Assembly: GCA_022563405.1 (NCBI GenBank)
Contig: JADFNK010000002.1
Span: forward strand, 1 to 64,000
DNA: 64,000 nt
Origin: Gemmatimonadota bacterium
GTDB taxonomy: Bacteria; Gemmatimonadota; Gemmatimonadetes; Longimicrobiales; Gaopeijiaceae
Direction of reading: 5' to 3'
Made by a program: the position numbers and the translations under genes. Below, one piece after another: positions 1-64,000 of the stretch; position 1 is the first letter of the stretch; every line of letters starts with the position of its first letter. The notes under the pieces were generated by a model that worked only from the letters and a program-made list of their open reading frames with translations, searched no databases and was not told the DNA's origin.

Positions 1-221
1 CCGTTGTGCGACGTTTCCTGGATGATGCGGCCCCGGTTTTGGGGTGGATCGCGCACTCTCTGCGGCACAGCTTCGCCACGCACCTCCTCGACGCGGGGGC
101 CGACCTCATGGCGGTCAAGGAGCTCCTGGGGCACGTGTCGCTGTCTACGACGCAGGTGTATACGCATACGTCCAAGGAGAGGCTGAGGCAGGTGTATCGA
201 CGGTCGCATCCGCGCTCGTAG
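1..221 (+). CDS. Tyrosine recombinase XerC/XerD, C-terminal end (partial, cut by window edge)
   Basis: This is the last ~72 residues of a tyrosine recombinase of the XerC/XerD type, which resolves chromosome dimers at dif. The catalytic-domain signature is visible: [12 protein letters not shown] supplies the H-x-x-R box, GHVSLSTTQ supplies the next His, and VYTH carries the nucleophilic tyrosine. The C-terminus ends in the HPRS tail usual for XerC/D. The N-terminal core-binding domain and the first catalytic Arg and Lys lie outside the window. A xer gene upstream of hslVU is a well-known arrangement (codV-hslVU in Bacillus), which favours a housekeeping Xer over a phage integrase. XerC versus XerD cannot be settled from the fragment. 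Confidence 0.9.
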
Positions 222-453
222 AAAGTGAACCATTTGGCTTTCCGAAGCTTCTTTTGCATCCCGAGGCTTCCGAGCGCCCCGGGGTGTGTGGAGGCAGGGC
301 GCTACAGGAGGGCCGGCTTATCGTGATTGTCGAGCTCCCTCCTGAAAGAGCGGGAGGTGGCCTGCCTCCCGCAGAGGCCCCGCGGGAGTTGGAAAAGCCA
401 TCGGTGAGTGGTACCATTTCTTGACGCCGCACCCACCGGGGAGGCCATAGCCG
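222..453. other. Intergenic stretch after xer
   Basis: I see no convincing gene here. There is a small perfect inverted repeat (GCGGGAGG at 350-357 and CCTCCCGC at 365-372, 7-base loop) without a T-run, so it is at best a weak stem-loop. No HicA-like toxin reading frame precedes the hicB remnant. Confidence 0.4.
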
Positions 454-777
454 ATGGTCGAGCAGAGAGGGTATACCGGGACGTTCGAGTACGATCCTGA
501 GCTAGAGCCGCTCGCGGGTCATGTCATCGATCTGCAAGACGAAATCTATTTCGAGGGGGAGTGCGTTACGGAGCTCAAGTCGTCCATGCACCGCGCTGTT
601 GACCACTAGCTGGCGGTTTGCGACGAGCGCGGTGACACACCTGACAAGCCGTTCTCTGGGCAGCTACGGCTTCGGATGGACCCGCAGCTACATCGATCGC
701 TCGCGATCGCGGCGTCGACGGCCGGAAAGAACCTCAACACTTGGATTGTCGAAGCCCTTGAGGGCGCGGCCCACTAG
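454..777 (+). pseudogene. HicB-family antitoxin, interrupted by an in-frame TAG
   Basis: Reading from the ATG at 454, the frame gives a HicB-like protein of 107 codons plus stop, broken by a single TAG at 607-609 (codon 52). Before the stop lies the HicB partial RNase-H-like fold (GYTGTFEYDPELE, then GHVIDLQDEIYFEG and ELKSSMHRAVDH). After it the same frame continues into the ribbon-helix-helix DNA-binding end (LRLRMDPQLHRSLAIAA, then NLNTWIVEALE). One base change (a Tyr codon to TAG is the simplest reading) would restore it. No HicA toxin lies beside it, so it may be a decaying solitary antitoxin or regulator. A base-calling error is the main alternative. Confidence 0.75.
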
Positions 778-929
778 GACCCGGCACGAGCTGTGACACG
801 ACCTGCGTCGGCACCCCCAGCCCTTCGTCGAATGGGATGTGGCACGGGTCCCCGTCAATCCGCTTCATCCCATCCCGACTCGTGAACCCTCATCGTTACC
901 TTTGGGACAACCGGGACCCCGCTGGGCGC

Positions 930-958
930 TTGGTCCGTTCAGGGTCTTGCTGTATCGT
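930..958 (+). promoter_or_regulatory. Candidate sigma-70 promoter for hslVU
   Basis: TTGGTC at 930-935 and TATCGT at 953-958 are separated by exactly 17 bases, about 45 bases before the hslV start codon. Both boxes match the consensus only partly. No heat-shock sigma motif is apparent. Confidence 0.35.
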
Positions 959-1003
959 AAGGACCCGCGGAGAATCGGAGAACGGTCTTCTAAAGAGCAC
1001 CGA

Positions 1004-1558
1004 ATGACAAACCAATCTGGCAAACTGAACCTTCGCGCAACGACCATCGTGGCCGTACGCCGTGATGGCCAGGTAGCGCTTGCGGGCGACGGTCAGGTGA
1101 CGATGGGTGACGCGGTCGTGAAGAATAAGGCCCAGAAGGTGAGAACCCTCCGGGATGGGGACGTGCTGGTGGGCTTCGCGGGCGCCGTTGCCGATGCGTT
1201 CACTCTCTTCGAGAAGCTGGAGGAGAAGCTGGAGCGGTTTCCGAAAAACCTCACCAAGGCGGTGGTGGAGCTCGCCAAGGACTGGCGCATGGACCGCTAC
1301 TTGAGGAGGCTCAACGCCCTGCTTCTGGTGGCCGATCGGGAACACCTCTTCCTGGTCAGTGGAGAAGGGGAGGTCATCGAGCCCGACGACGATGTCCTGG
1401 CTATCGGCTCGGGCGGCTCATACGCGATGGCCGCGGCTCGTGCGTTGCTTTCAAATTCGGAGCTGTCGGCGAAAGAGACAGTGCGCCGGTCCCTCGAGAT
1501 CGCCGGTGAGATCTGCATCTATACGAACCAAGAGATCACGGTTCTGGAGTTGGAGTAG
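1004..1558 (+). CDS. hslV: ATP-dependent protease peptidase subunit HslV
   Basis: HslV forms the proteolytic double ring of the HslUV (ClpQY) cytosolic protease. The protein is 184 residues, the usual family length. The N-terminal nucleophile threonine is Thr13 within [10 protein letters not shown], so a 12-residue propeptide should be removed, as in the Bacillus enzyme. Family motifs [28 protein letters not shown] and AIGSGGSYA are all present. I chose the ATG at 1004 because the frame upstream (open from 839) carries no family similarity. The gene is followed after one base by hslU, and a promoter-like pair lies upstream at 930-958. Confidence 0.97.
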
Positions 1559-1559
1559 A

Positions 1560-3227
1560 GTGGAAGATTCAGGCGAACAAAGGCTTTCCGCGTCAGACGG
1601 CCACTCCGAAGTGGAGAGCGGAGATGGCCACGGGGCTGGAACCGATGTCGGAACAGAAGCCGAGAACGGGGATGGCCACGGGGCTGGAACCGAGGCCGAG
1701 ATCAGGAACGGCTCCGAGGCCGGAACCGAGGCGGAACGGGAGATGAGACACGACCTCGAGACGCCCGATGAATCCGAAGAGGAATGGCTGAATCAACTCA
1801 CACCCCGCCAGATCGTTGCCGAGTTGGACAAGTATATCGTGGGTCAGGACGAGGCCAAGAAGTCCGTCGCCATCGCGCTCCGAAACCGCTGGCGCCGGCA
1901 GCGGGTGGAAGAAGAGCTTCGGGATGAGATCCTCCCGAACAACCTCATCCTGATCGGTCCCACGGGAGTGGGGAAGACCGAGATCGCGCGTCGGCTTGCC
2001 CGTCTGGCGGGTGCCCCTTTCGTGAAGGTGGAGGCGTCGAAATACACCGAGGTCGGGTACGTGGGGCGGGACGTGGAGTCGATGATTCGAGACTTGGTGG
2101 ACGTGGCGGTCAACATGGTTCGCGCGGAGCGTGAGGACGACGTCGAGGAGTTGGCGGACGAGAGGACGGCCGAGCGACTCCTGGATCTTCTCCTCCCTAA
2201 ACCGGCGCCCAGTGCCACCGTCAAGGTTGGGCGGGCAGCACCTCCGGAGAGCGGCGAGGGTCGGCCGCACGTCTTCGTGGTGGGCGCTGAGGGTGCAGAG
2301 GTGAAGGATGTGGAGGTGGCCGCAAAGGAGGGCATCGAGGCACGCCGTGAGCGAACGAGGGAGAAACTTCGCAAACTCCTTCGGGACGGAAAGCTGGAGG
2401 ACCGTGAGGTCGAAATAGAGGTGTCCCACACGCCGTCGATCGAGGGTATGGTGTTCCCGATGGGCGGCATGGAGGGGATGGATCACAACTTCACGGAAAT
2501 GCTCCAGGATATGCTTCCAAAGCGGAAGAAGCGGCGCACGGTGTCTGTCGGGGAAGCCCGGAGGATCCTCGTCCAGGACGAGATGGACCGCTTGATCGAC
2601 ATGGACGAGGTCGTCAACGAGGCCCTCATCCGGGCGGAGGACATGGGGATCGTCTTTCTGGACGAGATCGACAAGATCGTCGGAGAGCGGAGTGGAACGG
2701 GGCCGGATGTGAGCCGCGAGGGAGTGCAGCGCGACATCCTGCCGATCGTCGAGGGCTCGACGGTCCAGACCAAGTACGGGCTGGTGCGGACCGATCACAT
2801 GCTCTTCATCGCGGCGGGGGCGTTCCATGTGGCCAAACCCGCGGACATGATCCCCGAGCTGCAGGGACGTTTCCCCATTCGGGTCGAGCTCAAGAGCCTT
2901 GGCGAGGAGGACTTCGTCCGCATTCTTCAGGAGCCGAAGAATGCGCTGACTCGTCAGTATACCGCGTTGGTGGAGACCGAGGGCGCGACCCTCGAGTTCA
3001 CCAAAGAGGGGATCGAGGAAGTGGCGAGACTCGCCGCCAAACTAAACGACCAGATGGAGAACATTGGGGCTCGCCGGCTACAGACGGTGCTCACCACACT
3101 GCTCGAGTCGGTGCTCTACGGGCTTCCTGAGGACGACCTCCGCGAGATCGTGGTGGATCGTGACTTCGTTCGCGATAACCTCTCGGCGATCGTGGACGAC
3201 GCTGACCTGAGGCGCTACATCCTCTGA
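1560..3227 (+). CDS. hslU: ATP-dependent protease ATPase subunit HslU
   Basis: HslU is the AAA+ unfoldase that feeds HslV. It starts with LTPRQIVAELDKYIVGQ, has Walker A GPTGVGKT (about residue 133), the I-domain, Walker B VFLDEIDK, the SREGVQRD sensor region, and the C-terminal RRYIL tail that inserts into HslV. I took the GTG at 1560, one base after the hslV stop, with GGAG close upstream. This gives 555 residues, about 110 more than the E. coli protein, because of an acidic Gly/Glu/Thr-rich N-terminal extension that contains a perfect 23-bp direct repeat. The first ATG in frame (1743) would give 494 residues and remove most of that extension. The start is therefore uncertain; the identity is not. 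Confidence 0.96.
   Translation: MEDSGEQRLSASDGHSEVESGDGHGAGTDVGTEAENGDGHGAGTEAEIRNGSEAGTEAEREMRHDLETPDESEEEWLNQLTPRQIVAELDKYIVGQDEAKKSVAIALRNRWRRQRVEEELRDEILPNNLILIGPTGVGKTEIARRLARLAGAPFVKVEASKYTEVGYVGRDVESMIRDLVDVAVNMVRAEREDDVEELADERTAERLLDLLLPKPAPSATVKVGRAAPPESGEGRPHVFVVGAEGAEVKDVEVAAKEGIEARRERTREKLRKLLRDGKLEDREVEIEVSHTPSIEGMVFPMGGMEGMDHNFTEMLQDMLPKRKKRRTVSVGEARRILVQDEMDRLIDMDEVVNEALIRAEDMGIVFLDEIDKIVGERSGTGPDVSREGVQRDILPIVEGSTVQTKYGLVRTDHMLFIAAGAFHVAKPADMIPELQGRFPIRVELKSLGEEDFVRILQEPKNALTRQYTALVETEGATLEFTKEGIEEVARLAAKLNDQMENIGARRLQTVLTTLLESVLYGLPEDDLREIVVDRDFVRDNLSAIVDDADLRRYIL
1623..1693 (+). repeat. Two 23-bp direct repeats in the hslU 5' region
   Basis: A 23-bp unit beginning GATGGCCACGGGG is present perfectly at 1623-1645 and again at 1671-1693, 48 bp apart (a multiple of three). 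In the hslU frame each copy encodes DGHGAGT followed by acidic residues. A third, degenerate copy follows. The in-frame spacing suggests the stretch is translated. Confidence 0.75.
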
Positions 3228-3257
3228 CACCCGGGCGAGCCGGTAACACCCGGGCGA

Positions 3258-3285
3258 GACCCGCTGTATCTCTTTTACGGCCTTC
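3258..3285 (-). repeat. Degenerate copy of a dispersed intergenic repeat
   Basis: This 28-bp stretch between hslU and gcvT matches the copy at 37183-37210 at about 22 of 28 positions, sharing GACCCGCTGTA at one end and GGCCTTC-like bases at the other. It is preceded by a 13-bp direct repeat (ACACCCGGGCGAG at 3227-3239 and 3246-3258). Confidence 0.4.
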
Positions 3286-3358
3286 CTGAGGTGAAATCTG
3301 CCATAATGGCGGAATTGGTCTATCAATGAAGCAGGCGGAGTGGTAGTTTTTCACTCCA

Positions 3359-4468
3359 ATGAACGACACGCTCAAGAAGACCCCCCTCTATGATGTACAT
3401 CTCGGTCTCGGGGCCAAGATGGTGCCGTTCGCCGAATATGAGATGCCGGTGCAGTACCCGACGGGAATCACGGCGGAGCACCGGGCCGTACGAGCGACGG
3501 CAGGCCTCTTCGACGTATCGCACATGGGCGAGTTCCTGATTCATGGTCCCCAAGCGCTCGATCTGGTGCAGCGCGTGAGTGTAAACGACGCAGCGGGCCT
3601 GACGGTGGGTCAGTGCCAGTACTCGGCCATGTGCGCGGAGGACGGAGGCGTCCGCGACGATGTCGTCGTCTACCACATGGCCGATCACTACATGATGGTG
3701 GTGAACGCTTCACGGCGGGACCAGGATTGGGCGTGGCTCGAAGAGCATGCGCAGGGACTCGAAGTGACGCTGGAGGACTGCTCGGATGGCACCGGTCTCT
3801 TGGCTCTTCAGGGGCCCCGTGCCCAGGAGATACTGGATCCGCTCACGAAACTGAGCTTGGATGACATCGCGTACTATCATTTCGCGGAAGGTACGGTCGC
3901 GGGGTTTGCGGCGACGATCAGCCGGACCGGATATACGGGGGAGGACGGCTTCGAGCTTTATGTGGCCGAGGAAGATACGGTTGCGGTCTGGAATACGGTA
4001 CTCGAGCAGGGTGAGGGATTGGGCCTGCTCCCGACCGGACTCGGAGCCCGGGACTCCCTACGGCTCGAGATGGGCTTCGCCCTATACGGAAGTGAGCTCG
4101 ACGAGGAGCACACCCCCTTGGCCGGCCGGCTTGGGTGGCTGGTGAAAATGGACAAGGGAGATTTTTCCGGACGGGATGCGTTGGTCCGGCAACGGGAAGA
4201 GGGTGGACACGACAGACTCGTCGGGATCCGGCTGACGGAGCGGGGTTTCCCGCGGCCCGGCTACCCGATCGTACACGACGGGCACGTGGTTGGATCGGTT
4301 ACCAGCGGAACCGTCAGCCCGAGTCTCGGCTATGGCATCGCGCTGGGCTACGTGCCCGCCGGATTGGTCAGTCCCGATACCGAAGTCGGCGTTCGCATCC
4401 GTGACAAGGTGGTGCCGGGCGTGGTCGTCCGGCTGCCGTTTTATACCGAGGGCTCGGTTCGACGGTGA
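3359..4468 (+). CDS. gcvT: Glycine cleavage system T protein (aminomethyltransferase)
   Basis: GcvT transfers the methylene group from the aminomethyl-lipoyl H protein to tetrahydrofolate, releasing ammonia. The 369-residue length is typical. It opens with [26 protein letters not shown] and has the family signatures [25 protein letters not shown] and [12 protein letters not shown], ending in the beta-barrel domain ([17 protein letters not shown]). No gcvH or gcvP lies nearby, so the other components are encoded elsewhere. A small inverted repeat (GGAGTG 3337-3342, CACTCC 3352-3357) sits directly before the ATG and could affect translation initiation. mogA follows after 32 bases. Confidence 0.96.
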
Positions 4469-4500
4469 CTCGGGCCACTCCTTCAAGAGGTCTCTAGCGC

Positions 4501-5010
4501 ATGCGGGTAGCGGTTCTGACGGTGAGCGATAGTTGCTTTTCCGGTGAGCGGGAGGATCGGAGTGGTGACCTGATCGTGCAGTGGTGCGCACGTTGTGAAT
4601 ACGAGCTGACGCACCGAAGTGTCGTACCCGACGAGACCGATCAGATCGTTCCGCAGCTCGTGAGTTGGGCCGATTCCGGGGAGGTCGACGTCGTATTTAC
4701 AACCGGGGGTACGGGTTTTTCCCCGCGTGACGTGACGCCGGAGGCCACAAGAAGCGTGCTGGACAAGGAGGCGCCGGGGTTGGCCGATGCTATCCGAAGG
4801 CAAGGGCTGCCCGAGACGCCGACCGCGGTGTTGTCGAGAGGGCTGGTCGGGTCGCGGGGCCGTACCTTCGTGGCGAACCTTCCGGGAAGCCCCGGCGGTG
4901 TTCAAGACGGTCTCAAGGCGATTGAGGGGCTTCTCCCACACATCGTGGCGCTCTTGCGCGACGAGGCCACGGGACATCCGACCCCCGCGACGCCGGTAGA
5001 TCCCGCATGA
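4501..5010 (+). CDS. mogA: MogA/MoaB-type molybdopterin adenylyltransferase
   Basis: The protein (169 residues) belongs to the MogA/MoaB family, which adenylylates molybdopterin before molybdenum insertion by MoeA. It shows the N-terminal [20 protein letters not shown], the nucleotide-binding [17 protein letters not shown] and the C-terminal [17 protein letters not shown]. It lies 32 bases after gcvT, and its TGA overlaps the start of the sigma-54 regulator gene by four bases (ATGA). A moeA homologue is in this window near 47 kb. MogA and MoaB are hard to separate by motif, so the symbol is a best fit. Confidence 0.85.
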
Positions 5011-6620
5011 GGGCTGACGACGGGGGCAGAGTGCTTGTCTCGACCCATCACTTGGAGCGGGCGGGCGAGCTCAGGGAAGCGTTCAAGGGCGCCGGATACG
5101 AGGTGGAGCTGGTCACCCCGGATGAAGACGTGAGCGGGGGACCGCCCATCGAGCTGCTGGTCGTGACCGGGTCTCCGGCCTCGGTCTCCGCCCGGACTTT
5201 GGTCCGGAGTGTACACGCCGATTCCAACGCCCCAGCCTTCGCGATCGCGGAAAACGCGGAGGCGATTCCGAGCTTGGCTGCCGATTACGCGGAGGTGTTC
5301 TCGGACGACGCTCGCGCCGACGACGTTGTCTTCGTGGCGCGTTCGCTCATCGAGCGCCGCCGGCTTCAGGCGTTGGCGGGTATCGTCGGCGAAAGTGACG
5401 CGATCAAGGAAGCCCTGGAGCGGGTTGTGCAGTTTGCGCCGGTGGGGTCCACAGTGCTCATCACGGGGGAGTCGGGAACCGGCAAGGAGTTGGTCGCGAG
5501 AGGAATCCACCACCTTTCGTCGAGGCGCCATCGGCCGTTCATCGCCGTGAACGTTGCCGCCCTCTCTGAAACGCTCTTGGAAAGCGAACTTTTCGGACAC
5601 GAGAAGGGAGCTTTCACGGGCGCCATCGATTCTCGACGTGGGCTTTTCGAGCTGGCGGACAAGGGGACCATCTTCCTCGACGAAATCGGGGAGATGCCAC
5701 CGCTCACCCAGACCAAGCTCCTTCGGGTCCTCGAGCAGCGCGAGTTCCGTCGTGTAGGTGGTGAGGACGTGATCCGCGTTGATATCCGGATCGTCACCGC
5801 CACCAACCAGGATTTGAAGCGACTCGTGGCGGTCGGTGGGTTCCGGAAGGATCTCTTCTATCGATTGAATGTGTTGCACATCGAACTGCCTCCGCTCCGT
5901 GCTAGGCGCGAGGACATTCCTCTACTGGTAGACGCCTTCATCCGGGATGCGAGTAGGCGCCACGACCATCGTTTCGAGGGAATTTCTTCCGAAGCCATGG
6001 AAATTCTCCAGGACTACCATTGGCCCGGCAACGTCCGTGAATTGGAGAACTTGATCGAGAGTATGGTGGTTCTCGCACCTGGCAGGCAGGTCTTGCCCGA
6101 GGATATCCCTTCGGACGTCCGAGGGACTGCGCCATCCACAGCCGCCCTTGTTCCCTTCGGAGAGGGGAGTTCCCGGGCGCTGGAAGATCCGGGTGCGCAG
6201 GGGATCAGGCCCGAACTGGAGTTCATCTTCCGCACGCTGGTCGATCTACGAATGGACGTGGATGACCTCCGCAAGGAGTTCGACAGCTACCGGCCCCTAC
6301 AGCCGGGCTCTTCCAGGACCGTGGACACGCATCCGGTCAACGAAGGGAGAATAGAGATCGGTGTCCGGCCGGCTTCCGAGGTGTCGGATGAGCCTTGGGA
6401 GGTGGAGGAACCGCCCGAAGTCGCACCCGGGGACGGGGCGGTCGTGTATCGGTCGGGCATGACCATGGAGGATCTCGAACGTGCGGCGATCGCTGCTGTG
6501 TTAGTGGAAGTCCGGGGAAACCGCCGGAAAGCGGCTCAGATGCTCGCCATCGGCGAACGCACGCTCTATCGGAAGATCAAGGCGTTTCGGATCGGCGAGG
6601 AAGAATCGGAATCGACCTAG
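5007..6620 (+). CDS. Sigma-54-dependent transcriptional regulator with degenerate receiver domain
   Basis: This 537-residue protein is a bacterial enhancer-binding protein. Residues ~8-115 have a receiver-like fold, but the usual phospho-acceptor Asp is not seen: the expected strand reads [11 protein letters not shown]. The AAA+ domain (~125-365) has Walker A GESGTGKE, the sigma-54-contacting loop GAFTGA and Walker [10 protein letters not shown] linker of ~120 residues follows, including a heptad-like stretch ([17 protein letters not shown]), and a Fis-type helix-turn-helix ends the protein ([20 protein letters not shown]). It is translationally coupled to mogA by a 4-base overlap. No histidine kinase is adjacent, which fits phosphorylation-independent control. 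Targets are unknown. Confidence 0.88.
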
Positions 6621-6637
6621 AATCGGAATCGACCTAG
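6604..6637 (+). repeat. 17-bp tandem duplication spanning the regulator stop codon
   Basis: The unit AATCGGAATCGACCTAG occurs at 6604-6620 and again, perfectly, at 6621-6637. The first copy contains the TAG that ends the regulator gene, so the duplication has left a second copy of the C-terminal codons in the 3' region. Confidence 0.85.
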
Positions 6638-6652
6638 AATACCGACAGCCCT

Positions 6653-7321
6653 CTAGTCGCGGACCGATACTTCTCGGGATCCGATGCGACCCCGCACACG
6701 AGCCCGCTCCAACTCGAGTTCATGGAGGATGCGGTCCCAGGACGTATCTCTCGCGCCTTCGTACTCCACCGTCAGGCCGATCTCCAGATCAATGCCCATG
6801 TCGAAGGCGTAGACCGCAATTTGGGTCTCTTCTTGGCGAAGGCGTTGCCCTCCCCAACCCGGCGTGATCGCCTGAATGGCTATGGGACGGTATCTGAGTC
6901 CACTGTTCAGGATATGGAGATTCTCGGGTTCGTACGTGATCGTCGGTGCTCGACTGAACATCGACACCAGAAAGAGGGAGCTCTCCGGTGGAGCCCGGGA
7001 CCGTAAGGTCGAGCCGGCCGACGCTGAAAGGCCGGCCAGTCGTTGGTACGTGTCGGGGGCTGCCAGTCGAATGACGGACTCGGCCAGGGGCGTGATCTGG
7101 ATTTGGAGGTCGCCGCTCACCAACTCGAGCGTGAACTCCGACTGTGTAAGAGTGCCGTATCCAGGCGGGACGAGTGCGTTCGCCCCTCCGGGGCCGGCCG
7201 GCGCCGCCGTTTGGCCGGCTCCCGCCCCAGCCCCTGTGCCTCCGCAGCCGCCGAGAAGAACCAGAATGGCCCCAATGGCCGCTCGTGTTCCGCTTACCCG
7301 GCCCCAATACGGCGTGCTCAC
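6653..7321 (-). CDS. Hypothetical lipoprotein
   Basis: A 222-residue protein of no recognised family. The N-terminus has a hydrophobic signal and lipobox (GAILVLLGGCGG), followed by a Gly/Ala/Pro-rich linker, so it is probably anchored in an envelope membrane. The rest looks like a mixed-beta domain without catalytic motifs. It starts with GTG at 7321, overlapping the engB TGA by four bases (GTGA), and so is likely translated with engB at the end of the clp-lon cluster. Function unknown. Confidence 0.7.
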   Translation of the reverse strand: MSTPYWGRVSGTRAAIGAILVLLGGCGGTGAGAGAGQTAAPAGPGGANALVPPGYGTLTQSEFTLELVSGDLQIQITPLAESVIRLAAPDTYQRLAGLSASAGSTLRSRAPPESSLFLVSMFSRAPTITYEPENLHILNSGLRYRPIAIQAITPGWGGQRLRQEETQIAVYAFDMGIDLEIGLTVEYEGARDTSWDRILHELELERARVRGRIGSREVSVRD

Positions 7322-7983
7322 GGTCTGATCTCGTCCTGTTCCATCTGGTCCCGCCCCTCTTGGTCTTGCCCGTCTTGGTCCTGCCCGTCTTCGTCCACAC
7401 CGATCAGATCGTCGAGCGCGGCCAGCAACTCCTCACGTCCCTCGCCCGTCTTCGATGAGCAAGTGAGCACCTGATCTTCGTCGATGTTCAGACGTTCCAC
7501 AGCCGTCGCCACTGTTCTCTTCCGGGCCAAGTGCTTGAGCTTGTCCATCTTCGTAAGCACCACCAAAGTCGGTAGGCCTCTCGTGGCGAGGAACTCCACC
7601 ATCTCGAGGTCGGTGACGGTGGGGTCGTGCCGAGCGTCTATAAGATGTACGACACCCCGGAGTTTCGGTTCCCCTACGAGATAATCTTCCACCAGTGCCT
7701 TCCAGGATTGCCTCGAACGGGCGGAAGCCTTGGCGAAGCCGAACCCGGGGAGGTCGACCAGGAAAAACCGGTCATTAACCAAGTAAAAATTGAGGGAGCG
7801 TGTCTTACCCGGTGTTGCGGATACGCGCGCGAGCTTCTTCCGCGTGCGCCTCAGCAGCACGTTGATGAGCGAGGACTTGCCGACATTGGAGCGGCCGGAG
7901 AACGCCACCTGCGGGAGGTCGCCGGGAAGCGGTGCGCCGGCGTCGAACAGGCTTCCGGCGAACTCGACGGTCCGGACCTTCAT
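7318..7983 (-). CDS. engB: Ribosome-biogenesis GTPase EngB (YsxC/YihA)
   Basis: EngB is an essential GTPase of large-subunit ribosome assembly. Visible are the P-loop GRSNVGKSS, switch region ATPGKTRSLNFY, G3 motif DLPGFGFA and G4 motif TKMDK. I start at the ATG at 7983, one base after the lon stop, because it gives the family N-terminus (VRTVEFAGSLFD); an in-frame start 36 bases upstream would overlap lon. The C-terminus carries an unusual Gln/Asp-rich tail (EDGQDQDGQDQEGRDQ) built from a roughly 15-bp DNA repeat near 7350-7400. The lon-engB order is common in bacteria. Confidence 0.95.
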   Translation of the reverse strand: MKVRTVEFAGSLFDAGAPLPGDLPQVAFSGRSNVGKSSLINVLLRRTRKKLARVSATPGKTRSLNFYLVNDRFFLVDLPGFGFAKASARSRQSWKALVEDYLVGEPKLRGVVHLIDARHDPTVTDLEMVEFLATRGLPTLVVLTKMDKLKHLARKRTVATAVERLNIDEDQVLTCSSKTGEGREELLAALDDLIGVDEDGQDQDGQDQEGRDQMEQDEIRP

Positions 7984-7984
7984 G

Positions 7985-10459
7985 TTACTGCGAAACGTGG
8001 GTTCCGATCGAGCTCCCACCCTCGAGGAAGCTTCGCCGGGCTTGGGGCATCGACGTGAGGGCCTCGGTCAGGACCTCGTCCATGGTATGGACCGGCACGA
8101 ACTCCAAGCCGGCGATCACCTCCTCGGGCATGAGCTCCAATTCCGGCGCGTTGGCCGCCGGCAACAGAACCTTGGTCAATCCCTCCCGGAGCGCGGCCAC
8201 AGCCTTCTCCCTGACCCCTCCGACAGCCAGGACACGCCCTCGCAGCGTGATCTCCCCTGTCATGGCCACGTCGGCCCGCGACGGAGTCCCGGTGAGCGCC
8301 GAAATCAGCGCGGTGGCGATGGTGATTCCGGCGGACGGACCATCCTTCGGGGTTGCCCCCTCGGGGATATGGATGTGGATGTCCACGTTCTTGTGGAAGT
8401 GTGGATCGAGGCCGAGGCGGGCGGCGCGGGAGCGGGCGTACGTTACCGCCGCAAAGGCGGACTCCTTCATCACGTCTCCGAGTGTCCCGGTGAGCTGCAC
8501 CTGGCCCGAACCGGGTACCACCGCAACCTCGACGTCGAGTACCACACCTCCCGCTTCCGTCCACGCCAGCCCGTTGGCCATTCCGGACCGCTCCCCCTCG
8601 TCCTTGCTGCGTTCCAGATAGAGCGGCGGGCCCAACAGAGCCTTCAAGTCTTCCTCGCCGACGCTGATGCGTTCGGTCGTTCGATCGTCCGCGGTCGCCG
8701 CAGCCTCATCACCGGGCGCCCCAGCCTCATCGCCGGTCACTGTGCGCTCTTCGGCCTTCCGTCGGGCGAGTTTGCGGGCCACACGGGAAATACGGCGATC
8801 CAATTCCCGGACGCCCGCTTCCCGCGTATATCGCCGGATTATCGCTTTGGCCGCACCTTGGGTCAGGTCCGCGTCCCTCGGTAGGCCGTGGCGCTGGGCC
8901 TGGTGGGGCCAAAGGAAACGCAGGGCGATCGAGAGCTTCTCGGTGTCCAGGTATCCCGGGAGGCGGATGATTTCCATGCGATCCCGAAGCGGTTCCGGGA
9001 TTCCCGCGAGCGTGTTGGCGGTGGCCACGAACAGAACGTCGGAGAGGTCGTATTCCAGCTCCAGATAGTGGTCCGTGAAAGTCTTGTTCTGTTCCGGGTC
9101 CAGAACCTCCAGGAGAGCGGCGCCGGGATCACCATGGAAATCATGGGCCAACTTGTCGATCTCATCGAGTAGGAACACGGGGTTTATGGTCCCGGAGCGG
9201 CGCATCCCCTGTAGCACCCTACCGGGCAGGGCACCCACGTAGGTGCGCCGGTGACCCCGGATCTCGGCCTCGTCTCGGATGCCCCCCAAACTGACACGCA
9301 CGAACTCTCGGCCGAGAGCGGTGGCGATACTACGCCCGAGAGAGGTCTTGCCGACCCCGGGTGCGCCAACCAGACAGAGTATGGGTCCCTTCAGCTCACG
9401 GACCAACGACAGCACCGCGATATGGTCGAGGATGCGATCCTTTACCTCATCGAGACCGTAATGCGCCTCATCGAGTATGGCGGATGCATGCTCGACATCG
9501 AGATTGTCCTTCCTGCGTTCGGTCCACGGGAGCCCCAGGATCCAGTCGAGGTAGGTTCGAATCACCGCGGCCTCGGGGGCGACGGGATTCAGCTTTTCGA
9601 GGCGATTCAGTTCGCGCTCCGCCCGCTCGAGGGCGTGCGGGGGAAGGGAAGCGGACACCACCGCGGCCGCGAGCTCCGACCACTCATCATCCTGGGGGTC
9701 GGCTCCGAGCTCGTGGTGAATCGCCTTCAGCTGCTCCTGGAGGTAGTTCTGGCGGTGATCTGAGTCGAGTTGTAGGCGGATCTGAGCATCCAGCTTCTCT
9801 TCGATACGCAGAATCTCCAGCTCCCGCACGAGGATTTCTCGCAGTAGCCCGTAATACGGTACGAGGTCGGAGGATTCGAGAAGCTCCTGCTTCTCACTGG
9901 GCAGCACCAACAAATGTCCAGAAACGAGATGGGCGGAACGAAGCCGGTCACTTTCGAGAGATACCGAACTCAACACATCGTCCGGAACACGATCACAAAG
10001 GTGGACATACTCGTGAAAGAGCCGCAGGACACCTCGCGCGAGGGCCTCGTCTTCTTTCGACTCCTGTTGTTCGGCGCGTTCCTCCACGACGAACGGCTCG
10101 ATCGACGCGGCGAAACCGGCGTCAGATTTCAGGAAACGACGAACTCTGCAGCGTGCGATACCCTCGAGTACGACGCGCGCGTTCCCGTCCGGGAGGCGGG
10201 ACACCTGCAGGATCCGCGCTACGACCCCGACGCGGTGCAGGTCGGCCTTGGAGGGGTCCTCCACCTGTATGTTCTTTTGTGCCAGGAGGAGGATGTATCC
10301 TGCGTCTTTCTCGGCAGCCTCCAGCGCGGCGAGCGACGGAGGTCGGCCGATCAACAGGGGCAGGACCATGTAGGGGAAGTAGACCAGATCCCGAAGGGCA
10401 ACGACGGGAAGCCGGTCTGGGATCTCGTAGGTCTCGTCGACCCGAATCAGTGTCGCCAT
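7985..10459 (-). CDS. lon: ATP-dependent protease Lon
   Basis: Full-length LonA (824 residues): N-terminal substrate-binding domain (LPVVALRDLVYFPYMVLP), AAA+ module with Walker A GAPGVGKT and Walker B VFLLDEIDK, and a C-terminal serine-lysine protease domain. The catalytic Ser is S709 in PKDGPSAG and the Lys is K752 in GVREKAVAA, 43 residues apart as in E. coli. An acidic, Ala-rich insertion (GDEAGAPGDEAAATADD) lies between the AAA+ and protease parts. It degrades misfolded cytosolic proteins. The gene follows clpX after 150 bases, and a copy of a dispersed repeat sits 11 bases upstream of the start codon. Confidence 0.98.
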   Translation of the reverse strand: MATLIRVDETYEIPDRLPVVALRDLVYFPYMVLPLLIGRPPSLAALEAAEKDAGYILLLAQKNIQVEDPSKADLHRVGVVARILQVSRLPDGNARVVLEGIARCRVRRFLKSDAGFAASIEPFVVEERAEQQESKEDEALARGVLRLFHEYVHLCDRVPDDVLSSVSLESDRLRSAHLVSGHLLVLPSEKQELLESSDLVPYYGLLREILVRELEILRIEEKLDAQIRLQLDSDHRQNYLQEQLKAIHHELGADPQDDEWSELAAAVVSASLPPHALERAERELNRLEKLNPVAPEAAVIRTYLDWILGLPWTERRKDNLDVEHASAILDEAHYGLDEVKDRILDHIAVLSLVRELKGPILCLVGAPGVGKTSLGRSIATALGREFVRVSLGGIRDEAEIRGHRRTYVGALPGRVLQGMRRSGTINPVFLLDEIDKLAHDFHGDPGAALLEVLDPEQNKTFTDHYLELEYDLSDVLFVATANTLAGIPEPLRDRMEIIRLPGYLDTEKLSIALRFLWPHQAQRHGLPRDADLTQGAAKAIIRRYTREAGVRELDRRISRVARKLARRKAEERTVTGDEAGAPGDEAAATADDRTTERISVGEEDLKALLGPPLYLERSKDEGERSGMANGLAWTEAGGVVLDVEVAVVPGSGQVQLTGTLGDVMKESAFAAVTYARSRAARLGLDPHFHKNVDIHIHIPEGATPKDGPSAGITIATALISALTGTPSRADVAMTGEITLRGRVLAVGGVREKAVAALREGLTKVLLPAANAPELELMPEEVIAGLEFVPVHTMDEVLTEALTSMPQARRSFLEGGSSIGTHVSQ

Positions 10460-10470
10460 TCGGTTACTGT

Positions 10471-10490
10471 GTACTCCTTCAGCAGCCTTC
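10471..10490 (-). repeat. Copy of a dispersed intergenic repeat upstream of lon
   Basis: This 20-bp stretch (GTACTCCTTCAGCAGCCTTC on the plus strand) differs at one position from the core of the copies at 37183-37210 and 63956-63983. It lies in the lon leader between clpX and lon. Confidence 0.6.
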
Positions 10491-10609
10491 TAGGACTGTA
10501 CTTCACGCACGCGACTTCGAGCACACGATGGTGCGGGCCCCTTCGGGAAGTTGGGCCGGATGCGCGCATCCTACGCCCGGAAACCACTGTGGGGAAGGGC
10601 TAGTGCGGC

Positions 10610-11842
10610 TCAGGCCTCTTTCTTCTGTGTCTCCGGATGGAGTACCAGCAGCGGTGGCACGGACTTGTCGACACAATCGGCCGTGACGACCACCTCTCGA
10701 ACATCCGTTCGAGAGGGGACGTCGAACATGACGTCGCGCATGAAGTCCTCGATGACAGAACGCAGGCCGCGCGCGCCAGTGCCGCGGTCCAGCGTCATCT
10801 CTACGATCTTGTTCAGCGCTTCCTTGTCGAACGTGAGGCCAATGCCTTCCAGCTCGAACATCTTCCGGTACTGTTTCACCAGGGCGTTCTTCGGCTCCTC
10901 TAGAATCCTCAACAATGCCTCTTCATCCAGGTCGTTCAAGTGGACCGCGACCGGGAGACGTCCCACCAGTTCGGGGATGAGGCCGAACTGCCTGAGGTCC
11001 TCGGGCTGGACCTGCGGCAGGAGGTTGTCTCGTTCTTCTTTGGAGGCCTTCTCGCCGAACCCGATGCGCCGCTGGCCTAGGCGGGTCTCGATGATCTCTT
11101 CCAGGCCGTCGAAGGCGCCTCCGCAAATGAACAGGATGTTCCGCGTGTCGAGCTGGATGTACTCCTGCTGTGGATGTTTTCGACCGCCCTGGGGCGGGAC
11201 CGACGCCACTGTTCCTTCCAGGATCTTGAGGAGAGCCTGTTGGACACCCTCTCCCGAGACGTCCCGCGTGATCGACGGGTTCTCGGACTTCCGCGCGATC
11301 TTGTCCATTTCGTCGATGTAGATGATTCCGCGTTCGCACTCGGCCACGTTGAAATCGGCGGCCTGGAGCAGCCGAACCAGGATGTTCTCGACGTCTTCGC
11401 CGACGTATCCTGCTTCGGTGAGCGTGGTGGCGTCCGCGATCGTGAACGGGACGTTGAGGATCCGAGCCAACGTCTGCGCGAGCAGCGTCTTACCGACCCC
11501 AGTGGGTCCGATCAGGAGAATGTTGGCCTTGTCGATCTCGACTTCGTCGACAACGCCCTGGTTGTTGACCCGCTTGTAGTGGTTGTAGACCGCCACGGCG
11601 AGTGCCCGTTTCGCTTCCTCCTGCCCGATGACGTACTGATCCAGGAAGTCCTTGATCTCGTGTGGGGTCGGACTCTCGACTACAGACTCTGATGACTCTC
11701 GATCTTCTTCTTCTTCGAGAATCTCATTACAGAGAGAAATACACTCGTTGCAGATATAGACGGAAGGGCCGGAGATGAACTTCTTGACCGTTTCCTTGGA
11801 CTTTCCGCAAAAACTGCAACGTAGATGTTTGTCACTGGACAT
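10610..11842 (-). CDS. clpX: ATP-dependent Clp protease ATP-binding subunit ClpX
   Basis: ClpX (410 residues) is the AAA+ unfoldase partner of ClpP. The N-terminal zinc-binding domain has CSFC and CNEC pairs. The AAA+ core has Walker A GPTGVGKT, the pore loop in [10 protein letters not shown], Walker [10 protein letters not shown], and the ClpP-docking IGF loop (RRIGFG). Sensor motif GARGLRS and the C-terminal small domain are present. It lies 42 bases downstream of clpP on the same strand, giving the classic tig-clpP-clpX-lon order. Confidence 0.98.
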
Positions 11843-11884
11843 ATCGTGGCTCCTCTCGTGACCCCTCGGCTCGTGCGCGGGTGG

Positions 11885-12535
11885 TCACCCCTCGTCGTCG
11901 TCTGATGGCTCGAGTTTCGCATGTGAGTCTTTTGGGCCCGAGCCGTTCCTGACCGGGCCTTCCAGCACCCGATCGATGAGGCCGTATTCGACCGCTTCCT
12001 CCGGACTCATGAAACGGTCGCGGTCCACGTCGTCCTGTATCTGCTCGAGCGACTGACCCGTGTGCTTAGCTAAAATCTCATTGAGTCGGGTCCGTGTGTA
12101 CAGGATCTCTTTGGCCGCGATCTCGATGTCGGACGCCGTACCCTGCGAACCTCCGGAAGGCTGATGGATCATGATCCGTGCGTTGGGAAGGGCGCCTCGT
12201 TTGCCTTTTTCCCCGGCAGCGACGAGCACGGCGGCCATCGAGGCCGCGATGCCGACCGCGAAAGTGGCGACTGGAGCCCTCATGTGCTGGATCGTGTCGT
12301 AGATCGCGAGGCCCGCATAAACCCCACCGCCCGGCGAGTTCACGTAGAGATAGACGTCGCGTTCCGGGTCCTCGGCGTCGAGGAACAGCAGCTGAGCCAC
12401 GATGATGTTAGCCACGTTGTCATCGATCCCGCAGCCGAGGAAGATGATGCGGTCCATGAGGAGCCGGCTGAAAATGTCGTAGCTCCGCTCTCCGCGGCTG
12501 GTCCGCTCGATGACGTATGGGGGGTAGATCGGCAT
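11885..12535 (-). CDS. clpP: ATP-dependent Clp protease proteolytic subunit ClpP
   Basis: ClpP (216 residues) forms the proteolytic chamber used by ClpX. The catalytic triad is visible as Ser99 (GIAASMA), His124 (IMIHQP) and Asp173 (DRDRF), a constant offset of two from E. coli mature numbering. The oligomer-sensor region SGGSQG is present. The C-terminus has an extra hydrophilic tail of ~20 residues ([15 protein letters not shown]) of the kind that varies among ClpPs. It sits between tig (24 bases upstream) and clpX (42 bases downstream). Confidence 0.98.
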
Positions 12536-12559
12536 GGTTTGCAGGTTGCTCCCGTAAGG

Positions 12560-13831
12560 TCAGGCTTGGGTGATTTCCGACTGTTGCTTGAGAAAGTCGA
12601 ACACTTTTCTCTCTGTGATCTCTCGCTCCAGCGCTTCGAGCCTCTCGCTCTTCTGGAGACTGGCGTAAATTTTTGCGGATGTGTCTCCGCTTTTCTTGGC
12701 GATTTCTTCGATCCGGTCGTCGAGCTCTTCCTCGGTGGCCTGAAGTTGTTGTATCTCGGACAGGCGGTCGATCGCCAAGATCCTCTTTACCGCGTGCTCG
12801 GCCTGTGGCGAAAGCTTCTCCTTGGCCTCGGCCAGCTTCTCGGGGGCTACTCCCTCGGGATTACCCAGCACGGATTCGACGTAGCGGTCCACCATTGAAA
12901 CTGGCACCGTAAAGGGATTCGCGTCCAGAATCGCGTCCAGCAGTTTACCCCGAACGACGGATTCTGCCTGTTCCTCGGCTTCTTGCTCCAGGTCCGCCCG
13001 AATTTTCTCGTTCAGGTCTTCGACGCCCTCAAACTCCCCGAGGCTCTTGGCGAACTCGGCGTCCAACTCCGGCACCACGAGGTGTTGCCGAGAGTCCAGC
13101 CGGATGTGGAGACGCTCCTCCTGGCCCCGGCGTTCCTCATTGGGGAAGTCGTCTGGAAAACGGACCACGAACTCGCCGGATCCGTCGACCTCGAGTGACT
13201 TGATCGCCTTCTCGATATCCGGGATCGCGTCTCCCTGCCCGAGAACCAATTGGTACGGTTGCACCTCTCCGGGCTTGCCGTCCTCGTCGTCCTCCATTCG
13301 TTGGATCTCTACGCCGACCAGATTTCCGTCTTCAGGGCGGCCTTCATCCAACGGTTGCCAAGTGCCTTTCTCCTCCCGGAGCTGCCCCAAGACCTGCTCG
13401 AGTTTGTCATCCAAGCCGTTGATCGAGGGCCGTTCAACCTTGAACCCGCCCAGCCGCGAGAGCTCGATTTCCGGTCGCACGTCGAAGGAAATCGAGAAGG
13501 TGAGATCCCGGTCCGGCTCGTACTGCACGTTGCCCACTTCACCCTCGGAAATCGGGCTGAGCTCCTGCTGGCTGAGTGCCTCCCGGTATGCGGCCCCGAT
13601 GAGCTTGTCGAGGGCCTCCCGGCTCAAGGAGTCCCCGAAGCGTTTCTCGACTACCGAAGACGGCACGTGCCCCTTCCGAAATCCCGGAAGCTTCACGCGC
13701 GCAGCGAGCTCACCGGTGAGCCGGCGCCGCTCCGAACTCACCACCCCGGAGGGCACCGTGACGCTCATGGTCCGACGCCACCGCTCGCCCTCTTCGACGG
13801 AGATCTGGAGTTGGGCTCCGTCTATCGTCAT
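12560..13831 (-). CDS. tig: Trigger factor
   Basis: Trigger factor is the ribosome-bound chaperone and peptidyl-prolyl isomerase that meets nascent chains. The protein is 423 residues. The N-terminal ribosome-binding domain has the signature LPGFRKGHVPSSVVEKRFG. The central FKBP-like segment follows (LVGVEIQ to GQGDAIPDIEKAI), and the helical C-terminal arms end it. Several positions in the PPIase domain are divergent, which is common. It is the first protein gene after tRNA-Leu (67 bases) and leads the tig-clpP-clpX-lon series. Confidence 0.96.
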   Translation of the reverse strand: MTIDGAQLQISVEEGERWRRTMSVTVPSGVVSSERRRLTGELAARVKLPGFRKGHVPSSVVEKRFGDSLSREALDKLIGAAYREALSQQELSPISEGEVGNVQYEPDRDLTFSISFDVRPEIELSRLGGFKVERPSINGLDDKLEQVLGQLREEKGTWQPLDEGRPEDGNLVGVEIQRMEDDEDGKPGEVQPYQLVLGQGDAIPDIEKAIKSLEVDGSGEFVVRFPDDFPNEERRGQEERLHIRLDSRQHLVVPELDAEFAKSLGEFEGVEDLNEKIRADLEQEAEEQAESVVRGKLLDAILDANPFTVPVSMVDRYVESVLGNPEGVAPEKLAEAKEKLSPQAEHAVKRILAIDRLSEIQQLQATEEELDDRIEEIAKKSGDTSAKIYASLQKSERLEALEREITERKVFDFLKQQSEITQA

Positions 13832-13898
13832 TTACACACGTTCGCCATTTACGCTCGTTCTCAGGAAGGGCAGCCTTCCAGCTATCGATCGGTTTGAA

Positions 13899-13981
13899 TG
13901 CGAAAGGGGGGACTCGAACCCCCACGGCTCGAAGCCACAGGATCCTAAATCCTGCGCGTCTACCAATTCCGCCACTTTCGC
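13899..13981 (-). tRNA. tRNA-Leu (anticodon UAG)
   Basis: On the minus strand this folds as a complete class II tRNA: acceptor GCGAAAG/CTTTCGC, D-arm with GGTAGACGC, anticodon stem CAGGA/TCCTG closing the loop TTTAGGA (anticodon TAG, reads CUA/CUN), a long variable arm GGCT-TCG-AGCC, and T-arm GGGGG-TTCGAGT-CCCCC. The discriminator base is A and CCA is not encoded. It precedes tig on the same strand. No attachment-site duplication or integrase is seen beside it. Confidence 0.96.
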
Positions 13982-14086
13982 CGAGATGGGGCATGGAATC
14001 GGGAGGGCACCTGGCTTACCAAAGATAACCGAGCCCCAAAACGCCATCAACAAGGGATGCTTCCAGGTACCTAAACACCGGGGGCG

Positions 14087-14145
14087 CGCCGCCCAGAGGC
14101 GACGCGCCCTAAGTAGGAGCACGCCACCCGGAGGCAACGCGCCCT
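14087..14145. repeat. Two 24-bp imperfect direct repeats downstream of htrA
   Basis: Copies at 14087-14110 and 14122-14145 (35-bp period) match at 21 of 24 positions, each ending ACGCGCCCT. The first copy overlaps a stem-loop (GGGCGCG 14082-14088 with CGCGCCC 14103-14109) that could slow or end htrA transcription, although no strong T-run follows on the minus strand. Confidence 0.55.
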
Positions 14146-14183
14146 GCAGCGATACTGGAACCACTCTTATCGTTATCTCGTCG

Positions 14184-15734
14184 TTATCTCGCAACCGGTA
14201 TGTGGACGATCTGCTGCCTGCCATCGGACCAAACAAGTTGGAGCGTCACGATTTCCCCCCGGTCCACGCCGTCCATGATCTCCTCGACGTCTGACTTCTT
14301 ATCGACCGACTCACGGTTGATCGCGAGGATCTTCCAGCCGGGGCCAAGCCTTCGACGTGACGCCGGGCCGTTGATCTGAACGCCCGTGATCACCACGCCG
14401 TCCACTTCCTCGAAGCCGTACTCCCGGGCGCTCGCACGATCCATGTCTTCGATTCGGAGTCCGAGCTTGTCGTCCATCCGGACTTCATCGCGTACGGGTG
14501 CCGCGACGGCCACGACCTCGGGTGGTCCCTGTAGGTTGGCCTCGTCGAGTCGGACGTCCACGGTTATGGATCTGCCGTCCCTGTACACACCGACGCTGAC
14601 GCGGTCACCCGGCCGTTTCAAGGCGATCGCTTGCTGCAGCTGTCCCGAGCGTTCGATCGACTGGCCGTCGAGGGAGACGATTACGTCATACACGCGAAGG
14701 CCTTGGGCTTCCGCCGGCCCCCCTTCGGTGATCGAAGTCAACTCGACGCCCGCAACCGAGGGCAGGCCGTACTTCTCGGCCGAGACGTCGTCGATCCCTT
14801 TCATCCCGACGCCGAGCCGGGCCCTATGTACGCGTCCGAATTCGACCAGGTCCTCCATGACCCGGCGCGCCAGGTCGATGGGAATCGCGAATCCGTACCC
14901 CTGGTAGAATCCCGTGTCGCTGGCGATCGCGGAGTTGATGCCGACGACCTGGCCCCTGAGGTTGACCATCGGTCCCCCCGAGTTTCCGGGGTTGATCACG
15001 GCGTCGGTCTGGATGAAGTCCTCGATGGCGTACCCGCTGATCGTCTGGGATACCCCGTCTTGCCGGAGCCCACGTTGAAGCAAATCGAGGGGGCGTCCGA
15101 GCGCACTGACGATCCCGACCGTCACCGTGTAGTCCAGGGGACCACTGCCGCCACTGAAGCCTGGGTTGCCGATGGCGACGATCCACTCCCCGACACGGAG
15201 GTCGGCGGAGGTCCCGAAGTTGAGCTTGGTCAGATCGGGGGCGTCGATCTTGATCACCGCCACGTCCGTAAACGGATCCCGTCCCACGACCTCTGCCGTG
15301 AACGAGCGCCGATCCTGGAGAAAAACCGTGAGTTGGTCGGCGTCGTCGACCACGTGGTTGTTGGTGAGGATGTACCCATCGTCGGAGATGATGAACCCGC
15401 TTCCTCCGGATATCCGGTCAGGTCGAGCCTGGGGATTTTGGTCCGGTCGGAAAGGGTCTGACCGCCGCGGGGCGGGTGTCGGAGACCTCCGACGCACTTC
15501 GATCCGTACCACCGCGGGTGTGACGGTCGCGGCGACGTTGACAAACGCGTCGCTGAGGTCGAGGGCCGGCTGCACGGCTTCGATCGGGATTTGCGGCTCC
15601 GTCCCGATGACGGGCATGGCGGGTGATACGCCACCCCACCCGAGGGCGGAGGCGATTCCGAGCCCCACTAAAGAGGCAATCGCCGTGAAGAAGACCACCT
15701 TCACCTTGGCGCGAAACGGATCATAAATGGACAT
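14184..15734 (-). CDS. Periplasmic serine protease of the HtrA/Deg family
   Basis: A Deg-type protease of 516 residues with an N-terminal transmembrane or uncleaved signal helix (VVFFTAIASLVGLGIASALG), a trypsin-like domain and two PDZ domains. The triad is visible: His in LTNNHVV, Asp in DPFTDVAV and Ser in NPGNSGGP. The first PDZ domain begins near LGVGMKGID and the second near LGLRIEDMD. It should degrade or refold misfolded envelope proteins. I chose the ATG at 15734, with GAGG just upstream; a TTG three codons earlier (15743) is possible. It lies downstream of dnaK, with a stem-loop in between. Confidence 0.93.
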   Translation of the reverse strand: MSIYDPFRAKVKVVFFTAIASLVGLGIASALGWGGVSPAMPVIGTEPQIPIEAVQPALDLSDAFVNVAATVTPAVVRIEVRRRSPTPAPRRSDPFRPDQNPQARPDRISGGSGFIISDDGYILTNNHVVDDADQLTVFLQDRRSFTAEVVGRDPFTDVAVIKIDAPDLTKLNFGTSADLRVGEWIVAIGNPGFSGGSGPLDYTVTVGIVSALGRPLDLLQRGLRQDGVSQTISGYAIEDFIQTDAVINPGNSGGPMVNLRGQVVGINSAIASDTGFYQGYGFAIPIDLARRVMEDLVEFGRVHRARLGVGMKGIDDVSAEKYGLPSVAGVELTSITEGGPAEAQGLRVYDVIVSLDGQSIERSGQLQQAIALKRPGDRVSVGVYRDGRSITVDVRLDEANLQGPPEVVAVAAPVRDEVRMDDKLGLRIEDMDRASAREYGFEEVDGVVITGVQINGPASRRRLGPGWKILAINRESVDKKSDVEEIMDGVDRGEIVTLQLVWSDGRQQIVHIPVAR

Positions 15735-15860
15735 GTTCCTCAACTTCCGTTGGGACGATTACGTGCGGACCCCCACTTGGCACCTACTACACGATCGCAA
15801 ACTCCGTGGTCCACTCTAAACATCCACCCCTCTTGGATCAACCTCAAGTGGAGCGGGGTT

Positions 15861-15896
15861 GCTCGGTCAGGGGGCGACTCGCCCCCCTGACCGAGC
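15861..15896 (-). terminator. Strong stem-loop downstream of dnaK
   Basis: A perfect 14-bp stem (GCTCGGTCAGGGGG at 15861-15874 pairing with 15883-15896) with an 8-base loop, starting 15 bases after the dnaK stop. On the minus strand it is followed by AACCCC rather than a U-run, so it may protect the 3' end or act as a non-canonical terminator. Confidence 0.6.
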
Positions 15897-15910
15897 ACCG
15901 TCCAGTCGAC

Positions 15911-17839
15911 CTAGTCGACGATCTCGTAGTCGGCCTCGACGACCTCCTCTTCCGCGGCTTTGCCCCCCGCATCCTCTGTATCCGTTTCGGCGTCGTCATC
16001 GGCGTCTCCCTCGGCGCTTTCGTCGGATTCGGCCGCCTGTGACTGATACATTTCCTGCCCGGCGGCGCTGAACGCCTGCATGAGCTCGTCCCTGGCGGAG
16101 TTGAACGCCTCCGTATCTTCTCCCTTGAGGGCTTCCTTGGCTTTTTCCACCGTTTCGTCGAGCCGTTCTTTCGTGCTCTCGGAGACCTGATCGGCCCACT
16201 CGGCCGAATCCTTCTCGACCTGATAGACGAGCGAGTCGAGTTGGTTGCGAGCCTCGACGTTTGCCCGACGTTCTTCGTCCTCTCCAGCGTGCGCCTCCGC
16301 ATCCTTGACCATTTTCTCGATCTCGCTGTCGCTCAAGCCGCTCGACGACTCGATACGGATCTTCTGCTCTTTGCCCGTCGTGTTGTCCTTGGCCTTCACG
16401 TGGAGGATTCCGTTGGCGTCGATGTCGAAGGTGACCTCGACCTGGGGCGTGCCCCGCTGTGCCGGTGGTATACCCGTGAGTTGGAACTTGCCGATGGTCT
16501 TGTTGTCGAGCGCCATCTTCCGCTCGCCCTGGAGCACGTGGATTTCGACCGTGGTCTGGTTGTCTTCGGCCGTCGAGAAAATTTCGGCTTTCTCGGTCGG
16601 GATCGTAGTGTTGCGGGAGATCAGCGGAGTCATCACGCCGCCGAGCGTCTCGATGCCGAGTGACAGTGGGGTGACATCCAGAAGCAGCACGTCGGTCACG
16701 TCTCCGGCCAGAACGCCGGCTTGGATGGACGCACCCACGCCGACCACTTCGTCGGGGTTCACACCCTTGTGGGGCTCCTTGCCGAAAAACTCCTCGACCA
16801 CTTCCTGGATCTTGGGGATCCGAGTCGAACCACCGACCAGAATCACCTCGTCGATGGCCGATGGCTCGATGCCCGCGTCTTCGAGCGCCTGCTTCATCGG
16901 CGGCAACGTCCGCTGGATCAAGTCGTCGACCAGCTGCTCGAACTTCGCTCTCGTGAGCGAGTAGTTGAGGTGCTTGGGCCCATCCTGGGTCGCCGTGATG
17001 AAGGGCAGGTTGATGTCGGTCTGCTGGGTCGAAGAAAGCTCCATCTTGGCCTTTTCCGACGCCTCTTTGAGCCGCTGGAGCGCCATCGGGTCCTTGGAGA
17101 GGTCGATTCCCTGGTCCTTCTTGAACTCCTTGACCAGCCAGTCGATGACCTTCTGGTCGAAGTCGTCGCCGCCCAGATGCGTGTCTCCGTTGGTCGATTT
17201 CACCTCGAAAACGCCGTCCCCCAGCTCGAGGACGGAAATGTCATAGGTGCCACCACCGAGGTCGAATACGGCGATCTTTTCGTCGGCCTTCTTGTCGAGC
17301 CCGTACGCCAGCGCGGCCGCGGTGGGCTCGTTGATGATGCGAAGTACCTCTAGGCCCGCGATCTTACCCGCGTCTTTGGTGGCCTGGCGCTGGGCGTCGT
17401 TGAAGTAGGCCGGCACCGTGATGACCGCTTGTTCGACCGTCTGGCCCAGGTAGTCCTCGGCGGTCTGTTTCATCTTCTGAAGAATCATCGCCGAGATCTC
17501 GGGGGGCGTGAACGTCTCTTTCGCGTTCGGGATCTTGATCACCACACGTCCCTTGGAGTCGGTCTTGACCTGGTAGGGCACGAGTTTCTGTTCCGCGGTC
17601 ACCTCGTCGCCCTTGCGGCCCATGAACCGCTTGATCGAGAAGATCGTGTTCTCCGGATTCGTGATCGCCTGGCGGCGTGCCACCTGGCCCACGAGCCGTT
17701 CGCCGTCCTTGGTGAACGCCACCACGGAAGGTGTGGTCCGGCCACCCTCGGAGTTGGGGATCACAACGGGCTCACCGCCCTCCATGACCGCTACGACCGA
17801 ATTGGTGGTTCCCAGATCGATCCCGATAACCTTTCCCAT
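15911..17839 (-). CDS. dnaK: Molecular chaperone DnaK (Hsp70)
   Basis: Full-length Hsp70 (642 residues). It begins [21 protein letters not shown]. The ATPase domain has [35 protein letters not shown] and [13 protein letters not shown]. The linker [15 protein letters not shown] joins the substrate-binding beta-sandwich, and a helical lid ends in an acidic tail ([11 protein letters not shown]). A strong GAGGAG ribosome site lies 6 bases before the ATG. No grpE, dnaJ or hrcA is adjacent and no CIRCE element is visible upstream, so control may differ from the HrcA type. Confidence 0.99.
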
Positions 17840-17977
17840 GTCTGCTCCTCGAATGCGCCAAGGCCGCTACGGCCAAGATGGTTAGAAGACAGGCGGCCGG
17901 TCCGCTTGGCGGGTCCGGTCGTCGTCGGTACGTTCTGGTTCGTGGGAATGCAATCATCATGCCGCACCGTTGGGCCG

Positions 17978-17997
17978 AAAAACCGCCAAACTGGCGG
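17978..17997 (-). terminator. Intrinsic terminator after thiD
   Basis: On the minus strand CCGCCA-GTT-TGGCGG is followed directly by TTTTT (plus-strand AAAAA at 17978-17982), a textbook Rho-independent terminator about 70 bases past the thiD stop. A second small hairpin (ATGCCA/TGGCAT, 18012-18026) precedes it. It insulates thiD from dnaK. Confidence 0.8.
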
Positions 17998-18065
17998 CCT
18001 TTCGGGGGTGGATGCCAAAATGGCATGGCTCTGGGCTGGCTTCCCGGACCAGGCCAACGGGGTGA

Positions 18066-18887
18066 TCACCCCGAGTCGTCGGGTGGCCCAGGGTGAGCTT
18101 TCACGAAGTGGTTGAGTGGCCCACGCCCGGCACCCAACCCAGGTGCGCTGGCCAGCGCCCGAGCAACGAAGTCCACGGCTGCTGCCGCCGCATCCACCAG
18201 CGGTCGGCCCGCTGCCAGGCCCGCCGCCAGCGCCGCGGACAGTGTACAGCCCGTCCCGTGCCCGGCCGACGTGTTCAGCCGGGGGCGAGACCAGACATGC
18301 TCTCCCTCCTCGGTCAGTAACAGGTCGACCGCCTCGTCCCCGGTGAAGTGCCCGCCCTTCACTAGAGTGGCCTGAGCACCGAGGTCGAGGATCGCCCGTG
18401 CGGCCTCCGCGAGATCACCCGGAGCCTCGATCGGCAGGCCGGTGAGGATGCGCGCTTCATCGAGATTGGGGGTCACGACCGTGGCCAGCGGCACCAGCTT
18501 ACGCCGGATGGTGTCCTCAGCCTCTTTGTCGAGGAGGCGGTGTCCGCTCGTGGAGATCATCACCGGGTCGAGCACGTAGTTGGGCAGCCCATGCTCCTCG
18601 ATCGCGTGGGCCACACACTTCACCAAGGCCTCGCTGACCAGCATACCAGTTTTCACGGCGTCAGGCGGAATGTCCGCGGCGACGGCTCGGATCTGCTCGC
18701 GGACGATTTCTTCGGGGAGCGGGTAGATGGCCGCGACCTCTATAGTGTTTTGAGCGGTCACCGCCGTGAGCGCGCTACAGCCGAAAACGCCGAACGCGTG
18801 GAACGTCTTGAGGTCGGCCTGGATGCCGGCCCCGCCTCCGCTGTCGCTGCCCGCGATTGTGAGGGCTATGGGAGGTGGGTTATCCAT
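18066..18887 (-). CDS. thiD: Hydroxymethylpyrimidine/phosphomethylpyrimidine kinase
   Basis: ThiD phosphorylates HMP and HMP-P for thiamine biosynthesis. The ribokinase-like fold is shown by [23 protein letters not shown] at the N-terminus, the [11 protein letters not shown] segment, VLDPVM, TPNLDEA, LVKGGH, and the anion-hole motif [11 protein letters not shown]. Length is 273 residues from the ATG at 18887; a GTG at 18896 is an alternative. It is divergent from the RNA methyltransferase gene, with only about 21 bases between the starts, so its promoter must overlap the neighbour. No TPP riboswitch can fit in that gap. thiE lies separately near 32.5 kb. Confidence 0.94.
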
Positions 18888-18908
18888 GGAGTCCACTCAC
18901 TGATCGGA

Positions 18909-19697
18909 ATGCGGATGCTGAGCAAGAATAGACGACAACTCATCGAGCGACTCAAGACACGCAAGGGTCGGCCACGCGAGGGACTCGTGCTGGTTGAGGG
19001 CGTGCGGGCGGCGGCCGAGGTCTTGGCAGCGGGAGCAGACATCCGCTTCGTGGTCCGATCACCCCGATTGCTCGATACCGAGGCCGGCCGGACCCTCGCC
19101 TCCTCGCTGTTGGGGCTGGGGTTGGAGACCGCGGAGTTGGCCGACGCCGAGTTGGCCGAGCTTTCTGATACCGAGCAACCGCAAGGTGTCCTATGCGTAT
19201 GCACCGAGCCGAGCGTCGATCTCGCTCACCTCCGTACCAGCTCGCCGACCGGCACACCGGCAACGCTGTTGCTGTTGGATGGGCTGCAGGACCCCGGCAA
19301 CCTGGGGACGCTCGTCCGGGCTGCCCGAGCCTTCGGTGTGGACGCCGTGATCGTCCTGGACGGTTCCGTCGACCCGTGGAATCCGAAAGCCGTTCGCGCC
19401 GCCGCGGGAGCCGGCTTCCATACGCGCATCGCCCGGGCGCCGTGGGCCGAAGCCAGGCAGTGGTTGGAAGAACGGCACATCGAGATTCTGGCCGCCGATC
19501 CGGGCGGGGACGATGTTCGCTCGTTCCGAGTGCGCGGATCCTGGGCTTTGGCCGTAGGAAACGAGGGCGCAGGGTTGAGGGCCGACATCGTGGCGGCGTC
19601 CACGAAACGCATCGCCATCCCGATGCCGGGTAAGGCGGAATCCTTGAATGCCGGGGTCGCGGGTTCAATCCTTCTTTATAGCCTGCTTACTCGATAG
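18909..19697 (+). CDS. TrmH/SpoU-family RNA 2'-O-methyltransferase
   Basis: A SPOUT-class RNA ribose methyltransferase of 262 residues. The N-terminal substrate-binding part has KTRKGRPREGLVLVEG and the catalytic knot has LLDGLQDPGNLGTLVRAARAFG, VGNEGAGL and IPMPGKAESLNAGVAGSILLY, the three SpoU motifs. It probably methylates a 23S rRNA or tRNA ribose; the target cannot be told from sequence. I start at the ATG at 18909, after which similarity begins at once; a second ATG lies two codons later. The prepilin peptidase gene follows after 44 bases. Confidence 0.9.
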   Translation: MRMLSKNRRQLIERLKTRKGRPREGLVLVEGVRAAAEVLAAGADIRFVVRSPRLLDTEAGRTLASSLLGLGLETAELADAELAELSDTEQPQGVLCVCTEPSVDLAHLRTSSPTGTPATLLLLDGLQDPGNLGTLVRAARAFGVDAVIVLDGSVDPWNPKAVRAAAGAGFHTRIARAPWAEARQWLEERHIEILAADPGGDDVRSFRVRGSWALAVGNEGAGLRADIVAASTKRIAIPMPGKAESLNAGVAGSILLYSLLTR

Positions 19698-19741
19698 TCT
19701 GGTTCGCTCGATAGTCTGCTCACTCGCGGGAGTGTATCACC

Positions 19742-20536
19742 TTGATCGACGTTTTATCCGACGCCTGGATCGTCTCTGCTCTGGCCGGCTTGGTCGGGTT
19801 GATGATCGGTTCGTTCCTGAACGTCTGTACGCTCCGCTGGCCGGAGGACGAATCCGTGGTGTTCCCCGGCTCCCACTGTCCGAAGTGCGGAAAGCCCATC
19901 CGGTGGTACGACAACGTCCCGGTACTCGGCTACATCCTGCTGCTTGCCCGCTGCCGTGCATGCCGCGAGCCGATCTCCCTCCAGTACCCCCTCGTCGAGT
20001 TGGCGACGGGGCTCGTGTGGGCGGGCATGTTCAGCTACGCGGGGCTCTCCTTCGAGGCGCTGAGGGGTGCCCTCCTCCTCACGATCCTCTTCGGAATCGC
20101 CCTCACTGACGCGCGCTTCTACATCATCCCCGATCAATTCTCGCTGGGCGGACTGGTCCTCGGACTCGGACTCGCTTTTCTGCCCGGTGGAATCGGTGCA
20201 CTCGATGCGCTCATCGGGGCCGTCGTCGGGTTCGGCCTCCTGGAGTCCGTCGCCGTCCTCGGAAAGTGGATGTTCAAGAAGGACGCGATGGGGGGTGGCG
20301 ACATCAAGATGATGGCCATGGTGGGAGCGTTCCTGGGATGGGAGGGTGTGTTGTTGACCGTCTTCATGGGGGCTCTGCTGGGGTCGGTGATCTTCGGGCC
20401 CATCTCGTACAAGACGAAGAAGCTGGTGCCTTTCGGAATCTTCCTCGCGGCGGGTGCGGCGGTTACTTATGGCTTCGGAGCCGACATCATCGACTGGTAT
20501 TGGACGAACATGCTGCATCTCCCACCGCCCCAGTAG
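19742..20536 (+). CDS. pilD: Type IV prepilin peptidase / N-methyltransferase (PilD family)
   Basis: An inner-membrane aspartyl protease that cleaves and methylates type IV pilins and type II secretion pseudopilins. It has 264 residues. The cytoplasmic N-terminal domain keeps the zinc-binding cysteine pairs (CPKC and CRAC) and FLNVCTLRWP. The catalytic aspartates are in TDARFYIIPD and the GGGDIKMM motif, and several membrane helices follow. It uses a TTG start at 19742 with GGGAG nine bases upstream. No pilin genes are in the window. The symbol is by family; gspO is equivalent. Confidence 0.93.
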   Translation: MIDVLSDAWIVSALAGLVGLMIGSFLNVCTLRWPEDESVVFPGSHCPKCGKPIRWYDNVPVLGYILLLARCRACREPISLQYPLVELATGLVWAGMFSYAGLSFEALRGALLLTILFGIALTDARFYIIPDQFSLGGLVLGLGLAFLPGGIGALDALIGAVVGFGLLESVAVLGKWMFKKDAMGGGDIKMMAMVGAFLGWEGVLLTVFMGALLGSVIFGPISYKTKKLVPFGIFLAAGAAVTYGFGADIIDWYWTNMLHLPPPQ

Positions 20537-20581
20537 GAGACACTCCTAGGCACCCGTCCTGTTAACGGCAGGAGTGGCCTT

Positions 20582-21214
20582 CTAAGGATCTGAGCAGTCC
20601 CGCTGGTAGCCGCACGAAAGGCAGACGACCTTGCAGTGGCGCTCCATGACGGGGCCACCGCACAGCTCGCACACCGGAGCGCTGGCCTCTCCGACGTTCT
20701 GCTCGCGGTAGGTCCGAGCGAGCTCGACGTAATGTCGCCCGCCTCGGGCGACCCAGTCTGCCGCGGAGCCTTCCAGCTGCTTCTTCACCACGCCTGGAAC
20801 ACCCGCGACCAGGCTACGGTCGGGGATCTCGGCGCCCTCCAGCACCACGGTATTGGCCGCGACCACACACTCTTCGCCGACTCGGGCGTTCTGGAGGATC
20901 ACCGCATTCATGCCGATCACGGATCGGTCGCCGATCGTACAGCTCTCGAACTTGGCTCCATGCCCTACGGTGACATTCTTGCCGATGATGGTTGGCGCCC
21001 AACCACCGACGTGTACCACGCAATTGTCTTGTACGCTTGTACCCGCGCCCACCACGATGCCATTCTCGGCGTCGTCTCCTCTCAACACCGCACCGAACCA
21101 GACGCTCGCGTCCTCCTCGACGGTCACGTCACCTATGAGCACCGCGTTGGGTGCGATGAACGCGGATTCGGCTACTCGTGGCCGCTTGCCGTGGAAGGGA
21201 AGGAGGATCGCCAT
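20582..21214 (-). CDS. Gamma-carbonic-anhydrase-like hexapeptide protein with C-terminal zinc ribbon
   Basis: Residues ~10-165 form a left-handed beta-helix of the YrdA/CaiE/gamma-carbonic anhydrase family (PNAVLIGDVTVEEDASVW, RGDDAENGIVVGAGTSVQDN, IGMNAVILQNARVGE). Two of the three family His ligands are seen (NCVVHV and VGHGA). Where relatives have LHGC this protein reads KFESC, so the third His appears to be replaced. Residues ~180-210 form a zinc ribbon (CELCGGP ... CLSCGYQRDC), not usual in this family. It may be a scaffold or acyltransferase-like protein rather than a working anhydrase. It follows the CNNM/CBS gene after 19 bases on the same strand. Confidence 0.85.
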   Translation of the reverse strand: MAILLPFHGKRPRVAESAFIAPNAVLIGDVTVEEDASVWFGAVLRGDDAENGIVVGAGTSVQDNCVVHVGGWAPTIIGKNVTVGHGAKFESCTIGDRSVIGMNAVILQNARVGEECVVAANTVVLEGAEIPDRSLVAGVPGVVKKQLEGSAADWVARGGRHYVELARTYREQNVGEASAPVCELCGGPVMERHCKVVCLSCGYQRDCSDP

Positions 21215-21233
21215 CTTCGGAAGCCCGGCCCGC

Positions 21234-22481
21234 TTATTCCGATTCTTCCCGATCCACCAGGGCGATCCTGGTGAGGCGGGTCGTCAGCACCTGGGTGTCC
21301 GAAGCTGTCAAAATCTCGATCTTCACGCCCGCCCGTTCCACCGTCTCACCCGGCACAGGCACGTGCCCCAGCTCTTCGAGGATGAATCCATTGAGCGAGC
21401 GTTGCCCGAGTTGAGGAAGGGCGACGTTGAACGCGTAGTTGATTTCACGGACGTCGATCCCTCCGGGCGCCAGGATCTCCGTCTTGGAAATCCTGGTCAG
21501 GGCCTCCTCGTCGACATCGGTTTCGTCGACGATTTCGCCCACGAGTTCCTCGAGGATGTCTTCGAGCGTGGCGAGGCCGTCCGTGCCTCCGAACTCATCG
21601 GCGATGATCCCCATATGGATACGTCGCGCCTGGAACTGATGAAGAAGCTGAGTGAGCGGAAGTGATCCGGGGACGAACAGGGGATCCCGGGCCAGCTGCG
21701 ACAGCGTCATCGTGGTCCGGCCATCGACGTAATGTTCGTAGACCTCCCGCACATGCAGAATGCCGGAGATGTCGTCGGTCGTATCCTTGTATACCGGGAC
21801 GCGCGAGTACGGAACTGACTTGAGTTCCCCGATGATCTCTTCGAGCGTGAGCGAGTCCTTCCACGCGAAAATGTCCACGCGCGGCGTCATGACGTCCCAC
21901 GCGGTCAATTCGTCCAGGCGGAAGGCTCGCTCGACCAACAGGTGCTCGTCTTCCCCGACCAGCCCCTCCTCCTGTCCCAGTTGCGTGAGTTCACGGACGT
22001 CGCGCTCTTCCTGACTCGCCGGGTCCACCGCGTTGGCCCGGACCGCCAGCTTGCGGATGGGCTTGGTCACAGCCACGAGCCCCTTTACGCCCATGAGAAG
22101 GGCCGGGGCAGCGGCCAGGGCAAAACGAATCGGGTGTCGCGATGCCAGAAGCCGAGGGATCCCTTGAGCCAAGATCAGGACGGCGAGAGAGCCGACAAGT
22201 AGTCCCAACCAACCACCTGACGTGCCGCGGAGCGTGCTTCCGAAAAGAACCAGAGTCCCGACAGCCAAGGTATTGAAGAGCGTGTTCAAGAAGAGGAGGG
22301 CTGCACGGGTCTGATTGCTCCGGGTCCTCAGCTCGGCTAGAGCTTGGGCCCCATGAAAGCCCTCCTCCTCCATGGTTCGAAGCTGGGAAGTTCCGACTGC
22401 GGTCGTGGCCGTCTCCGACGCCGAACACAGGGCGGAGAGGAAGATCGACACGAGGGCGGTTCCCGCTAGCAGCCAGATCAT
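21234..22481 (-). CDS. CNNM/HlyC-CorC family membrane protein with CBS domains
   Basis: A 415-residue membrane protein. The N-terminal CNNM-type transmembrane domain (~1-150) begins MIWLLAGTALVSIFLSALCSASETA. A CBS pair follows (DVMTPRVDIFAWKDS; YSRVPVYKDTTDDISGILHV) and a C-terminal CorC_HlyC domain ends it (LAPGGIDVREINYAF, GFILEELGHVPVPGE). Such proteins are associated with magnesium/cobalt handling; the older haemolysin label is not a proven function. It is downstream of moxR by 94 bases and probably co-transcribed with the gamma-CA-like gene. Confidence 0.9.
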   Translation of the reverse strand: MIWLLAGTALVSIFLSALCSASETATTAVGTSQLRTMEEEGFHGAQALAELRTRSNQTRAALLFLNTLFNTLAVGTLVLFGSTLRGTSGGWLGLLVGSLAVLILAQGIPRLLASRHPIRFALAAAPALLMGVKGLVAVTKPIRKLAVRANAVDPASQEERDVRELTQLGQEEGLVGEDEHLLVERAFRLDELTAWDVMTPRVDIFAWKDSLTLEEIIGELKSVPYSRVPVYKDTTDDISGILHVREVYEHYVDGRTTMTLSQLARDPLFVPGSLPLTQLLHQFQARRIHMGIIADEFGGTDGLATLEDILEELVGEIVDETDVDEEALTRISKTEILAPGGIDVREINYAFNVALPQLGQRSLNGFILEELGHVPVPGETVERAGVKIEILTASDTQVLTTRLTRIALVDREESE

Positions 22482-22575
22482 ACCGGCCTCGATGGATCGG
22501 GCAGGACCTGTGTGACGCGAGGCCCCGGTGCGCCCGGTGTACTCGGCGGGCGGTCGCCCGCCTGGATACTGGGGC

Positions 22576-23595
22576 CTACGTCCATCCAGCCGACTCCTGA
22601 AGGAGCTCAGCGATCACGTCCCTCGTGACCCGCCCGTCCGCTTCCGCCTCGAAATTGAGAACGATCCGGTGCGCCAGCACCGCAGGCGCCATCGCCCGCA
22701 CGTCATCGTACGAGGGGATGGGGTCGCCACGGAGGGCTGCCCGCGCCTTGGCGCCGAGCACGAGGTACTGCGACGCCCGGGGACCGGCACCCCAACTGAC
22801 GTACTTTTTCGCCACCGGCGCGGCCTCCGCTGAATCGGGGCGGGTGGCCCTGGCCAAGTGGACCGCGAAGGAAACCAGCGACGGAGACGCGGGGACCCGT
22901 CGTACCAGGCGCTGGAGCTCGATCAACTCCGCCGCGGACACGATGGGACGAACCTGCGGGTCTTCCTCCCCGGTGGTGCGCGTCGCTATCTCTTCTTCCT
23001 CGTCCTTGGAGGGGTATCCGATCGGCAACTCCAGCATGAACCGATCCAATTGGGCCTCGGGAAGCGGATACGTGCCCTCCTGCTCGATCGGGTTCTGTGT
23101 CGCCAGCACGAAAAACGGGGGATCGAGGGTAAAGGTTTCGCCTCCTGCAGTGACCTCCCGTTCCTGCATGGCCTGGAGCAGTGCGGCCTGTGTCTTCGGC
23201 GGCGTCCGGTTGATCTCGTCGGCGAGCACGACGTTGGCGAAGATGGGGCCACGTACGAAGCGGAACTCGCGCCTGCCCGTCGAGCGGTCTTCTTCGATCA
23301 CCTCTGTGCCCGTGATGTCCGTGGGCATGAGGTCGGGCGTGAATTGAATGCGGCTGAACTCGAGGTCGAGTGCTTCGGCGAGCGTACTGATCAAGAGAGT
23401 CTTCGCCAGGCCGGGCACACCCACCAATAGCACGTGCCCGTTGGCCAGGAGGGACGTCAGAAGACCTTCGACGACGTCGTGCTGGCCCACGATCCGTTTC
23501 TCGATTTCGTGTCGAAGCTCCTCGGCGACCTGCGCCACACGCTGGAGTAATTCGATGTCCCGATCCTGAGCAACCGCTTCTGTTGATGACGTCAT
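22576..23595 (-). CDS. MoxR-family AAA+ ATPase
   Basis: A MoxR-type chaperone-like AAA+ ATPase (339 residues) thought to help mature enzyme complexes or envelope stress systems. Motifs: IVGQHDVVEGLLTSLLANGH, Walker A GVPGLAKT, QFTPDLMPTDITGTEV, Walker B VLADEINRTPPKTQAALLQA, sensor 1 ATQNPIEQEGTYPLPEAQ. I start at the ATG at 23595 with an AG-rich ribosome site; the frame is open for 42 codons upstream but without family similarity. MoxR is normally followed by DUF58 and VWA-domain genes. Here the next gene is a CNNM/CBS protein instead. Confidence 0.93.
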   Translation of the reverse strand: MTSSTEAVAQDRDIELLQRVAQVAEELRHEIEKRIVGQHDVVEGLLTSLLANGHVLLVGVPGLAKTLLISTLAEALDLEFSRIQFTPDLMPTDITGTEVIEEDRSTGRREFRFVRGPIFANVVLADEINRTPPKTQAALLQAMQEREVTAGGETFTLDPPFFVLATQNPIEQEGTYPLPEAQLDRFMLELPIGYPSKDEEEEIATRTTGEEDPQVRPIVSAAELIELQRLVRRVPASPSLVSFAVHLARATRPDSAEAAPVAKKYVSWGAGPRASQYLVLGAKARAALRGDPIPSYDDVRAMAPAVLAHRIVLNFEAEADGRVTRDVIAELLQESAGWT

Positions 23596-23705
23596 CAATT
23601 TCTTCCGGCGTCTTTGAAGGAATGCCGCGAAGTTGACTCCAGGCCGCCCATCAGTCAAGCGTAGGCCTGTCCCGAAATCGCTGTTTTCGGCGCGGCAAAC
23701 GGCGC

Positions 23706-23734
23706 TTGCGCTTTTTTTCACAAGCTTCTAAATT
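23706..23734 (+). promoter_or_regulatory. Candidate promoter for the atp operon
   Basis: TTGCGC at 23706-23711 and TAAATT at 23729-23734 are spaced by 17 bases, about 40 bases before the first atp gene, in the only AT-rich patch of the moxR/atp divergent gap. Each box matches consensus at four of six positions. Confidence 0.4.
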
Positions 23735-23772
23735 TCGCTTAGGCTTAGGGTTTTCCACCGGAGTTCCACCCG

Positions 23773-24042
23773 ATGTCAGAGGAAGGAAGACCGGGCGAGG
23801 AGCGTGGCAGCGAAGTCGTTCGCGCGTCCTCCCAGTTCTTGGGTCACGGGGTGACGTTTGCCGTTTCGGTGGCTCTCTTCGGGTGGGTCGGATTCAAGAT
23901 CGGCACTCGAATTGGGGCTGAGTCGCTGCTGCTGATCCTCGGGATGCTCTTGGGGGGGGCGGCCGGTTTTTACAACCTCTATGCCCACGTCGTGATAAGG
24001 CCCCGCGAAGAGCAGGGCCGCGAGGACGGTGACGAGAATTGA
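23773..24042 (+). CDS. atpZ: AtpZ-like small membrane protein of the ATP synthase operon
   Basis: An 89-residue protein with two predicted membrane helices (GHGVTFAVSVALFGWVGFKI and a Leu/Gly-rich second helix) and the AGFYNLY ending seen in the AtpZ/AtpQ family. These small proteins head many atp operons and are linked to magnesium/calcium transport or assembly of the synthase. The start at 23773 has GGAG 10 bases upstream. It overlaps the next gene by four bases (TTGA). Confidence 0.75.
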   Translation: MSEEGRPGEERGSEVVRASSQFLGHGVTFAVSVALFGWVGFKIGTRIGAESLLLILGMLLGGAAGFYNLYAHVVIRPREEQGREDGDEN

Positions 24043-24425
24043 GAGCCCTGGGTCTTTACGCGTTGGCCGGACTCTTGATGATCGCCATCGCGGTTGCGGC
24101 GCTCTTCCCGTTTCTGGACGATGAGGGGAGAGTGGGAGTCATGATTGCGGCCGGGGTGGCTTACCCGGTGCAGGTCGCAGCCTTCGGGTTGCTGCTGCGG
24201 GCCCGGGGCGAGCCCTCGCGCTTCTTCGTATGGTGGGGCGTGGGAGTGGCGGTCAGGATCGGAGTGGTCATCATAGTTGGGATCGTCGCTCTACGTGTCG
24301 AGACTCTTGGGGCTGAAGCCTTACTGTTGTCCTTGGCTGGATTCTTCTTCGGATTGTTACTGATCGAGCCGGCGTTCCTCAAGGCCGCGGATCAGAACCG
24401 GATCGATCGATCGACAAGACCATGA
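24039..24425 (+). CDS. AtpI-like membrane protein
   Basis: A 128-residue protein with four predicted transmembrane segments (YALAGLLMIAIAVAALFPF; VGVMIAAGVAYPVQVAAFGL; WGVGVAVRIGVVIIVGIVAL; LLSLAGFFFGLLLIEPAFL). Position between atpZ and atpB and its topology match AtpI, which assists assembly of the c-ring, but sequence similarity is weak, so no symbol is given. It uses a TTG start overlapping the atpZ stop, and its TGA overlaps the atpB ATG (ATGA). Confidence 0.65.
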   Translation: MRALGLYALAGLLMIAIAVAALFPFLDDEGRVGVMIAAGVAYPVQVAAFGLLLRARGEPSRFFVWWGVGVAVRIGVVIIVGIVALRVETLGAEALLLSLAGFFFGLLLIEPAFLKAADQNRIDRSTRP

Positions 24426-25342
24426 GCCTACTCAGCGTGTTTCCGGAACTCGGTCAGGAAGCGGCACAGAGCGCTGCCGAGCATTCGGCGGAGTCCGCGG
24501 GCCCCATGCTCATGGACGAGATCCCCGACTTCATCCAGCATCACATCGCTGACGCTACGGAGATCGAGTTCGCCGGTGGGCATTGGAGCCTCGAGGCGCT
24601 GAGCATCGATCCGATCCAGATCGGGTCCCTTACGATCGACCTTTCACCCACACGTCAAATGGTGGTCATGGTGGTGGTCGCCCTCCTCTTGTTGGCGATC
24701 TTCCTTCCGTTGGCCCGGACGTTTCGCAAGACGGGGAAAGAGAAGGCTCCCAGCGGTTTCGCCAACGCTATGGAGGCGATGATCGTCTACTTCCGTGATG
24801 AGGTCGTACGGACCAACATCGGGCACGGTGCGGACGCCTTCACACCCTTTATTCTCACCCTCTTCTTCTTCATTCTCGGGATGAACCTGATCGGCCTGAC
24901 GCCCCTTGGCATTACGCCGACGGCCAATTTGTCCGTCACGGCTGCTCTGGCGCTCATCACGTTCATCGTGATCGAGGTCTCGGGATTCGTGGCCCTGGGG
25001 CCAGCCGGCTACGCCCGTACGATCTTCTTCCTCCCACCGGGGGTCCCCGGCTTCATGAAGCCGGGGATGCTCGTGATCCTGACTGTGGTCGAGTTCCTGG
25101 GCAAACTGGCGAAGCCGATCGCGCTGGCCATCCGTCTTCTCGCCAACATGACCGCCGGCCACACGCTGATTCTGGCCATCATGGGAATGATCTTCGTACT
25201 CCAGAGCTACCTCATGGGCGTCGCGTCGGTCGGGATGGCCAGTGTGCTCATGATTCTGGAGTTGTTCATAGCCTTCTTGCAGGCCTACATCTTCGCAATG
25301 CTCGCGTCCGTCTTCATCGGACTCATACGTCACGCTCATTAG
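24422..25342 (+). CDS. atpB: ATP synthase Fo subunit a
   Basis: Subunit a forms the two half-channels of the Fo motor. The essential arginine lies in AIRLLANMTAGH. Other family segments are FTPFILTLFFFILGMNLIGLTP and the C-terminal LQAYIFAMLASVFIGLI. The protein is 306 residues, longer than in E. coli (271), mainly from an N-terminal extension before the first helix (residues 1-75, with HHIADATEIEF). It overlaps the AtpI-like gene by four bases and precedes atpE by 27 bases. Confidence 0.98.
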   Translation: MSLLSVFPELGQEAAQSAAEHSAESAGPMLMDEIPDFIQHHIADATEIEFAGGHWSLEALSIDPIQIGSLTIDLSPTRQMVVMVVVALLLLAIFLPLARTFRKTGKEKAPSGFANAMEAMIVYFRDEVVRTNIGHGADAFTPFILTLFFFILGMNLIGLTPLGITPTANLSVTAALALITFIVIEVSGFVALGPAGYARTIFFLPPGVPGFMKPGMLVILTVVEFLGKLAKPIALAIRLLANMTAGHTLILAIMGMIFVLQSYLMGVASVGMASVLMILELFIAFLQAYIFAMLASVFIGLIRHAH

Positions 25343-25369
25343 TCACCGTTATCCAACAAAGGACACACG

Positions 25370-25639
25370 ATGCTTCACGCACTCGTTACCGTCGTTCAGG
25401 AGGCTGCAGCGAACGAGGCAGCCGGGAGTTCCATCGGTCTCATCGGGGCGGGTCTCGCCGTCGGGGGCGCCGTGCTCGGCGCGGGGCTGGGAATCGGCCC
25501 CATCGGAGCCGCGGCAGCCCAGGGGATCGCACGGCAGCCTGAAGCGACCGCCCAGATTCAGACCGCGGCGATCATCTTCGCGGCGCTCATCGAGGGTGTG
25601 GCGCTGTTTGGGCTCGGCCTCGCCTTCCTACTGTTTTGA
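25370..25639 (+). CDS. atpE: ATP synthase Fo subunit c
   Basis: The 89-residue c subunit is a two-helix hairpin. The first helix carries the glycine packing motif (GAGLAVGGAVLGAGLGIG), the polar loop is ARQPEA (55-59), and the second helix carries the ion-binding glutamate E75 in ALIEGVALFG. The Gln/Glu-Ser-Thr set typical of sodium-binding c rings is not present (EGV instead of ES/ET), so proton coupling is the likelier reading. The N-terminus has ~18 extra residues before the first helix. A 206-bp gap to atpF holds a small leader ORF. Confidence 0.97.
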   Translation: MLHALVTVVQEAAANEAAGSSIGLIGAGLAVGGAVLGAGLGIGPIGAAAAQGIARQPEATAQIQTAAIIFAALIEGVALFGLGLAFLLF

Positions 25640-25762
25640 ATCTTTGGTACCGCGTCGCACGGACGAGGCCCGGCCTGCTGCCTGGCCACATGCGGGTGGG
25701 TAGATCTGCCTCTTCATAGCGGCGTTTGTGCAAAACGGGTAAACGAAGACTTTGGAGAATTC

Positions 25763-25858
25763 ATGAAGCGTAAACAGATACTCGCGGTGCTCGGAGGGTA
25801 TGCGCTGGTCCTTTCCATGCCCGTGTGCGCACGGGAGGGTGGGGTATGTTCGACCTGA
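25763..25858 (+). CDS. Small signal-peptide-like ORF overlapping the atpF start
   Basis: A 31-codon ORF with a good ribosome site (GGAG, five bases before the ATG). It encodes a signal-peptide-like segment, MKRKQILAVLGGYALVLS followed by MPVCA and REGG, and stops inside atpF. It is in the -1 frame relative to atpF, and the two frames meet in a G-rich run (25833-25844). Some bacterial b subunits carry a cleavable signal ending just before the transmembrane helix, so this may be the original atpF N-terminus split by a frameshift. A translationally coupled leader peptide, programmed slippage or an assembly indel are the alternatives. Confidence 0.5.
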   Translation: MKRKQILAVLGGYALVLSMPVCAREGGVCST

Positions 25859-26346
25859 ACCTGGGCTTGTCGATCTGGACGACGCTCGTTTTTCTCACCC
25901 TGCTCGGCATCCTTTGGAAGTTTGCCTGGGGGCCGATCCTCGAGATGGTTCAGGCTCGCGAGGACGGCATCCAGCAAACGCTCGATCACGCCGCGAAAGA
26001 GAGGGACGAGGCTGCCAAGCTCTTGGCGGAACACCGTCAGCAGATGACCGACGCCCGGCGGCAGGTGCAGCAGATGATCGCAGACGGTAAGGAAGCGGGT
26101 GAGAGAGTCCGGCAGGACATCGAAGAGAAGGCCAGAGCCGAGGGTGATGCGATGATCGAGCGGGCCCGGGAGTCGATCGAGCGCGAGAAGGATGCCGCGC
26201 TAGAGGAGCTCCGGAAGGAGTCCGTGGATCTGGCGCTGGCCGCGGCCGCCAAGTTGGTTCAGGAGAGCTTCGACGAGAAGAAGGACCGTGACCTGGTCAT
26301 GGGCTTCATCGACGAGTTGGGCGGCGGGGGTGAGGTCCAGGCGTGA
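25846..26346 (+). CDS. atpF: ATP synthase Fo subunit b
   Basis: Subunit b is the peripheral stalk linking Fo to F1. It has an N-terminal membrane helix (LSIWTTLVFLTLLGILWKFAWGPIL), then a long charged coiled coil to the end (EDGIQQTLDHAAKERDEAAK ...). Length is 166 residues from the ATG at 25846, preceded by GGGAGG with 7-base spacing; an upstream in-frame GTG (25825) would add seven residues. The 5' end overlaps a signal-peptide-like ORF in another frame. Its TGA overlaps the atpH GTG. Confidence 0.95.
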   Translation: MFDLNLGLSIWTTLVFLTLLGILWKFAWGPILEMVQAREDGIQQTLDHAAKERDEAAKLLAEHRQQMTDARRQVQQMIADGKEAGERVRQDIEEKARAEGDAMIERARESIEREKDAALEELRKESVDLALAAAAKLVQESFDEKKDRDLVMGFIDELGGGGEVQA

Positions 26347-26906
26347 GAGACGAGACCATCGCTCGTAACTACGCCGAAGCACTCTTCGAGTTGGCGGAGC
26401 GCCACGAGGGCGTCGAGGCTTACGGCACGGGCATCGAGATGGTCGCGCGCCTCATCGACGAGAATGACGACTTTCGCCGCTTTCTACAGACACCCAGAAT
26501 CGCGGTGGCGCAGAAAAAAACCGTGGTGCGTAAGGTGTTCGGTGAGGTGTTACCCGCGAAACTCGTCAACTTCCTGCTGATCACGCTCGATAAGCGGCGG
26601 CAACGTCTTCTGAGGGTGATCGCTCGGGAGTACATGGGTCTCATGGACCAGCACTTCAACCGTGTGCACGTAGAGGTGACATTGGCCCGCCAATTCGACG
26701 GGAAGTCCATGGAGGAAATGGAGGAGCGGCTGACCGCGGCACTTGGGAAGACGGCGATCCCACACGTCCGGATCAAACCGGATATCCTCGGTGGTGCGAT
26801 CTTCCGGACGGGCGACACGATTTACGATGGATCCCTGAGGCGCAGGCTCGACGGCATGCGCCGCAGGTTGCTGAAGGCCAACCTCCCTAGGATGGGTGAG
26901 GTTTGA
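26343..26906 (+). CDS. atpH: ATP synthase F1 subunit delta
   Basis: The delta subunit caps F1 and binds the b stalk. The 187-residue protein begins ETIARNYAEALFELAERH, with family motifs FLQTPRIAVAQKKTVVRKVF, LLITLDKRRQRLL and the C-terminal DILGGAIFRTGDTIYDGSLRRRL. The GTG start at 26343 overlaps the atpF stop by four bases (GTGA). atpA follows after 57 bases. Confidence 0.96.
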   Translation: MRDETIARNYAEALFELAERHEGVEAYGTGIEMVARLIDENDDFRRFLQTPRIAVAQKKTVVRKVFGEVLPAKLVNFLLITLDKRRQRLLRVIAREYMGLMDQHFNRVHVEVTLARQFDGKSMEEMEERLTAALGKTAIPHVRIKPDILGGAIFRTGDTIYDGSLRRRLDGMRRRLLKANLPRMGEV

Positions 26907-26963
26907 CGGTACAGATCCGGCCGGCACACGCCGGCCTTCCTGATGGAATAACAGGATTAGGCA

Positions 26964-28553
26964 ATGGCTAACGATTCAGGACTCAGGGCAAGTGAGATCA
27001 AGGGCGTTCTCCTCAAGGAGATCGAGAACTACGGAGAAGCTCTTCAGGCTGAGGAAGTGGGTGAGGTCCTCGAGGTAAAGGACGGTATCGCACGCATTTA
27101 CGGTCTGACTAAGGCGATGGCCAGCGAGATGCTGGAGATCATGCCGAAGGATTCCGACGAGCCCGTGACGGCCCTCGCGCTCAACCTCGAAGAGGACAAC
27201 ATAGGCGCCGTAATCTTGGGGGATTGGACCGCGCTACACGAGGGCGATCAAGTCCGGCGCACGGGTCGCGTGCTCGATATTCCGACCGGACCAGGGTACG
27301 TCGGCCGAGTGGTGGATCCGCTGGGCAACCCGATCGACGGCAAGGGCCCGGTCGAGCCGCTCGAAGAGAACCGGCAGATCGACGTGGTCGCTCCCGGCAT
27401 CGTGATGCGCCAGCCGGTCCACGAGCCGCTCCAGACGGGGATCAAGGCGATCGACTCGATGATCCCCATCGGCCGAGGCCAGCGCGAGCTCATCATTGGC
27501 GACCGGGGTTCAGGAAAGACGGCGATCGCACTCGACACGATCATCAACCAGAAGGGCACAGGCGTCATCTGTGTGTACTGTGCCATCGGGCAGCGGGCCG
27601 GGAGGGTCGCGAGTGTGGTCGAAACGCTCAGGGAGCACGGCGCCATGGACTTTACCATCGTGGTGGCCGCCAACGCGTCCGACCCAGCACCGCTGCAGTA
27701 CATCGCGCCTTACTCCGCGGCGGCCATCGCGGAGCACTTCATGTGGAAGGGTCAGCACACGCTGGTCGTTTACGACGATCTGTCCAAGCAGGCGATCGCC
27801 TACCGGCAGCTGTCGCTGGTGCTCCGCCGGCCGCCGGGCCGTGAGGCGTTCCCGGGCGACGTCTTCTACCTCCACTCCCGGCTTCTCGAGCGGGCGGCCA
27901 AGCTTTCCGACGCCCACGGTGGTGGATCGATGACCGCGCTCCCCATCGTCGAGACGCAGGCCGGCGACGTCTCGGCGTATATCCCGACCAACGTGATCTC
28001 CATCACGGACGGCCAGATCTACCTGGAGCCCGATCTGTTCAACTCCGGTGTCCGCCCGGCGGTGAACGTCGGTATCTCCGTGTCCCGCGTGGGAGGCAAC
28101 GCGCAGATCAAGGCGATGAAGAAGGTGGCCGGCCGGCTCCGGCTCGACCTGGCGCAGTACCGGGAGCTCGAGGCTTTTGCGCAGTTCGGCTCCGACCTGG
28201 ACGCCACGACGCAGGCGCAGCTGGCTCGAGGCGAGCGCACGGTGGAGGTGCTCAAGCAGGGTCAGTACCAGCCCATGCCGGTGGAGAATCAAGTCTGCGT
28301 GATCTTCGCGGCTACCGAGGGGCATCTGGACGAGATCGAGGTACGGCATCTGAGGCGTTGGGAGCGCGGCTTCCACGACTTCCTCGGAACCCAGCACGAA
28401 GGCGTACTGTCGGGAATCCGGGATGGAGGAGCGCTCACCGACGAGATCACAGCGGATCTGGTCGCGGCCATCGAGGAGTACAACAAGATTTTTGCAGCCG
28501 AGGTGGACGCCGAGGCGCAGTCCGAAGAGGCCACCGCCGGCGCCACCTCCTGA
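26964..28553 (+). CDS. atpA: ATP synthase F1 subunit alpha
   Basis: Alpha is the non-catalytic nucleotide-binding subunit of the F1 hexamer. The 529-residue protein has the N-terminal helix ([18 protein letters not shown]), Walker [28 protein letters not shown], and the ATP synthase signature [14 protein letters not shown]-like region (here [14 protein letters not shown]). The C-terminus is extended by ~20 Ala/Glu-rich residues. It is separated by 57 bases from atpH and 88 bases from atpG. Confidence 0.99.
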
Positions 28554-28641
28554 CCCCCGGAAGGGGCGGTGAGGGAAAGTCCTGGGTGGTCGGGCGACGT
28601 GACGAATGTTGATCAGTAACAGAGGAAGAGGCGATTAGACG

Positions 28642-29502
28642 ATGGCGGGCTCGAGGGACGTCAAGCGGCGGATCAAGTCGGTGGAGAACACCCGGCAGAT
28701 CACGCGAACCATGGAGTTGGTGGCTACTTCGAAGTTGAAGAAGGCCACGGATCGGGTTCGTGCGGCCGCGCCGTACAGTGACGCGTTGGCGTCGATCGTC
28801 GGGAGCCTGTACGCGCCGGAGCTCTCCGAGAAATTTCCGTTGCTTCGTCGTCCCGAAAAAGTAAGGCGGGCCGCCGTGCTGCTTCTCACGGCGAACCGGG
28901 GGTTGGCGGGGAGCTTCAACGCGAACCTCATCAAGGAGGCTCGACTCCTGCTGGAGCGGCTCGCCGGGGAAGGAATCGAGACGGATCTCCACATCGTGGG
29001 CAAGAAGGGCGTCTCGTACTTTCGCTTCCGCGGGTACCCCATTTCGTCGACGCGCGTCGACATCGGGGACAACCCCTCGATGGAGGACGCGGAGTCGGTG
29101 ATCGCGGGCCTGCGGGACGAGTTCGCCGCGGGCCGGACGGATGCCGTCTACGTCGTGAGCTCGGAGTTCATCTCGGCCATGTCGACGCCGCCGAGGGCCA
29201 CGAAGCTGTTGCCGATCCAGGGAGGCAGTGGGTCGCGGGGACTCGACAACTTCATCCTGAGCCCGAAGGCCGAGATCCTTTTGCAGAGGCTACTACCGGC
29301 CTACCTGCGCAATGCAACGTACCGGGCGCTGGTCGAAAACGTGGCCGCCGAGCAGGGGGCCAGGCGCACCGCCATGAAGAGTGCTACCGACAACGCGGGC
29401 GACGTGCTGGAGTATCTCACGCGTTCGTATAACCGAGCCCGTCAGGGTCAAATCACACAGGAGATCGCCGAGATCGTCGGTGGGGCGGCCGCGCTCGAGT
29501 AG
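28642..29502 (+). CDS. atpG: ATP synthase F1 subunit gamma
   Basis: Gamma is the rotating central shaft. The N-terminal helix (SRDVKRRIKSVENTRQITRT followed by MELVATSKLKKA) and the C-terminal helix (RTAMKSATDNAGDVLEYLTR to GQITQEIAEIVGGAAAL) form the coiled-coil axle. The central Rossmann-like domain contains LLTANRGLAGSFNANLI. Length is 286 residues, typical. It lies between atpA and atpD. Confidence 0.98.
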   Translation: MAGSRDVKRRIKSVENTRQITRTMELVATSKLKKATDRVRAAAPYSDALASIVGSLYAPELSEKFPLLRRPEKVRRAAVLLLTANRGLAGSFNANLIKEARLLLERLAGEGIETDLHIVGKKGVSYFRFRGYPISSTRVDIGDNPSMEDAESVIAGLRDEFAAGRTDAVYVVSSEFISAMSTPPRATKLLPIQGGSGSRGLDNFILSPKAEILLQRLLPAYLRNATYRALVENVAAEQGARRTAMKSATDNAGDVLEYLTRSYNRARQGQITQEIAEIVGGAAALE

Positions 29503-29532
29503 GGGCGCAGGCCGAACACGGACTGGAGATAG

Positions 29533-30965
<1,433 letters not shown>

Positions 30966-30966
<1 letters not shown>

Positions 30967-31298
30967 TGTCGGAACTTCAGGTCCGCATCGTTTCGCCCGA
31001 TTCGGTGCTTTATGAGGGTCCTGCGGCGTCCGTCGTCGCGCCCGCTTGGGACGGAAAAGTCGGTATCTTGCCGGGGCACGCGCCGATGATCGCGCTTCTG
31101 GGGTCGGGGGAATTGTCCATCGATCACCCGGAGGATGGCAGCGAGCGGTTCTTCGTGGCGGGCGGCGTCCTCAAGGTCGAAGGTGATGATTTGATCATCC
31201 TTACCGAGTTTGGTGGCACGGAAGCGCCCGAGGAGCTTCCAGCTGGTGCGGAGGTCGACGTGGGCGCGATTCTGGAAGCTCTCGAGGGCACCGGCTGA
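30966..31298 (+). CDS. atpC: ATP synthase F1 subunit epsilon (short form)
   Basis: Epsilon belongs to the rotor foot. Residues 1-85 form the N-terminal beta-sandwich (VRIVSPDSVLYEGPAASVV, GKVGILPGHAPMIALL, FFVAGGVLKV). The total is only 110 residues against about 130-140 in most bacteria, and the C-terminal part (ELPAGAEVDVGAILEALEG) can supply at most one short helix. The helical hairpin that blocks ATP hydrolysis in other species is therefore largely absent. It overlaps the atpD stop by one base and closes the operon. Confidence 0.94.
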
Positions 31299-31361
31299 CG
31301 GTACCAACGGTATCGGTATGTTAGTGGGCCCACCGCACTTCTTAAACAGGCCTCTCGTCCT

Positions 31362-32207
31362 ATGCGGCTCGACCTCCACGTACATACGACCGCGTCGGAT
31401 GGTTCGTCGAGTCCCGCGGAAGTGGTCGGCCTCGCGGCCGAAGGCGGCCTCGATGTTCTGGCCATCACCGACCACGACACCGTAGCGGGCATACCCGCGG
31501 CGATGGACGCTGCTGCCGGAACCTCCCTCCAGCTCATCCCGGGGATCGAAGTGAGCAGCACGTATGAGGGTGCGGAATACCACATCCTCGGATACTTCGT
31601 CGATCCGCAGGCGGACTCGATCCAGGCACACGAGCGGCACGCCGTGGGAGGCCGTGAGAGCCGGATGAACGAGATGGTGGATCACCTCTGCCGCCAAGGG
31701 CTTCTCATCGAGATGACCGACGTCCTGGATCAGGCCGGCCCCGACCGGTCGGCGATCGGCCGTCCCCATCTAGCTCGCGCACTCGTGTTGAAGGGGTATG
31801 CGAAGTCGGTGGTCGATGCGTTCGACCGGCTGATCGGAGACGGCCACCCCGCCTACGTGCCGACAGGGTTGGCCACACCGGAGGAGGCGATCCGGTTGAT
31901 TCTCGAGGCAGGAGGGATCCCGGTGTGGGCGCATCCGCCCCTACACGCGCTCACCCCGCTTCTGCCGGCGTTCATCGGAGTTGGGCTTCGGGGCATGGAG
32001 GTGTATAGGCCTCGTTCGACCGCGGGTCACATCAGGAAGCTGGAGCGGGCGGCCGAGGCGGCTGGACTCCTCGTGACCGGCGGTTCCGACTGGCATGATG
32101 GTGAAAGCGGGCACACCCTCGGCACCTTTTTCGTCACCGGGGAGGATGTCGGGGAGCTGCTCGAGGCAGGCGGGTTGTCAGTCGGTTCCCCCGAACGGCA
32201 AAAGTAG
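31362..32207 (+). CDS. PHP-domain metal-dependent phosphoesterase
   Basis: A 281-residue PHP protein of the YciV/TrpH (RNase AM-like) group, hydrolysing phosphoesters such as 3',5'-nucleoside bisphosphates or RNA 5' ends. Metal-binding motifs are the N-terminal DLHVHTTASDG, ITDHDT, PGIEVSS, a GRPHLAR segment, and the C-terminal GGSDWHDG. An ATG at 31362 begins the family N-terminus directly. It follows the atp operon by 63 bases and its last 30 bases overlap the convergent thiE gene. The exact substrate is unknown. Confidence 0.88.
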   Translation: MRLDLHVHTTASDGSSSPAEVVGLAAEGGLDVLAITDHDTVAGIPAAMDAAAGTSLQLIPGIEVSSTYEGAEYHILGYFVDPQADSIQAHERHAVGGRESRMNEMVDHLCRQGLLIEMTDVLDQAGPDRSAIGRPHLARALVLKGYAKSVVDAFDRLIGDGHPAYVPTGLATPEEAIRLILEAGGIPVWAHPPLHALTPLLPAFIGVGLRGMEVYRPRSTAGHIRKLERAAEAAGLLVTGGSDWHDGESGHTLGTFFVTGEDVGELLEAGGLSVGSPERQK

Positions 32208-32879
32208 TGCCCGCACCGCTTCGGCCGGCTCGGGTGAACCCATAACAGCGCCGATGGCCGCAGATCCGCACGCCCCCGTCCCGGCGACGGCTCGTGCTCG
32301 TTCCGGCGTGATGCCGCCGATCGCCACGACCGGGATGGAGACCGCCTTCACCACGCGCTGGAGCCCGTCGAGGCCGATGACGTCTCCCGCGTCGGACTTG
32401 TTGGACGTCGCGTATACGGCGCCGACCCCGAGATAATCCGCTCCCTCCGCTTCTGCCCGGACCGCTCCGTCCGTCGTGTCCGTCGAGTATCCGACGATGA
32501 AGGCGTCTACCGTAGCGAAACGTGTATCCGCATCTACTACTCGGGCGCTCGCCCCGACCTGGGCGTCCGCCACCGCGCGGGCGTCCCTGACAGGAGGGTC
32601 GTCGGGGCCGAGGTGCACACCATCCGCGCCGGCGGCCAGCGCGACATCCAGGCGGTCGTTCACGATAAAAAGTGCTCCGGCCGATCGGACGATGGGTAAA
32701 AGCGTATGGGCCGCTTCGAGCAACTCACGGGCGTTGGCTGATTTGAGCCGGAGTTGGATAGTGGGAGCACCGGCGGCGAGCGCCTCTCGGACCACATCGG
32801 CGATCGTACGAGGCCGCGCCAACGCCTCGTCGGTGATGACCGTCAAGCGGAGCCGGTCGGCGAGCTTCAAGGACTGCAT
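32178..32879 (-). CDS. thiE: Thiamine phosphate synthase ThiE
   Basis: ThiE joins HMP-PP and thiazole phosphate into thiamine phosphate. The TIM-barrel motifs are LTVITDE, a substrate-binding TIQLRLKS, the metal site FIVNDRLDVALAAGADGVHLG, YLGVGAVYATSNKSDAG and the phosphate-binding VVAIGGITPERA. Length is 233 residues. It is the last gene of a ruvX-mltG-thiE set on the minus strand (15 bases after mltG) and converges with the PHP gene, overlapping it by 30 bases. No TPP riboswitch is seen. Confidence 0.9.
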   Translation of the reverse strand: MQSLKLADRLRLTVITDEALARPRTIADVVREALAAGAPTIQLRLKSANARELLEAAHTLLPIVRSAGALFIVNDRLDVALAAGADGVHLGPDDPPVRDARAVADAQVGASARVVDADTRFATVDAFIVGYSTDTTDGAVRAEAEGADYLGVGAVYATSNKSDAGDVIGLDGLQRVVKAVSIPVVAIGGITPERARAVAGTGACGSAAIGAVMGSPEPAEAVRALLLPFGGTD

Positions 32880-32894
32880 AGAACCAACAGGGCT

Positions 32895-33917
32895 CTATTG
32901 GCTAGCGGCCGCCCTGCGCTCGTTGTCGGCGACCTCCCGAGCGCGATTGTGCTCTTCGAGGCTGTTGGTGAAGATATGGTGGCCGTCCGGGCGCGCCACG
33001 AAGTAGAGATAGCTCTCGTCCGCCGGGTAGAGGGCTGCGTGGATCGCCGCTTCGCCGGGCGCAGAGATGGGTCCGGGGGGGAGGCCTCTGTGTGCGTAGG
33101 TGTTGTAGGGATTGTCGGCTACCGAGTCGATCGCCGCGAAGAGGAGCCGTTCCCGGCGTCCCCCGAGTGCATATAGGACCGTCGGGTCGGCCTGCAGCCG
33201 ATAGCCGAGTCGGAGACGGTTGTGGTACACGGCGGAGATGGTCGGCATCTCCTCGACACGTCGTGCCTCGGCTTGGATGATCGAGGCCAGCGTGACCAAC
33301 TCGTTCTCGGACATGTCCAACTCTTCAAGCCGGGTGATGCGTCCGGGGGTCCAGGATTTCCGATACCGCTGGACCATGGTTTCGATCACGACGTCCAGAG
33401 CGACCCCTCGGGCGAAGCGGTATGTGTCGGGAAACAGGTATCCTTCGAGTCCGGGTCCAGGCAGGTCCCACCGGTGGTGGGCATCGGGATCGGTCAGCCG
33501 GGCCCTGACCGTATCGGCGGGGCGCTCCACGGTCTCGGCCACGCGCTCAACCATGTCGGCGATCGTGAAGCCTTCCGGGATGGTCATTTCGAACGTGACC
33601 ACCCGTCCCGAGGTCAAGGTCTCGAGGAGCTCTCCCCAGGATGTCCCGGATACCAACGCGTAGTCACCCGACCGGATCCGCCGGTCGGCTCCGGTCAGGC
33701 GGGCGTACAACCGGAACCTGCGCCCCCCGCTCACCACCCCTCGTGTAACCAGGGTGTCCAAGACCGAGTCGAAGGTGCTGCCTGCCGGCACGGTCACCTC
33801 GATCGTCCGTTGTGGTTCGTCCGGGCCGCCAAAAACAAGGCCCAGCATCACACCGCCTGTGGCGATGATGCCAAGCGCGGTACGGCGCCCAACCGGGGGC
33901 GGCTGAAGGTCTCTCAT
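32895..33917 (-). CDS. mltG: Endolytic murein transglycosylase MltG
   Basis: MltG cuts nascent glycan strands near the cytoplasmic membrane and helps end strand elongation. The 340-residue protein has one N-terminal membrane helix, a LysM-like part (VTVPAGSTFDSVLDTLVTRG), and the YceG domain with ASIIQAEA (second acidic position aligning with the catalytic Glu of E. coli MltG), YHNRLRLGYRLQADPTV, YNTYAHRGLPPGPI and SYLYFVA. Its ATG overlaps the ruvX stop by four bases. Confidence 0.95.
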   Translation of the reverse strand: MRDLQPPPVGRRTALGIIATGGVMLGLVFGGPDEPQRTIEVTVPAGSTFDSVLDTLVTRGVVSGGRRFRLYARLTGADRRIRSGDYALVSGTSWGELLETLTSGRVVTFEMTIPEGFTIADMVERVAETVERPADTVRARLTDPDAHHRWDLPGPGLEGYLFPDTYRFARGVALDVVIETMVQRYRKSWTPGRITRLEELDMSENELVTLASIIQAEARRVEEMPTISAVYHNRLRLGYRLQADPTVLYALGGRRERLLFAAIDSVADNPYNTYAHRGLPPGPISAPGEAAIHAALYPADESYLYFVARPDGHHIFTNSLEEHNRAREVADNERRAAASQ

Positions 33918-34339
33918 CCCCGTGCTCTGGCATCGAGCCAGCTCTGTAGTATGAGCACGGCCGCAGCAGCGTCCACGCGTCCTTTTTCCTCTCTCTTCTT
34001 CTTCGGAAGCCCGAGCCCCCGGACGGCACGCTCCGCGGCCTTTGACGTGAACCGTTCGTCCACCAGGTGAACGGGTACTCCCGAACGCTCCTCGAGCTTA
34101 CTCGCGGTTTCGCGAACGGTCCGGGTCCACTCAGTGTCGTGCCCCGAGAGCGCCAGCGGAAGACCCATCACGATTCCCTTGACCTCATATTGTTCCGCAA
34201 GGTTCTGGAGTGTGGAGAGGGGCATACGTTTCCCGGCTCGCCTTCGGAGCGTGGGCAGCGGCTGGGCGATCGAACCGGTCGGATCGCTTACCGCGACGCC
34301 CACGCGTCGTTCTCCGAGGTCAATTCCGAGAACCCGCAT
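33914..34339 (-). CDS. ruvX: Holliday-junction-resolvase-like protein YqgF/RuvX
   Basis: A 141-residue RNase-H-like protein of the YqgF family, implicated in pre-16S rRNA processing and suggested as a resolvase. Motifs are VLGIDLGERRVGVAVSDPTG with the first catalytic Asp, GIVMGLPLALSG, VHLVDERFTSKAAERA with Asp/Glu, and the final acidic residue in GRVDAAAAVLIL. It is first in the ruvX-mltG-thiE operon and overlaps mltG by four bases. Confidence 0.93.
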   Translation of the reverse strand: MRVLGIDLGERRVGVAVSDPTGSIAQPLPTLRRRAGKRMPLSTLQNLAEQYEVKGIVMGLPLALSGHDTEWTRTVRETASKLEERSGVPVHLVDERFTSKAAERAVRGLGLPKKKREEKGRVDAAAAVLILQSWLDARARG

Positions 34340-34512
34340 ATCCCCCTGTGTGATGGTTCGGATAGGTTATTATTCGATGCTCAACAGCCTAGCTGAATAT
34401 ATACCCGAACGGAGGCCAGGCGTCTCAGCGAATTTGAGCATGGCCAATCGGGCGTATCCCGGGTAACGAGGCGGGGCATGTGTAACGGTCAGACCGTGGC
34501 GAGGAGTTGACG

Positions 34513-34770
34513 ATGGATGAGGATCATGAAACGCACCCCCTGACGTTCGTGTCGGGCTTCCTCTTGGGTGCGATCGTGGGCGTGGGTATCACGTTACTTG
34601 CGGCCCCGGAGGCCGGCGTGAGGACGCGCAGGAGGATCCGAAAAGTCGCGGGAGAACTCAGGGATTCCGCCGGCGATCATTGGGACGATCTGGCCGAGGA
34701 CGTCAAGGATAAGGTAGACGACGCCCTGCGGGGGGCCCGCAAGCGTTTTCTGCTGAAGCGGGACGCCTAG
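34513..34770 (+). CDS. YtxH-domain membrane protein
   Basis: An 85-residue protein. The single N-terminal membrane helix contains small-residue packing (FVSGFLLGAIVGVGITLLAAPEAG), the hallmark of YtxH/gas-vesicle-like proteins, and a charged, amphipathic C-terminal half follows (GELRDSAGDHWDDLAEDVKD). GAGGAG at 34501-34506 favours the ATG at 34513 over the TTG two codons earlier. It stands alone between ruvX (divergent) and the PBP gene (convergent). Its role is unknown; such proteins are often linked to general stress. Confidence 0.8.
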   Translation: MDEDHETHPLTFVSGFLLGAIVGVGITLLAAPEAGVRTRRRIRKVAGELRDSAGDHWDDLAEDVKDKVDDALRGARKRFLLKRDA

Positions 34771-34771
34771 A

Positions 34772-34787
34772 AGGCCTAAACAGGCCT
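34772..34787. terminator. Small stem-loop between convergent genes
   Basis: AGGCCT-AAAC-AGGCCT forms a 6-bp stem with a 4-base loop between the YtxH-protein stop and the PBP stop. It could end transcription from both sides, but lacks a clear T-run on either strand. Confidence 0.35.
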
Positions 34788-34801
34788 AGGAGCCTTAATC
34801 C

Positions 34802-36958
34802 TCAGTTCGTCGGAACTCGGAACAGGCCGAAGTCGTCCCGGTCGCAGTACTCCGTGGGCTCGGTGCCCGGAAGGAACATCTCCATGATCTGCTCATCCTG
34901 GGGGCACCACTGCGAGGCCAGTTTCCCCGTGGATGAGTCGATGAGTCGAATCACAAGCTCATCCGGGATCGCCCACGGCTCGGGGATCGGAATCACCGGC
35001 TCCCGCAATTCCTCGTCGAGAGCGTCCGGGTCCCCGTAGTACACGCGCTTCATGAAGTTACCCCACACCGGTGCCGGGGCGCCGGCGCCGGTCGCCCCCG
35101 GATAGATCTCCTGGGGAAGATCCAGCCCGAACCAGACCGTCGCGAGCAGGTTCGGCGTAAAACCGGTGAACCAGATGTCCGTGCCGTCGTTGGTCGTACC
35201 GGTCTTGCCGCCCGCCACGATTTCGGTTGGGAGTCCTACCGGGCCGAACGGGTTTCTGATGGCATTGTATCCGGTTCCCCCTTCCACCACACCCTGAAGC
35301 ATGGAGATCATGATTCGGGCCACGAGAGGGTCCAGGACCTCCGTACGTTCCGGTTGTGGGTCCCACAGTATCCGTCCCGCGGCGTCCTCCACCCGTAGGA
35401 TTGGGAAGGGTTGCACCTTGGTGCCCTGGTTCGCGAACGTCGAATAGGCCTCGGCCATCTCAAGGGCTTTGACCTCCACGGCTCCGATGGCTGTCGATGG
35501 GAAACGTTCGATCTCGGTTCGGATCCCCATACGTCGCGCAGTTTGAGCCACGGCCTCGAGTCCGATCTCGTCGGCCAGCTTGATGGCGATCATGTTCTGA
35601 GATTTCATCAGGCCGTTGCGAATGGTCATCGGACCCAGAAAAACCCCGTCATAGTTCGAGGGCCTCCACTCCGTTCCGTCGGGCTGCGTTCTCATGAACG
35701 GGCCGTCGAGCACGACGTACGTCGGGGGAATGCCGCTGGCTATGGCGGCGGTGTACACGAACGGCTTGAAGCCCGATCCGGCTTGGCGCTTCGCCTGCGT
35801 CGCGCGGTTGAACTTCGAGAGGCCGAAGTCCCGGCCACCGATCATCGCGCGGACCGATCCGCTCCACGGGTCGAGAGCGATGAAGAGCCCTTCCACGTAC
35901 TTGACCGAGTCGGGCAGCACCACCCCGGCCGCGAGGGAATCCTGGTAGGCCTGATACGTAATGTGCCTGAAGCCGGGCCGGGCCTCGATCCCTGCCCACC
36001 CCTCCTCCATGGATTTTTCGGCGGCCCGTTGCATGCGCACGTCGAGGGTGGTGTAGATGTTGTATCCGGCTGTGTAGAGCTGGCTTCCGAAGCGCTCGTC
36101 CAGCATCTGGCGGGCCCACTCCACGAAATAAGGTGCGATGGTCCCGCCGTCGACCGCACGTTCGGTCGGAAGAGGAGCATTCGCGTAACGCTCGAAGTCT
36201 TCAGCGGGGATCACGCCCTGATCGACCATACGCCGGAGCACGAGGCGCCTCCTCCGTTCGGCGTTTTCGAGGTTCCGAATCGGACTGTAGTATTCCGGAC
36301 GGTTTATGATACCGGCAAGCAGCGCGGCCTCCGCCGGGTTGAGGTCCACGGCGTCCTTCGCGAAGTAGTTTCTCGCCGCGGTCTGGATTCCATACCACCC
36401 GTGGGCGTAGTTGATCTCGTTGATGTAGGCTTCGAGGATCTGGTCTTTTGTGTAAGCACGCTCGAGGGCGAAGGCCACCTTCAGCTCTTTGATCTTTCGG
36501 ACGATGCCACCCAACCCGGATCGGATTCGAGCGTCGACCGATGTCTCGAACATGTTGCGGGCGAGCTGCTGCGTGATCGTGCTCCCTCCGCCTGTGCTCC
36601 GGCTCTGGCCGGTGAGCACGCCGATGACGGCTCGCGCGAACCCACGCGGGTCGATGCCTCGGTGGTTGTAGAAGCGCTTGTCCTCTACGGCCACAAACGC
36701 CTGTGATACGTACTCGGGGAGTGCGTTGATCGACACGGGCGTCCGGCGCTCGATCCCGAGCTCAGCGAGGAGCCGTCCATCGTGACTGTAGACCTTGCTG
36801 GCTTGTTGGGCTTCGAACGTCCGGATTTCGGCGATGGACGGGCAGTCTGCGCAGACGTTCTGCCAGGTACCCCAGGCCGCCCCGGCGCCGACCCCAAGGA
36901 AGAGAACCGTACTGACCGCCAATACGCGGGGATCCCACATCATCTTGATAACGGACAT
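34802..36958 (-). CDS. Class A penicillin-binding protein (PBP1A family)
   Basis: A bifunctional peptidoglycan synthase of 718 residues. After a membrane anchor comes the GT51 glycosyltransferase domain, with EDKRFYNHRGIDPRG, GGSTITQQLARN, KIKELKVAFALER and EAYINEINYAHG. The transpeptidase domain has the SxxK motif in GSGFKPF, SxN in MKSQNM and KTG in GGKTGTT. I start at the ATG at 36958, which directly precedes the anchor helix; the frame upstream is open but lacks similarity. It is transcribed alone on the minus strand, with a 372-bp gap upstream. Confidence 0.95.
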   Translation of the reverse strand: MSVIKMMWDPRVLAVSTVLFLGVGAGAAWGTWQNVCADCPSIAEIRTFEAQQASKVYSHDGRLLAELGIERRTPVSINALPEYVSQAFVAVEDKRFYNHRGIDPRGFARAVIGVLTGQSRSTGGGSTITQQLARNMFETSVDARIRSGLGGIVRKIKELKVAFALERAYTKDQILEAYINEINYAHGWYGIQTAARNYFAKDAVDLNPAEAALLAGIINRPEYYSPIRNLENAERRRRLVLRRMVDQGVIPAEDFERYANAPLPTERAVDGGTIAPYFVEWARQMLDERFGSQLYTAGYNIYTTLDVRMQRAAEKSMEEGWAGIEARPGFRHITYQAYQDSLAAGVVLPDSVKYVEGLFIALDPWSGSVRAMIGGRDFGLSKFNRATQAKRQAGSGFKPFVYTAAIASGIPPTYVVLDGPFMRTQPDGTEWRPSNYDGVFLGPMTIRNGLMKSQNMIAIKLADEIGLEAVAQTARRMGIRTEIERFPSTAIGAVEVKALEMAEAYSTFANQGTKVQPFPILRVEDAAGRILWDPQPERTEVLDPLVARIMISMLQGVVEGGTGYNAIRNPFGPVGLPTEIVAGGKTGTTNDGTDIWFTGFTPNLLATVWFGLDLPQEIYPGATGAGAPAPVWGNFMKRVYYGDPDALDEELREPVIPIPEPWAIPDELVIRLIDSSTGKLASQWCPQDEQIMEMFLPGTEPTEYCDRDDFGLFRVPTN

Positions 36959-37330
36959 CGATCCTCCGGTTGTTTCGCGGTCGCCCCCGATTTGCTGTTG
37001 CCGAGGGCGCCCACTCGCCCGACGCTCCGGATAGACACCGTTCACGTACCGATCAGAGGCCTTTTGGGTCCCTCCACGCGGTTGCGTTTCCTCGACCGAC
37101 CCATCGGTGGCGTCGTTACGTTGCACCCATCCCGTTGCCGTACCAAGACACGGCACTTTTCGTGCCAGGGATCTCGGAGGCTGACCCGCTGTACTCCTTC
37201 AACAGCCTTCCCACCCTTGACCCTGATGGCGCTGTTCGTCAACGTCAGTTTTCAACGTCACTTTTTTCGGGACGCTCCGAACGCTCACCCTCCGCCGGCC
37301 CTCGGTGCCCCCCCCCAACGGAGTCCGAAC
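36959..37330. other. Intergenic region between PBP1A and cupin genes
   Basis: This 372-bp stretch holds no supported gene. It must contain the divergent promoters of the PBP and cupin genes. It carries a small hairpin (GGCAC 37152-37156, GTGCC 37162-37166) and a full copy of the dispersed repeat at 37183-37210. Confidence 0.5.
37183..37210 (-). repeat. Full-length copy of a dispersed intergenic repeat
   Basis: These 28 bases are identical to 63956-63983 and differ at one base from the reverse complement of 63681-63708. The plus-strand sequence starts GACCCGCTGTACTCC and ends CAACAGCCTTC. No open reading frame is associated with it. Confidence 0.85.
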
Positions 37331-37696
37331 TTGAAGTATATACCTCGACGCGTCGAAAAGCCGTGGGGCTATGAACTCATCTGGGCGGACACGAGTGAGT
37401 ACGTAGGCAAACTCCTGCACATTCAAGCGGGCGAAGCTCTTTCGCTGCAGTACCACGAGCGGAAAGACGAAACGATCCACCTCCTTTCGGGCGAGATGCG
37501 TTTTTCTGCGGGAAGTTCGGTGGCGGATCTCGAAGACATCAACTTGCGGGCCGGTGAGAGCTTCCACGTTTCGACGGGAACCGTGCACCGCATGATCGCC
37601 ATCACCGACTGTGACATTCTCGAGGCATCGACACCGCATCTGGACGACGTCGTGCGGTTGGAGGACCGGTATGGAAGAGTCCCAGCCGATGGCTGA
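37331..37696 (+). CDS. Cupin-domain protein (mannose-6-phosphate isomerase-like)
   Basis: A 121-residue single-cupin protein. RRVEKPWGYELIWADTSEYV matches the start of the type II mannose-6-phosphate isomerase/GDP-mannose cupin, and the metal site motif is YHERKDETIHLLSGEM with GTVHRM for the second half. It may be a stand-alone sugar-phosphate isomerase or a small-molecule binding cupin. The TTG at 37331 is chosen because GGAG lies seven bases upstream and similarity begins at once; no ATG exists in this part of the frame. Its 3' end overlaps the next gene by 26 bases. Confidence 0.8.
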   Translation: MKYIPRRVEKPWGYELIWADTSEYVGKLLHIQAGEALSLQYHERKDETIHLLSGEMRFSAGSSVADLEDINLRAGESFHVSTGTVHRMIAITDCDILEASTPHLDDVVRLEDRYGRVPADG

Positions 37697-39011
37697 GGAG
37701 TCTCAGCCGATGGGTGTGATCGCTGGCAGGGCGGTCGGGAGTCCGGCTCGCCGAATGGTTCCAGCTCGCCGAACGCTTCCAGCGCGCTTCGCGTTTCCAG
37801 CGCGGTGGGCGTCGTTTGCTCTGCCACTCCTCTTCACGAGTTTGGCGTGCGGTGGTTCCGAAGGGACGGCGCTCGTCACCTCCTCCGATCCAAGGCTCGC
37901 GGCCATCGCGGTTCGGATTCTACCCGACCTCGCGTCCCGTTCGGGAATGGAACTTCGAGAACCGGTCCGCGTCGAACGCCGCTCTCGGGCGGAGCTGGAA
38001 CGGTACTTGGAGTTCAAGATCGACGAGGAGTTTCCGGAGGGGCGCGCAGAATTGGTCTCCGAGGCGTACGGGCTCCTCGGCCTCGTTCCCGGTGACATTG
38101 ACTTGAGGCGCACGCTCAAGGCTCTCTACCTGGAACAGGTGGCAGGCTTCTACGACCCGGACTCCACGACGCTGTTCGTACTGGACGACCAGCCCGACGA
38201 GGCGATCGAGTCTCTCTTGGTCCACGAACTGGTTCATGCCATCCAGGACCAGAATACGAATCTGGATTCTATCACCGCTCCGGGGCTGGACAACGACCGC
38301 CGTGTGGCCGCGCAGGCGGCGATCGAGGGGCATGCGACCCTGGTCATGTTCGAGTTTCTGCTGATGCGGCAGGGCCAAGGAGTGTTTGACCTTACGGACG
38401 TGCCGGATTTCTCGGCACGTTTAGGCCCGGCTTTGGAGGCCGCGAGAATGGAATCTCCGACTCTTGCGGGCGTGCCCCTCGTTTTGCAGGAATCGGTGTT
38501 GTTCCCATATCGAGGTGGAGTGACGTTCGTGGAAGCTCTTTGGAAGGAGCGAGGGGGCCGTCCTCCACCGTTCGGATCCGACCTCCCGACCTCGACGGAG
38601 CACATTCTCCACCCGGAGGACTTCGCGCGCGGGCCGGACGTCCCGCGAACGGTCGAGGTGTCCGTGGAGGACGGGTGGACGCGCCTATACGAGGACACCT
38701 TGGGCGAGCTGGAGCTCGGCATTCTGTTGGAAACGGTGGGGGCCTCTCGCGCTCATGCGATCGGCTGGGGAGGGGACCGCTACGTACTGCTCGGTGACGA
38801 GGACGGGCGTCGCTCGCTCGCTTGGTTCGGCGTTTGGGACACCGAGGCTCAGCGCGATAAATTTGTCCACGAATTGGAGCCGCGTTTGTCGGCTTTTCCC
38901 CAGAGGGCGTCGCTGACGGCGTTGGAGATCAATGGCCTTCCCGCGACACGGCTGTTGATAGGGGACGTGCCCAACGTAACAGCCTCCGTGAAAGATTTGG
39001 ATCCGCTATGA
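37671..39011 (+). CDS. Lipoprotein with gluzincin-type HExxH metallopeptidase motif
   Basis: A 446-residue protein with a basic N-terminal stretch, a hydrophobic signal and lipobox (LLFTSLACGG), then a globular domain. VHELVHAIQDQ supplies HExxH, and EGHATLVMFEF about 40 residues later supplies a plausible third Glu ligand, the pattern of many uncharacterised bacterial lipoprotein peptidases. A C-terminal beta-rich part follows. GGAGG lies six bases before the ATG at 37671; ATGs at 37689 and 37710 are alternatives. It overlaps the cupin gene upstream and aroB downstream (ATGA). Substrate unknown. Confidence 0.75.
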   Translation: MEESQPMAEESQPMGVIAGRAVGSPARRMVPARRTLPARFAFPARWASFALPLLFTSLACGGSEGTALVTSSDPRLAAIAVRILPDLASRSGMELREPVRVERRSRAELERYLEFKIDEEFPEGRAELVSEAYGLLGLVPGDIDLRRTLKALYLEQVAGFYDPDSTTLFVLDDQPDEAIESLLVHELVHAIQDQNTNLDSITAPGLDNDRRVAAQAAIEGHATLVMFEFLLMRQGQGVFDLTDVPDFSARLGPALEAARMESPTLAGVPLVLQESVLFPYRGGVTFVEALWKERGGRPPPFGSDLPTSTEHILHPEDFARGPDVPRTVEVSVEDGWTRLYEDTLGELELGILLETVGASRAHAIGWGGDRYVLLGDEDGRRSLAWFGVWDTEAQRDKFVHELEPRLSAFPQRASLTALEINGLPATRLLIGDVPNVTASVKDLDPL

Positions 39012-40132
39012 CCGCTGAGGCAGGCCCGATCGCTGTGACCACACGCGGAGCCGCGGGGCCCTACCAGGTGCTCGTGGGACGTGGCTTGCTCGGCTCGTTG
39101 GCTACGCTTCTGGAGGAGTACGCACCAGCCCATCGGTACGCTCTGGTCTCCGATTCCAACGTGGCTTTGCTCTACGGAGAGCCCACGATCAATCGGCTGA
39201 AGGATGCAGGCTTGAACGCCGAACTTTTCACGTTCCAGGCTGGTGAACGAAGTAAGAGCCGTGCCATGTGGTCCGAACTGACCGATCGCCTCCTCCATGC
39301 CGGATTCGGTCGGGACTCATGCCTGATCGCGATGGGTGGTGGTGTGACGGGGGACCTCGGCGGCTTCGTCGCGGCGACGTACATGAGAGGCATCCCGGTC
39401 GTGCAGGTACCGACCAGCCTGGTGGCGATGATCGACGCGTCTATCGGCGGGAAGACGGGAGTAGACGTCGAGGCCGGAAAGAATCTGGTAGGAGCGTTCC
39501 ACGCGCCGAATCTCGTCGTCGCGGATCCAAACGTCGTGGCCACGCTCCCGAGGGTCGAGCGGGCCCAGGGGATGATCGAGGCCGTCAAGCACGGAGCGAT
39601 CATGGATGAGGCGTACTTCGACGAACTCGACCGAGAGATGCCCGCGCTCCTGGACGGAGACGCCGCCTCGCTCGAGCGAGCGGTGGCACGGTCGGTCGAG
39701 CTGAAATCTTCCGTGGTGTCGGAGGACGAACGGGAAGCAGGCCGGAGGGAAATCCTGAATTTTGGTCATACACTCGGCCACGCGATCGAAGCGGCCTGTT
39801 CCTTTCTTGTCCCCCACGGGACCGCAGTCGCGTGCGGAATGATCCTGGAGGCTCGCCTTGGAGTGTCGCTGGGGGTGACCGACCCAGGTGTCGTCGAGCG
39901 CCTTGAAGAAGTCCTGGGGCGCGTGGGACTTCCGACCGGTATTCCGGATGGGGCCACGCCAAACGACATCATGGTCTATCTTTCCTCGGACAAGAAGGTC
40001 CGTCAGGGGCGCACGCGCTTCGTATTTCTCTCCAGGATCGGAGCCGTCCACCTTGCCGACGGGTCGTGGAGTCAGCCTGTTGAAGAGGATGCCGTGTTGA
40101 GCCTCGTCAAGCCTGAAGCAACAGCTTTCTGA
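39008..40132 (+). CDS. aroB: 3-dehydroquinate synthase
   Basis: AroB converts DAHP to 3-dehydroquinate in the shikimate pathway using NAD and a divalent metal. The 374-residue protein has the NAD site AMGGGVTGDLGGFVAATYMRG, PTSLVAMIDASIGGKTGVD, and the metal-binding EAVKHG, LNFGHTLGHAIE and VPHGTAVACGM. The ATG at 39008 overlaps the lipoprotein stop by four bases. The acyl-CoA ligase gene follows after a single base. Confidence 0.97.
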   Translation: MTAEAGPIAVTTRGAAGPYQVLVGRGLLGSLATLLEEYAPAHRYALVSDSNVALLYGEPTINRLKDAGLNAELFTFQAGERSKSRAMWSELTDRLLHAGFGRDSCLIAMGGGVTGDLGGFVAATYMRGIPVVQVPTSLVAMIDASIGGKTGVDVEAGKNLVGAFHAPNLVVADPNVVATLPRVERAQGMIEAVKHGAIMDEAYFDELDREMPALLDGDAASLERAVARSVELKSSVVSEDEREAGRREILNFGHTLGHAIEAACSFLVPHGTAVACGMILEARLGVSLGVTDPGVVERLEEVLGRVGLPTGIPDGATPNDIMVYLSSDKKVRQGRTRFVFLSRIGAVHLADGSWSQPVEEDAVLSLVKPEATAF

Positions 40133-40133
40133 C

Positions 40134-41792
40134 GTGAACGCCTCGGATTCCGTCCCGGTACCACCAAGTTCGAAGGAGGTCGAGTCGGTCGTACGACGAT
40201 CGGCTGATCTTACGGTGGCGGCGGCCCTCGCATCGCGCGCCACGACCGATCCGGAAGGCACCTTCCTGATTTTCGAAGACGATACGGTCACGTTCGGGCA
40301 GATGGAGACTCGTGCGGAGGCTCTGGCCGCGTCGCTCCATGGTCTGGGTATCAAGCCCGGAGATCGGGTTGCCGTGGTCATGCCGTCATGGCCCGAGTTC
40401 GTCATCTCGATGTTCGCCGTGGCAAAGCTGGGCGCCGTCCTGGTGCCTTTGAATCCGAGGCTGACTGCCGATGACCTGCGTTATACTCTCCGCCATTCCG
40501 AGGCGGTGGCAGCGATTACCGCCGAAACCCTGCAAGACCTCGACTTTCTCCAACTCTTCGAGGAGCTGCTGGCTCAGCTTCCGGACCTCCAGCACGTCAT
40601 TACCGTGGGTGAGGAGGATCTTTGGCACGATGACCGCGTGTTTCAGTTCGAGGACCTGCTCTCCGCCGGGGGCGGACGGGACTACTCGGCCAACTCACCC
40701 CCCTCGGCAGATGAAGTTTTCGCCATACTCTACACGGCCGGCACGACCGGAAAGCCCAAGGGCGTCGAACTGACCCACGCCAACCTCTTGCAGGTAGCGG
40801 GCAGCACAGCCGATGCCTTGGGGTTGGACCAGGATGACCGCGTGGTGGGCATCATGGCCTTGTTTCACGTGTTCGGGCTGGGGCCGGGAATCCTCGGGTC
40901 CCTCCTTGCGGGGGCGGCGCTCGTACTCCAGGACGAGTTCGGCCCGGCCGGCGCGTTGGACCTCGTAGAGCGGCATCGAGCGACCGTTCATTATGGGGTT
41001 CCGACGTTGTTTGTCACCGAACTCCGGGAGCAGGCCAAAGTCCCGAGAGATCTCACCTCTCTTCGCCGCGGCTTGGTAGCAGGAGCACCCGTTTCCGACG
41101 AACTCGTGAAGGCGGTACAGGACAAGATTTGCCCGGAGCTTCTGATCGCCTACTCCCTCACAGAGACGTCCTCGACGGTATGCGTCACGCGACCGAGTGA
41201 TCCGGCGGCGAAGCGTATCTTCACGGTCGGGCGTCCTCTGGAGAACAATGTCGTCCGGATCGTGGACGAGGATGGAGCCGAGTTGCCGGTGGAGAGCGTG
41301 GGGGAGATCGTGGTCCGGGGCCCAGGAGTCATGCGGGGGTATTACCGACAACCCCGTAAGACATCCGACTCACTCGACGTGGACGGGCACTTTCGTACCG
41401 GTGATCTGGGGATGGAGGACGAGGAAGGATTCATCCATTTGGTGGGCCGAAAGAAAGAGGTTATCATTCGGAGTGGTTCCAACGTATACCCCCGGGAGGT
41501 TGAGGATCGACTTCAATCGCACCCGGCGATACGTGAGACCATGGTGGTTGGAGTCCCGGACGAGCTTCTGGGAGAGGCCATCTGCGCGTGCGTCCTCCTT
41601 GAGGAGGGGGCCATCGTGACCGGCCAAGAGATACAAGATTGGTGCTCGGTCACACTCGCCGATTACAAGGTGCCCGACGTCGTCCAGTTCATGGACGAAT
41701 TCCCGCTGACGGGGACCGGCAAGGTCCAGCGGGGCGAGTTGGCGCGTCTGATTCGAGCGGCGCACGCGGAACCAGCAGAACCAAAGACATGA
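40134..41792 (+). CDS. Long-chain acyl-CoA synthetase-like AMP-binding ligase
   Basis: A 552-residue ANL-superfamily adenylate-forming enzyme, most like fatty-acid CoA ligases (FadD). Motifs: the P-loop [17 protein letters not shown], the A5 region AYSLTETSS, A7-A8 FRTGDLGMEDEEGFIHLVGR followed by KKEVIIRSGSNVYPREVE, and the C-terminal Lys in TGTGKVQRGEL. The GTG at 40134 comes one base after the aroB stop. Chain-length preference cannot be read from sequence. An electron-transfer flavoprotein pair three genes downstream suggests a fatty-acid oxidation context. Confidence 0.88.
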   Translation: MNASDSVPVPPSSKEVESVVRRSADLTVAAALASRATTDPEGTFLIFEDDTVTFGQMETRAEALAASLHGLGIKPGDRVAVVMPSWPEFVISMFAVAKLGAVLVPLNPRLTADDLRYTLRHSEAVAAITAETLQDLDFLQLFEELLAQLPDLQHVITVGEEDLWHDDRVFQFEDLLSAGGGRDYSANSPPSADEVFAILYTAGTTGKPKGVELTHANLLQVAGSTADALGLDQDDRVVGIMALFHVFGLGPGILGSLLAGAALVLQDEFGPAGALDLVERHRATVHYGVPTLFVTELREQAKVPRDLTSLRRGLVAGAPVSDELVKAVQDKICPELLIAYSLTETSSTVCVTRPSDPAAKRIFTVGRPLENNVVRIVDEDGAELPVESVGEIVVRGPGVMRGYYRQPRKTSDSLDVDGHFRTGDLGMEDEEGFIHLVGRKKEVIIRSGSNVYPREVEDRLQSHPAIRETMVVGVPDELLGEAICACVLLEEGAIVTGQEIQDWCSVTLADYKVPDVVQFMDEFPLTGTGKVQRGELARLIRAAHAEPAEPKT

Positions 41793-41930
41793 AGGATCGC
41801 CGGGCACTCAGGTCAGTGACCCCCCCGACTCCTTCCAGACCCGACACGTCGCGAGGCGGTGCGAAGGACTGGAACGAGTGGGGAGGTCTCGCGAGTGGGG
41901 CCGGCACCAATTTTCGCGAGAAGGAAAAAA

Positions 41931-43970
41931 ATGAATCAGTACGTTCAGGCTCCGCATGTAGAGGGGCACAGTAAAGCACCGGTCGACGCTCCCAACGCGG
42001 CCCTCCTCATCGACTTCGACAACGTCACGATGGGGATGCGTAGTGACCTCTCCAAAGAACTGAAGAGCCTACTCCAATCCGACATCATCCGCGGAAAGGT
42101 GACCGTCCAGAGGGCTTATGCCGACTGGCGGCGCTATCCGCAGTATATCGTCCCGCTCTCCGAGGCGTCCGTAGACTTGATTTGGGCTCCGGCCTACGGG
42201 AGCTCGAAGAAGAACGCGACCGACATCCGAATGGCGATCGACGGGATGGAGTTGGTCTTCACCCGACCCGAGATCGGCACTTTCATTCTGCTCACCGGTG
42301 ACTCGGATTTTTCGAGCTTGGTTCTGAAGCTCAAGGAGTATGGAAAGTATGTGATCGGTGTGGGAATCCAGGAGTCCAGCTCGGACATCCTGGTTCAGAA
42401 CTGCGACGAGTACTACTCGTACACGAGCCTCACCGGGCTTCGAAAGACAACCGAGATCTCCGGCAAGACCAACGACCCGTGGGATCTCGTCGACAGAGCG
42501 GTGAGCCGCATGACCACACGAGGCGACGTCATGCGATCCGACCGCCTCAAGCAGGTGATGTTGGAGCTCGACGCCAGGTTCAGTGAGGGGAATTTCGGCT
42601 TCAGCAAGTTTTCTAAGTTTGTCGCCGAAGCCGCCCACCGGGGTCTTGTCCGGCTCCACAAACTCGAAAATGGGCAGTATGAAGTTCGGCCCGGCTCGGG
42701 TCGGAAAAGGGCCGACGATTCGGCTTCCACTTCCACGAAGGAACCGAAGGAGCAGAGTCGACCGGCCGCGCGAAGAGGGAGGCCGGCGAGGACGCCGCGA
42801 GGCCGGAGGGCCAGCGGCGCCGAGGGTGCTGGGGATAAGGATGTAGGACCGGGGGAGGCCAAGGCAGAAGTTGAAGCTTCGAGCCCGGCGGGAGAGCTCG
42901 AGGGGGAGCCGCTCCGTTCCGCCTACGATCTCATGGTGCGCTGCCTTCAGAATCTCAAGGAGACGGGAAAGAGCTCGGTCCGCGACTCGGACGTCAAACG
43001 AAAGATGTTGGCGGCCGACGCCGGCTTCGACGAGGGAGAACTGGGCTTCGGTAAGTTCAGCCGGTTCCTCGCACAGGCGGAGGAGCATGGTGTGATCTCC
43101 CTCGAAAAAACGGAGATGGGCAACTACCGCGTCTCGCTGCCGGGGCCCGCGGCGGGGGATTCTCGGTCCGTGACCGAGGATCGGGCAGGTGAAGCTGGGG
43201 GGCGGACATCGACGCCGTCAGCTCCAGCGACGCCGTCAGCTCCAGCGACGCCGTCAGCTCCAGCGACGCCGTCAGCTCCAGCGACGCCACCAACAGCGAG
43301 CACACCCGCGGGTGGGGGAGCTGGCTCCGCCGGACGTCTGGGGCCTCGTGGAGGTTCGGGGGGTCGAAGAGAAATCGACGATGGGCCGGTGCTTCTCGAG
43401 GGGCAGATCGTGGGCGGGGTAGGTAGAGCGGCGGAGCGTTCTTCAGCCGGAACCCGTATCCATGCTGGAGGCCTCGGGCTGCCGACGAACGAGCGGGCGA
43501 TCGTCAGCTATCTGACAAACTCCTACGGAGGGGTCGGCAAGAAAACCGCCGAATCACTGGTGGAGGCCTTCGGGGCGAACATCTTCGACGTGTTCGAGAC
43601 CGAGCCTGGGCGGGTGGCCGAGATCGTTCCCCGCCGGGCGTCTCAAGTGTTGGCCGAGTGGAGGGCCGACTTCGCACGGCGGTCGGGGGAACCCGTGGAC
43701 CAAGAAGGGGCCGCGCCGGAGCCTGAAAGGGGGTCGGCGCAGGGCCTAGAGATGGAATCCGTACCCGATTCTTCATCACCCGATTCTTCCTCGTCCTCTT
43801 CCTTCGATTCTTCCTCGTCCTCTTCCTTCGATTCTTCTTCGTCCTCGTCCTTCGATTCTTCTTCGTCCTCCTCCTTCGATTCTTCTGTTTCGGTGCCCAG
43901 ATCGGGCGGGGCTGGGCGCAGGACGCGACCGGGTCCGAGGCGGCCACCTTCCTCCGGTTCAGACGAATAG
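41931..43970 (+). CDS. NYN-domain ribonuclease-like protein with two LOTUS/OST-HTH domains and a C-terminal HHH
   Basis: A 679-residue protein. Residues ~23-165 are a NYN/LabA-type PIN-like nuclease domain with its acidic residues intact (LLIDFDNVT, NATDIRMAID, LLTGDSDFSSLV). Two LOTUS/OST-HTH domains follow at ~185-265 and ~325-405, each with the FGFSKFSKF- or LGFGKFSRF-like core, separated by a basic linker (RPAARRGRPARTPRGRR). Then come a TPSAPA repeat tract, a helix-hairpin-helix resembling the RecD2 N-terminal type (NSYGGVGKKTAESLVEAFG) and a Ser/Phe/Asp repeat tail. It is probably an RNA-targeting nuclease or RNA-binding regulator; the HHH hints at structured nucleic acid. The start is the ATG at 41931, after GAAGGAAAAA. 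Confidence 0.88.
   Translation: MNQYVQAPHVEGHSKAPVDAPNAALLIDFDNVTMGMRSDLSKELKSLLQSDIIRGKVTVQRAYADWRRYPQYIVPLSEASVDLIWAPAYGSSKKNATDIRMAIDGMELVFTRPEIGTFILLTGDSDFSSLVLKLKEYGKYVIGVGIQESSSDILVQNCDEYYSYTSLTGLRKTTEISGKTNDPWDLVDRAVSRMTTRGDVMRSDRLKQVMLELDARFSEGNFGFSKFSKFVAEAAHRGLVRLHKLENGQYEVRPGSGRKRADDSASTSTKEPKEQSRPAARRGRPARTPRGRRASGAEGAGDKDVGPGEAKAEVEASSPAGELEGEPLRSAYDLMVRCLQNLKETGKSSVRDSDVKRKMLAADAGFDEGELGFGKFSRFLAQAEEHGVISLEKTEMGNYRVSLPGPAAGDSRSVTEDRAGEAGGRTSTPSAPATPSAPATPSAPATPSAPATPPTASTPAGGGAGSAGRLGPRGGSGGRREIDDGPVLLEGQIVGGVGRAAERSSAGTRIHAGGLGLPTNERAIVSYLTNSYGGVGKKTAESLVEAFGANIFDVFETEPGRVAEIVPRRASQVLAEWRADFARRSGEPVDQEGAAPEPERGSAQGLEMESVPDSSSPDSSSSSSFDSSSSSSFDSSSSSSFDSSSSSSFDSSVSVPRSGGAGRRTRPGPRRPPSSGSDE
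43211..43282 (+). repeat. 18-bp tandem repeat, four perfect units, inside the NYN-LOTUS gene
   Basis: The unit GACGCCGTCAGCTCCAGC is repeated four times without change (43211-43228, 43229-43246, 43247-43264, 43265-43282), followed by a partial fifth. It encodes the hexapeptide TPSAPA repeatedly. The 18-bp length keeps frame, so copy-number change would alter linker length only. Confidence 0.95.
43782..43877 (+). repeat. 24-bp tandem repeat, four units, near the NYN-LOTUS gene 3' end
   Basis: Four 24-bp units beginning GATTCTTC (43782, 43806, 43830 and 43854) encode repeats of DSSSSSSF. Later units carry synonymous changes (tcc/tct, ctc/tcg), so the protein repeat seems to be maintained. The plus-two frame through the same DNA is open and encodes Phe/Leu-rich peptide. 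Confidence 0.9.
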
Positions 43971-44071
43971 GAAGCTGGCGAAGTGGCTCGCCTGGGCCGG
44001 GCACGTTCGACCGCTCATTCTTCGATCGTCCCGCGGAGCGTGTAGCTCCGGATCTACTCGGGGCGCGGCTC

Positions 44072-44629
44072 GTGTCGACAGTGGACGGGCGCCGAGCGAC
44101 CGGAGTCATCGTTGAAGTCGAGGCATACACCGGTCCGGATGATCCTGCTTCCCATGCGGCCGCTCGTATCGGCCGGACGCGCCGCAACGCTTCTATGTTC
44201 GGGGCACCGGGAACCGCTTACGTCTATCTCAGTTATGGCCTCCACTGGTGCCTGAACGTGGTCACCGGACCGATCGGTGACCCCTGTGCCGTGCTCCTAC
44301 GGGCCGTCGATCCGATCGAGGGCCTGGACATCATGGTCGCTCGGAGAGGCCGCGAGCGGGATCTGACCTCCGGTCCTGGGCGTGTGGGACAGGCGTTCGG
44401 GATCACCGATGCTTTGGATACGCATGACTTGTCGTCGCCTCCCCTGAGGCTTCTTCCCGGCTGGTCGATTCCGCCCGGCTCGGTCGACGTGTCTCCCCGT
44501 GTCGGAGTCAGCCGAGCTCAGGACTGGCCGCTCCGCTTTTTCGTTCGAGGTAACACCTCGGTGTCTCGGATTCGTCGTTCGATGCGGGCCCGAACGGTCC
44601 CCTTGAGCTCGACGGATGCTGTTGCGTAG
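44072..44629 (+). CDS. 3-methyladenine DNA glycosylase (AAG/MPG family)
   Basis: The family excises alkylated purines. Visible are VIVEVEAYTGPDDPASHAA with the catalytic Glu, RNASMFGAPGTAYVYLSYGL, LNVV, AVLLRAVDP and SGPGRVGQAFGI. The first canonical start, GTG at 44072, gives 185 residues but cuts off the conserved N-terminus: the same frame upstream, from about 44003, reads TFDRSFFDRPAERVAPDLLG, which aligns with the family start. No ATG, GTG or TTG lies between the previous in-frame stop (43724-43726) and 44072. Either a rare start codon is used, or there is an indel. It is 16 bases upstream of etfB. Confidence 0.85.
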   Translation: MSTVDGRRATGVIVEVEAYTGPDDPASHAAARIGRTRRNASMFGAPGTAYVYLSYGLHWCLNVVTGPIGDPCAVLLRAVDPIEGLDIMVARRGRERDLTSGPGRVGQAFGITDALDTHDLSSPPLRLLPGWSIPPGSVDVSPRVGVSRAQDWPLRFFVRGNTSVSRIRRSMRARTVPLSSTDAVA

Positions 44630-44644
44630 TCCTCCTGCAACCGA

Positions 44645-45415
44645 ATGGAGTACGTGAGCTTGGATATCATCGTCTGCTTGAAACGGGTTCCGGATACCGA
44701 GACACGCGTTCGTTTTTCTGATGGAGCCACCGCGATCGAACCTGAAGGGGTCAAGTATATCGTGAGCCCGTACGACGAATTCGCGCTCGAGGCCGCTTTA
44801 CGCACGACCGAGGCGGGTGAGGAGGGCCAGGTCACCGTGATGACGCTCGGCAACGAGGATTCCCAGGAGACGCTCCGGGTGGCTCTTGCGGCCGGGGCGG
44901 ATCAGGCGGTCCTGCTGCGGGTGCAAGGGTCCGTGACCATGGACGGGCTGGCCACGGCCAAGGCTTTGGCGGCGGAGCTGGAAACCCGAGAGGACCAGCT
45001 CGTGCTCTTTGGCGTGAAAGCGGCAGACGACGATCAGCAGCAGGTCGGTCCGATGGTGGCGACGCTGCTCGGTCGCCCATGCGCATCAAACGTTACGAGC
45101 TTCGAGGTGAACGGAGGTGTGATACGGTGTAATCGAGGTGTCGAGGGAGGTACGGAGGTGGTTGAGATGGACCTTCCGGCGGTGGTCACGCTCACGAAAG
45201 GAGCCTTCGAGTTACGGTACCCCTCACTCAAGGGTATCATGGCCGCGAAGCGGAAACCGCTCGACGTGAAGGACGCCGATCTTCCGGCAAGTCGGCTCGT
45301 AGTCCAGCGGCTCGACTATCCGCCGGAGCGCGCCGAAGGGCGGATCCTCGGTGAAGGGGCCGAGGCCGTGCCCGAGTTGGTTCGGCTCCTTCGTGACGAA
45401 GCGAACGTCCTCTGA
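44645..45415 (+). CDS. etfB: Electron transfer flavoprotein subunit beta
   Basis: EtfB binds AMP and, with EtfA, carries electrons from acyl-CoA and related dehydrogenases to the quinone pool. It shows DIIVCLKRVPDTETRV at the start, YIVSPYDEFALEAALR, VMTLGNE, AAGADQAVLL, and the C-terminal signature region DLPAVVTLTKGAFELRYPSLKGIMAAKRKPL. Length is 256 residues from the ATG at 44645; a TTG at 44660 would begin directly at the family N-terminus. etfA follows after 46 bases. Confidence 0.96.
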   Translation: MEYVSLDIIVCLKRVPDTETRVRFSDGATAIEPEGVKYIVSPYDEFALEAALRTTEAGEEGQVTVMTLGNEDSQETLRVALAAGADQAVLLRVQGSVTMDGLATAKALAAELETREDQLVLFGVKAADDDQQQVGPMVATLLGRPCASNVTSFEVNGGVIRCNRGVEGGTEVVEMDLPAVVTLTKGAFELRYPSLKGIMAAKRKPLDVKDADLPASRLVVQRLDYPPERAEGRILGEGAEAVPELVRLLRDEANVL

Positions 45416-45461
45416 ATGGCCGAGACACTTCTGGGGCACCACACACATAGGAGAGGGTGAC

Positions 45462-46448
45462 ATGGGCGAAGTGCTCGCCATTGCCGAGCAGAAGGATGGG
45501 AAGATCCGTCCGGTGGCGAACGAGGTGGTCACAGCGGCCGCCGTGCTGGCCAAGGGGCTCGGAGGTTCGGCCCACGCGCTGGTTCTGGGTGGTACCGGGG
45601 TCGGAGAGCGTGCCGGCGATCTGGGGAACTTCGGAGCGGAGGTTGTGCACGTCGCAGAGGATCCCGCGCTGGAAAGTTGTGTGCCCGAGATCTACGCGGC
45701 GGTCATCGCCGAGGCAGTAGGCTCACGCGGCTACGCGGCGGTTCTCTTTTCGGCGACATCGCTTGGAAAGGACCTCGCGCCTCGGGTGGCGGCTCTGATC
45801 GACGCGCCCCTCGCCTCCGATGTGACACGTCTGGAGATTGAGAGTGGCAGGCCCGTAGCTGTTCGGCCTGTTTACGGCGGAAAGGCCCTCGCCCGAATCG
45901 GGTTCGAAACATCTCCTGCCGTCCTCTCTTTGAGACCGAACGCCTTCGGGACGAACGGATCTCGAGCGGCGGGCCGGACCGAACCTTTCACCCCGGTGAT
46001 TCCCGACGCAGTTGGGACGCGGATCGTGGACTTCCAGGCGGCTGAGACCGGGTCGGTCGATGTTGCGGAGGCGGGCATCATCGTGTCCGGTGGACGGGGC
46101 ATGAAGGGACCGGAGCACTGGCACCTCCTCGAGGAGCTGCGAGATGCCCTGGGGCCCGGTACGGCGTTGGGCGCTTCGAGGGCCGTCGTGGATGCGGGAT
46201 GGCGGTCGCACGGTGAACAGGTGGGCCAGACGGGCAAGACCGTCGCGCCGAAACTCTACTTCGCGGTGGGTATATCGGGCGCCGTCCAGCACCTCGCTGG
46301 AATGAGAACTTCGCAGACGATCGTGGCCATCAACAAGGATCCCGACGCGCCGATCTTCGCGCTGGCGGATTACGGTATTGTGGGGGACGCTTTCGAGATC
46401 CTCCCGAGGCTCAGCGCAGAAATCTCGGCGCTGCGCTCCGAGGGGTAG
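45462..46448 (+). CDS. etfA: Electron transfer flavoprotein subunit alpha
   Basis: EtfA holds most of the FAD. The 328-residue protein has an N-terminal Rossmann-like domain ([20 protein letters not shown]) and the C-terminal FAD-binding segments [39 protein letters not shown] and [21 protein letters not shown]. The ATG at 45462 follows GGAGAGG closely. It is the partner of etfB immediately upstream, and the acyl-CoA ligase in the same run of genes is a plausible metabolic neighbour. Confidence 0.97.
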
Positions 46449-46458
46449 GAGGCTGACG

Positions 46459-46911
46459 TCAGGGTCCTGGAGGACCTCCGAGCATGGCCACCGGGTCCAC
46501 CTGGTGGCCGCGACCGCGGATCTCGAAGTGCAGATGCGGTCCCGTGGCGTTTCCCGACTCTCCGCTGAGCCCCACCGCCTCATCCTTCGTGACGCGCTGG
46601 CCCTCGACCACGAGGATCTCGGAGAGGTGAGCGTAGATGGTGAGAATCGCGTCTTGGTGATCGACCCAGACCACCAGTCCGAAATCGGTCATCTCACCGG
46701 CGAAGCGTACCTGTCCGTCAGACATGGCGTACACGGGCGTGCCGGTGGGCACGACGATGTCGACGCCCCTGTGGATGTTTGGTCCACTGGACCCCCATCG
46801 GAGTCCGAACGGAGCGATGAGCGGTCCGTCGACCGGCCAACGGGGAAGCCCGCATCCAACCATTCCGAGTAACACTGTCGCCGCGAGCATTCGCCCGGAG
46901 GACCTGATCAT
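46459..46911 (-). CDS. M23-family (LytM-like) lipoprotein
   Basis: A 150-residue lipoprotein with signal and lipobox (LLGMVGC) and a compact peptidase M23 domain. The zinc ligands of active members are present: HRGVDI (His and Asp) and the C-terminal HLHFE, with an upstream YAHL His. It is therefore probably an active peptidoglycan endopeptidase, although small lipoprotein members can act as activators instead. The ATG at 46911 overlaps the moeA stop by four bases. It converges with etfA, ten bases apart. Confidence 0.88.
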   Translation of the reverse strand: MIRSSGRMLAATVLLGMVGCGLPRWPVDGPLIAPFGLRWGSSGPNIHRGVDIVVPTGTPVYAMSDGQVRFAGEMTDFGLVVWVDHQDAILTIYAHLSEILVVEGQRVTKDEAVGLSGESGNATGPHLHFEIRGRGHQVDPVAMLGGPPGP

Positions 46912-48224
46912 TCGGCGACCCGCTGGCTCTCGTCAACCGGTGTCGGGGACACACTGCGGGGATCGTCGAGGAGCATCACCTCGACCGGCGCTCCACGGGG
47001 AATCTCCTCTACCCCTTCCGGGATGATCGCCAGCCCATCCGCAGCTCCAAGACTCCCGACGAGCCCGGAGCCCTGTGGACCGGCGAGTGAGGCTTCGAGT
47101 TCTGCACTCGAACGGCTCAAGCGCACGCGCAAGAATCCGGTGATATCTCCGGCCGCCCTGAGATTTCCGGCCGCCAGCGCGGTGACGATAGGCCGCTCAA
47201 GCCTGACGTGGCCCGCCAGCGCCAGCAGGAAAGGCCGGACGAAGACCTCGAAGGTCACGAACGTGGAAGCCGGGTTGCCGGGGAGTCCAAAGACAGTCTG
47301 GCTACCCCCATCTTTCAAGGGTAGGCGCCCGAAACTCATCGGGCTTCCGGGCCGGATCTTGACGCGCCAGAAGTCCAATTCGAGTCCGAGGTCGTCGAGC
47401 ACAGTCTTGAAGAGGTCTCCCTCTCCCATGGAGGCCCCACCCAGAGTTACGAGCACATCGGCGTCTGCGGCCCTGGCGAGATGCCGTCGTATGTCCGCAC
47501 GGTCGTCTCTCGCGATGCCCAGGCGCATAGGGGTCCCGCCGGCCGCGCGAACTCCCGCGGATACGTAGTGGCTGTTACTCTCGGGGATTCGGTGAGGGTC
47601 GGAAGACTGGCTATCGAGGTCGACGAGCTCATCACCGCTCGCCAGGATGGCGACTTTGGGTCGGCGGTGGACCGAGACCAAGGACGCGCGGGACGCCGCC
47701 AGTACGGCGGTTTGCCCGGGACCGATTCCGGTACCGGACTTCAGGGCGACAGCACCCTCGGGCCAATCCTGACCTGCCGGTCGAACGTGGCGACCTCGAT
47801 CCCGCTCAGAGTAGATCCGGAGACTTCCGGTATCCGTCTCCTCACGATCTGTATCCTCGACCCGAATCACGGTGTCGGCACCCGCCGGGACCTCCCCGCC
47901 TGTCATGATTCTCACGGCCTCGCCCTGGCCGACGGTGCCCTCGAAGCGTGTTCCCGCATGGATCACTCCCGTCACCACGAGGACCACGGGTCGGTCCTTG
48001 GTCGCTCCGGCCACGTCGTCGCCTCGGATCGCATATCCGTCCATGGCGCTGTTGTCCCACGGAGGAAGTGGCGTGGGCGCCAGGACGTCTCCAGCGAGTG
48101 CGCGACCGAGCGCCTCATCGAGCGGTACGGTCTCGGAGGGGAGCGGGGAGACCTGGCCGAGGATACGGGCGAGGGCTTGGTCGAACGGAAGCCAATCCGC
48201 GGTTCTAGACTCGAAGTCCGGCAT
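46908..48224 (-). CDS. moeA: Molybdopterin molybdenumtransferase MoeA
   Basis: MoeA inserts molybdate into adenylylated molybdopterin. The 438-residue protein has LPPWDNSAMDGYAIRGDDV, the RIMTGGEVPAGADTVIRVED segment, VAILASGDELVD, the MoCF-like LVTLGGASMGEGD, SPMSFGRL and FGLPGNPASTFVTFE. I start at the ATG at 48224, just after the beta-barrel gene ends; the longer frame would overlap that gene. It shares a four-base overlap with the M23 gene downstream. mogA near 4.5 kb is its pathway partner. Confidence 0.95.
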   Translation of the reverse strand: MPDFESRTADWLPFDQALARILGQVSPLPSETVPLDEALGRALAGDVLAPTPLPPWDNSAMDGYAIRGDDVAGATKDRPVVLVVTGVIHAGTRFEGTVGQGEAVRIMTGGEVPAGADTVIRVEDTDREETDTGSLRIYSERDRGRHVRPAGQDWPEGAVALKSGTGIGPGQTAVLAASRASLVSVHRRPKVAILASGDELVDLDSQSSDPHRIPESNSHYVSAGVRAAGGTPMRLGIARDDRADIRRHLARAADADVLVTLGGASMGEGDLFKTVLDDLGLELDFWRVKIRPGSPMSFGRLPLKDGGSQTVFGLPGNPASTFVTFEVFVRPFLLALAGHVRLERPIVTALAAGNLRAAGDITGFLRVRLSRSSAELEASLAGPQGSGLVGSLGAADGLAIIPEGVEEIPRGAPVEVMLLDDPRSVSPTPVDESQRVAE

Positions 48225-48229
48225 CGGTC

Positions 48230-48931
48230 TCAAAAGCGCCAGCTTGCCCCGAGCATGATGGATTTGGCGGTCACCCACTCACTCGAGGGGTTCAGACGGA
48301 GGGGGTCGTTTTTCACCGTGAGCCATCCTATCGGCGTCTTGATCTGCCAAAGGTTCACCATTCCCTCGATACGGAGAGAGAACCTTCTTGAAACGTGGAA
48401 ACTGGTGCCTCCCGAAACCGTTCCGGTGAAGCGGGTACCAAAAATAAACCGTTCCTCAGAGGGCATGAAGTTGACCTCCTCTACGCCGTGGTCCACCAAC
48501 CAGGGGAACGCGAACCCACCCCCGAACGTGAGAAAGGGCTGGACACCATGCCACGCCCGTCGGCCCGTCAGGTTGAGGCGAAGTCGTACGTCGAACAGGA
48601 GAAGGTCGATGTTGTCTCTACCGAGGACGCGGTCATTGACGGGCCTCGTCACATCTTGGATCTCCCGTACTGATTTGAACAGTGTTCCGGAGAGATCGAC
48701 GCTCATCGCGCCACCGAAAGCTGCGGAATATCGTCCACCGTACGTATCGGCGTCCCGTGGTCCCAGCCCGAGTTGGCCGGGATCGATGGTGGTCTTGCCC
48801 ACAAAGACACCCCATTCCTGTGAGTTTTCGACGTATGCGTAGGGTGAGGGGATGGTCTGGCCAGCAGCAGGGGAAGGGACTATCCCGATGGAAGACAAGA
48901 TCGATAGGGCGAGGAATCTGAGGTGGGGCAT
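48230..48931 (-). CDS. Predicted outer-membrane beta-barrel protein
   Basis: A 233-residue protein with a signal peptide (FLALSILSSIGIVPSPAAGQ) and many alternating-hydrophobic strands (AAFGGAMSVDLSGTLF, LLLFDVRLRLNLTG, VQPFLTFGGGFAFPWL), ending in SWRF with the C-terminal Phe typical of barrels inserted by BamA. It resembles small 8-stranded barrels of the OmpA/OmpW kind; no specific family can be named. The ATG at 48931 sits right at the signal peptide. It is divergent from the SH3 gene and 5 bases upstream of moeA. Confidence 0.7.
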   Translation of the reverse strand: MPHLRFLALSILSSIGIVPSPAAGQTIPSPYAYVENSQEWGVFVGKTTIDPGQLGLGPRDADTYGGRYSAAFGGAMSVDLSGTLFKSVREIQDVTRPVNDRVLGRDNIDLLLFDVRLRLNLTGRRAWHGVQPFLTFGGGFAFPWLVDHGVEEVNFMPSEERFIFGTRFTGTVSGGTSFHVSRRFSLRIEGMVNLWQIKTPIGWLTVKNDPLRLNPSSEWVTAKSIMLGASWRF

Positions 48932-49070
48932 GGAAGCGAGTTCAAAATCCGGTTGTTGGGAATTGACGACCGGCACTCGCCCGAACACATTCGTCGGCAA
49001 GTGGCCGTGTAGTTCACAGGCCGCCAAGATCATCCTTTCAACACCGTCTGTCGAGGATCGTTTCAGTAAG

Positions 49071-50090
49071 ATGATTGTCCGCTCCCGGCGACTTCGGGCT
49101 CCTTCGATCCTGTGCATTCTCTGCTCCCTATTCACGTTCGGCGAGTTCCTGGAGGGCCAATCCGGAACGTTGACGAAAGAGGAAAATTTCCGGGCCCAGC
49201 AAAACGGGACACTGCTTGGGCAGCTCCGCGCCGGCATGAGTCTGGAAGTGCTCGAGGCGACGGATGATTGGCTGCAATTCGATCTCGACGCCTGGGTCTG
49301 GACCCGATCTCTCCAGGCGGTCAATCGAGGGAGGTTCGACTTGGTGGTGTCCGCTGAAGGTGGCGAGAACATCCGAGGTGGGCCTGGGGGAGAGATCCTC
49401 GGCCACTTGGAGCAGGGCACGCTTCTCGAGACCATGGAGCGGGTTCCCGGCTGGGCTCGCGTGCGTAGGCGGGCTTGGGTGTGGCGAAACTCGGTGGCAT
49501 TGTTCGGCGCGGGTTCGCCAGGCGCTTCCGCGGGGCGGTCGAACCTCACAGTGTCGTCCAGCGGAGTCGATGGTGAGGAGTGGGCCCTAGGCGGCGCGGC
49601 CGATGCGCCGATTCTCAGTGCCCCTGACGGAGACACGTTGGCCATCTTGGCCCCGAGGACGAACCTCCGAGTCTTGGCGAGGGAGGGGAACTGGACACGG
49701 GTTCGCTTGGAGGGATGGGTATGGCTCCCGGAGGGTGCGGACCAGGGCCCCGGCGCGTCCTTCCGAACCGATGTGACGCGCGCGAGTGTGGTGGCGGCGC
49801 CGGACGACTACCGGGGCCAGGTTCTCCAGTGGGACCTTCAGTTCATTTCGCTGGAGAGGGCCGAAGAGATCCGAACGGACTTCTACGCAACCGAGCCGTT
49901 TCTGTTGACCAGGATGAGAGGCGGCGAAGAGGCGTTCGTTTATGTAGCCATACCTCCGGAGCGGCTCGGGGAGGCACAGGGGCTCAACCCCTTGGAGCAT
50001 ATTCGGGTCCTCGGTCGTATACGGACGGGGTCCGCGCGCTTGACGGGCAATCCGATTCTCGAGTTGCTTTCCTTCGAACGAATCCCCTGA
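49071..50090 (+). CDS. Secreted protein with SH3-like repeats
   Basis: A 339-residue protein of unknown role. After a signal peptide (ILCILCSLFTFGEFLEGQ) come three bacterial-SH3-like modules, each ending in a Trp-rich strand (LDAWVWTRSL near residue 82, RRAWVWRNSV near 143, LEGWVWLPEG near 222), then a C-terminal domain (YRGQVLQWDLQFISLERAEE). Such SH3 modules often bind cell-wall peptides. The ATG at 49071 directly precedes the signal. It is divergent from the beta-barrel gene, so both may be envelope proteins under shared control. Confidence 0.72.
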   Translation: MIVRSRRLRAPSILCILCSLFTFGEFLEGQSGTLTKEENFRAQQNGTLLGQLRAGMSLEVLEATDDWLQFDLDAWVWTRSLQAVNRGRFDLVVSAEGGENIRGGPGGEILGHLEQGTLLETMERVPGWARVRRRAWVWRNSVALFGAGSPGASAGRSNLTVSSSGVDGEEWALGGAADAPILSAPDGDTLAILAPRTNLRVLAREGNWTRVRLEGWVWLPEGADQGPGASFRTDVTRASVVAAPDDYRGQVLQWDLQFISLERAEEIRTDFYATEPFLLTRMRGGEEAFVYVAIPPERLGEAQGLNPLEHIRVLGRIRTGSARLTGNPILELLSFERIP

Positions 50091-50165
50091 AGGCGTGAAT
50101 CTTCTCCGGAACGAACGCGTAGTATGGAGTGTCTACTTCCAGGAGGACCCATTCACTGAGGACAA

Positions 50166-50981
50166 ATGCGCTGTTCGACTTGCGGTGAAGATCTGAGGGA
50201 GCACGAAACCGCCTGTCCCACATGCGGGGCGGCGGTTTTGGTAAGGCCTGCGGTGAGGCCCATGGGCCTCGAGGTCCGCGGTTGCCCGCGATGCGGCCAC
50301 GTAGGGACCGGTGTAAAGCACTTTCAGCGAATTGGTAACGTAGGGGTGCTCTTCGGGATCGCCGTGGTCACTTGGCCCACGTTCGGGGTGGGTGGCCTTG
50401 CGTATTACCTCTTTCGGCGGAAGAGGATGGTCTGTGCGCAGTGTGGCTTGGGCTGGCAACACGCTCGGATCCCCGGCCCCGGGGTCGACACTCACCCCGC
50501 TCTTGCGGACTCGGCCCGAACCAGTCCGGCCGACGGCGGCAGGATCGCCGGGGAAAGCCTCCCGAGGAGGGGCCTTGGGCGTCGCGTGGTGGGCGGCGCA
50601 ATGGTGTTTTTCGCGGCTCTCATGGTCGTGGCCGGTGTGTCCTCCTTTGAAGTTGAGATCATCGCGGTCGGGGGTGTAGTGGGGGCTTTGGGGACGGCTA
50701 CGGCCTGGTGGGGGCTCCAGGCGCGTGAGACCAGGCGGCGTGCTATCATGGCCCGGCTTCAGCGGCGCGTGCTTCTTCACGCCACCGAACAGGGTGGAAC
50801 CTTGACCGTGTCGGAGGTCGCCGCCTCGCTGGACCTCTCACTCGCGGCGGCGGAAGAGGTGCTGGACTCTATGGACGACGGTCTACGCGTCCGTTCAGAG
50901 GTCACGAATGAGGGTATCATCGTGTACGATTTCCCCGAGCTCCGTCACCGCCCCAGCCTCGAGTCGGGGTCCGCCGGATAG
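50166..50981 (+). CDS. Zinc-ribbon membrane protein with C-terminal winged helix
   Basis: A 271-residue protein of no recognised family. It starts with a zinc ribbon (CSTCGEDL ... CPTCGAAV), then a second Cys set (CPRCGHVG) that pairs with CAQCGLGW after a membrane-like hairpin (GVLFGIAVVTWPTFGVGGLAYYLF). A second hydrophobic region follows (GGAMVFFAALMVVAGVSSF onward). The end resembles a winged-helix or PCI-like fold (RVLLHATEQGGTLTVSEVAA, SLDLSLAAAEEVLDSM). Its last 37 bases overlap the convergent EamA gene. It could be a membrane-bound regulator; this is inference. Confidence 0.65.
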   Translation: MRCSTCGEDLREHETACPTCGAAVLVRPAVRPMGLEVRGCPRCGHVGTGVKHFQRIGNVGVLFGIAVVTWPTFGVGGLAYYLFRRKRMVCAQCGLGWQHARIPGPGVDTHPALADSARTSPADGGRIAGESLPRRGLGRRVVGGAMVFFAALMVVAGVSSFEVEIIAVGGVVGALGTATAWWGLQARETRRRAIMARLQRRVLLHATEQGGTLTVSEVAASLDLSLAAAEEVLDSMDDGLRVRSEVTNEGIIVYDFPELRHRPSLESGSAG

Positions 50982-51940
50982 AAGGCTGTTCCCCCCCGGG
51001 GCACGCGAGCGATCCACACCCCCCCGATGATGATGACCGCGCCTACGATCTGCGTGGGACCCGGATCCTCACCGAGCCAGACGGCGGCGGTGATGAGCGC
51101 CACGACCGGCACGAGGTTCGAGAACGCGGCGGTCCGTGGTCCACCGATGTGCTCTAGGCCGTGGTTCCAAATGAGATAGGCGACGGCGATCGCCAGAACT
51201 CCCGAGTATACGACGCCGAACCAGCCAACCCGAGAAATAGTCCCGAAATCCGTAGCCCAGAGAGAGGTACCGCCAAGTGCGACCAGGACGATGGTGCCGA
51301 CCCAGAGTGTCCACGAGGTCACGGCCAGGGCCCCATACTTACGAGTGAGATCCTGCATGCCGACCGTATAGGCGGCCCATGTGATGGCGGCCAGCACGAG
51401 CAGGAGATCACCCACCAACAGGCCCTCACCCAGTGCCAGGCTGCTCTCCCCACCGAGAACAACGAGCACCATCCCTCCCAGTGTGACCAGCACGCCGCCC
51501 CAGACGGGCAACCCGTGATGCTCCTGGCCGGCGACGGACGCGAGAATCAGGGTCCACACCGGGGTCGTGGCGAGAACCAATCCTGCGTTACCGGCGAGGG
51601 TCCGGTCGACCCCATAGATGAATAGGAGTTGGTAGACGACGTTCGCGAGCAAACCCAAGAGAATGACGCGGACCCAGTGTCGCCGTTCGGGAAACGGGAC
51701 CACGCCGCGCAGGCGCAAGAAAACGAATAACGTCAACGACGCCAACACGAATCGTATGGCGTTGAACGCCAGCGGATCGAACTCTCTCAGACCGACCTTG
51801 ACCACGGAGAAGTTGACACCCCAGATCACGCTCAACCCTATGAGCGCCAAGTCGGTCCGCAGGTGTGGCGACCTCGAGACGGCCCCTCGAGTCTTGAGCT
51901 TTCGCGCGCGTAAGCGGCCGGTGTCGGCGGGCTCAGGCAT
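50945..51940 (-). CDS. EamA-family (DMT superfamily) transporter
   Basis: A 331-residue membrane protein with ten predicted helices in two EamA repeats. The first begins LALIGLSVIWGVNFSVVKVGL, with PLAFNAIRFVLASLTL and an AGNAGLVLATTPVWTLIL segment. The second begins GLLVGDLLLVLAAITWAAYTV and includes ALITAAVWLGEDPGPTQIVG. Substrates of such drug/metabolite transporters range over amino acids and metabolites and cannot be predicted. AGGAGG three bases before the ATG at 51940 supports the start. The 3' end overlaps the convergent zinc-ribbon gene by 37 bases. Confidence 0.9.
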   Translation of the reverse strand: MPEPADTGRLRARKLKTRGAVSRSPHLRTDLALIGLSVIWGVNFSVVKVGLREFDPLAFNAIRFVLASLTLFVFLRLRGVVPFPERRHWVRVILLGLLANVVYQLLFIYGVDRTLAGNAGLVLATTPVWTLILASVAGQEHHGLPVWGGVLVTLGGMVLVVLGGESSLALGEGLLVGDLLLVLAAITWAAYTVGMQDLTRKYGALAVTSWTLWVGTIVLVALGGTSLWATDFGTISRVGWFGVVYSGVLAIAVAYLIWNHGLEHIGGPRTAAFSNLVPVVALITAAVWLGEDPGPTQIVGAVIIIGGVWIARVPRGGTAFYPADPDSRLGR

Positions 51941-52093
51941 TATCCTCCTACGTGCTCCTTGCGCTCGGAGATGGCCAAGCGGCTGTCGGTGATTTGTTGT
52001 ATTTCCGATGGGGCAAACCTAGCTTTAGCCCACCCGGGGTAACACCACCCAGGCCATTCAACATGAGTTGATGTTTCCCAAAACGAACTGCAT

Positions 52094-52336
52094 ATGAGGA
52101 ATTTTCTAGATTCGGATGGTGATACCTGGGTGGCCGCGGTGCGGTCGCGGGAGGGTTTCGATTTTAAGGGACGGCACCACCTCTATTTCCATCCGGAAGG
52201 TGCGGAAGACCAGGGCGTGGAGCTTCTCGACGTGCAATGGAACAGTCAGGAAACCGCCGAGAGGACGCTGGCCACGATGTCCGGCGTTGAGCTTCGAAGG
52301 AGACTTAAGTCTGCGCGTGGGAGGTGGGAAGGGTGA
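52094..52336 (+). CDS. Small hypothetical protein
   Basis: An 80-residue protein, MRNFLDSDGDTWVAAVRSRE at the start, with a compact strand-rich middle (RHHLYFHPEGAEDQGVELLD) and a helical Arg-rich end. It has no membrane segment or known motif. It resembles small conserved hypotheticals of the same lineage as far as I can recall, but I cannot name a family. The ribosome site is weak. It stands between the divergent transporter gene and the convergent dacB. Confidence 0.55.
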   Translation: MRNFLDSDGDTWVAAVRSREGFDFKGRHHLYFHPEGAEDQGVELLDVQWNSQETAERTLATMSGVELRRRLKSARGRWEG

Positions 52337-52366
52337 CGTCGCCCGCCCGCTTTGCTCAACAGCCTT

Positions 52367-54013
52367 CTAGGACGTAGGAACCTCGATTCGGACGAAATCG
52401 GCCAATCGAGCACCGATCCGGTCTTCGACGCGCTTGGCTGCGCCGGTGGATCGGAGTTCATTCGAGAGAATGCTGAAGAGTAGCGTCTCGCCATCGCGGG
52501 TCGTGACGATTCCCGTGAGGGCGGAGACACCGTCGATGGTTCCCGTCTTGGCTCGAAGGTTTCGGGCCGCACGGGTCCCATACATTCTGCGGAGGGATCG
52601 GCGGCCCGCTTCGGGCAGAGTCGAGACGAACGCGTCCCAATTGTCGGATTGCGCCACGTGCAGCAAGAGCCCGACCAGAGCCCCGGCACTCGTCCGGTTG
52701 CTCTCTGACAAGCCGGAACCGTCGACGGTCCTGATCTGATCGGCGTCGATCCCGGCTTCCGTCGTAGCGAACGACTGGACCGCTCGGGCGCCTCCTTCGA
52801 AGGATCCATCTCCCGTCGCGATCCTACCGATCGTCTTGATGATCGTCTCGGCCAACAAATTGTGGCTTTCATGGTTGACGACCGTCAGGTACTGGAGCAG
52901 CTCCGGGGACGTGTGGCGGGCGAGCAGCCGCGGTTCATCCCCATCGATGAGTCCGGGGGCCCAGGACTCGCGCCCGGTGATCTTGGATTCGGCCGCGACA
53001 TGGACGGCTCTTTCGGGGGCCCCGACCCCGATGCCGTTGGAGATCAGCACCTCTCTGAAAGCTCGGGCCGCAAAAACGGCAGGATCCGGCACGGTAAGGC
53101 GGCGCCAAATATCGGGCCCTCCCTGCCGAATTTCCCCGTCTACGCGAATTTGCGCCGTGGGTTCAACACGGTCCAACCAGAGGTTGGGACGGGGACGGCC
53201 CGCCACCGTCTCGGCCTGGTTGCTCACGTCGAGCGGAAATCCGAAGGGGATGGTTTCAATCCGGGGCGGGAAGCCCAAGCGGGCCGACGGAAGGATCTGG
53301 AGCGTTACGATGTTTTCATTGAAGGAGAGCGCCGATACGGACGCGGCGAACCACTCGTTCAGGTCCCTCGGATCCCACTCCGGTCCCAATTCGGGACCGG
53401 AAAAGTACGTCGCATCACCGACCACGGCGCCCTCGATGCGGGTGATGCCGGCTTCGGCGACCTGGCTGGCGAAGGCCTCGAACACATCGGTGCGATCCCG
53501 GTAAAACCGATCGGAAATCCCCGGATCTCCCGTTCCGTAGAGGATCAGGTCCCCTCGGAGGACCCCGTTCTCGATGGGGCCGTCTGCGAAGACAAACGTC
53601 TGGTACCTGAACGCCGGCCCAAGAAAGTGGAGGGCCGCGGCGGTCGTGGCGATTTTCATGTTCGACGCCGGCGCCAGGAAGCGATCCTCATCCCGTGCGA
53701 ACAACGTGTCCTTCTTCTCGAGAGAGACGACGAGGACGCTCCACTCGGCGTTCCGTAGCGAGGGTGTGTTCAAGAGGGCCGACAGGTCCTCGCGTAGCCT
53801 GAGCACGTCTTGACCCGGTGGTGGCTTTGGGGGGGGGCGAACGGCTTCGAGGACCACGATCGGCGGTGCGGGCTCGGGCACGGGCTCGTCGTCCCAGGCC
53901 GTCGCGATCCAGACGGACAGAACCAGCACAGCTACCAGGCCCGGGAAGAACGCCTTGGCGCCGGCCAAGCGGCGGAGGCCCGCGGCGTTCGGGATCTCGG
54001 GGAAGCGGATCAT
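52367..54013 (-). CDS. dacB: D-alanyl-D-alanine carboxypeptidase/endopeptidase (PBP4, DacB family)
   Basis: A class C penicillin-binding protein of 548 residues that trims or cuts peptidoglycan cross-links. It has an N-terminal membrane anchor (PGLVAVLVLSVWIATAW) and a Pro-rich linker. The active-site motifs are SxxK in APASNMKI, SxN in NHESHNLL and KTG in RAKTGTID. The large insert between the first two motifs is typical of PBP4. The ATG at 54013 overlaps the stop of the upstream FAD oxidase gene by four bases. A partial dispersed-repeat copy (52357-52367) touches its stop codon. Confidence 0.93.
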   Translation of the reverse strand: MIRFPEIPNAAGLRRLAGAKAFFPGLVAVLVLSVWIATAWDDEPVPEPAPPIVVLEAVRPPPKPPPGQDVLRLREDLSALLNTPSLRNAEWSVLVVSLEKKDTLFARDEDRFLAPASNMKIATTAAALHFLGPAFRYQTFVFADGPIENGVLRGDLILYGTGDPGISDRFYRDRTDVFEAFASQVAEAGITRIEGAVVGDATYFSGPELGPEWDPRDLNEWFAASVSALSFNENIVTLQILPSARLGFPPRIETIPFGFPLDVSNQAETVAGRPRPNLWLDRVEPTAQIRVDGEIRQGGPDIWRRLTVPDPAVFAARAFREVLISNGIGVGAPERAVHVAAESKITGRESWAPGLIDGDEPRLLARHTSPELLQYLTVVNHESHNLLAETIIKTIGRIATGDGSFEGGARAVQSFATTEAGIDADQIRTVDGSGLSESNRTSAGALVGLLLHVAQSDNWDAFVSTLPEAGRRSLRRMYGTRAARNLRAKTGTIDGVSALTGIVTTRDGETLLFSILSNELRSTGAAKRVEDRIGARLADFVRIEVPTS

Positions 54014-55599
54014 GCCGCACCGCTATATTGAGGCCAAAGACCTTCCAAAGGGTCCTGGTGCGGACAGGGGATGATCACGCCCGGATTGAGGACCCCAGCT
54101 GGATCGAGAGTGTTCTTGGTTCTCTCAAAACACGCCGCCAGCTTCGGCCCCCAGATCTGTTCCATGAACGGGGCCCGAAGGCGCCCGTCTCCGTGCTCTC
54201 CGGAAAGCGTGCCTCCGAGATCGGCCACGAGATCCACCGTTTCCTTCAAGAGCGCGCGGGCGCGTTCTCGCCAGGACGATCTTCCAACATCGAGCAGGGG
54301 GTTTACGTGGATGTTGGCGTCGCCGGCGTGGCCAAAAATCACGGCATCCGTATCGGCAGAGTGAAGGATCTCGTCGACTCCTGAAAGATAGGCTCCGAGG
54401 GCTTCCGGTGGCACGACCGAATCTTCGATGATCTGAGTGGAAACGAGTCCGGACCTAGCAGATTCGGCGATCAATGGGCTGGCTGCATGCCGTACGCTCC
54501 ACAGGTTCCTACGGTCGCTTTCTTCCATGCCGATGATGGCGTGCAGGCCGAGCTCGCGGGCCAGTCGCCGTAGCGAATCGGCTCCGGCGGAAACGGAGTC
54601 CGGATCACCGTCCAACTCCAGGAGCAGCGCGGCCTCCGCACCTTCGACAGCCCCAGCGGCCCCGACATGATGAGCGAGCGACGCGACCTCCAAAAAGCGA
54701 CGGCCGAAGAACTCACAGGCAGACGCTGAATTGTCATGGGCCCACTGGACCAAGGTCGGCAGGTCGAGCAGGCTCCGCAGTGCGATGAGGGCTACGGCTT
54801 GGGCCTGGGGCACCGGCGCGAGCATCAGGGTGACCGATGTCACAACGGCGATTGTCCCTTCGCTCCCGACGACGAGCTGCACGGCGTCGGCCTCCGGCAG
54901 AAACCGGTCGAGTGCGTAGCCACTGGAGTTCTTCCGGACGTTCGGCCACCCCGCGGGTTCGTTCCCCAGTTCCGCCTCGAGCTCGGTGTGGAGGGTGGCG
55001 AACTCGGGAGGAACGGTCTCACCCCTCTCGAGCCGATACTGGCTCCCGTCTGCGGTGACCACGTCGAGGGCCTGGACCCAGTCACGGATCGCTCCGTACT
55101 TGAAAGTCCGCGCCCCGGCCGCGTTGTTCGCAACCATCCCTCCGATCGTACATCGGTCGGCGCTCGATGGGAGCGGTGGAAGGAACAGCCCTGCCAGTCG
55201 GGCTGCCCGGTCTACGTCCCCGGCCAAGACACCTGGCTGCACCCTCACGGTACGGCCGAAGACGTCCAACGGCTCCATCCTTCTGAAACACGCGCCGAGG
55301 TCTAACGCGATACCCCGGCCGACGTTGCCACCCGGCATTCCCGTTCCGGCGCCCCTAGGCACTACGGGCTCCCCTCGCTGGGAGGCCCACCGGAGGAGGG
55401 TGGAGACATCGTCGGCGTCCACGGGGCGGGCGACTGATGTAGGCTGGATCGACAGCGGGCCGGCCGCGGTTGCATAGGGGAGCACGTCGGACGCATTGGA
55501 CGTGGTTTGACCCCTTAGACGCGGGAGCTGAAGTGGCGCGCCCAGGGTGATGCCGTCAGTTTGCGGAGGCGCCGGCCCCGTTACCCATCGACGGCGCAC
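54010..55599 (-). CDS. FAD-binding oxidase/dehydrogenase of the GlcD/D-lactate dehydrogenase type
   Basis: A 529-residue flavoenzyme with the FAD_binding_4 (PCMH) domain (VVPRGAGTGMPGGN, DRCTIGGMVANNAAGARTFKYG, VVGSEGTIAVVTSVTLML) and the FAD-oxidase C domain (DAVIFGHAGDANIHVNPL; SGEHGDGRLRAPFM; TLDPAGVLNPG). It should oxidise a 2-hydroxy acid such as glycolate or D-lactate. The GTG at 55599 overlaps the fur 3' end by 44 bases; no better start lies before the similarity begins, though a GTG near residue 39 is possible. It is coupled to dacB by four bases, an unrelated function. Confidence 0.87.
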   Translation of the reverse strand: MRRRWVTGPAPPQTDGITLGAPLQLPRLRGQTTSNASDVLPYATAAGPLSIQPTSVARPVDADDVSTLLRWASQRGEPVVPRGAGTGMPGGNVGRGIALDLGACFRRMEPLDVFGRTVRVQPGVLAGDVDRAARLAGLFLPPLPSSADRCTIGGMVANNAAGARTFKYGAIRDWVQALDVVTADGSQYRLERGETVPPEFATLHTELEAELGNEPAGWPNVRKNSSGYALDRFLPEADAVQLVVGSEGTIAVVTSVTLMLAPVPQAQAVALIALRSLLDLPTLVQWAHDNSASACEFFGRRFLEVASLAHHVGAAGAVEGAEAALLLELDGDPDSVSAGADSLRRLARELGLHAIIGMEESDRRNLWSVRHAASPLIAESARSGLVSTQIIEDSVVPPEALGAYLSGVDEILHSADTDAVIFGHAGDANIHVNPLLDVGRSSWRERARALLKETVDLVADLGGTLSGEHGDGRLRAPFMEQIWGPKLAACFERTKNTLDPAGVLNPGVIIPCPHQDPLEGLWPQYSGAA

Positions 55600-56029
55600 A
55601 ATCGGAGCAGTACCCCGTCAACTCGAGCTCGTATCCCACCAAGTGGAATGTCTTGGCCTGCAATCGGAGCGCGGCGACTTCCGAATCGCCGAGCTCACCG
55701 GGTACGTCCGAGAGGGCCCCACACGCCAGGCACCGAGCATGATGGTGGGGCTCCGTCCGCCCACAGAACCGGGCCGAGCCGTCGTCGAGGTTGAGCTTCT
55801 TCGCCAGTCCACAGTTGACCAACATTTCGAGGCTCTTGTACACCGTCGCGAGCGAGATTCCGGGTACCTCGGTACGTACATCCAGGAACACGTCTTCCGC
55901 GGTGGGGTGGACTCTGCTGCGGGCGACGTGCTTGAAGACGGCGGCGCGTTGATCGGTATAACGGTGGCCGTTCTCCTGAAGAGTCTGGCGCAACACCAAA
56001 TCGTCGAACTTCGCATTTGATGATTTCAT
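55556..56029 (-). CDS. Fur-family transcriptional regulator
   Basis: A 157-residue metalloregulator of the Fur/PerR/Zur family. The N-terminal winged helix contains NGHRYTDQRAAVFKHV and the recognition part LATVYKSLEMLV. The regulatory metal site is in EPHHHARC, and the structural zinc site is CLAC with the later CSDC. I cannot tell Fur from PerR or Zur by motif alone. The ATG at 56029 is used; the frame is open far upstream without similarity. A perfect small palindrome lies against the start codon and may be its own operator. The FAD oxidase gene overlaps its 3' end. Confidence 0.9.
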   Translation of the reverse strand: MKSSNAKFDDLVLRQTLQENGHRYTDQRAAVFKHVARSRVHPTAEDVFLDVRTEVPGISLATVYKSLEMLVNCGLAKKLNLDDGSARFCGRTEPHHHARCLACGALSDVPGELGDSEVAALRLQAKTFHLVGYELELTGYCSDCAPSMGNGAGASAN

Positions 56030-56030
56030 G

Positions 56031-56042
56031 ATATTACAATAT
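56031..56042. promoter_or_regulatory. AT-rich palindrome upstream of the Fur-family gene (possible operator)
   Basis: ATATT-AC-AATAT is a perfect 5-2-5 inverted repeat immediately upstream of the Fur-type start and 23 bases before the divergent gene. It is very AT-rich against a GC-rich background, as Fur/PerR boxes are. It is shorter than a full 19-bp box. Confidence 0.35.
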
Positions 56043-56065
56043 ATGCTCCGACCCCGACCTTTGCC

Positions 56066-56626
56066 ATGACCGACGACGCCCAGCCCCTGCTGACTTTGGA
56101 GCCGTTTATCGAGGCGGTTCAGGACGGCATCACACGGGCCGGTTGGGTGCTCTCCGGTCTCCAAAAGACGACCAGCCACCAGTTCGAGGGCCGGTGGCAG
56201 GGGGAGAGCTCCCGAAGCGCCTATCTCTTTTTCCATCACGACAAGAGTCCGGATTTCGTGAGCATCGATGTATTCCTGGATGAGACGACGAAAGGCCTCA
56301 AGGGGAATCTCGCCCTGGTCGTTTCCGGCCCGGAGATGGGACTCCTGGAGCCTATGCCCGACCTTCTTGCGGCCCTCGCAAAGGTCACCGCCGACTGTCT
56401 CCCCGAGCACTACCAGACCCCGTTCGTGGTGCGTTTGAGGATGGATGGCCCCCAGGACGATCCGCTCACCGCCGAGACGGAGGTCCGCATCAAGCTCACC
56501 ATCCCGTCTGAAGCCTTGGAGGCTGGGGCGGGCGCGGTATCCGCGTTGGCATCGGTCACGACCGCGGCCTTCGAGCGCTCCTTGGCGCACGAGGGCCTCA
56601 GGTCTTCGCTGATGGAGGCGGGATAA
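56066..56626 (+). CDS. Conserved-looking hypothetical protein
   Basis: A 186-residue soluble protein with no motif I recognise. The first two thirds look alpha/beta ([57 protein letters not shown]), and the end is Ala-rich and helical ([20 protein letters not shown]). There is no signal peptide or membrane segment. The ATG at 56066 is the first in frame. It is divergent from the Fur-family gene with a 36-base gap, so it may be a regulatory target. Confidence 0.6.
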
Positions 56627-56825
56627 GGATTCAATCCACCGGCTTGGTGTCGGTCCCTTTTCGCCACCGCTTGCCGTCCGCTCCACCACCGCCCTACTCT
56701 GGCGGGAGCGCGCCCGACGTCTGGGTGGATTCAGTGCACGGATGGTTCACTTGAAGGCTGCAATGGCTTTCCAGACAGCATGGAGGAGATCACATGGCCG
56801 AGGAAATCGAAAACGGGGGACTCGA

Positions 56826-58784
<1,959 letters not shown>

Positions 58785-58818
58785 GTTCACCCTGGAAGGA
58801 CCTGCCCCCCTTGTCCGA

Positions 58819-59640
58819 TTACCCTTCGGGGTCCGCCAGCGGGTCGGGCGTAGGGGGCCGCCGTGATTCGTCTGGCTTGTCCTTGATCTTCTTCGCCGGG
58901 ATACCAGCGTAGATCGCGTGGGGCTCGGTGTCTTTCGTGGCGACACCGAACGCCCCGAGCATGGACCCTTCCGCGAGATGTACTCCAGACATGACCGTGG
59001 CGTGGTACGTGACTCGCACTCCGGCGTCGATGACCGTCACCGGGGTCGTGATGTCCCGACCCTCTACGACACCGTGCGAATGGCTGTACACATTCGCAAA
59101 GTCCGAGACCGAGACGCCATCCCCCAGGCGTATGCCTCCACGGTCATCCAGGAGCACGTGTCGATGAACCACCACGTTGTCTCCGACTTCCAGATTGTAG
59201 CCGAATGACATCTTGACGTGGTGGAACGCTTTGAAGTTGTGGCCACATTTGCGAAAAATCCGCTTGGCCAGGAGCCTGCGGAACTTGACGCCCAGATGAA
59301 CATTTTCGGCCAGAGCACTCCGGTCGAACATCTCCCAGAGCCAGATGAGCGGCTTGACGCGCTCGTACCGCTCCAAGTCGATTTCCGCGTAGTACTCGGG
59401 CTCCAATGTCACGTTTCTGGCGTCCATCTGTGCTAACAAGACTTGGGTCGGCAAGGGAAGTGTGGCCGGATCTACACCACTGAGGTGGGGGAAATGAACC
59501 TCCGTCAGGACCGTACGGCAGAGCTCGTAACGGTCACAATCCGGCGCATCGAGGCGTTCATCGATGGAGCCGAGCCAGCGGCCATAAAGGCGTCCGATGT
59601 CCTCGGAGATTCCAACGACTCGATTCGGCAGGAAGGTCAT
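58819..59640 (-). CDS. Hexapeptide-repeat acyltransferase
   Basis: A 273-residue protein with a helical N-terminal half (residues 1-120, ending RYERVKPLIWLWEMFDRSAL) and a left-handed beta-helix of the maltose/galactoside O-acetyltransferase kind (YNLEVGDNVVVHRHVLLDDR, GIRLGDGVSVSDFANVYSHS, with the catalytic-type His in SHSHGV). SVLGAFGVATKD-like and AIYAGIPAKKIK segments close the helix (here SMLGAFGVATKD). It probably acetylates a sugar or glycan. The gene converges with acs at 34 bases and is divergent from the DUF2281-like gene. Confidence 0.82.
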   Translation of the reverse strand: MTFLPNRVVGISEDIGRLYGRWLGSIDERLDAPDCDRYELCRTVLTEVHFPHLSGVDPATLPLPTQVLLAQMDARNVTLEPEYYAEIDLERYERVKPLIWLWEMFDRSALAENVHLGVKFRRLLAKRIFRKCGHNFKAFHHVKMSFGYNLEVGDNVVVHRHVLLDDRGGIRLGDGVSVSDFANVYSHSHGVVEGRDITTPVTVIDAGVRVTYHATVMSGVHLAEGSMLGAFGVATKDTEPHAIYAGIPAKKIKDKPDESRRPPTPDPLADPEG

Positions 59641-59736
59641 GGTGAGAAGGGTGTTGAAGTCGTACAGCGGATTGAAGAGGCAAAGATGACTTCAAACGTT
59701 AGGTGCTTTCTACGGTCGGGCAAGCCGTCGCCCCCG

Positions 59737-59796
59737 GGAGGGTGATCGCGCACAAGCGCCATGTGCGCGACCCGCCCCCCTTGCCGATCACCCTCC
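59737..59796. repeat. Nested two-stem palindromic element in a divergent promoter region
   Basis: An outer 12-bp stem (GGAGGGTGATCG 59737-59748 with CGATCACCCTCC 59785-59796) encloses an 8-bp hairpin (CGCGCACA 59747-59754, TGTGCGCG 59762-59769). The inner hairpin plus ACCCGC is repeated exactly at 63934-63962. The two stems share two bases, so they may be alternative or adjoining structures. The element lies between the acyltransferase and DUF2281-like genes. Confidence 0.7.
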
Positions 59797-59865
59797 AGGC
59801 CCTGGGCGGTGTTAACTTGCGGCTGTCAGTCGAACGGAGCACTTGACCCGATCCGGATCTAGTTC

Positions 59866-60402
59866 ATGCACGACATACTTCGCGAGCGTCTCATGCGGAA
59901 GATAGAGACTCTGCCCGAGGAGCAGGTCTACCAGACTCTGGATTACATCGAGTTTCTGGAGAGCAAGTATGCGACGGACGCCGGTGAGGAGACATCCGGA
60001 CTCCGGCGCTTCGCCGAGGCGGTCGAGGACAAACTGAGAAAGAAGTCGATGAGCCCAGCGAAGCTTCGCGAGGCGTTTCAACTGCTTTCCGCTGCGGACC
60101 GGGTTCTCTCGAACGTTTCTTCCGCCGGACGAAAGCTCATGGAGGAGCTCTCCCCTGCTAGTGGCGGGGGCTCCGCGAAGGGCGACCTCCCTGCGGTGGA
60201 AAAGGACTCCGCCGAAGCCGACCCCCCCGTGGGAGACGAGGACTCCCCTGAGGGTGACTTCCCCGCGGCGGAAGAGGACTCCTTTGAGGGCGACCTCCCC
60301 GCGGTGGAAGAGGACTCCGCTGAGGCTGACCGCCCCGCGGTGGATGAGGTCTCCGTGGAGGGAGAGCTCCCCGCGGCCGATGAACTCCCCCCCGAGGGTT
60401 GA
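59866..60402 (+). CDS. DUF2281-like protein with acidic repeat tail
   Basis: A 178-residue protein. The N-terminal ~35 residues (LMRKIETLPEEQVYQTLDYI then EFLESKY) match the short DUF2281-type helical motif. Residues ~35-100 are helical and charged. Residues 106-177 are six tandem 12-residue acidic repeats of the form GDLPAVEEDSAE, encoded by 36-bp DNA units. It has no membrane segment. The acidic tail suggests a binding or chaperone-like role, but the function is unknown. guaB follows after 121 bases. Confidence 0.75.
   Translation: MHDILRERLMRKIETLPEEQVYQTLDYIEFLESKYATDAGEETSGLRRFAEAVEDKLRKKSMSPAKLREAFQLLSAADRVLSNVSSAGRKLMEELSPASGGGSAKGDLPAVEKDSAEADPPVGDEDSPEGDFPAAEEDSFEGDLPAVEEDSAEADRPAVDEVSVEGELPAADELPPEG
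60181..60396 (+). repeat. Six 36-bp imperfect tandem repeats in the DUF2281-like gene
   Basis: Six contiguous 36-bp units each encode a 12-residue acidic block (GDLPAVEKDSAE, ADPPVGDEDSPE, GDFPAAEEDSFE, GDLPAVEEDSAE, ADRPAVDEVSVE, GELPAADELPPE). The repeat ends two codons before and including the stop. The length preserves frame. Confidence 0.9.
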
Positions 60403-60523
60403 ACTTCGGGACGAGCCTCGGTAAGATCGTCCATGGTAGTGCCAAACGCGCCTGTTCACCGGGGGTCCCGAGAGGAGATTCTGGGTGGGCGGGCGCCTCG
60501 TATATGGGGGATCGGATAACTTC

Positions 60524-61981
60524 ATGGCGGTGATTCTCAAGGAATCTCTCACGTTCGACGATGTGTTGCTCGTGCCGGGGCATTCGACCGTGCATCCGAA
60601 GGATACGGTGGTCAGCTCGTCCCTTACGGCCCAGATCGATTTGCAGATCCCGCTCCTCACGGCGGCGATGGATACGGTCACGGAATCGGAAATGGCCATC
60701 GCGATCGCGCGGCAGGGCGGGTTGGGCGTCATCCACTATAACCTTTCCATCGAGACGCAGGCGGCGGAGGTAGACCGGGTCAAACGCTCCGAGAGTGGCA
60801 TGATCCTGGATCCCATCACTTTGTCCCCGGAGAAGACCCTTCGGGACGCCCACGAGCTCATGGCTCAGTTCTCCATCTCCGGCGTCCCGATCGTTGAAAG
60901 TGACGGCCGCTTGGTAGGGATCGTCACCAACCGGGACCTGCAATTCGAGACTAGTTTGGATCGTACCATCCGCGAGGTGATGACCTCCGAGAATCTGATT
61001 ACCGTGCCGGAGGGCACCACGCTGGAGGCCGCCGAGAGGATTCTCCATGAGCATAGGATCGAAAAGCTCCCCGTGGTGGACGAAAACGGGATGCTACAGG
61101 GATTGATCACCGTGAAGGACATCTTCAAACGGCGGCTCTTTCCCCGGGCGTGTAAGGATGAGCATGGAAGACTGCGCGTGGGGGCGGCGATCGGCGCCTC
61201 GAAGGAGGAGCTCGACCGGGTTGTTGCGCTCGTCGATGCCGGCGTGGACGTGCTGGTGTTGGACACCGCCCATGGCCACTCCGAGGGTGTGCTCAAGGCA
61301 GTGGCTCGCATTCGGGAGAAATTCCCCGAGGCACAGCTTGTTGCGGGGAACGTCGGCACGAAGGAAGGAGCCATGGCCCTCATCGAGCGGGGGGCGGATG
61401 CCGTGAAGGTCGGCGTGGGGCCGGGTTCGATCTGTACGACTCGGGTCGTAACGGGAGTCGGGCTCCCTCAGTTGACGGCCATCATGGACGTCGTAGAAGG
61501 TGTTCAAGGTCGGGTCCCAGTCATCGCGGACGGCGGGATCCGCTACTCGGGGGATTTGGTGAAGGCGCTCGCCGCCGGTGCCCAAGCGGTCATGATGGGA
61601 TCGATGTTCGCTGGAACGGAGGAATCACCCGGGGAAAGCTTCCTGATGGAAGGCCGCCGCTTCAAGACTGTGCGTGGGATGGGCTCCCTTTCGGCGATGC
61701 AGGAGGGGTCGGCGGATCGCTACTTCCAGGATCCCGAGGCCGAGTTGCGGAAGTTGGTTCCGGAAGGAATCGAAGCCCGAGTTCCCTACAAGGGACCGAT
61801 GGCGGATTCGGTTTTCCAGCTCGTGGGCGGCCTTCAGAGTGGTATGGGGTACTGCGGGGCGGGTGACCTCCAGGAGTTGAGGGAGAAGGCGACGTTCGTG
61901 CGGATTACCTCAGGCGGCCTGCGTGAATCACACCCGCACGACGTCACGATCACTCGCGAAGCACCCAACTACCACATGTAA
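60524..61981 (+). CDS. guaB: IMP dehydrogenase
   Basis: GuaB oxidises IMP to XMP, the committed step to GMP. The 485-residue protein has the N-terminal barrel start ([17 protein letters not shown]), a CBS pair at ~95-210 ([40 protein letters not shown]), the catalytic Cys in GPGSICTTR, the phosphate site [11 protein letters not shown] and flap region GSADRYFQ. I start at the ATG at 60524; the frame is open 13 codons upstream without similarity. guaA is not in the window. Confidence 0.98.
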
Positions 61982-61985
61982 GGGT

Positions 61986-62058
61986 CGCCGGCCAGGGGGT
62001 CACCGGCGCGCGTCGAAAGGCCCCCTCGGAAACGGAATCCGATCCAAGAGGGGCTTTC
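61986..62058. terminator. Stem-loops between convergent guaB and M28 peptidase genes
   Basis: Two inverted repeats fill the 80-base convergent gap: CGCCGG 61986-61991 with CCGGCG 62003-62008, and an imperfect pair GAAAGGCCCCCTC 62015-62027 with GAGGGGCTTTC 62048-62058. Neither has a strong T-run, so bidirectional termination is plausible rather than certain. Confidence 0.4.
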
Positions 62059-62061
62059 GGG

Positions 62062-63663
62062 TCAGTTCCCGCGTTCGGCGATGGTCCTCCGGACCTCCGC
62101 TAGGCCGTCCTCGGTCCATTCGGGGTCCACGGTCCCTCCCGCGATGAGCGCGCCGAGATAGAAAACCATCCGGCTCACCCGCGCCGCCTTGTCCATATCG
62201 ATGAGCTCGAACTCATCGGATGGCTTGTGGTAATCCTCGTGATCAAAACCCGCCGAGAAAAAAATCGCAGGAATGTCCTTGTTCACGAAGTTGAGATGGT
62301 CACTTCGGAAGAACCCTTGCTCCTCCGGCACCGGATCTTCGATCAGTGTGAATCCGAGGTCCGGGTGCTCCCGGAGGATGCGATCGGTGAGGGCCCCCAG
62401 GTTGGTGTATTGCCGGCCGATACCGATCACCGTATCGGGGTGGCTCCGCCCCACCATGTCCAAGTTGATGTTCATGATGATGCCTTCGAGCGGGACGGTC
62501 GAATTTTCCGAATAATACTCGGAGCCCAGCAACCCTTTCTCCTCTCCGCTCACCGCCAGAAAGACGACTGATCGGGCCGGCGGCACGTCGAGCGCGGCGA
62601 AGGCGGCCGCGGCCTCCAGCAGAGCCGCGGTACCGGAGGCGTTGTCGTCCGCTCCGTTGTAGATGGAATCTCCGGACTCGTCGGGAATCCCCACACCGAC
62701 GTGATCGAAATGGGCCGAATACACGATGTATTGGTCCCGCAACTCGGGATCGCTCCCTCGTATCATCCCAATCACGTTGGGCGGCGTGTGCTCAGACACT
62801 TCGTACGGGGCGGCAACGTTCATCGTGACGCCGTCGAGGGGTAGCGCGTTCGCCGGTGGCGACGCCCTGAGCACAGCCAGATCTAGGCCGGCCTCTGCAA
62901 GAAGCGCAGCGCCGCTCTGGGAGGACATCGAGACGATGGCGAGCGGAAGGACCAGCCCGGCTCCCTGAAGCGCACTGGCCATTTCCATGATAGAGTCGGG
63001 TGTTTGTGTCTCATCGAGGAGAAGCACCACCGCGGAGGCCTGCCCTAGTAAGGCGGCCTGGAACGCACCGATCAAGTCCTCGCCGGTTCCCATCATCGGG
63101 TTACCCGCTGCCGTGAAAAGTGCCACCTTCCCGCTGGCGATTCCGGCCAATCCGGCCGAGGGCCGGGCGGCCGCGCCTCCGAAGACGACCCCGGCGTTCA
63201 TCACCGTGCGGTCCCCGGGCACCACGTAGTAGTCCTTCGCGTATTCCAACTCCCGCGAGGATCCGGCCGACCAGCTCACCTGTCTTGATGCTACGATCAT
63301 GGCCGAACGTGTGTAAGGGAAGCGCTGGATGAACGTTCCGTTTTCACCTGCGGGTTCGAGCCCGGCCTCCTCCATGAATCCCACCAAATACGAGGCTGCG
63401 GTCTCGAGCCCGGGACTCGGCGTGTCCCTTCCCATCAACTCGTCGCTCGCCAGGAACATGATATGCCGTCGGATATCGTCCGTGCGGATCGTGGCCGCCG
63501 CTCGAACCGTCGCCTCCTCATAGTCACTCCCGCCCGATACGGGGGAGGGAGGGGCCCCGGGAGCTCCAGAGCCACCCGAACAGGCGCTAATACCAACGGT
63601 CGTTAAAAACAGGAGTTTGAGTCTCACAAAATTCTCCAGGAAAAAAGGATGACGGAGCTGCAT
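62062..63663 (-). CDS. M28-family metallopeptidase lipoprotein with PA-like insert
   Basis: A 533-residue secreted aminopeptidase-like enzyme. The signal ends in a lipobox (LLFLTTVGISAC), followed by a Gly/Ser/Pro linker. The zinc ligands of M28 are visible in order: YSAHFDHVG (His), YNGADDNASGTAALLE (bridging Asp), VSGEEKGLLGS (Glu pair), MNINLDMVGR (Asp) and DYHKPSDEF (His). A protease-associated-like segment lies between about residues 140 and 290. Substrate is unknown. It converges with guaB; upstream lies a non-coding palindromic element. Confidence 0.92.
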   Translation of the reverse strand: MQLRHPFFLENFVRLKLLFLTTVGISACSGGSGAPGAPPSPVSGGSDYEEATVRAAATIRTDDIRRHIMFLASDELMGRDTPSPGLETAASYLVGFMEEAGLEPAGENGTFIQRFPYTRSAMIVASRQVSWSAGSSRELEYAKDYYVVPGDRTVMNAGVVFGGAAARPSAGLAGIASGKVALFTAAGNPMMGTGEDLIGAFQAALLGQASAVVLLLDETQTPDSIMEMASALQGAGLVLPLAIVSMSSQSGAALLAEAGLDLAVLRASPPANALPLDGVTMNVAAPYEVSEHTPPNVIGMIRGSDPELRDQYIVYSAHFDHVGVGIPDESGDSIYNGADDNASGTAALLEAAAAFAALDVPPARSVVFLAVSGEEKGLLGSEYYSENSTVPLEGIIMNINLDMVGRSHPDTVIGIGRQYTNLGALTDRILREHPDLGFTLIEDPVPEEQGFFRSDHLNFVNKDIPAIFFSAGFDHEDYHKPSDEFELIDMDKAARVSRMVFYLGALIAGGTVDPEWTEDGLAEVRRTIAERGN

Positions 63664-63680
63664 AGTTGGTTCAGTCTTAG

Positions 63681-63983
63681 GAAGGCTGTTGAAGGAGTAC
63701 AGTGGGTCGCGTTGCGGATGCCACGGCCCTAGCTCCTAGGCGGAGCGACGACGCCATAGCATTCGCTATGGTTAGGAGCTCCAACAACGGAGATGGGGTC
63801 GTGCCACCGCAACCCTTCAACTTGTAAGGTCATTCCCCTCCTGTTCGTGGGCACATGGCGGTTGTGCGGTTGATCCTGCGTCTCTCCTCCTCGGAGTAGC
63901 TTTGCTACGCCTCGTCGTCGGTCCTTGTCTGAACGCGCACAAGCGCCATGTGCGCGACCCGCTGTACTCCTTCAACAGCCTTC
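63681..63983. mobile_element. MITE-like non-coding inverted-repeat element (candidate)
   Basis: A ~303-bp stretch is bounded by inverted copies of a 28-bp repeat (63681-63708 and 63956-63983, one mismatch; the match extends about four bases further inward). Inside are a cruciform (AGCTCCTA 63731-63738 / TAGGAGCT 63773-63780 around CCATAGC-ATTC-GCTATGG 63754-63771), a hairpin GTAGC-TTT-GCTAC (63896-63908) and CGCGCACA/TGTGCGCG (63934-63956). The two halves are themselves roughly reverse complements (CGACGACG near 63746, CGTCGTCG near 63913). No ORF of note is present. No flanking target duplication was established. Confidence 0.65.
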
Positions 63984-64000
63984 AACCCAAGTGCCCGACT

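Follow-up and report, generated by a model that had tools for sequence, protein, structure and literature searches.

The locus studied here raises two connected questions: on which nucleic acid does a bacterial protein act when a nuclease domain is joined to two LOTUS domains and a helix-hairpin-helix (HhH) region, and how is the amount of such an enzyme set? The window, that is, the whole stretch of 64,000 nucleotides of Gemmatimonadota DNA that was analysed, contains both the gene and a conserved element directly in front of it. The reading that we consider fairly probable, while leaving real room for doubt, is that the gene encodes a housekeeping NYN-LOTUS-(HhH)2 ribonuclease of the Gemmatimonadota whose dose would be set by a split ribosome-binding site (RBS) bridged by a hairpin.

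The open reading frame at 41931-43970 on the forward (+) strand, the strand of all features described below, was verified, and it encodes a NYN-LOTUS-LOTUS-(HhH)2 protein of 679 amino acids counted from the ATG. The NYN nuclease domain of the DUF88/LK type occupies residues 23-163 (41997-42419) and matches Pfam PF01936 with an E of 2.7e-25. It is followed by the first LOTUS/OST-HTH domain (residues 183-254, 42477-42692), modelled by AlphaFold with pLDDT mostly above 90. Here the Pfam profile PF12872 exceeds its cut-off, with the best stretch at residues 201-250 plus a second, weaker one, and the same profile was matched by all 45 relatives scanned. An RGR-rich linker of low predicted order (linker 1, residues 255-324, 42693-42902) leads to the second LOTUS/OST-HTH domain (residues 325-402, 42903-43136). 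This domain is recognised by a profile built from the family and by AlphaFold run on the relatives' alignments, which reproduces the H-H-H-E-E order of the first domain with a pLDDT of 95-98 across most of its length. The (HhH)2 domain comprises residues 521-585 (43491-43685), and no RRM was found in the Pfam scan of the protein. Thus Pfam, NCBIfam and AlphaFold agree with the original prediction, which described an intact NYN domain, two LOTUS/OST-HTH modules and a C-terminal HhH. The two repeat tracts that it also described exist as well, an 18-bp tandem repeat (4.4 copies, 43210-43288) that codes for (TPSAPA)n in linker 2 and a 24-bp tandem repeat (4.4 copies, 43781-43886) that codes for a Ser/Asp-rich tail, but both are poorly conserved among relatives and lie outside the conserved design.

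The active site of the NYN domain is strongly preserved. Residues D28, D30, D98, D104, D124 and D126 are invariant in 80 of the 80 sequences that cover them, and D65 is invariant in a 45-row alignment, which means that the acidic residues expected of a NYN nuclease have not been lost in the family. The spacing of D28-D65-D98-D124 is 37/33/26, close to the 37/31/26 of the four required aspartates of mouse MARF1, D178-D215-D246-D272 (PMC10226599). AlphaFold models this domain with low confidence only, perhaps because the alignment is nearly invariant; despite the weak model, the profile match settles its identity as a NYN domain. From this identity and the intact aspartates we infer that the NYN domain cleaves RNA.

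The C-terminal region was likewise found to be HhH-like, both by profile and by model. The NCBIfam model TIGR01448 (RecD2) matches residues 517-578 of the full protein with its positions 68-133, and the isolated domain matches positions 68-134 of that model at E 5.5e-8; this part, the N-terminal HhH of RecD2, is the best profile match of the (HhH)2 domain. All of the 50 relatives' HhH sequences match the same model (best E 3.3e-11). The likeness to RecD2 ends there, as only positions 68-134 of the 713 in TIGR01448 match and the helicase domains are absent from the protein. In the protein's own genome (G000, 90% complete), no RecD2 match was found apart from the HhH of the NYN protein. AlphaFold predicts four helices with a mean pLDDT of 90. 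The first hairpin is a canonical GVG and the second is degenerate; G30, G32, T35 and A36 of the HhH alignment A2 are invariant. A profile search of the PDB reaches XPF, topoisomerase V, the AlkA-type 3-methyladenine glycosylase and RuvA, with a weak match to ribosomal S13, so that the structural relatives are mostly DNA-binding repair proteins. Foldseek with the 86-residue HhH model returned nothing significant (best E 1.4, with HhH proteins among the weak matches), probably owing to the small size and purely helical make-up of the domain. Since DNA is the usual ligand of HhH domains, an RNA-only role of the protein is not assured.

A scan of genome contigs yielded 210 relatives, of which 80 were kept; each of these spans most of the query and either belongs to the Gemmatimonadota by title or shares the synteny of the query. 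An even draw of 150 genomes from the phylum, 144 of the class and 6 from another lineage, was then queried with the NYN-LOTUS1 part. It is present in 140 of the 144 class genomes, essentially in single copy and with 69-87% identity among the matches, and it was found in none of the 6 genomes outside the class. The gene is thus a near-universal, slow-evolving, single-copy core gene of its class. An apparent second copy or split gene, at two places far apart in the single-contig genome G135 (L131/L148), was rejected, as the gene breaks at a stretch of N that marks an assembly join. Family-built profiles applied to seven families show the HhH together with a clear second LOTUS domain in f1, f2, f3 and f7, while f4 and f5 have NYN and LOTUS1, at most a weak second LOTUS and no HhH; in f6, the genes are cut by contig ends and the HhH could not be judged. 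Beyond the chromosome, no relatives of the protein were found on viral contigs. Phages and plasmids gave only distant NYN proteins, with 25-34% identity among the matches listed and coverage of at most about the NYN-LOTUS1 part, and the two of these checked by Pfam have no HhH. PADLOC reported no match to a defence system.

We know of no function for bacterial NYN-LOTUS proteins, which were reportedly proposed in 2010 as the origin of the limkain/MARF1 type in eukaryotes. Here, such a protein is core and slow-evolving and has a conserved partner gene, and its own leader offers a candidate for a natural RNA ligand; its function can thereby be tested directly. Pairings of NYN and LOTUS domains are indeed known in bacteria, as originally claimed: Anantharaman, Zhang and Aravind described in 2010 DUF88/LK nucleases carrying one or two OST-HTH domains, as standalone genes whose neighbourhood shows no conserved link to known RNA-processing systems (PMC2848206). 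The present family shares with them the N-terminal NYN/DUF88 domain and, after it, one or two OST-HTH domains. In contrast to their sporadic occurrence, it is near-universal in one class, and it adds the (HhH)2, a glycosylase neighbour and a leader RNA. The architecture had been called distinctive on account of the HhH and the repeats. The term is apt for the HhH fusion, of which the founding OST-HTH paper makes no mention (PMC2848206), but in four of the seven families this core gene regularly has the fusion, and the unconserved repeats do not contribute. Among eukaryotic proteins, MARF1/limkain-b1 and plant DNE1 are alike in combining a NYN endoribonuclease with LOTUS domains, with four similarly spaced catalytic aspartates. 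Whereas MARF1/limkain carries an RRM and multiple LOTUS domains, the protein from the window shows no RRM in the Pfam scan, only two LOTUS domains and (HhH)2 instead; being bacterial, it has no decapping partner. A literature search, which reached only a minority of subscription papers, returned no paper joining the NYN domain, LOTUS and helix-hairpin-helix, and none joining Gemmatimonadota and the NYN domain.

The second question, the control of enzyme dose, leads to the conserved leader at 41880-41930, directly before the NYN gene, which the original prediction had overlooked. It begins with GGGGAGG, a purine-rich tract of Shine-Dalgarno (SD) type on the 5' side of a hairpin (41880-41886), whose columns are mostly invariant or nearly so in the leader alignment A1; the exact GGGGAGGTCTCGC occurs once in the 3.25-Mb genome. 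The hairpin (41887-41921), supported by covariation and a covariance model, consists of a 5' arm at 41887-41895 (TCTCGCGAG), a loop at 41896-41912 and a 3' arm at 41913-41921 (TTCGCGAGA), and a 9-nt spacer (41922-41930) separates it from the AUG. Consequently, folding of the hairpin would shorten the distance from SD to AUG from 44 nt to 9 nt. Across relatives, the leader takes the form GGTGGGGAGG, stem consensus TCTCGCGGC/GCTGCGAGA with a variable-length loop, 5-15 nt and ATG. The loop varies widely in sequence and length, and the spacer between the arms ranges from about 6 to about 38 nt.

Evidence for the stem comes from its pattern of change. RNAalifold proposes the leader stem unaided. 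In 37 sequences, 89.8% of cells pair; moving the partner by 1-3 columns reduces this share to 33-52%. Both sides have changed in 19 cells, whereas shuffling gives 7.4 on average and did not reach 19 in any of 500 trials; with the partner moved by 1-3 columns, the number is 0-8. The arms change by compensation, G-U pairs included, and in four sequences A-U replaces the G-C pair at columns 19/66, without exception. The pair counts are conservative, since in L035 and a small number of other sequences the MAFFT leader alignment puts the 3' arm in the wrong place. Folded as a single sequence, the window leader shows no unusual stability (z about -0.7); the case for the hairpin rests on covariation and position.

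The element is also highly specific to this gene. The covariance model R1 finds the leader in the window at E 2.6e-8, with the next best match at 0.11, and in the 832 kb of loci searched, every one of the 52 matches with E<0.1 lies directly before the NYN gene. A genome-wide search, in which about 144 first-look candidates were scored per genome, gave one match each in 32 of 38 family genomes and no second match at E 0.01. An Rfam scan of the window returned only a tRNA and no match to the leader. The leader is missing in f4 and f5 and also in one subclade within f1; genus g16 belongs to this subclade, which keeps the HhH. As the protein persists in all of these, the leader is not essential to it. 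Two other explanations of the element were tried and rejected. The hairpin is not followed by a U-tract, which rules out a terminator. An in-frame GTG start at 41859, which would make the leader coding, is ruled out by upstream translation across relatives: similar DNA falls in different frames at different loci, and the element is therefore not coding.

The spacing of the leader suggests what it does. In linear sequence, GGAGG and AUG are separated by 34-68 nt (median 43), too far for an SD sequence, but once the covarying hairpin is excised, the distance falls to 5-15 nt (median 10), where a hairpin-bridged RBS would call for about 5-11 nt. Another SD-like 4-mer near the AUG was seen in only 4 of 37 leaders, by a rough count. 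GGGGAGG, hairpin and AUG together look like a split RBS, in which the hairpin would bring the tract within working distance of the AUG and the ribosome would probably use it. Such hairpin-bridged arrangements are known mainly from T4-type phages; if the reading is true, a covariation-conserved example in a chromosomal gene would extend them to a whole bacterial lineage. In T4, the intervening hairpin shortens the SD-AUG distance from 22 to 5 nt in gene 38 and from 27 to 11 nt in gene 25 (PMC3014915). The likeness lies in an SD and an AUG that are too distant linearly and are joined by a hairpin. In contrast to these phage genes, the present one is chromosomal and occurs in many genera of a bacterial class, with a longer gap (median 43 nt) and with covariation across genera. 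A variant is seen in f2 and f7 (L109, L113, L130, L154), where GAGG forms part of the 3' arm of an altered hairpin that runs right up to the AUG; this arrangement suggests sequestration of the SD rather than bridging, and the mode of action may differ there.

Taken as a mechanism, the preferred reading would work as follows. The two LOTUS winged helices would grip RNA, probably G-rich or structured, while in some families the C-terminal (HhH)2 would hold a nucleic-acid backbone, most likely that of a duplex or hybrid. The NYN domain (DUF88/LK) would then cut the RNA, its presumed substrate, with flexible linkers connecting the modules. The amount of nuclease would be controlled post-transcriptionally, at the structured start of its mRNA. 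The original prediction had offered RNA surveillance or action at RNA-DNA hybrids as possible roles.

This arrangement leaves room for a further step, in which the leader would serve as an operator for autoregulation. The NYN-LOTUS-HhH protein would bind its own G-rich tract and hairpin and block or cut the mRNA, so that excess nuclease stops its own synthesis. The LOTUS domains of MARF1 bind G-rich RNA (PMC10226599), and a G-rich strand next to a stem suits this preference, which makes feedback on its own mRNA a natural hypothesis. The element is strictly gene-specific, with one per genome, and among the families examined it occurs only where the HhH form does. There is also a precedent in T4, where the gene 43 polymerase represses its own mRNA via a hairpin near the RBS (PMC3014915). 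However, part of f1 has the HhH without the leader, and the variable loop means that recognition would need the stem and the G-tract. We regard such an operator as a serious possibility that falls short of being probable; binding or cutting of its own leader by the nuclease is a more speculative claim than the hairpin-bridged RBS itself. The fuller form, in which the class-wide NYN-LOTUS ribonuclease controls itself because the SD tract and stem are also its target, and binding or cutting parts the SD from the AUG and turns the gene off, is put forward only tentatively and is rather unlikely.

The gene neighbourhood bears on another reading, in which the protein is mainly a DNA-repair nuclease that its (HhH)2 places on DNA and that works with the downstream glycosylase on damaged DNA or RNA-DNA hybrids. 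A base-excision glycosylase had been noted nearby, and it is a methylpurine (3-methyladenine) DNA glycosylase, MPG (44072-44629; PF02245, E 1.6e-53), whose adjacency is conserved across the class. MPG adjoins the NYN gene in 67 of the 81 loci of the first set. It is the most durable neighbour, present in 10 of 10 f4 and 7 of 9 f5 loci, though the upstream genes there mostly differ. Moreover, members of several families (f2, f4 and f5 among them) have a 4-nt overlap between the NYN stop and the MPG start, which makes coupled translation likely there. The mostly DNA-binding repair relatives of the HhH point in the same direction. Against this, f4 and f5 retain MPG without the HhH, several f1 members keep NYN without MPG, and the NYN and LOTUS domains otherwise act on RNA. 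A functional link between NYN and MPG is therefore only suggested, given the f1 members without MPG and the fact that operon order can persist by inertia. A link of the nuclease to alkylation repair is more speculative, and a mainly DNA-repair role seems to us unlikely.

Over much of f1, the order of genes is aroB, AMP-ligase, NYN, MPG, etfB, etfA, LytM and moeA. The AMP-dependent ligase, identified by reading of the sequence (40134-41792), is by synteny the usual upstream neighbour in the HhH-bearing families. Many relatives have a membrane transporter-like gene between MPG and etfB (e.g., L005:7660-9072 and L029:7400-9007), a gene that neither the window nor its closest relatives have. The homology of MPG runs upstream of its first listed start, GTG 44072, and the true start is probably upstream, though no in-frame ATG, GTG or TTG was found in 44000-44072.

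Two readings remain that differ from the preferred one in a single element each. The inverted repeat upstream of the gene could be a DNA operator for a transcription factor, with no RNA hairpin, as the palindromic TCTCGCGA/TCGCGAGA in the window might suggest. A DNA site of this kind fits poorly with an arm spacer of such variable length and with compensatory changes that include G-U pairs. Additionally, the element keeps a constrained distance to the AUG, and the genomes searched yielded no second site; this reading is very improbable. Finally, the protein could be of a common bacterial NYN-LOTUS type whose tail is disordered and lineage-specific and whose HhH match is incidental. This reading has a precedent in the known bacterial fusions of NYN with one or two OST-HTH domains (PMC2848206), but it can be given hardly any credence in view of the GxG, Thr-Ala and Arg positions that are invariant in 50 HhH sequences and of the confident AlphaFold fold.
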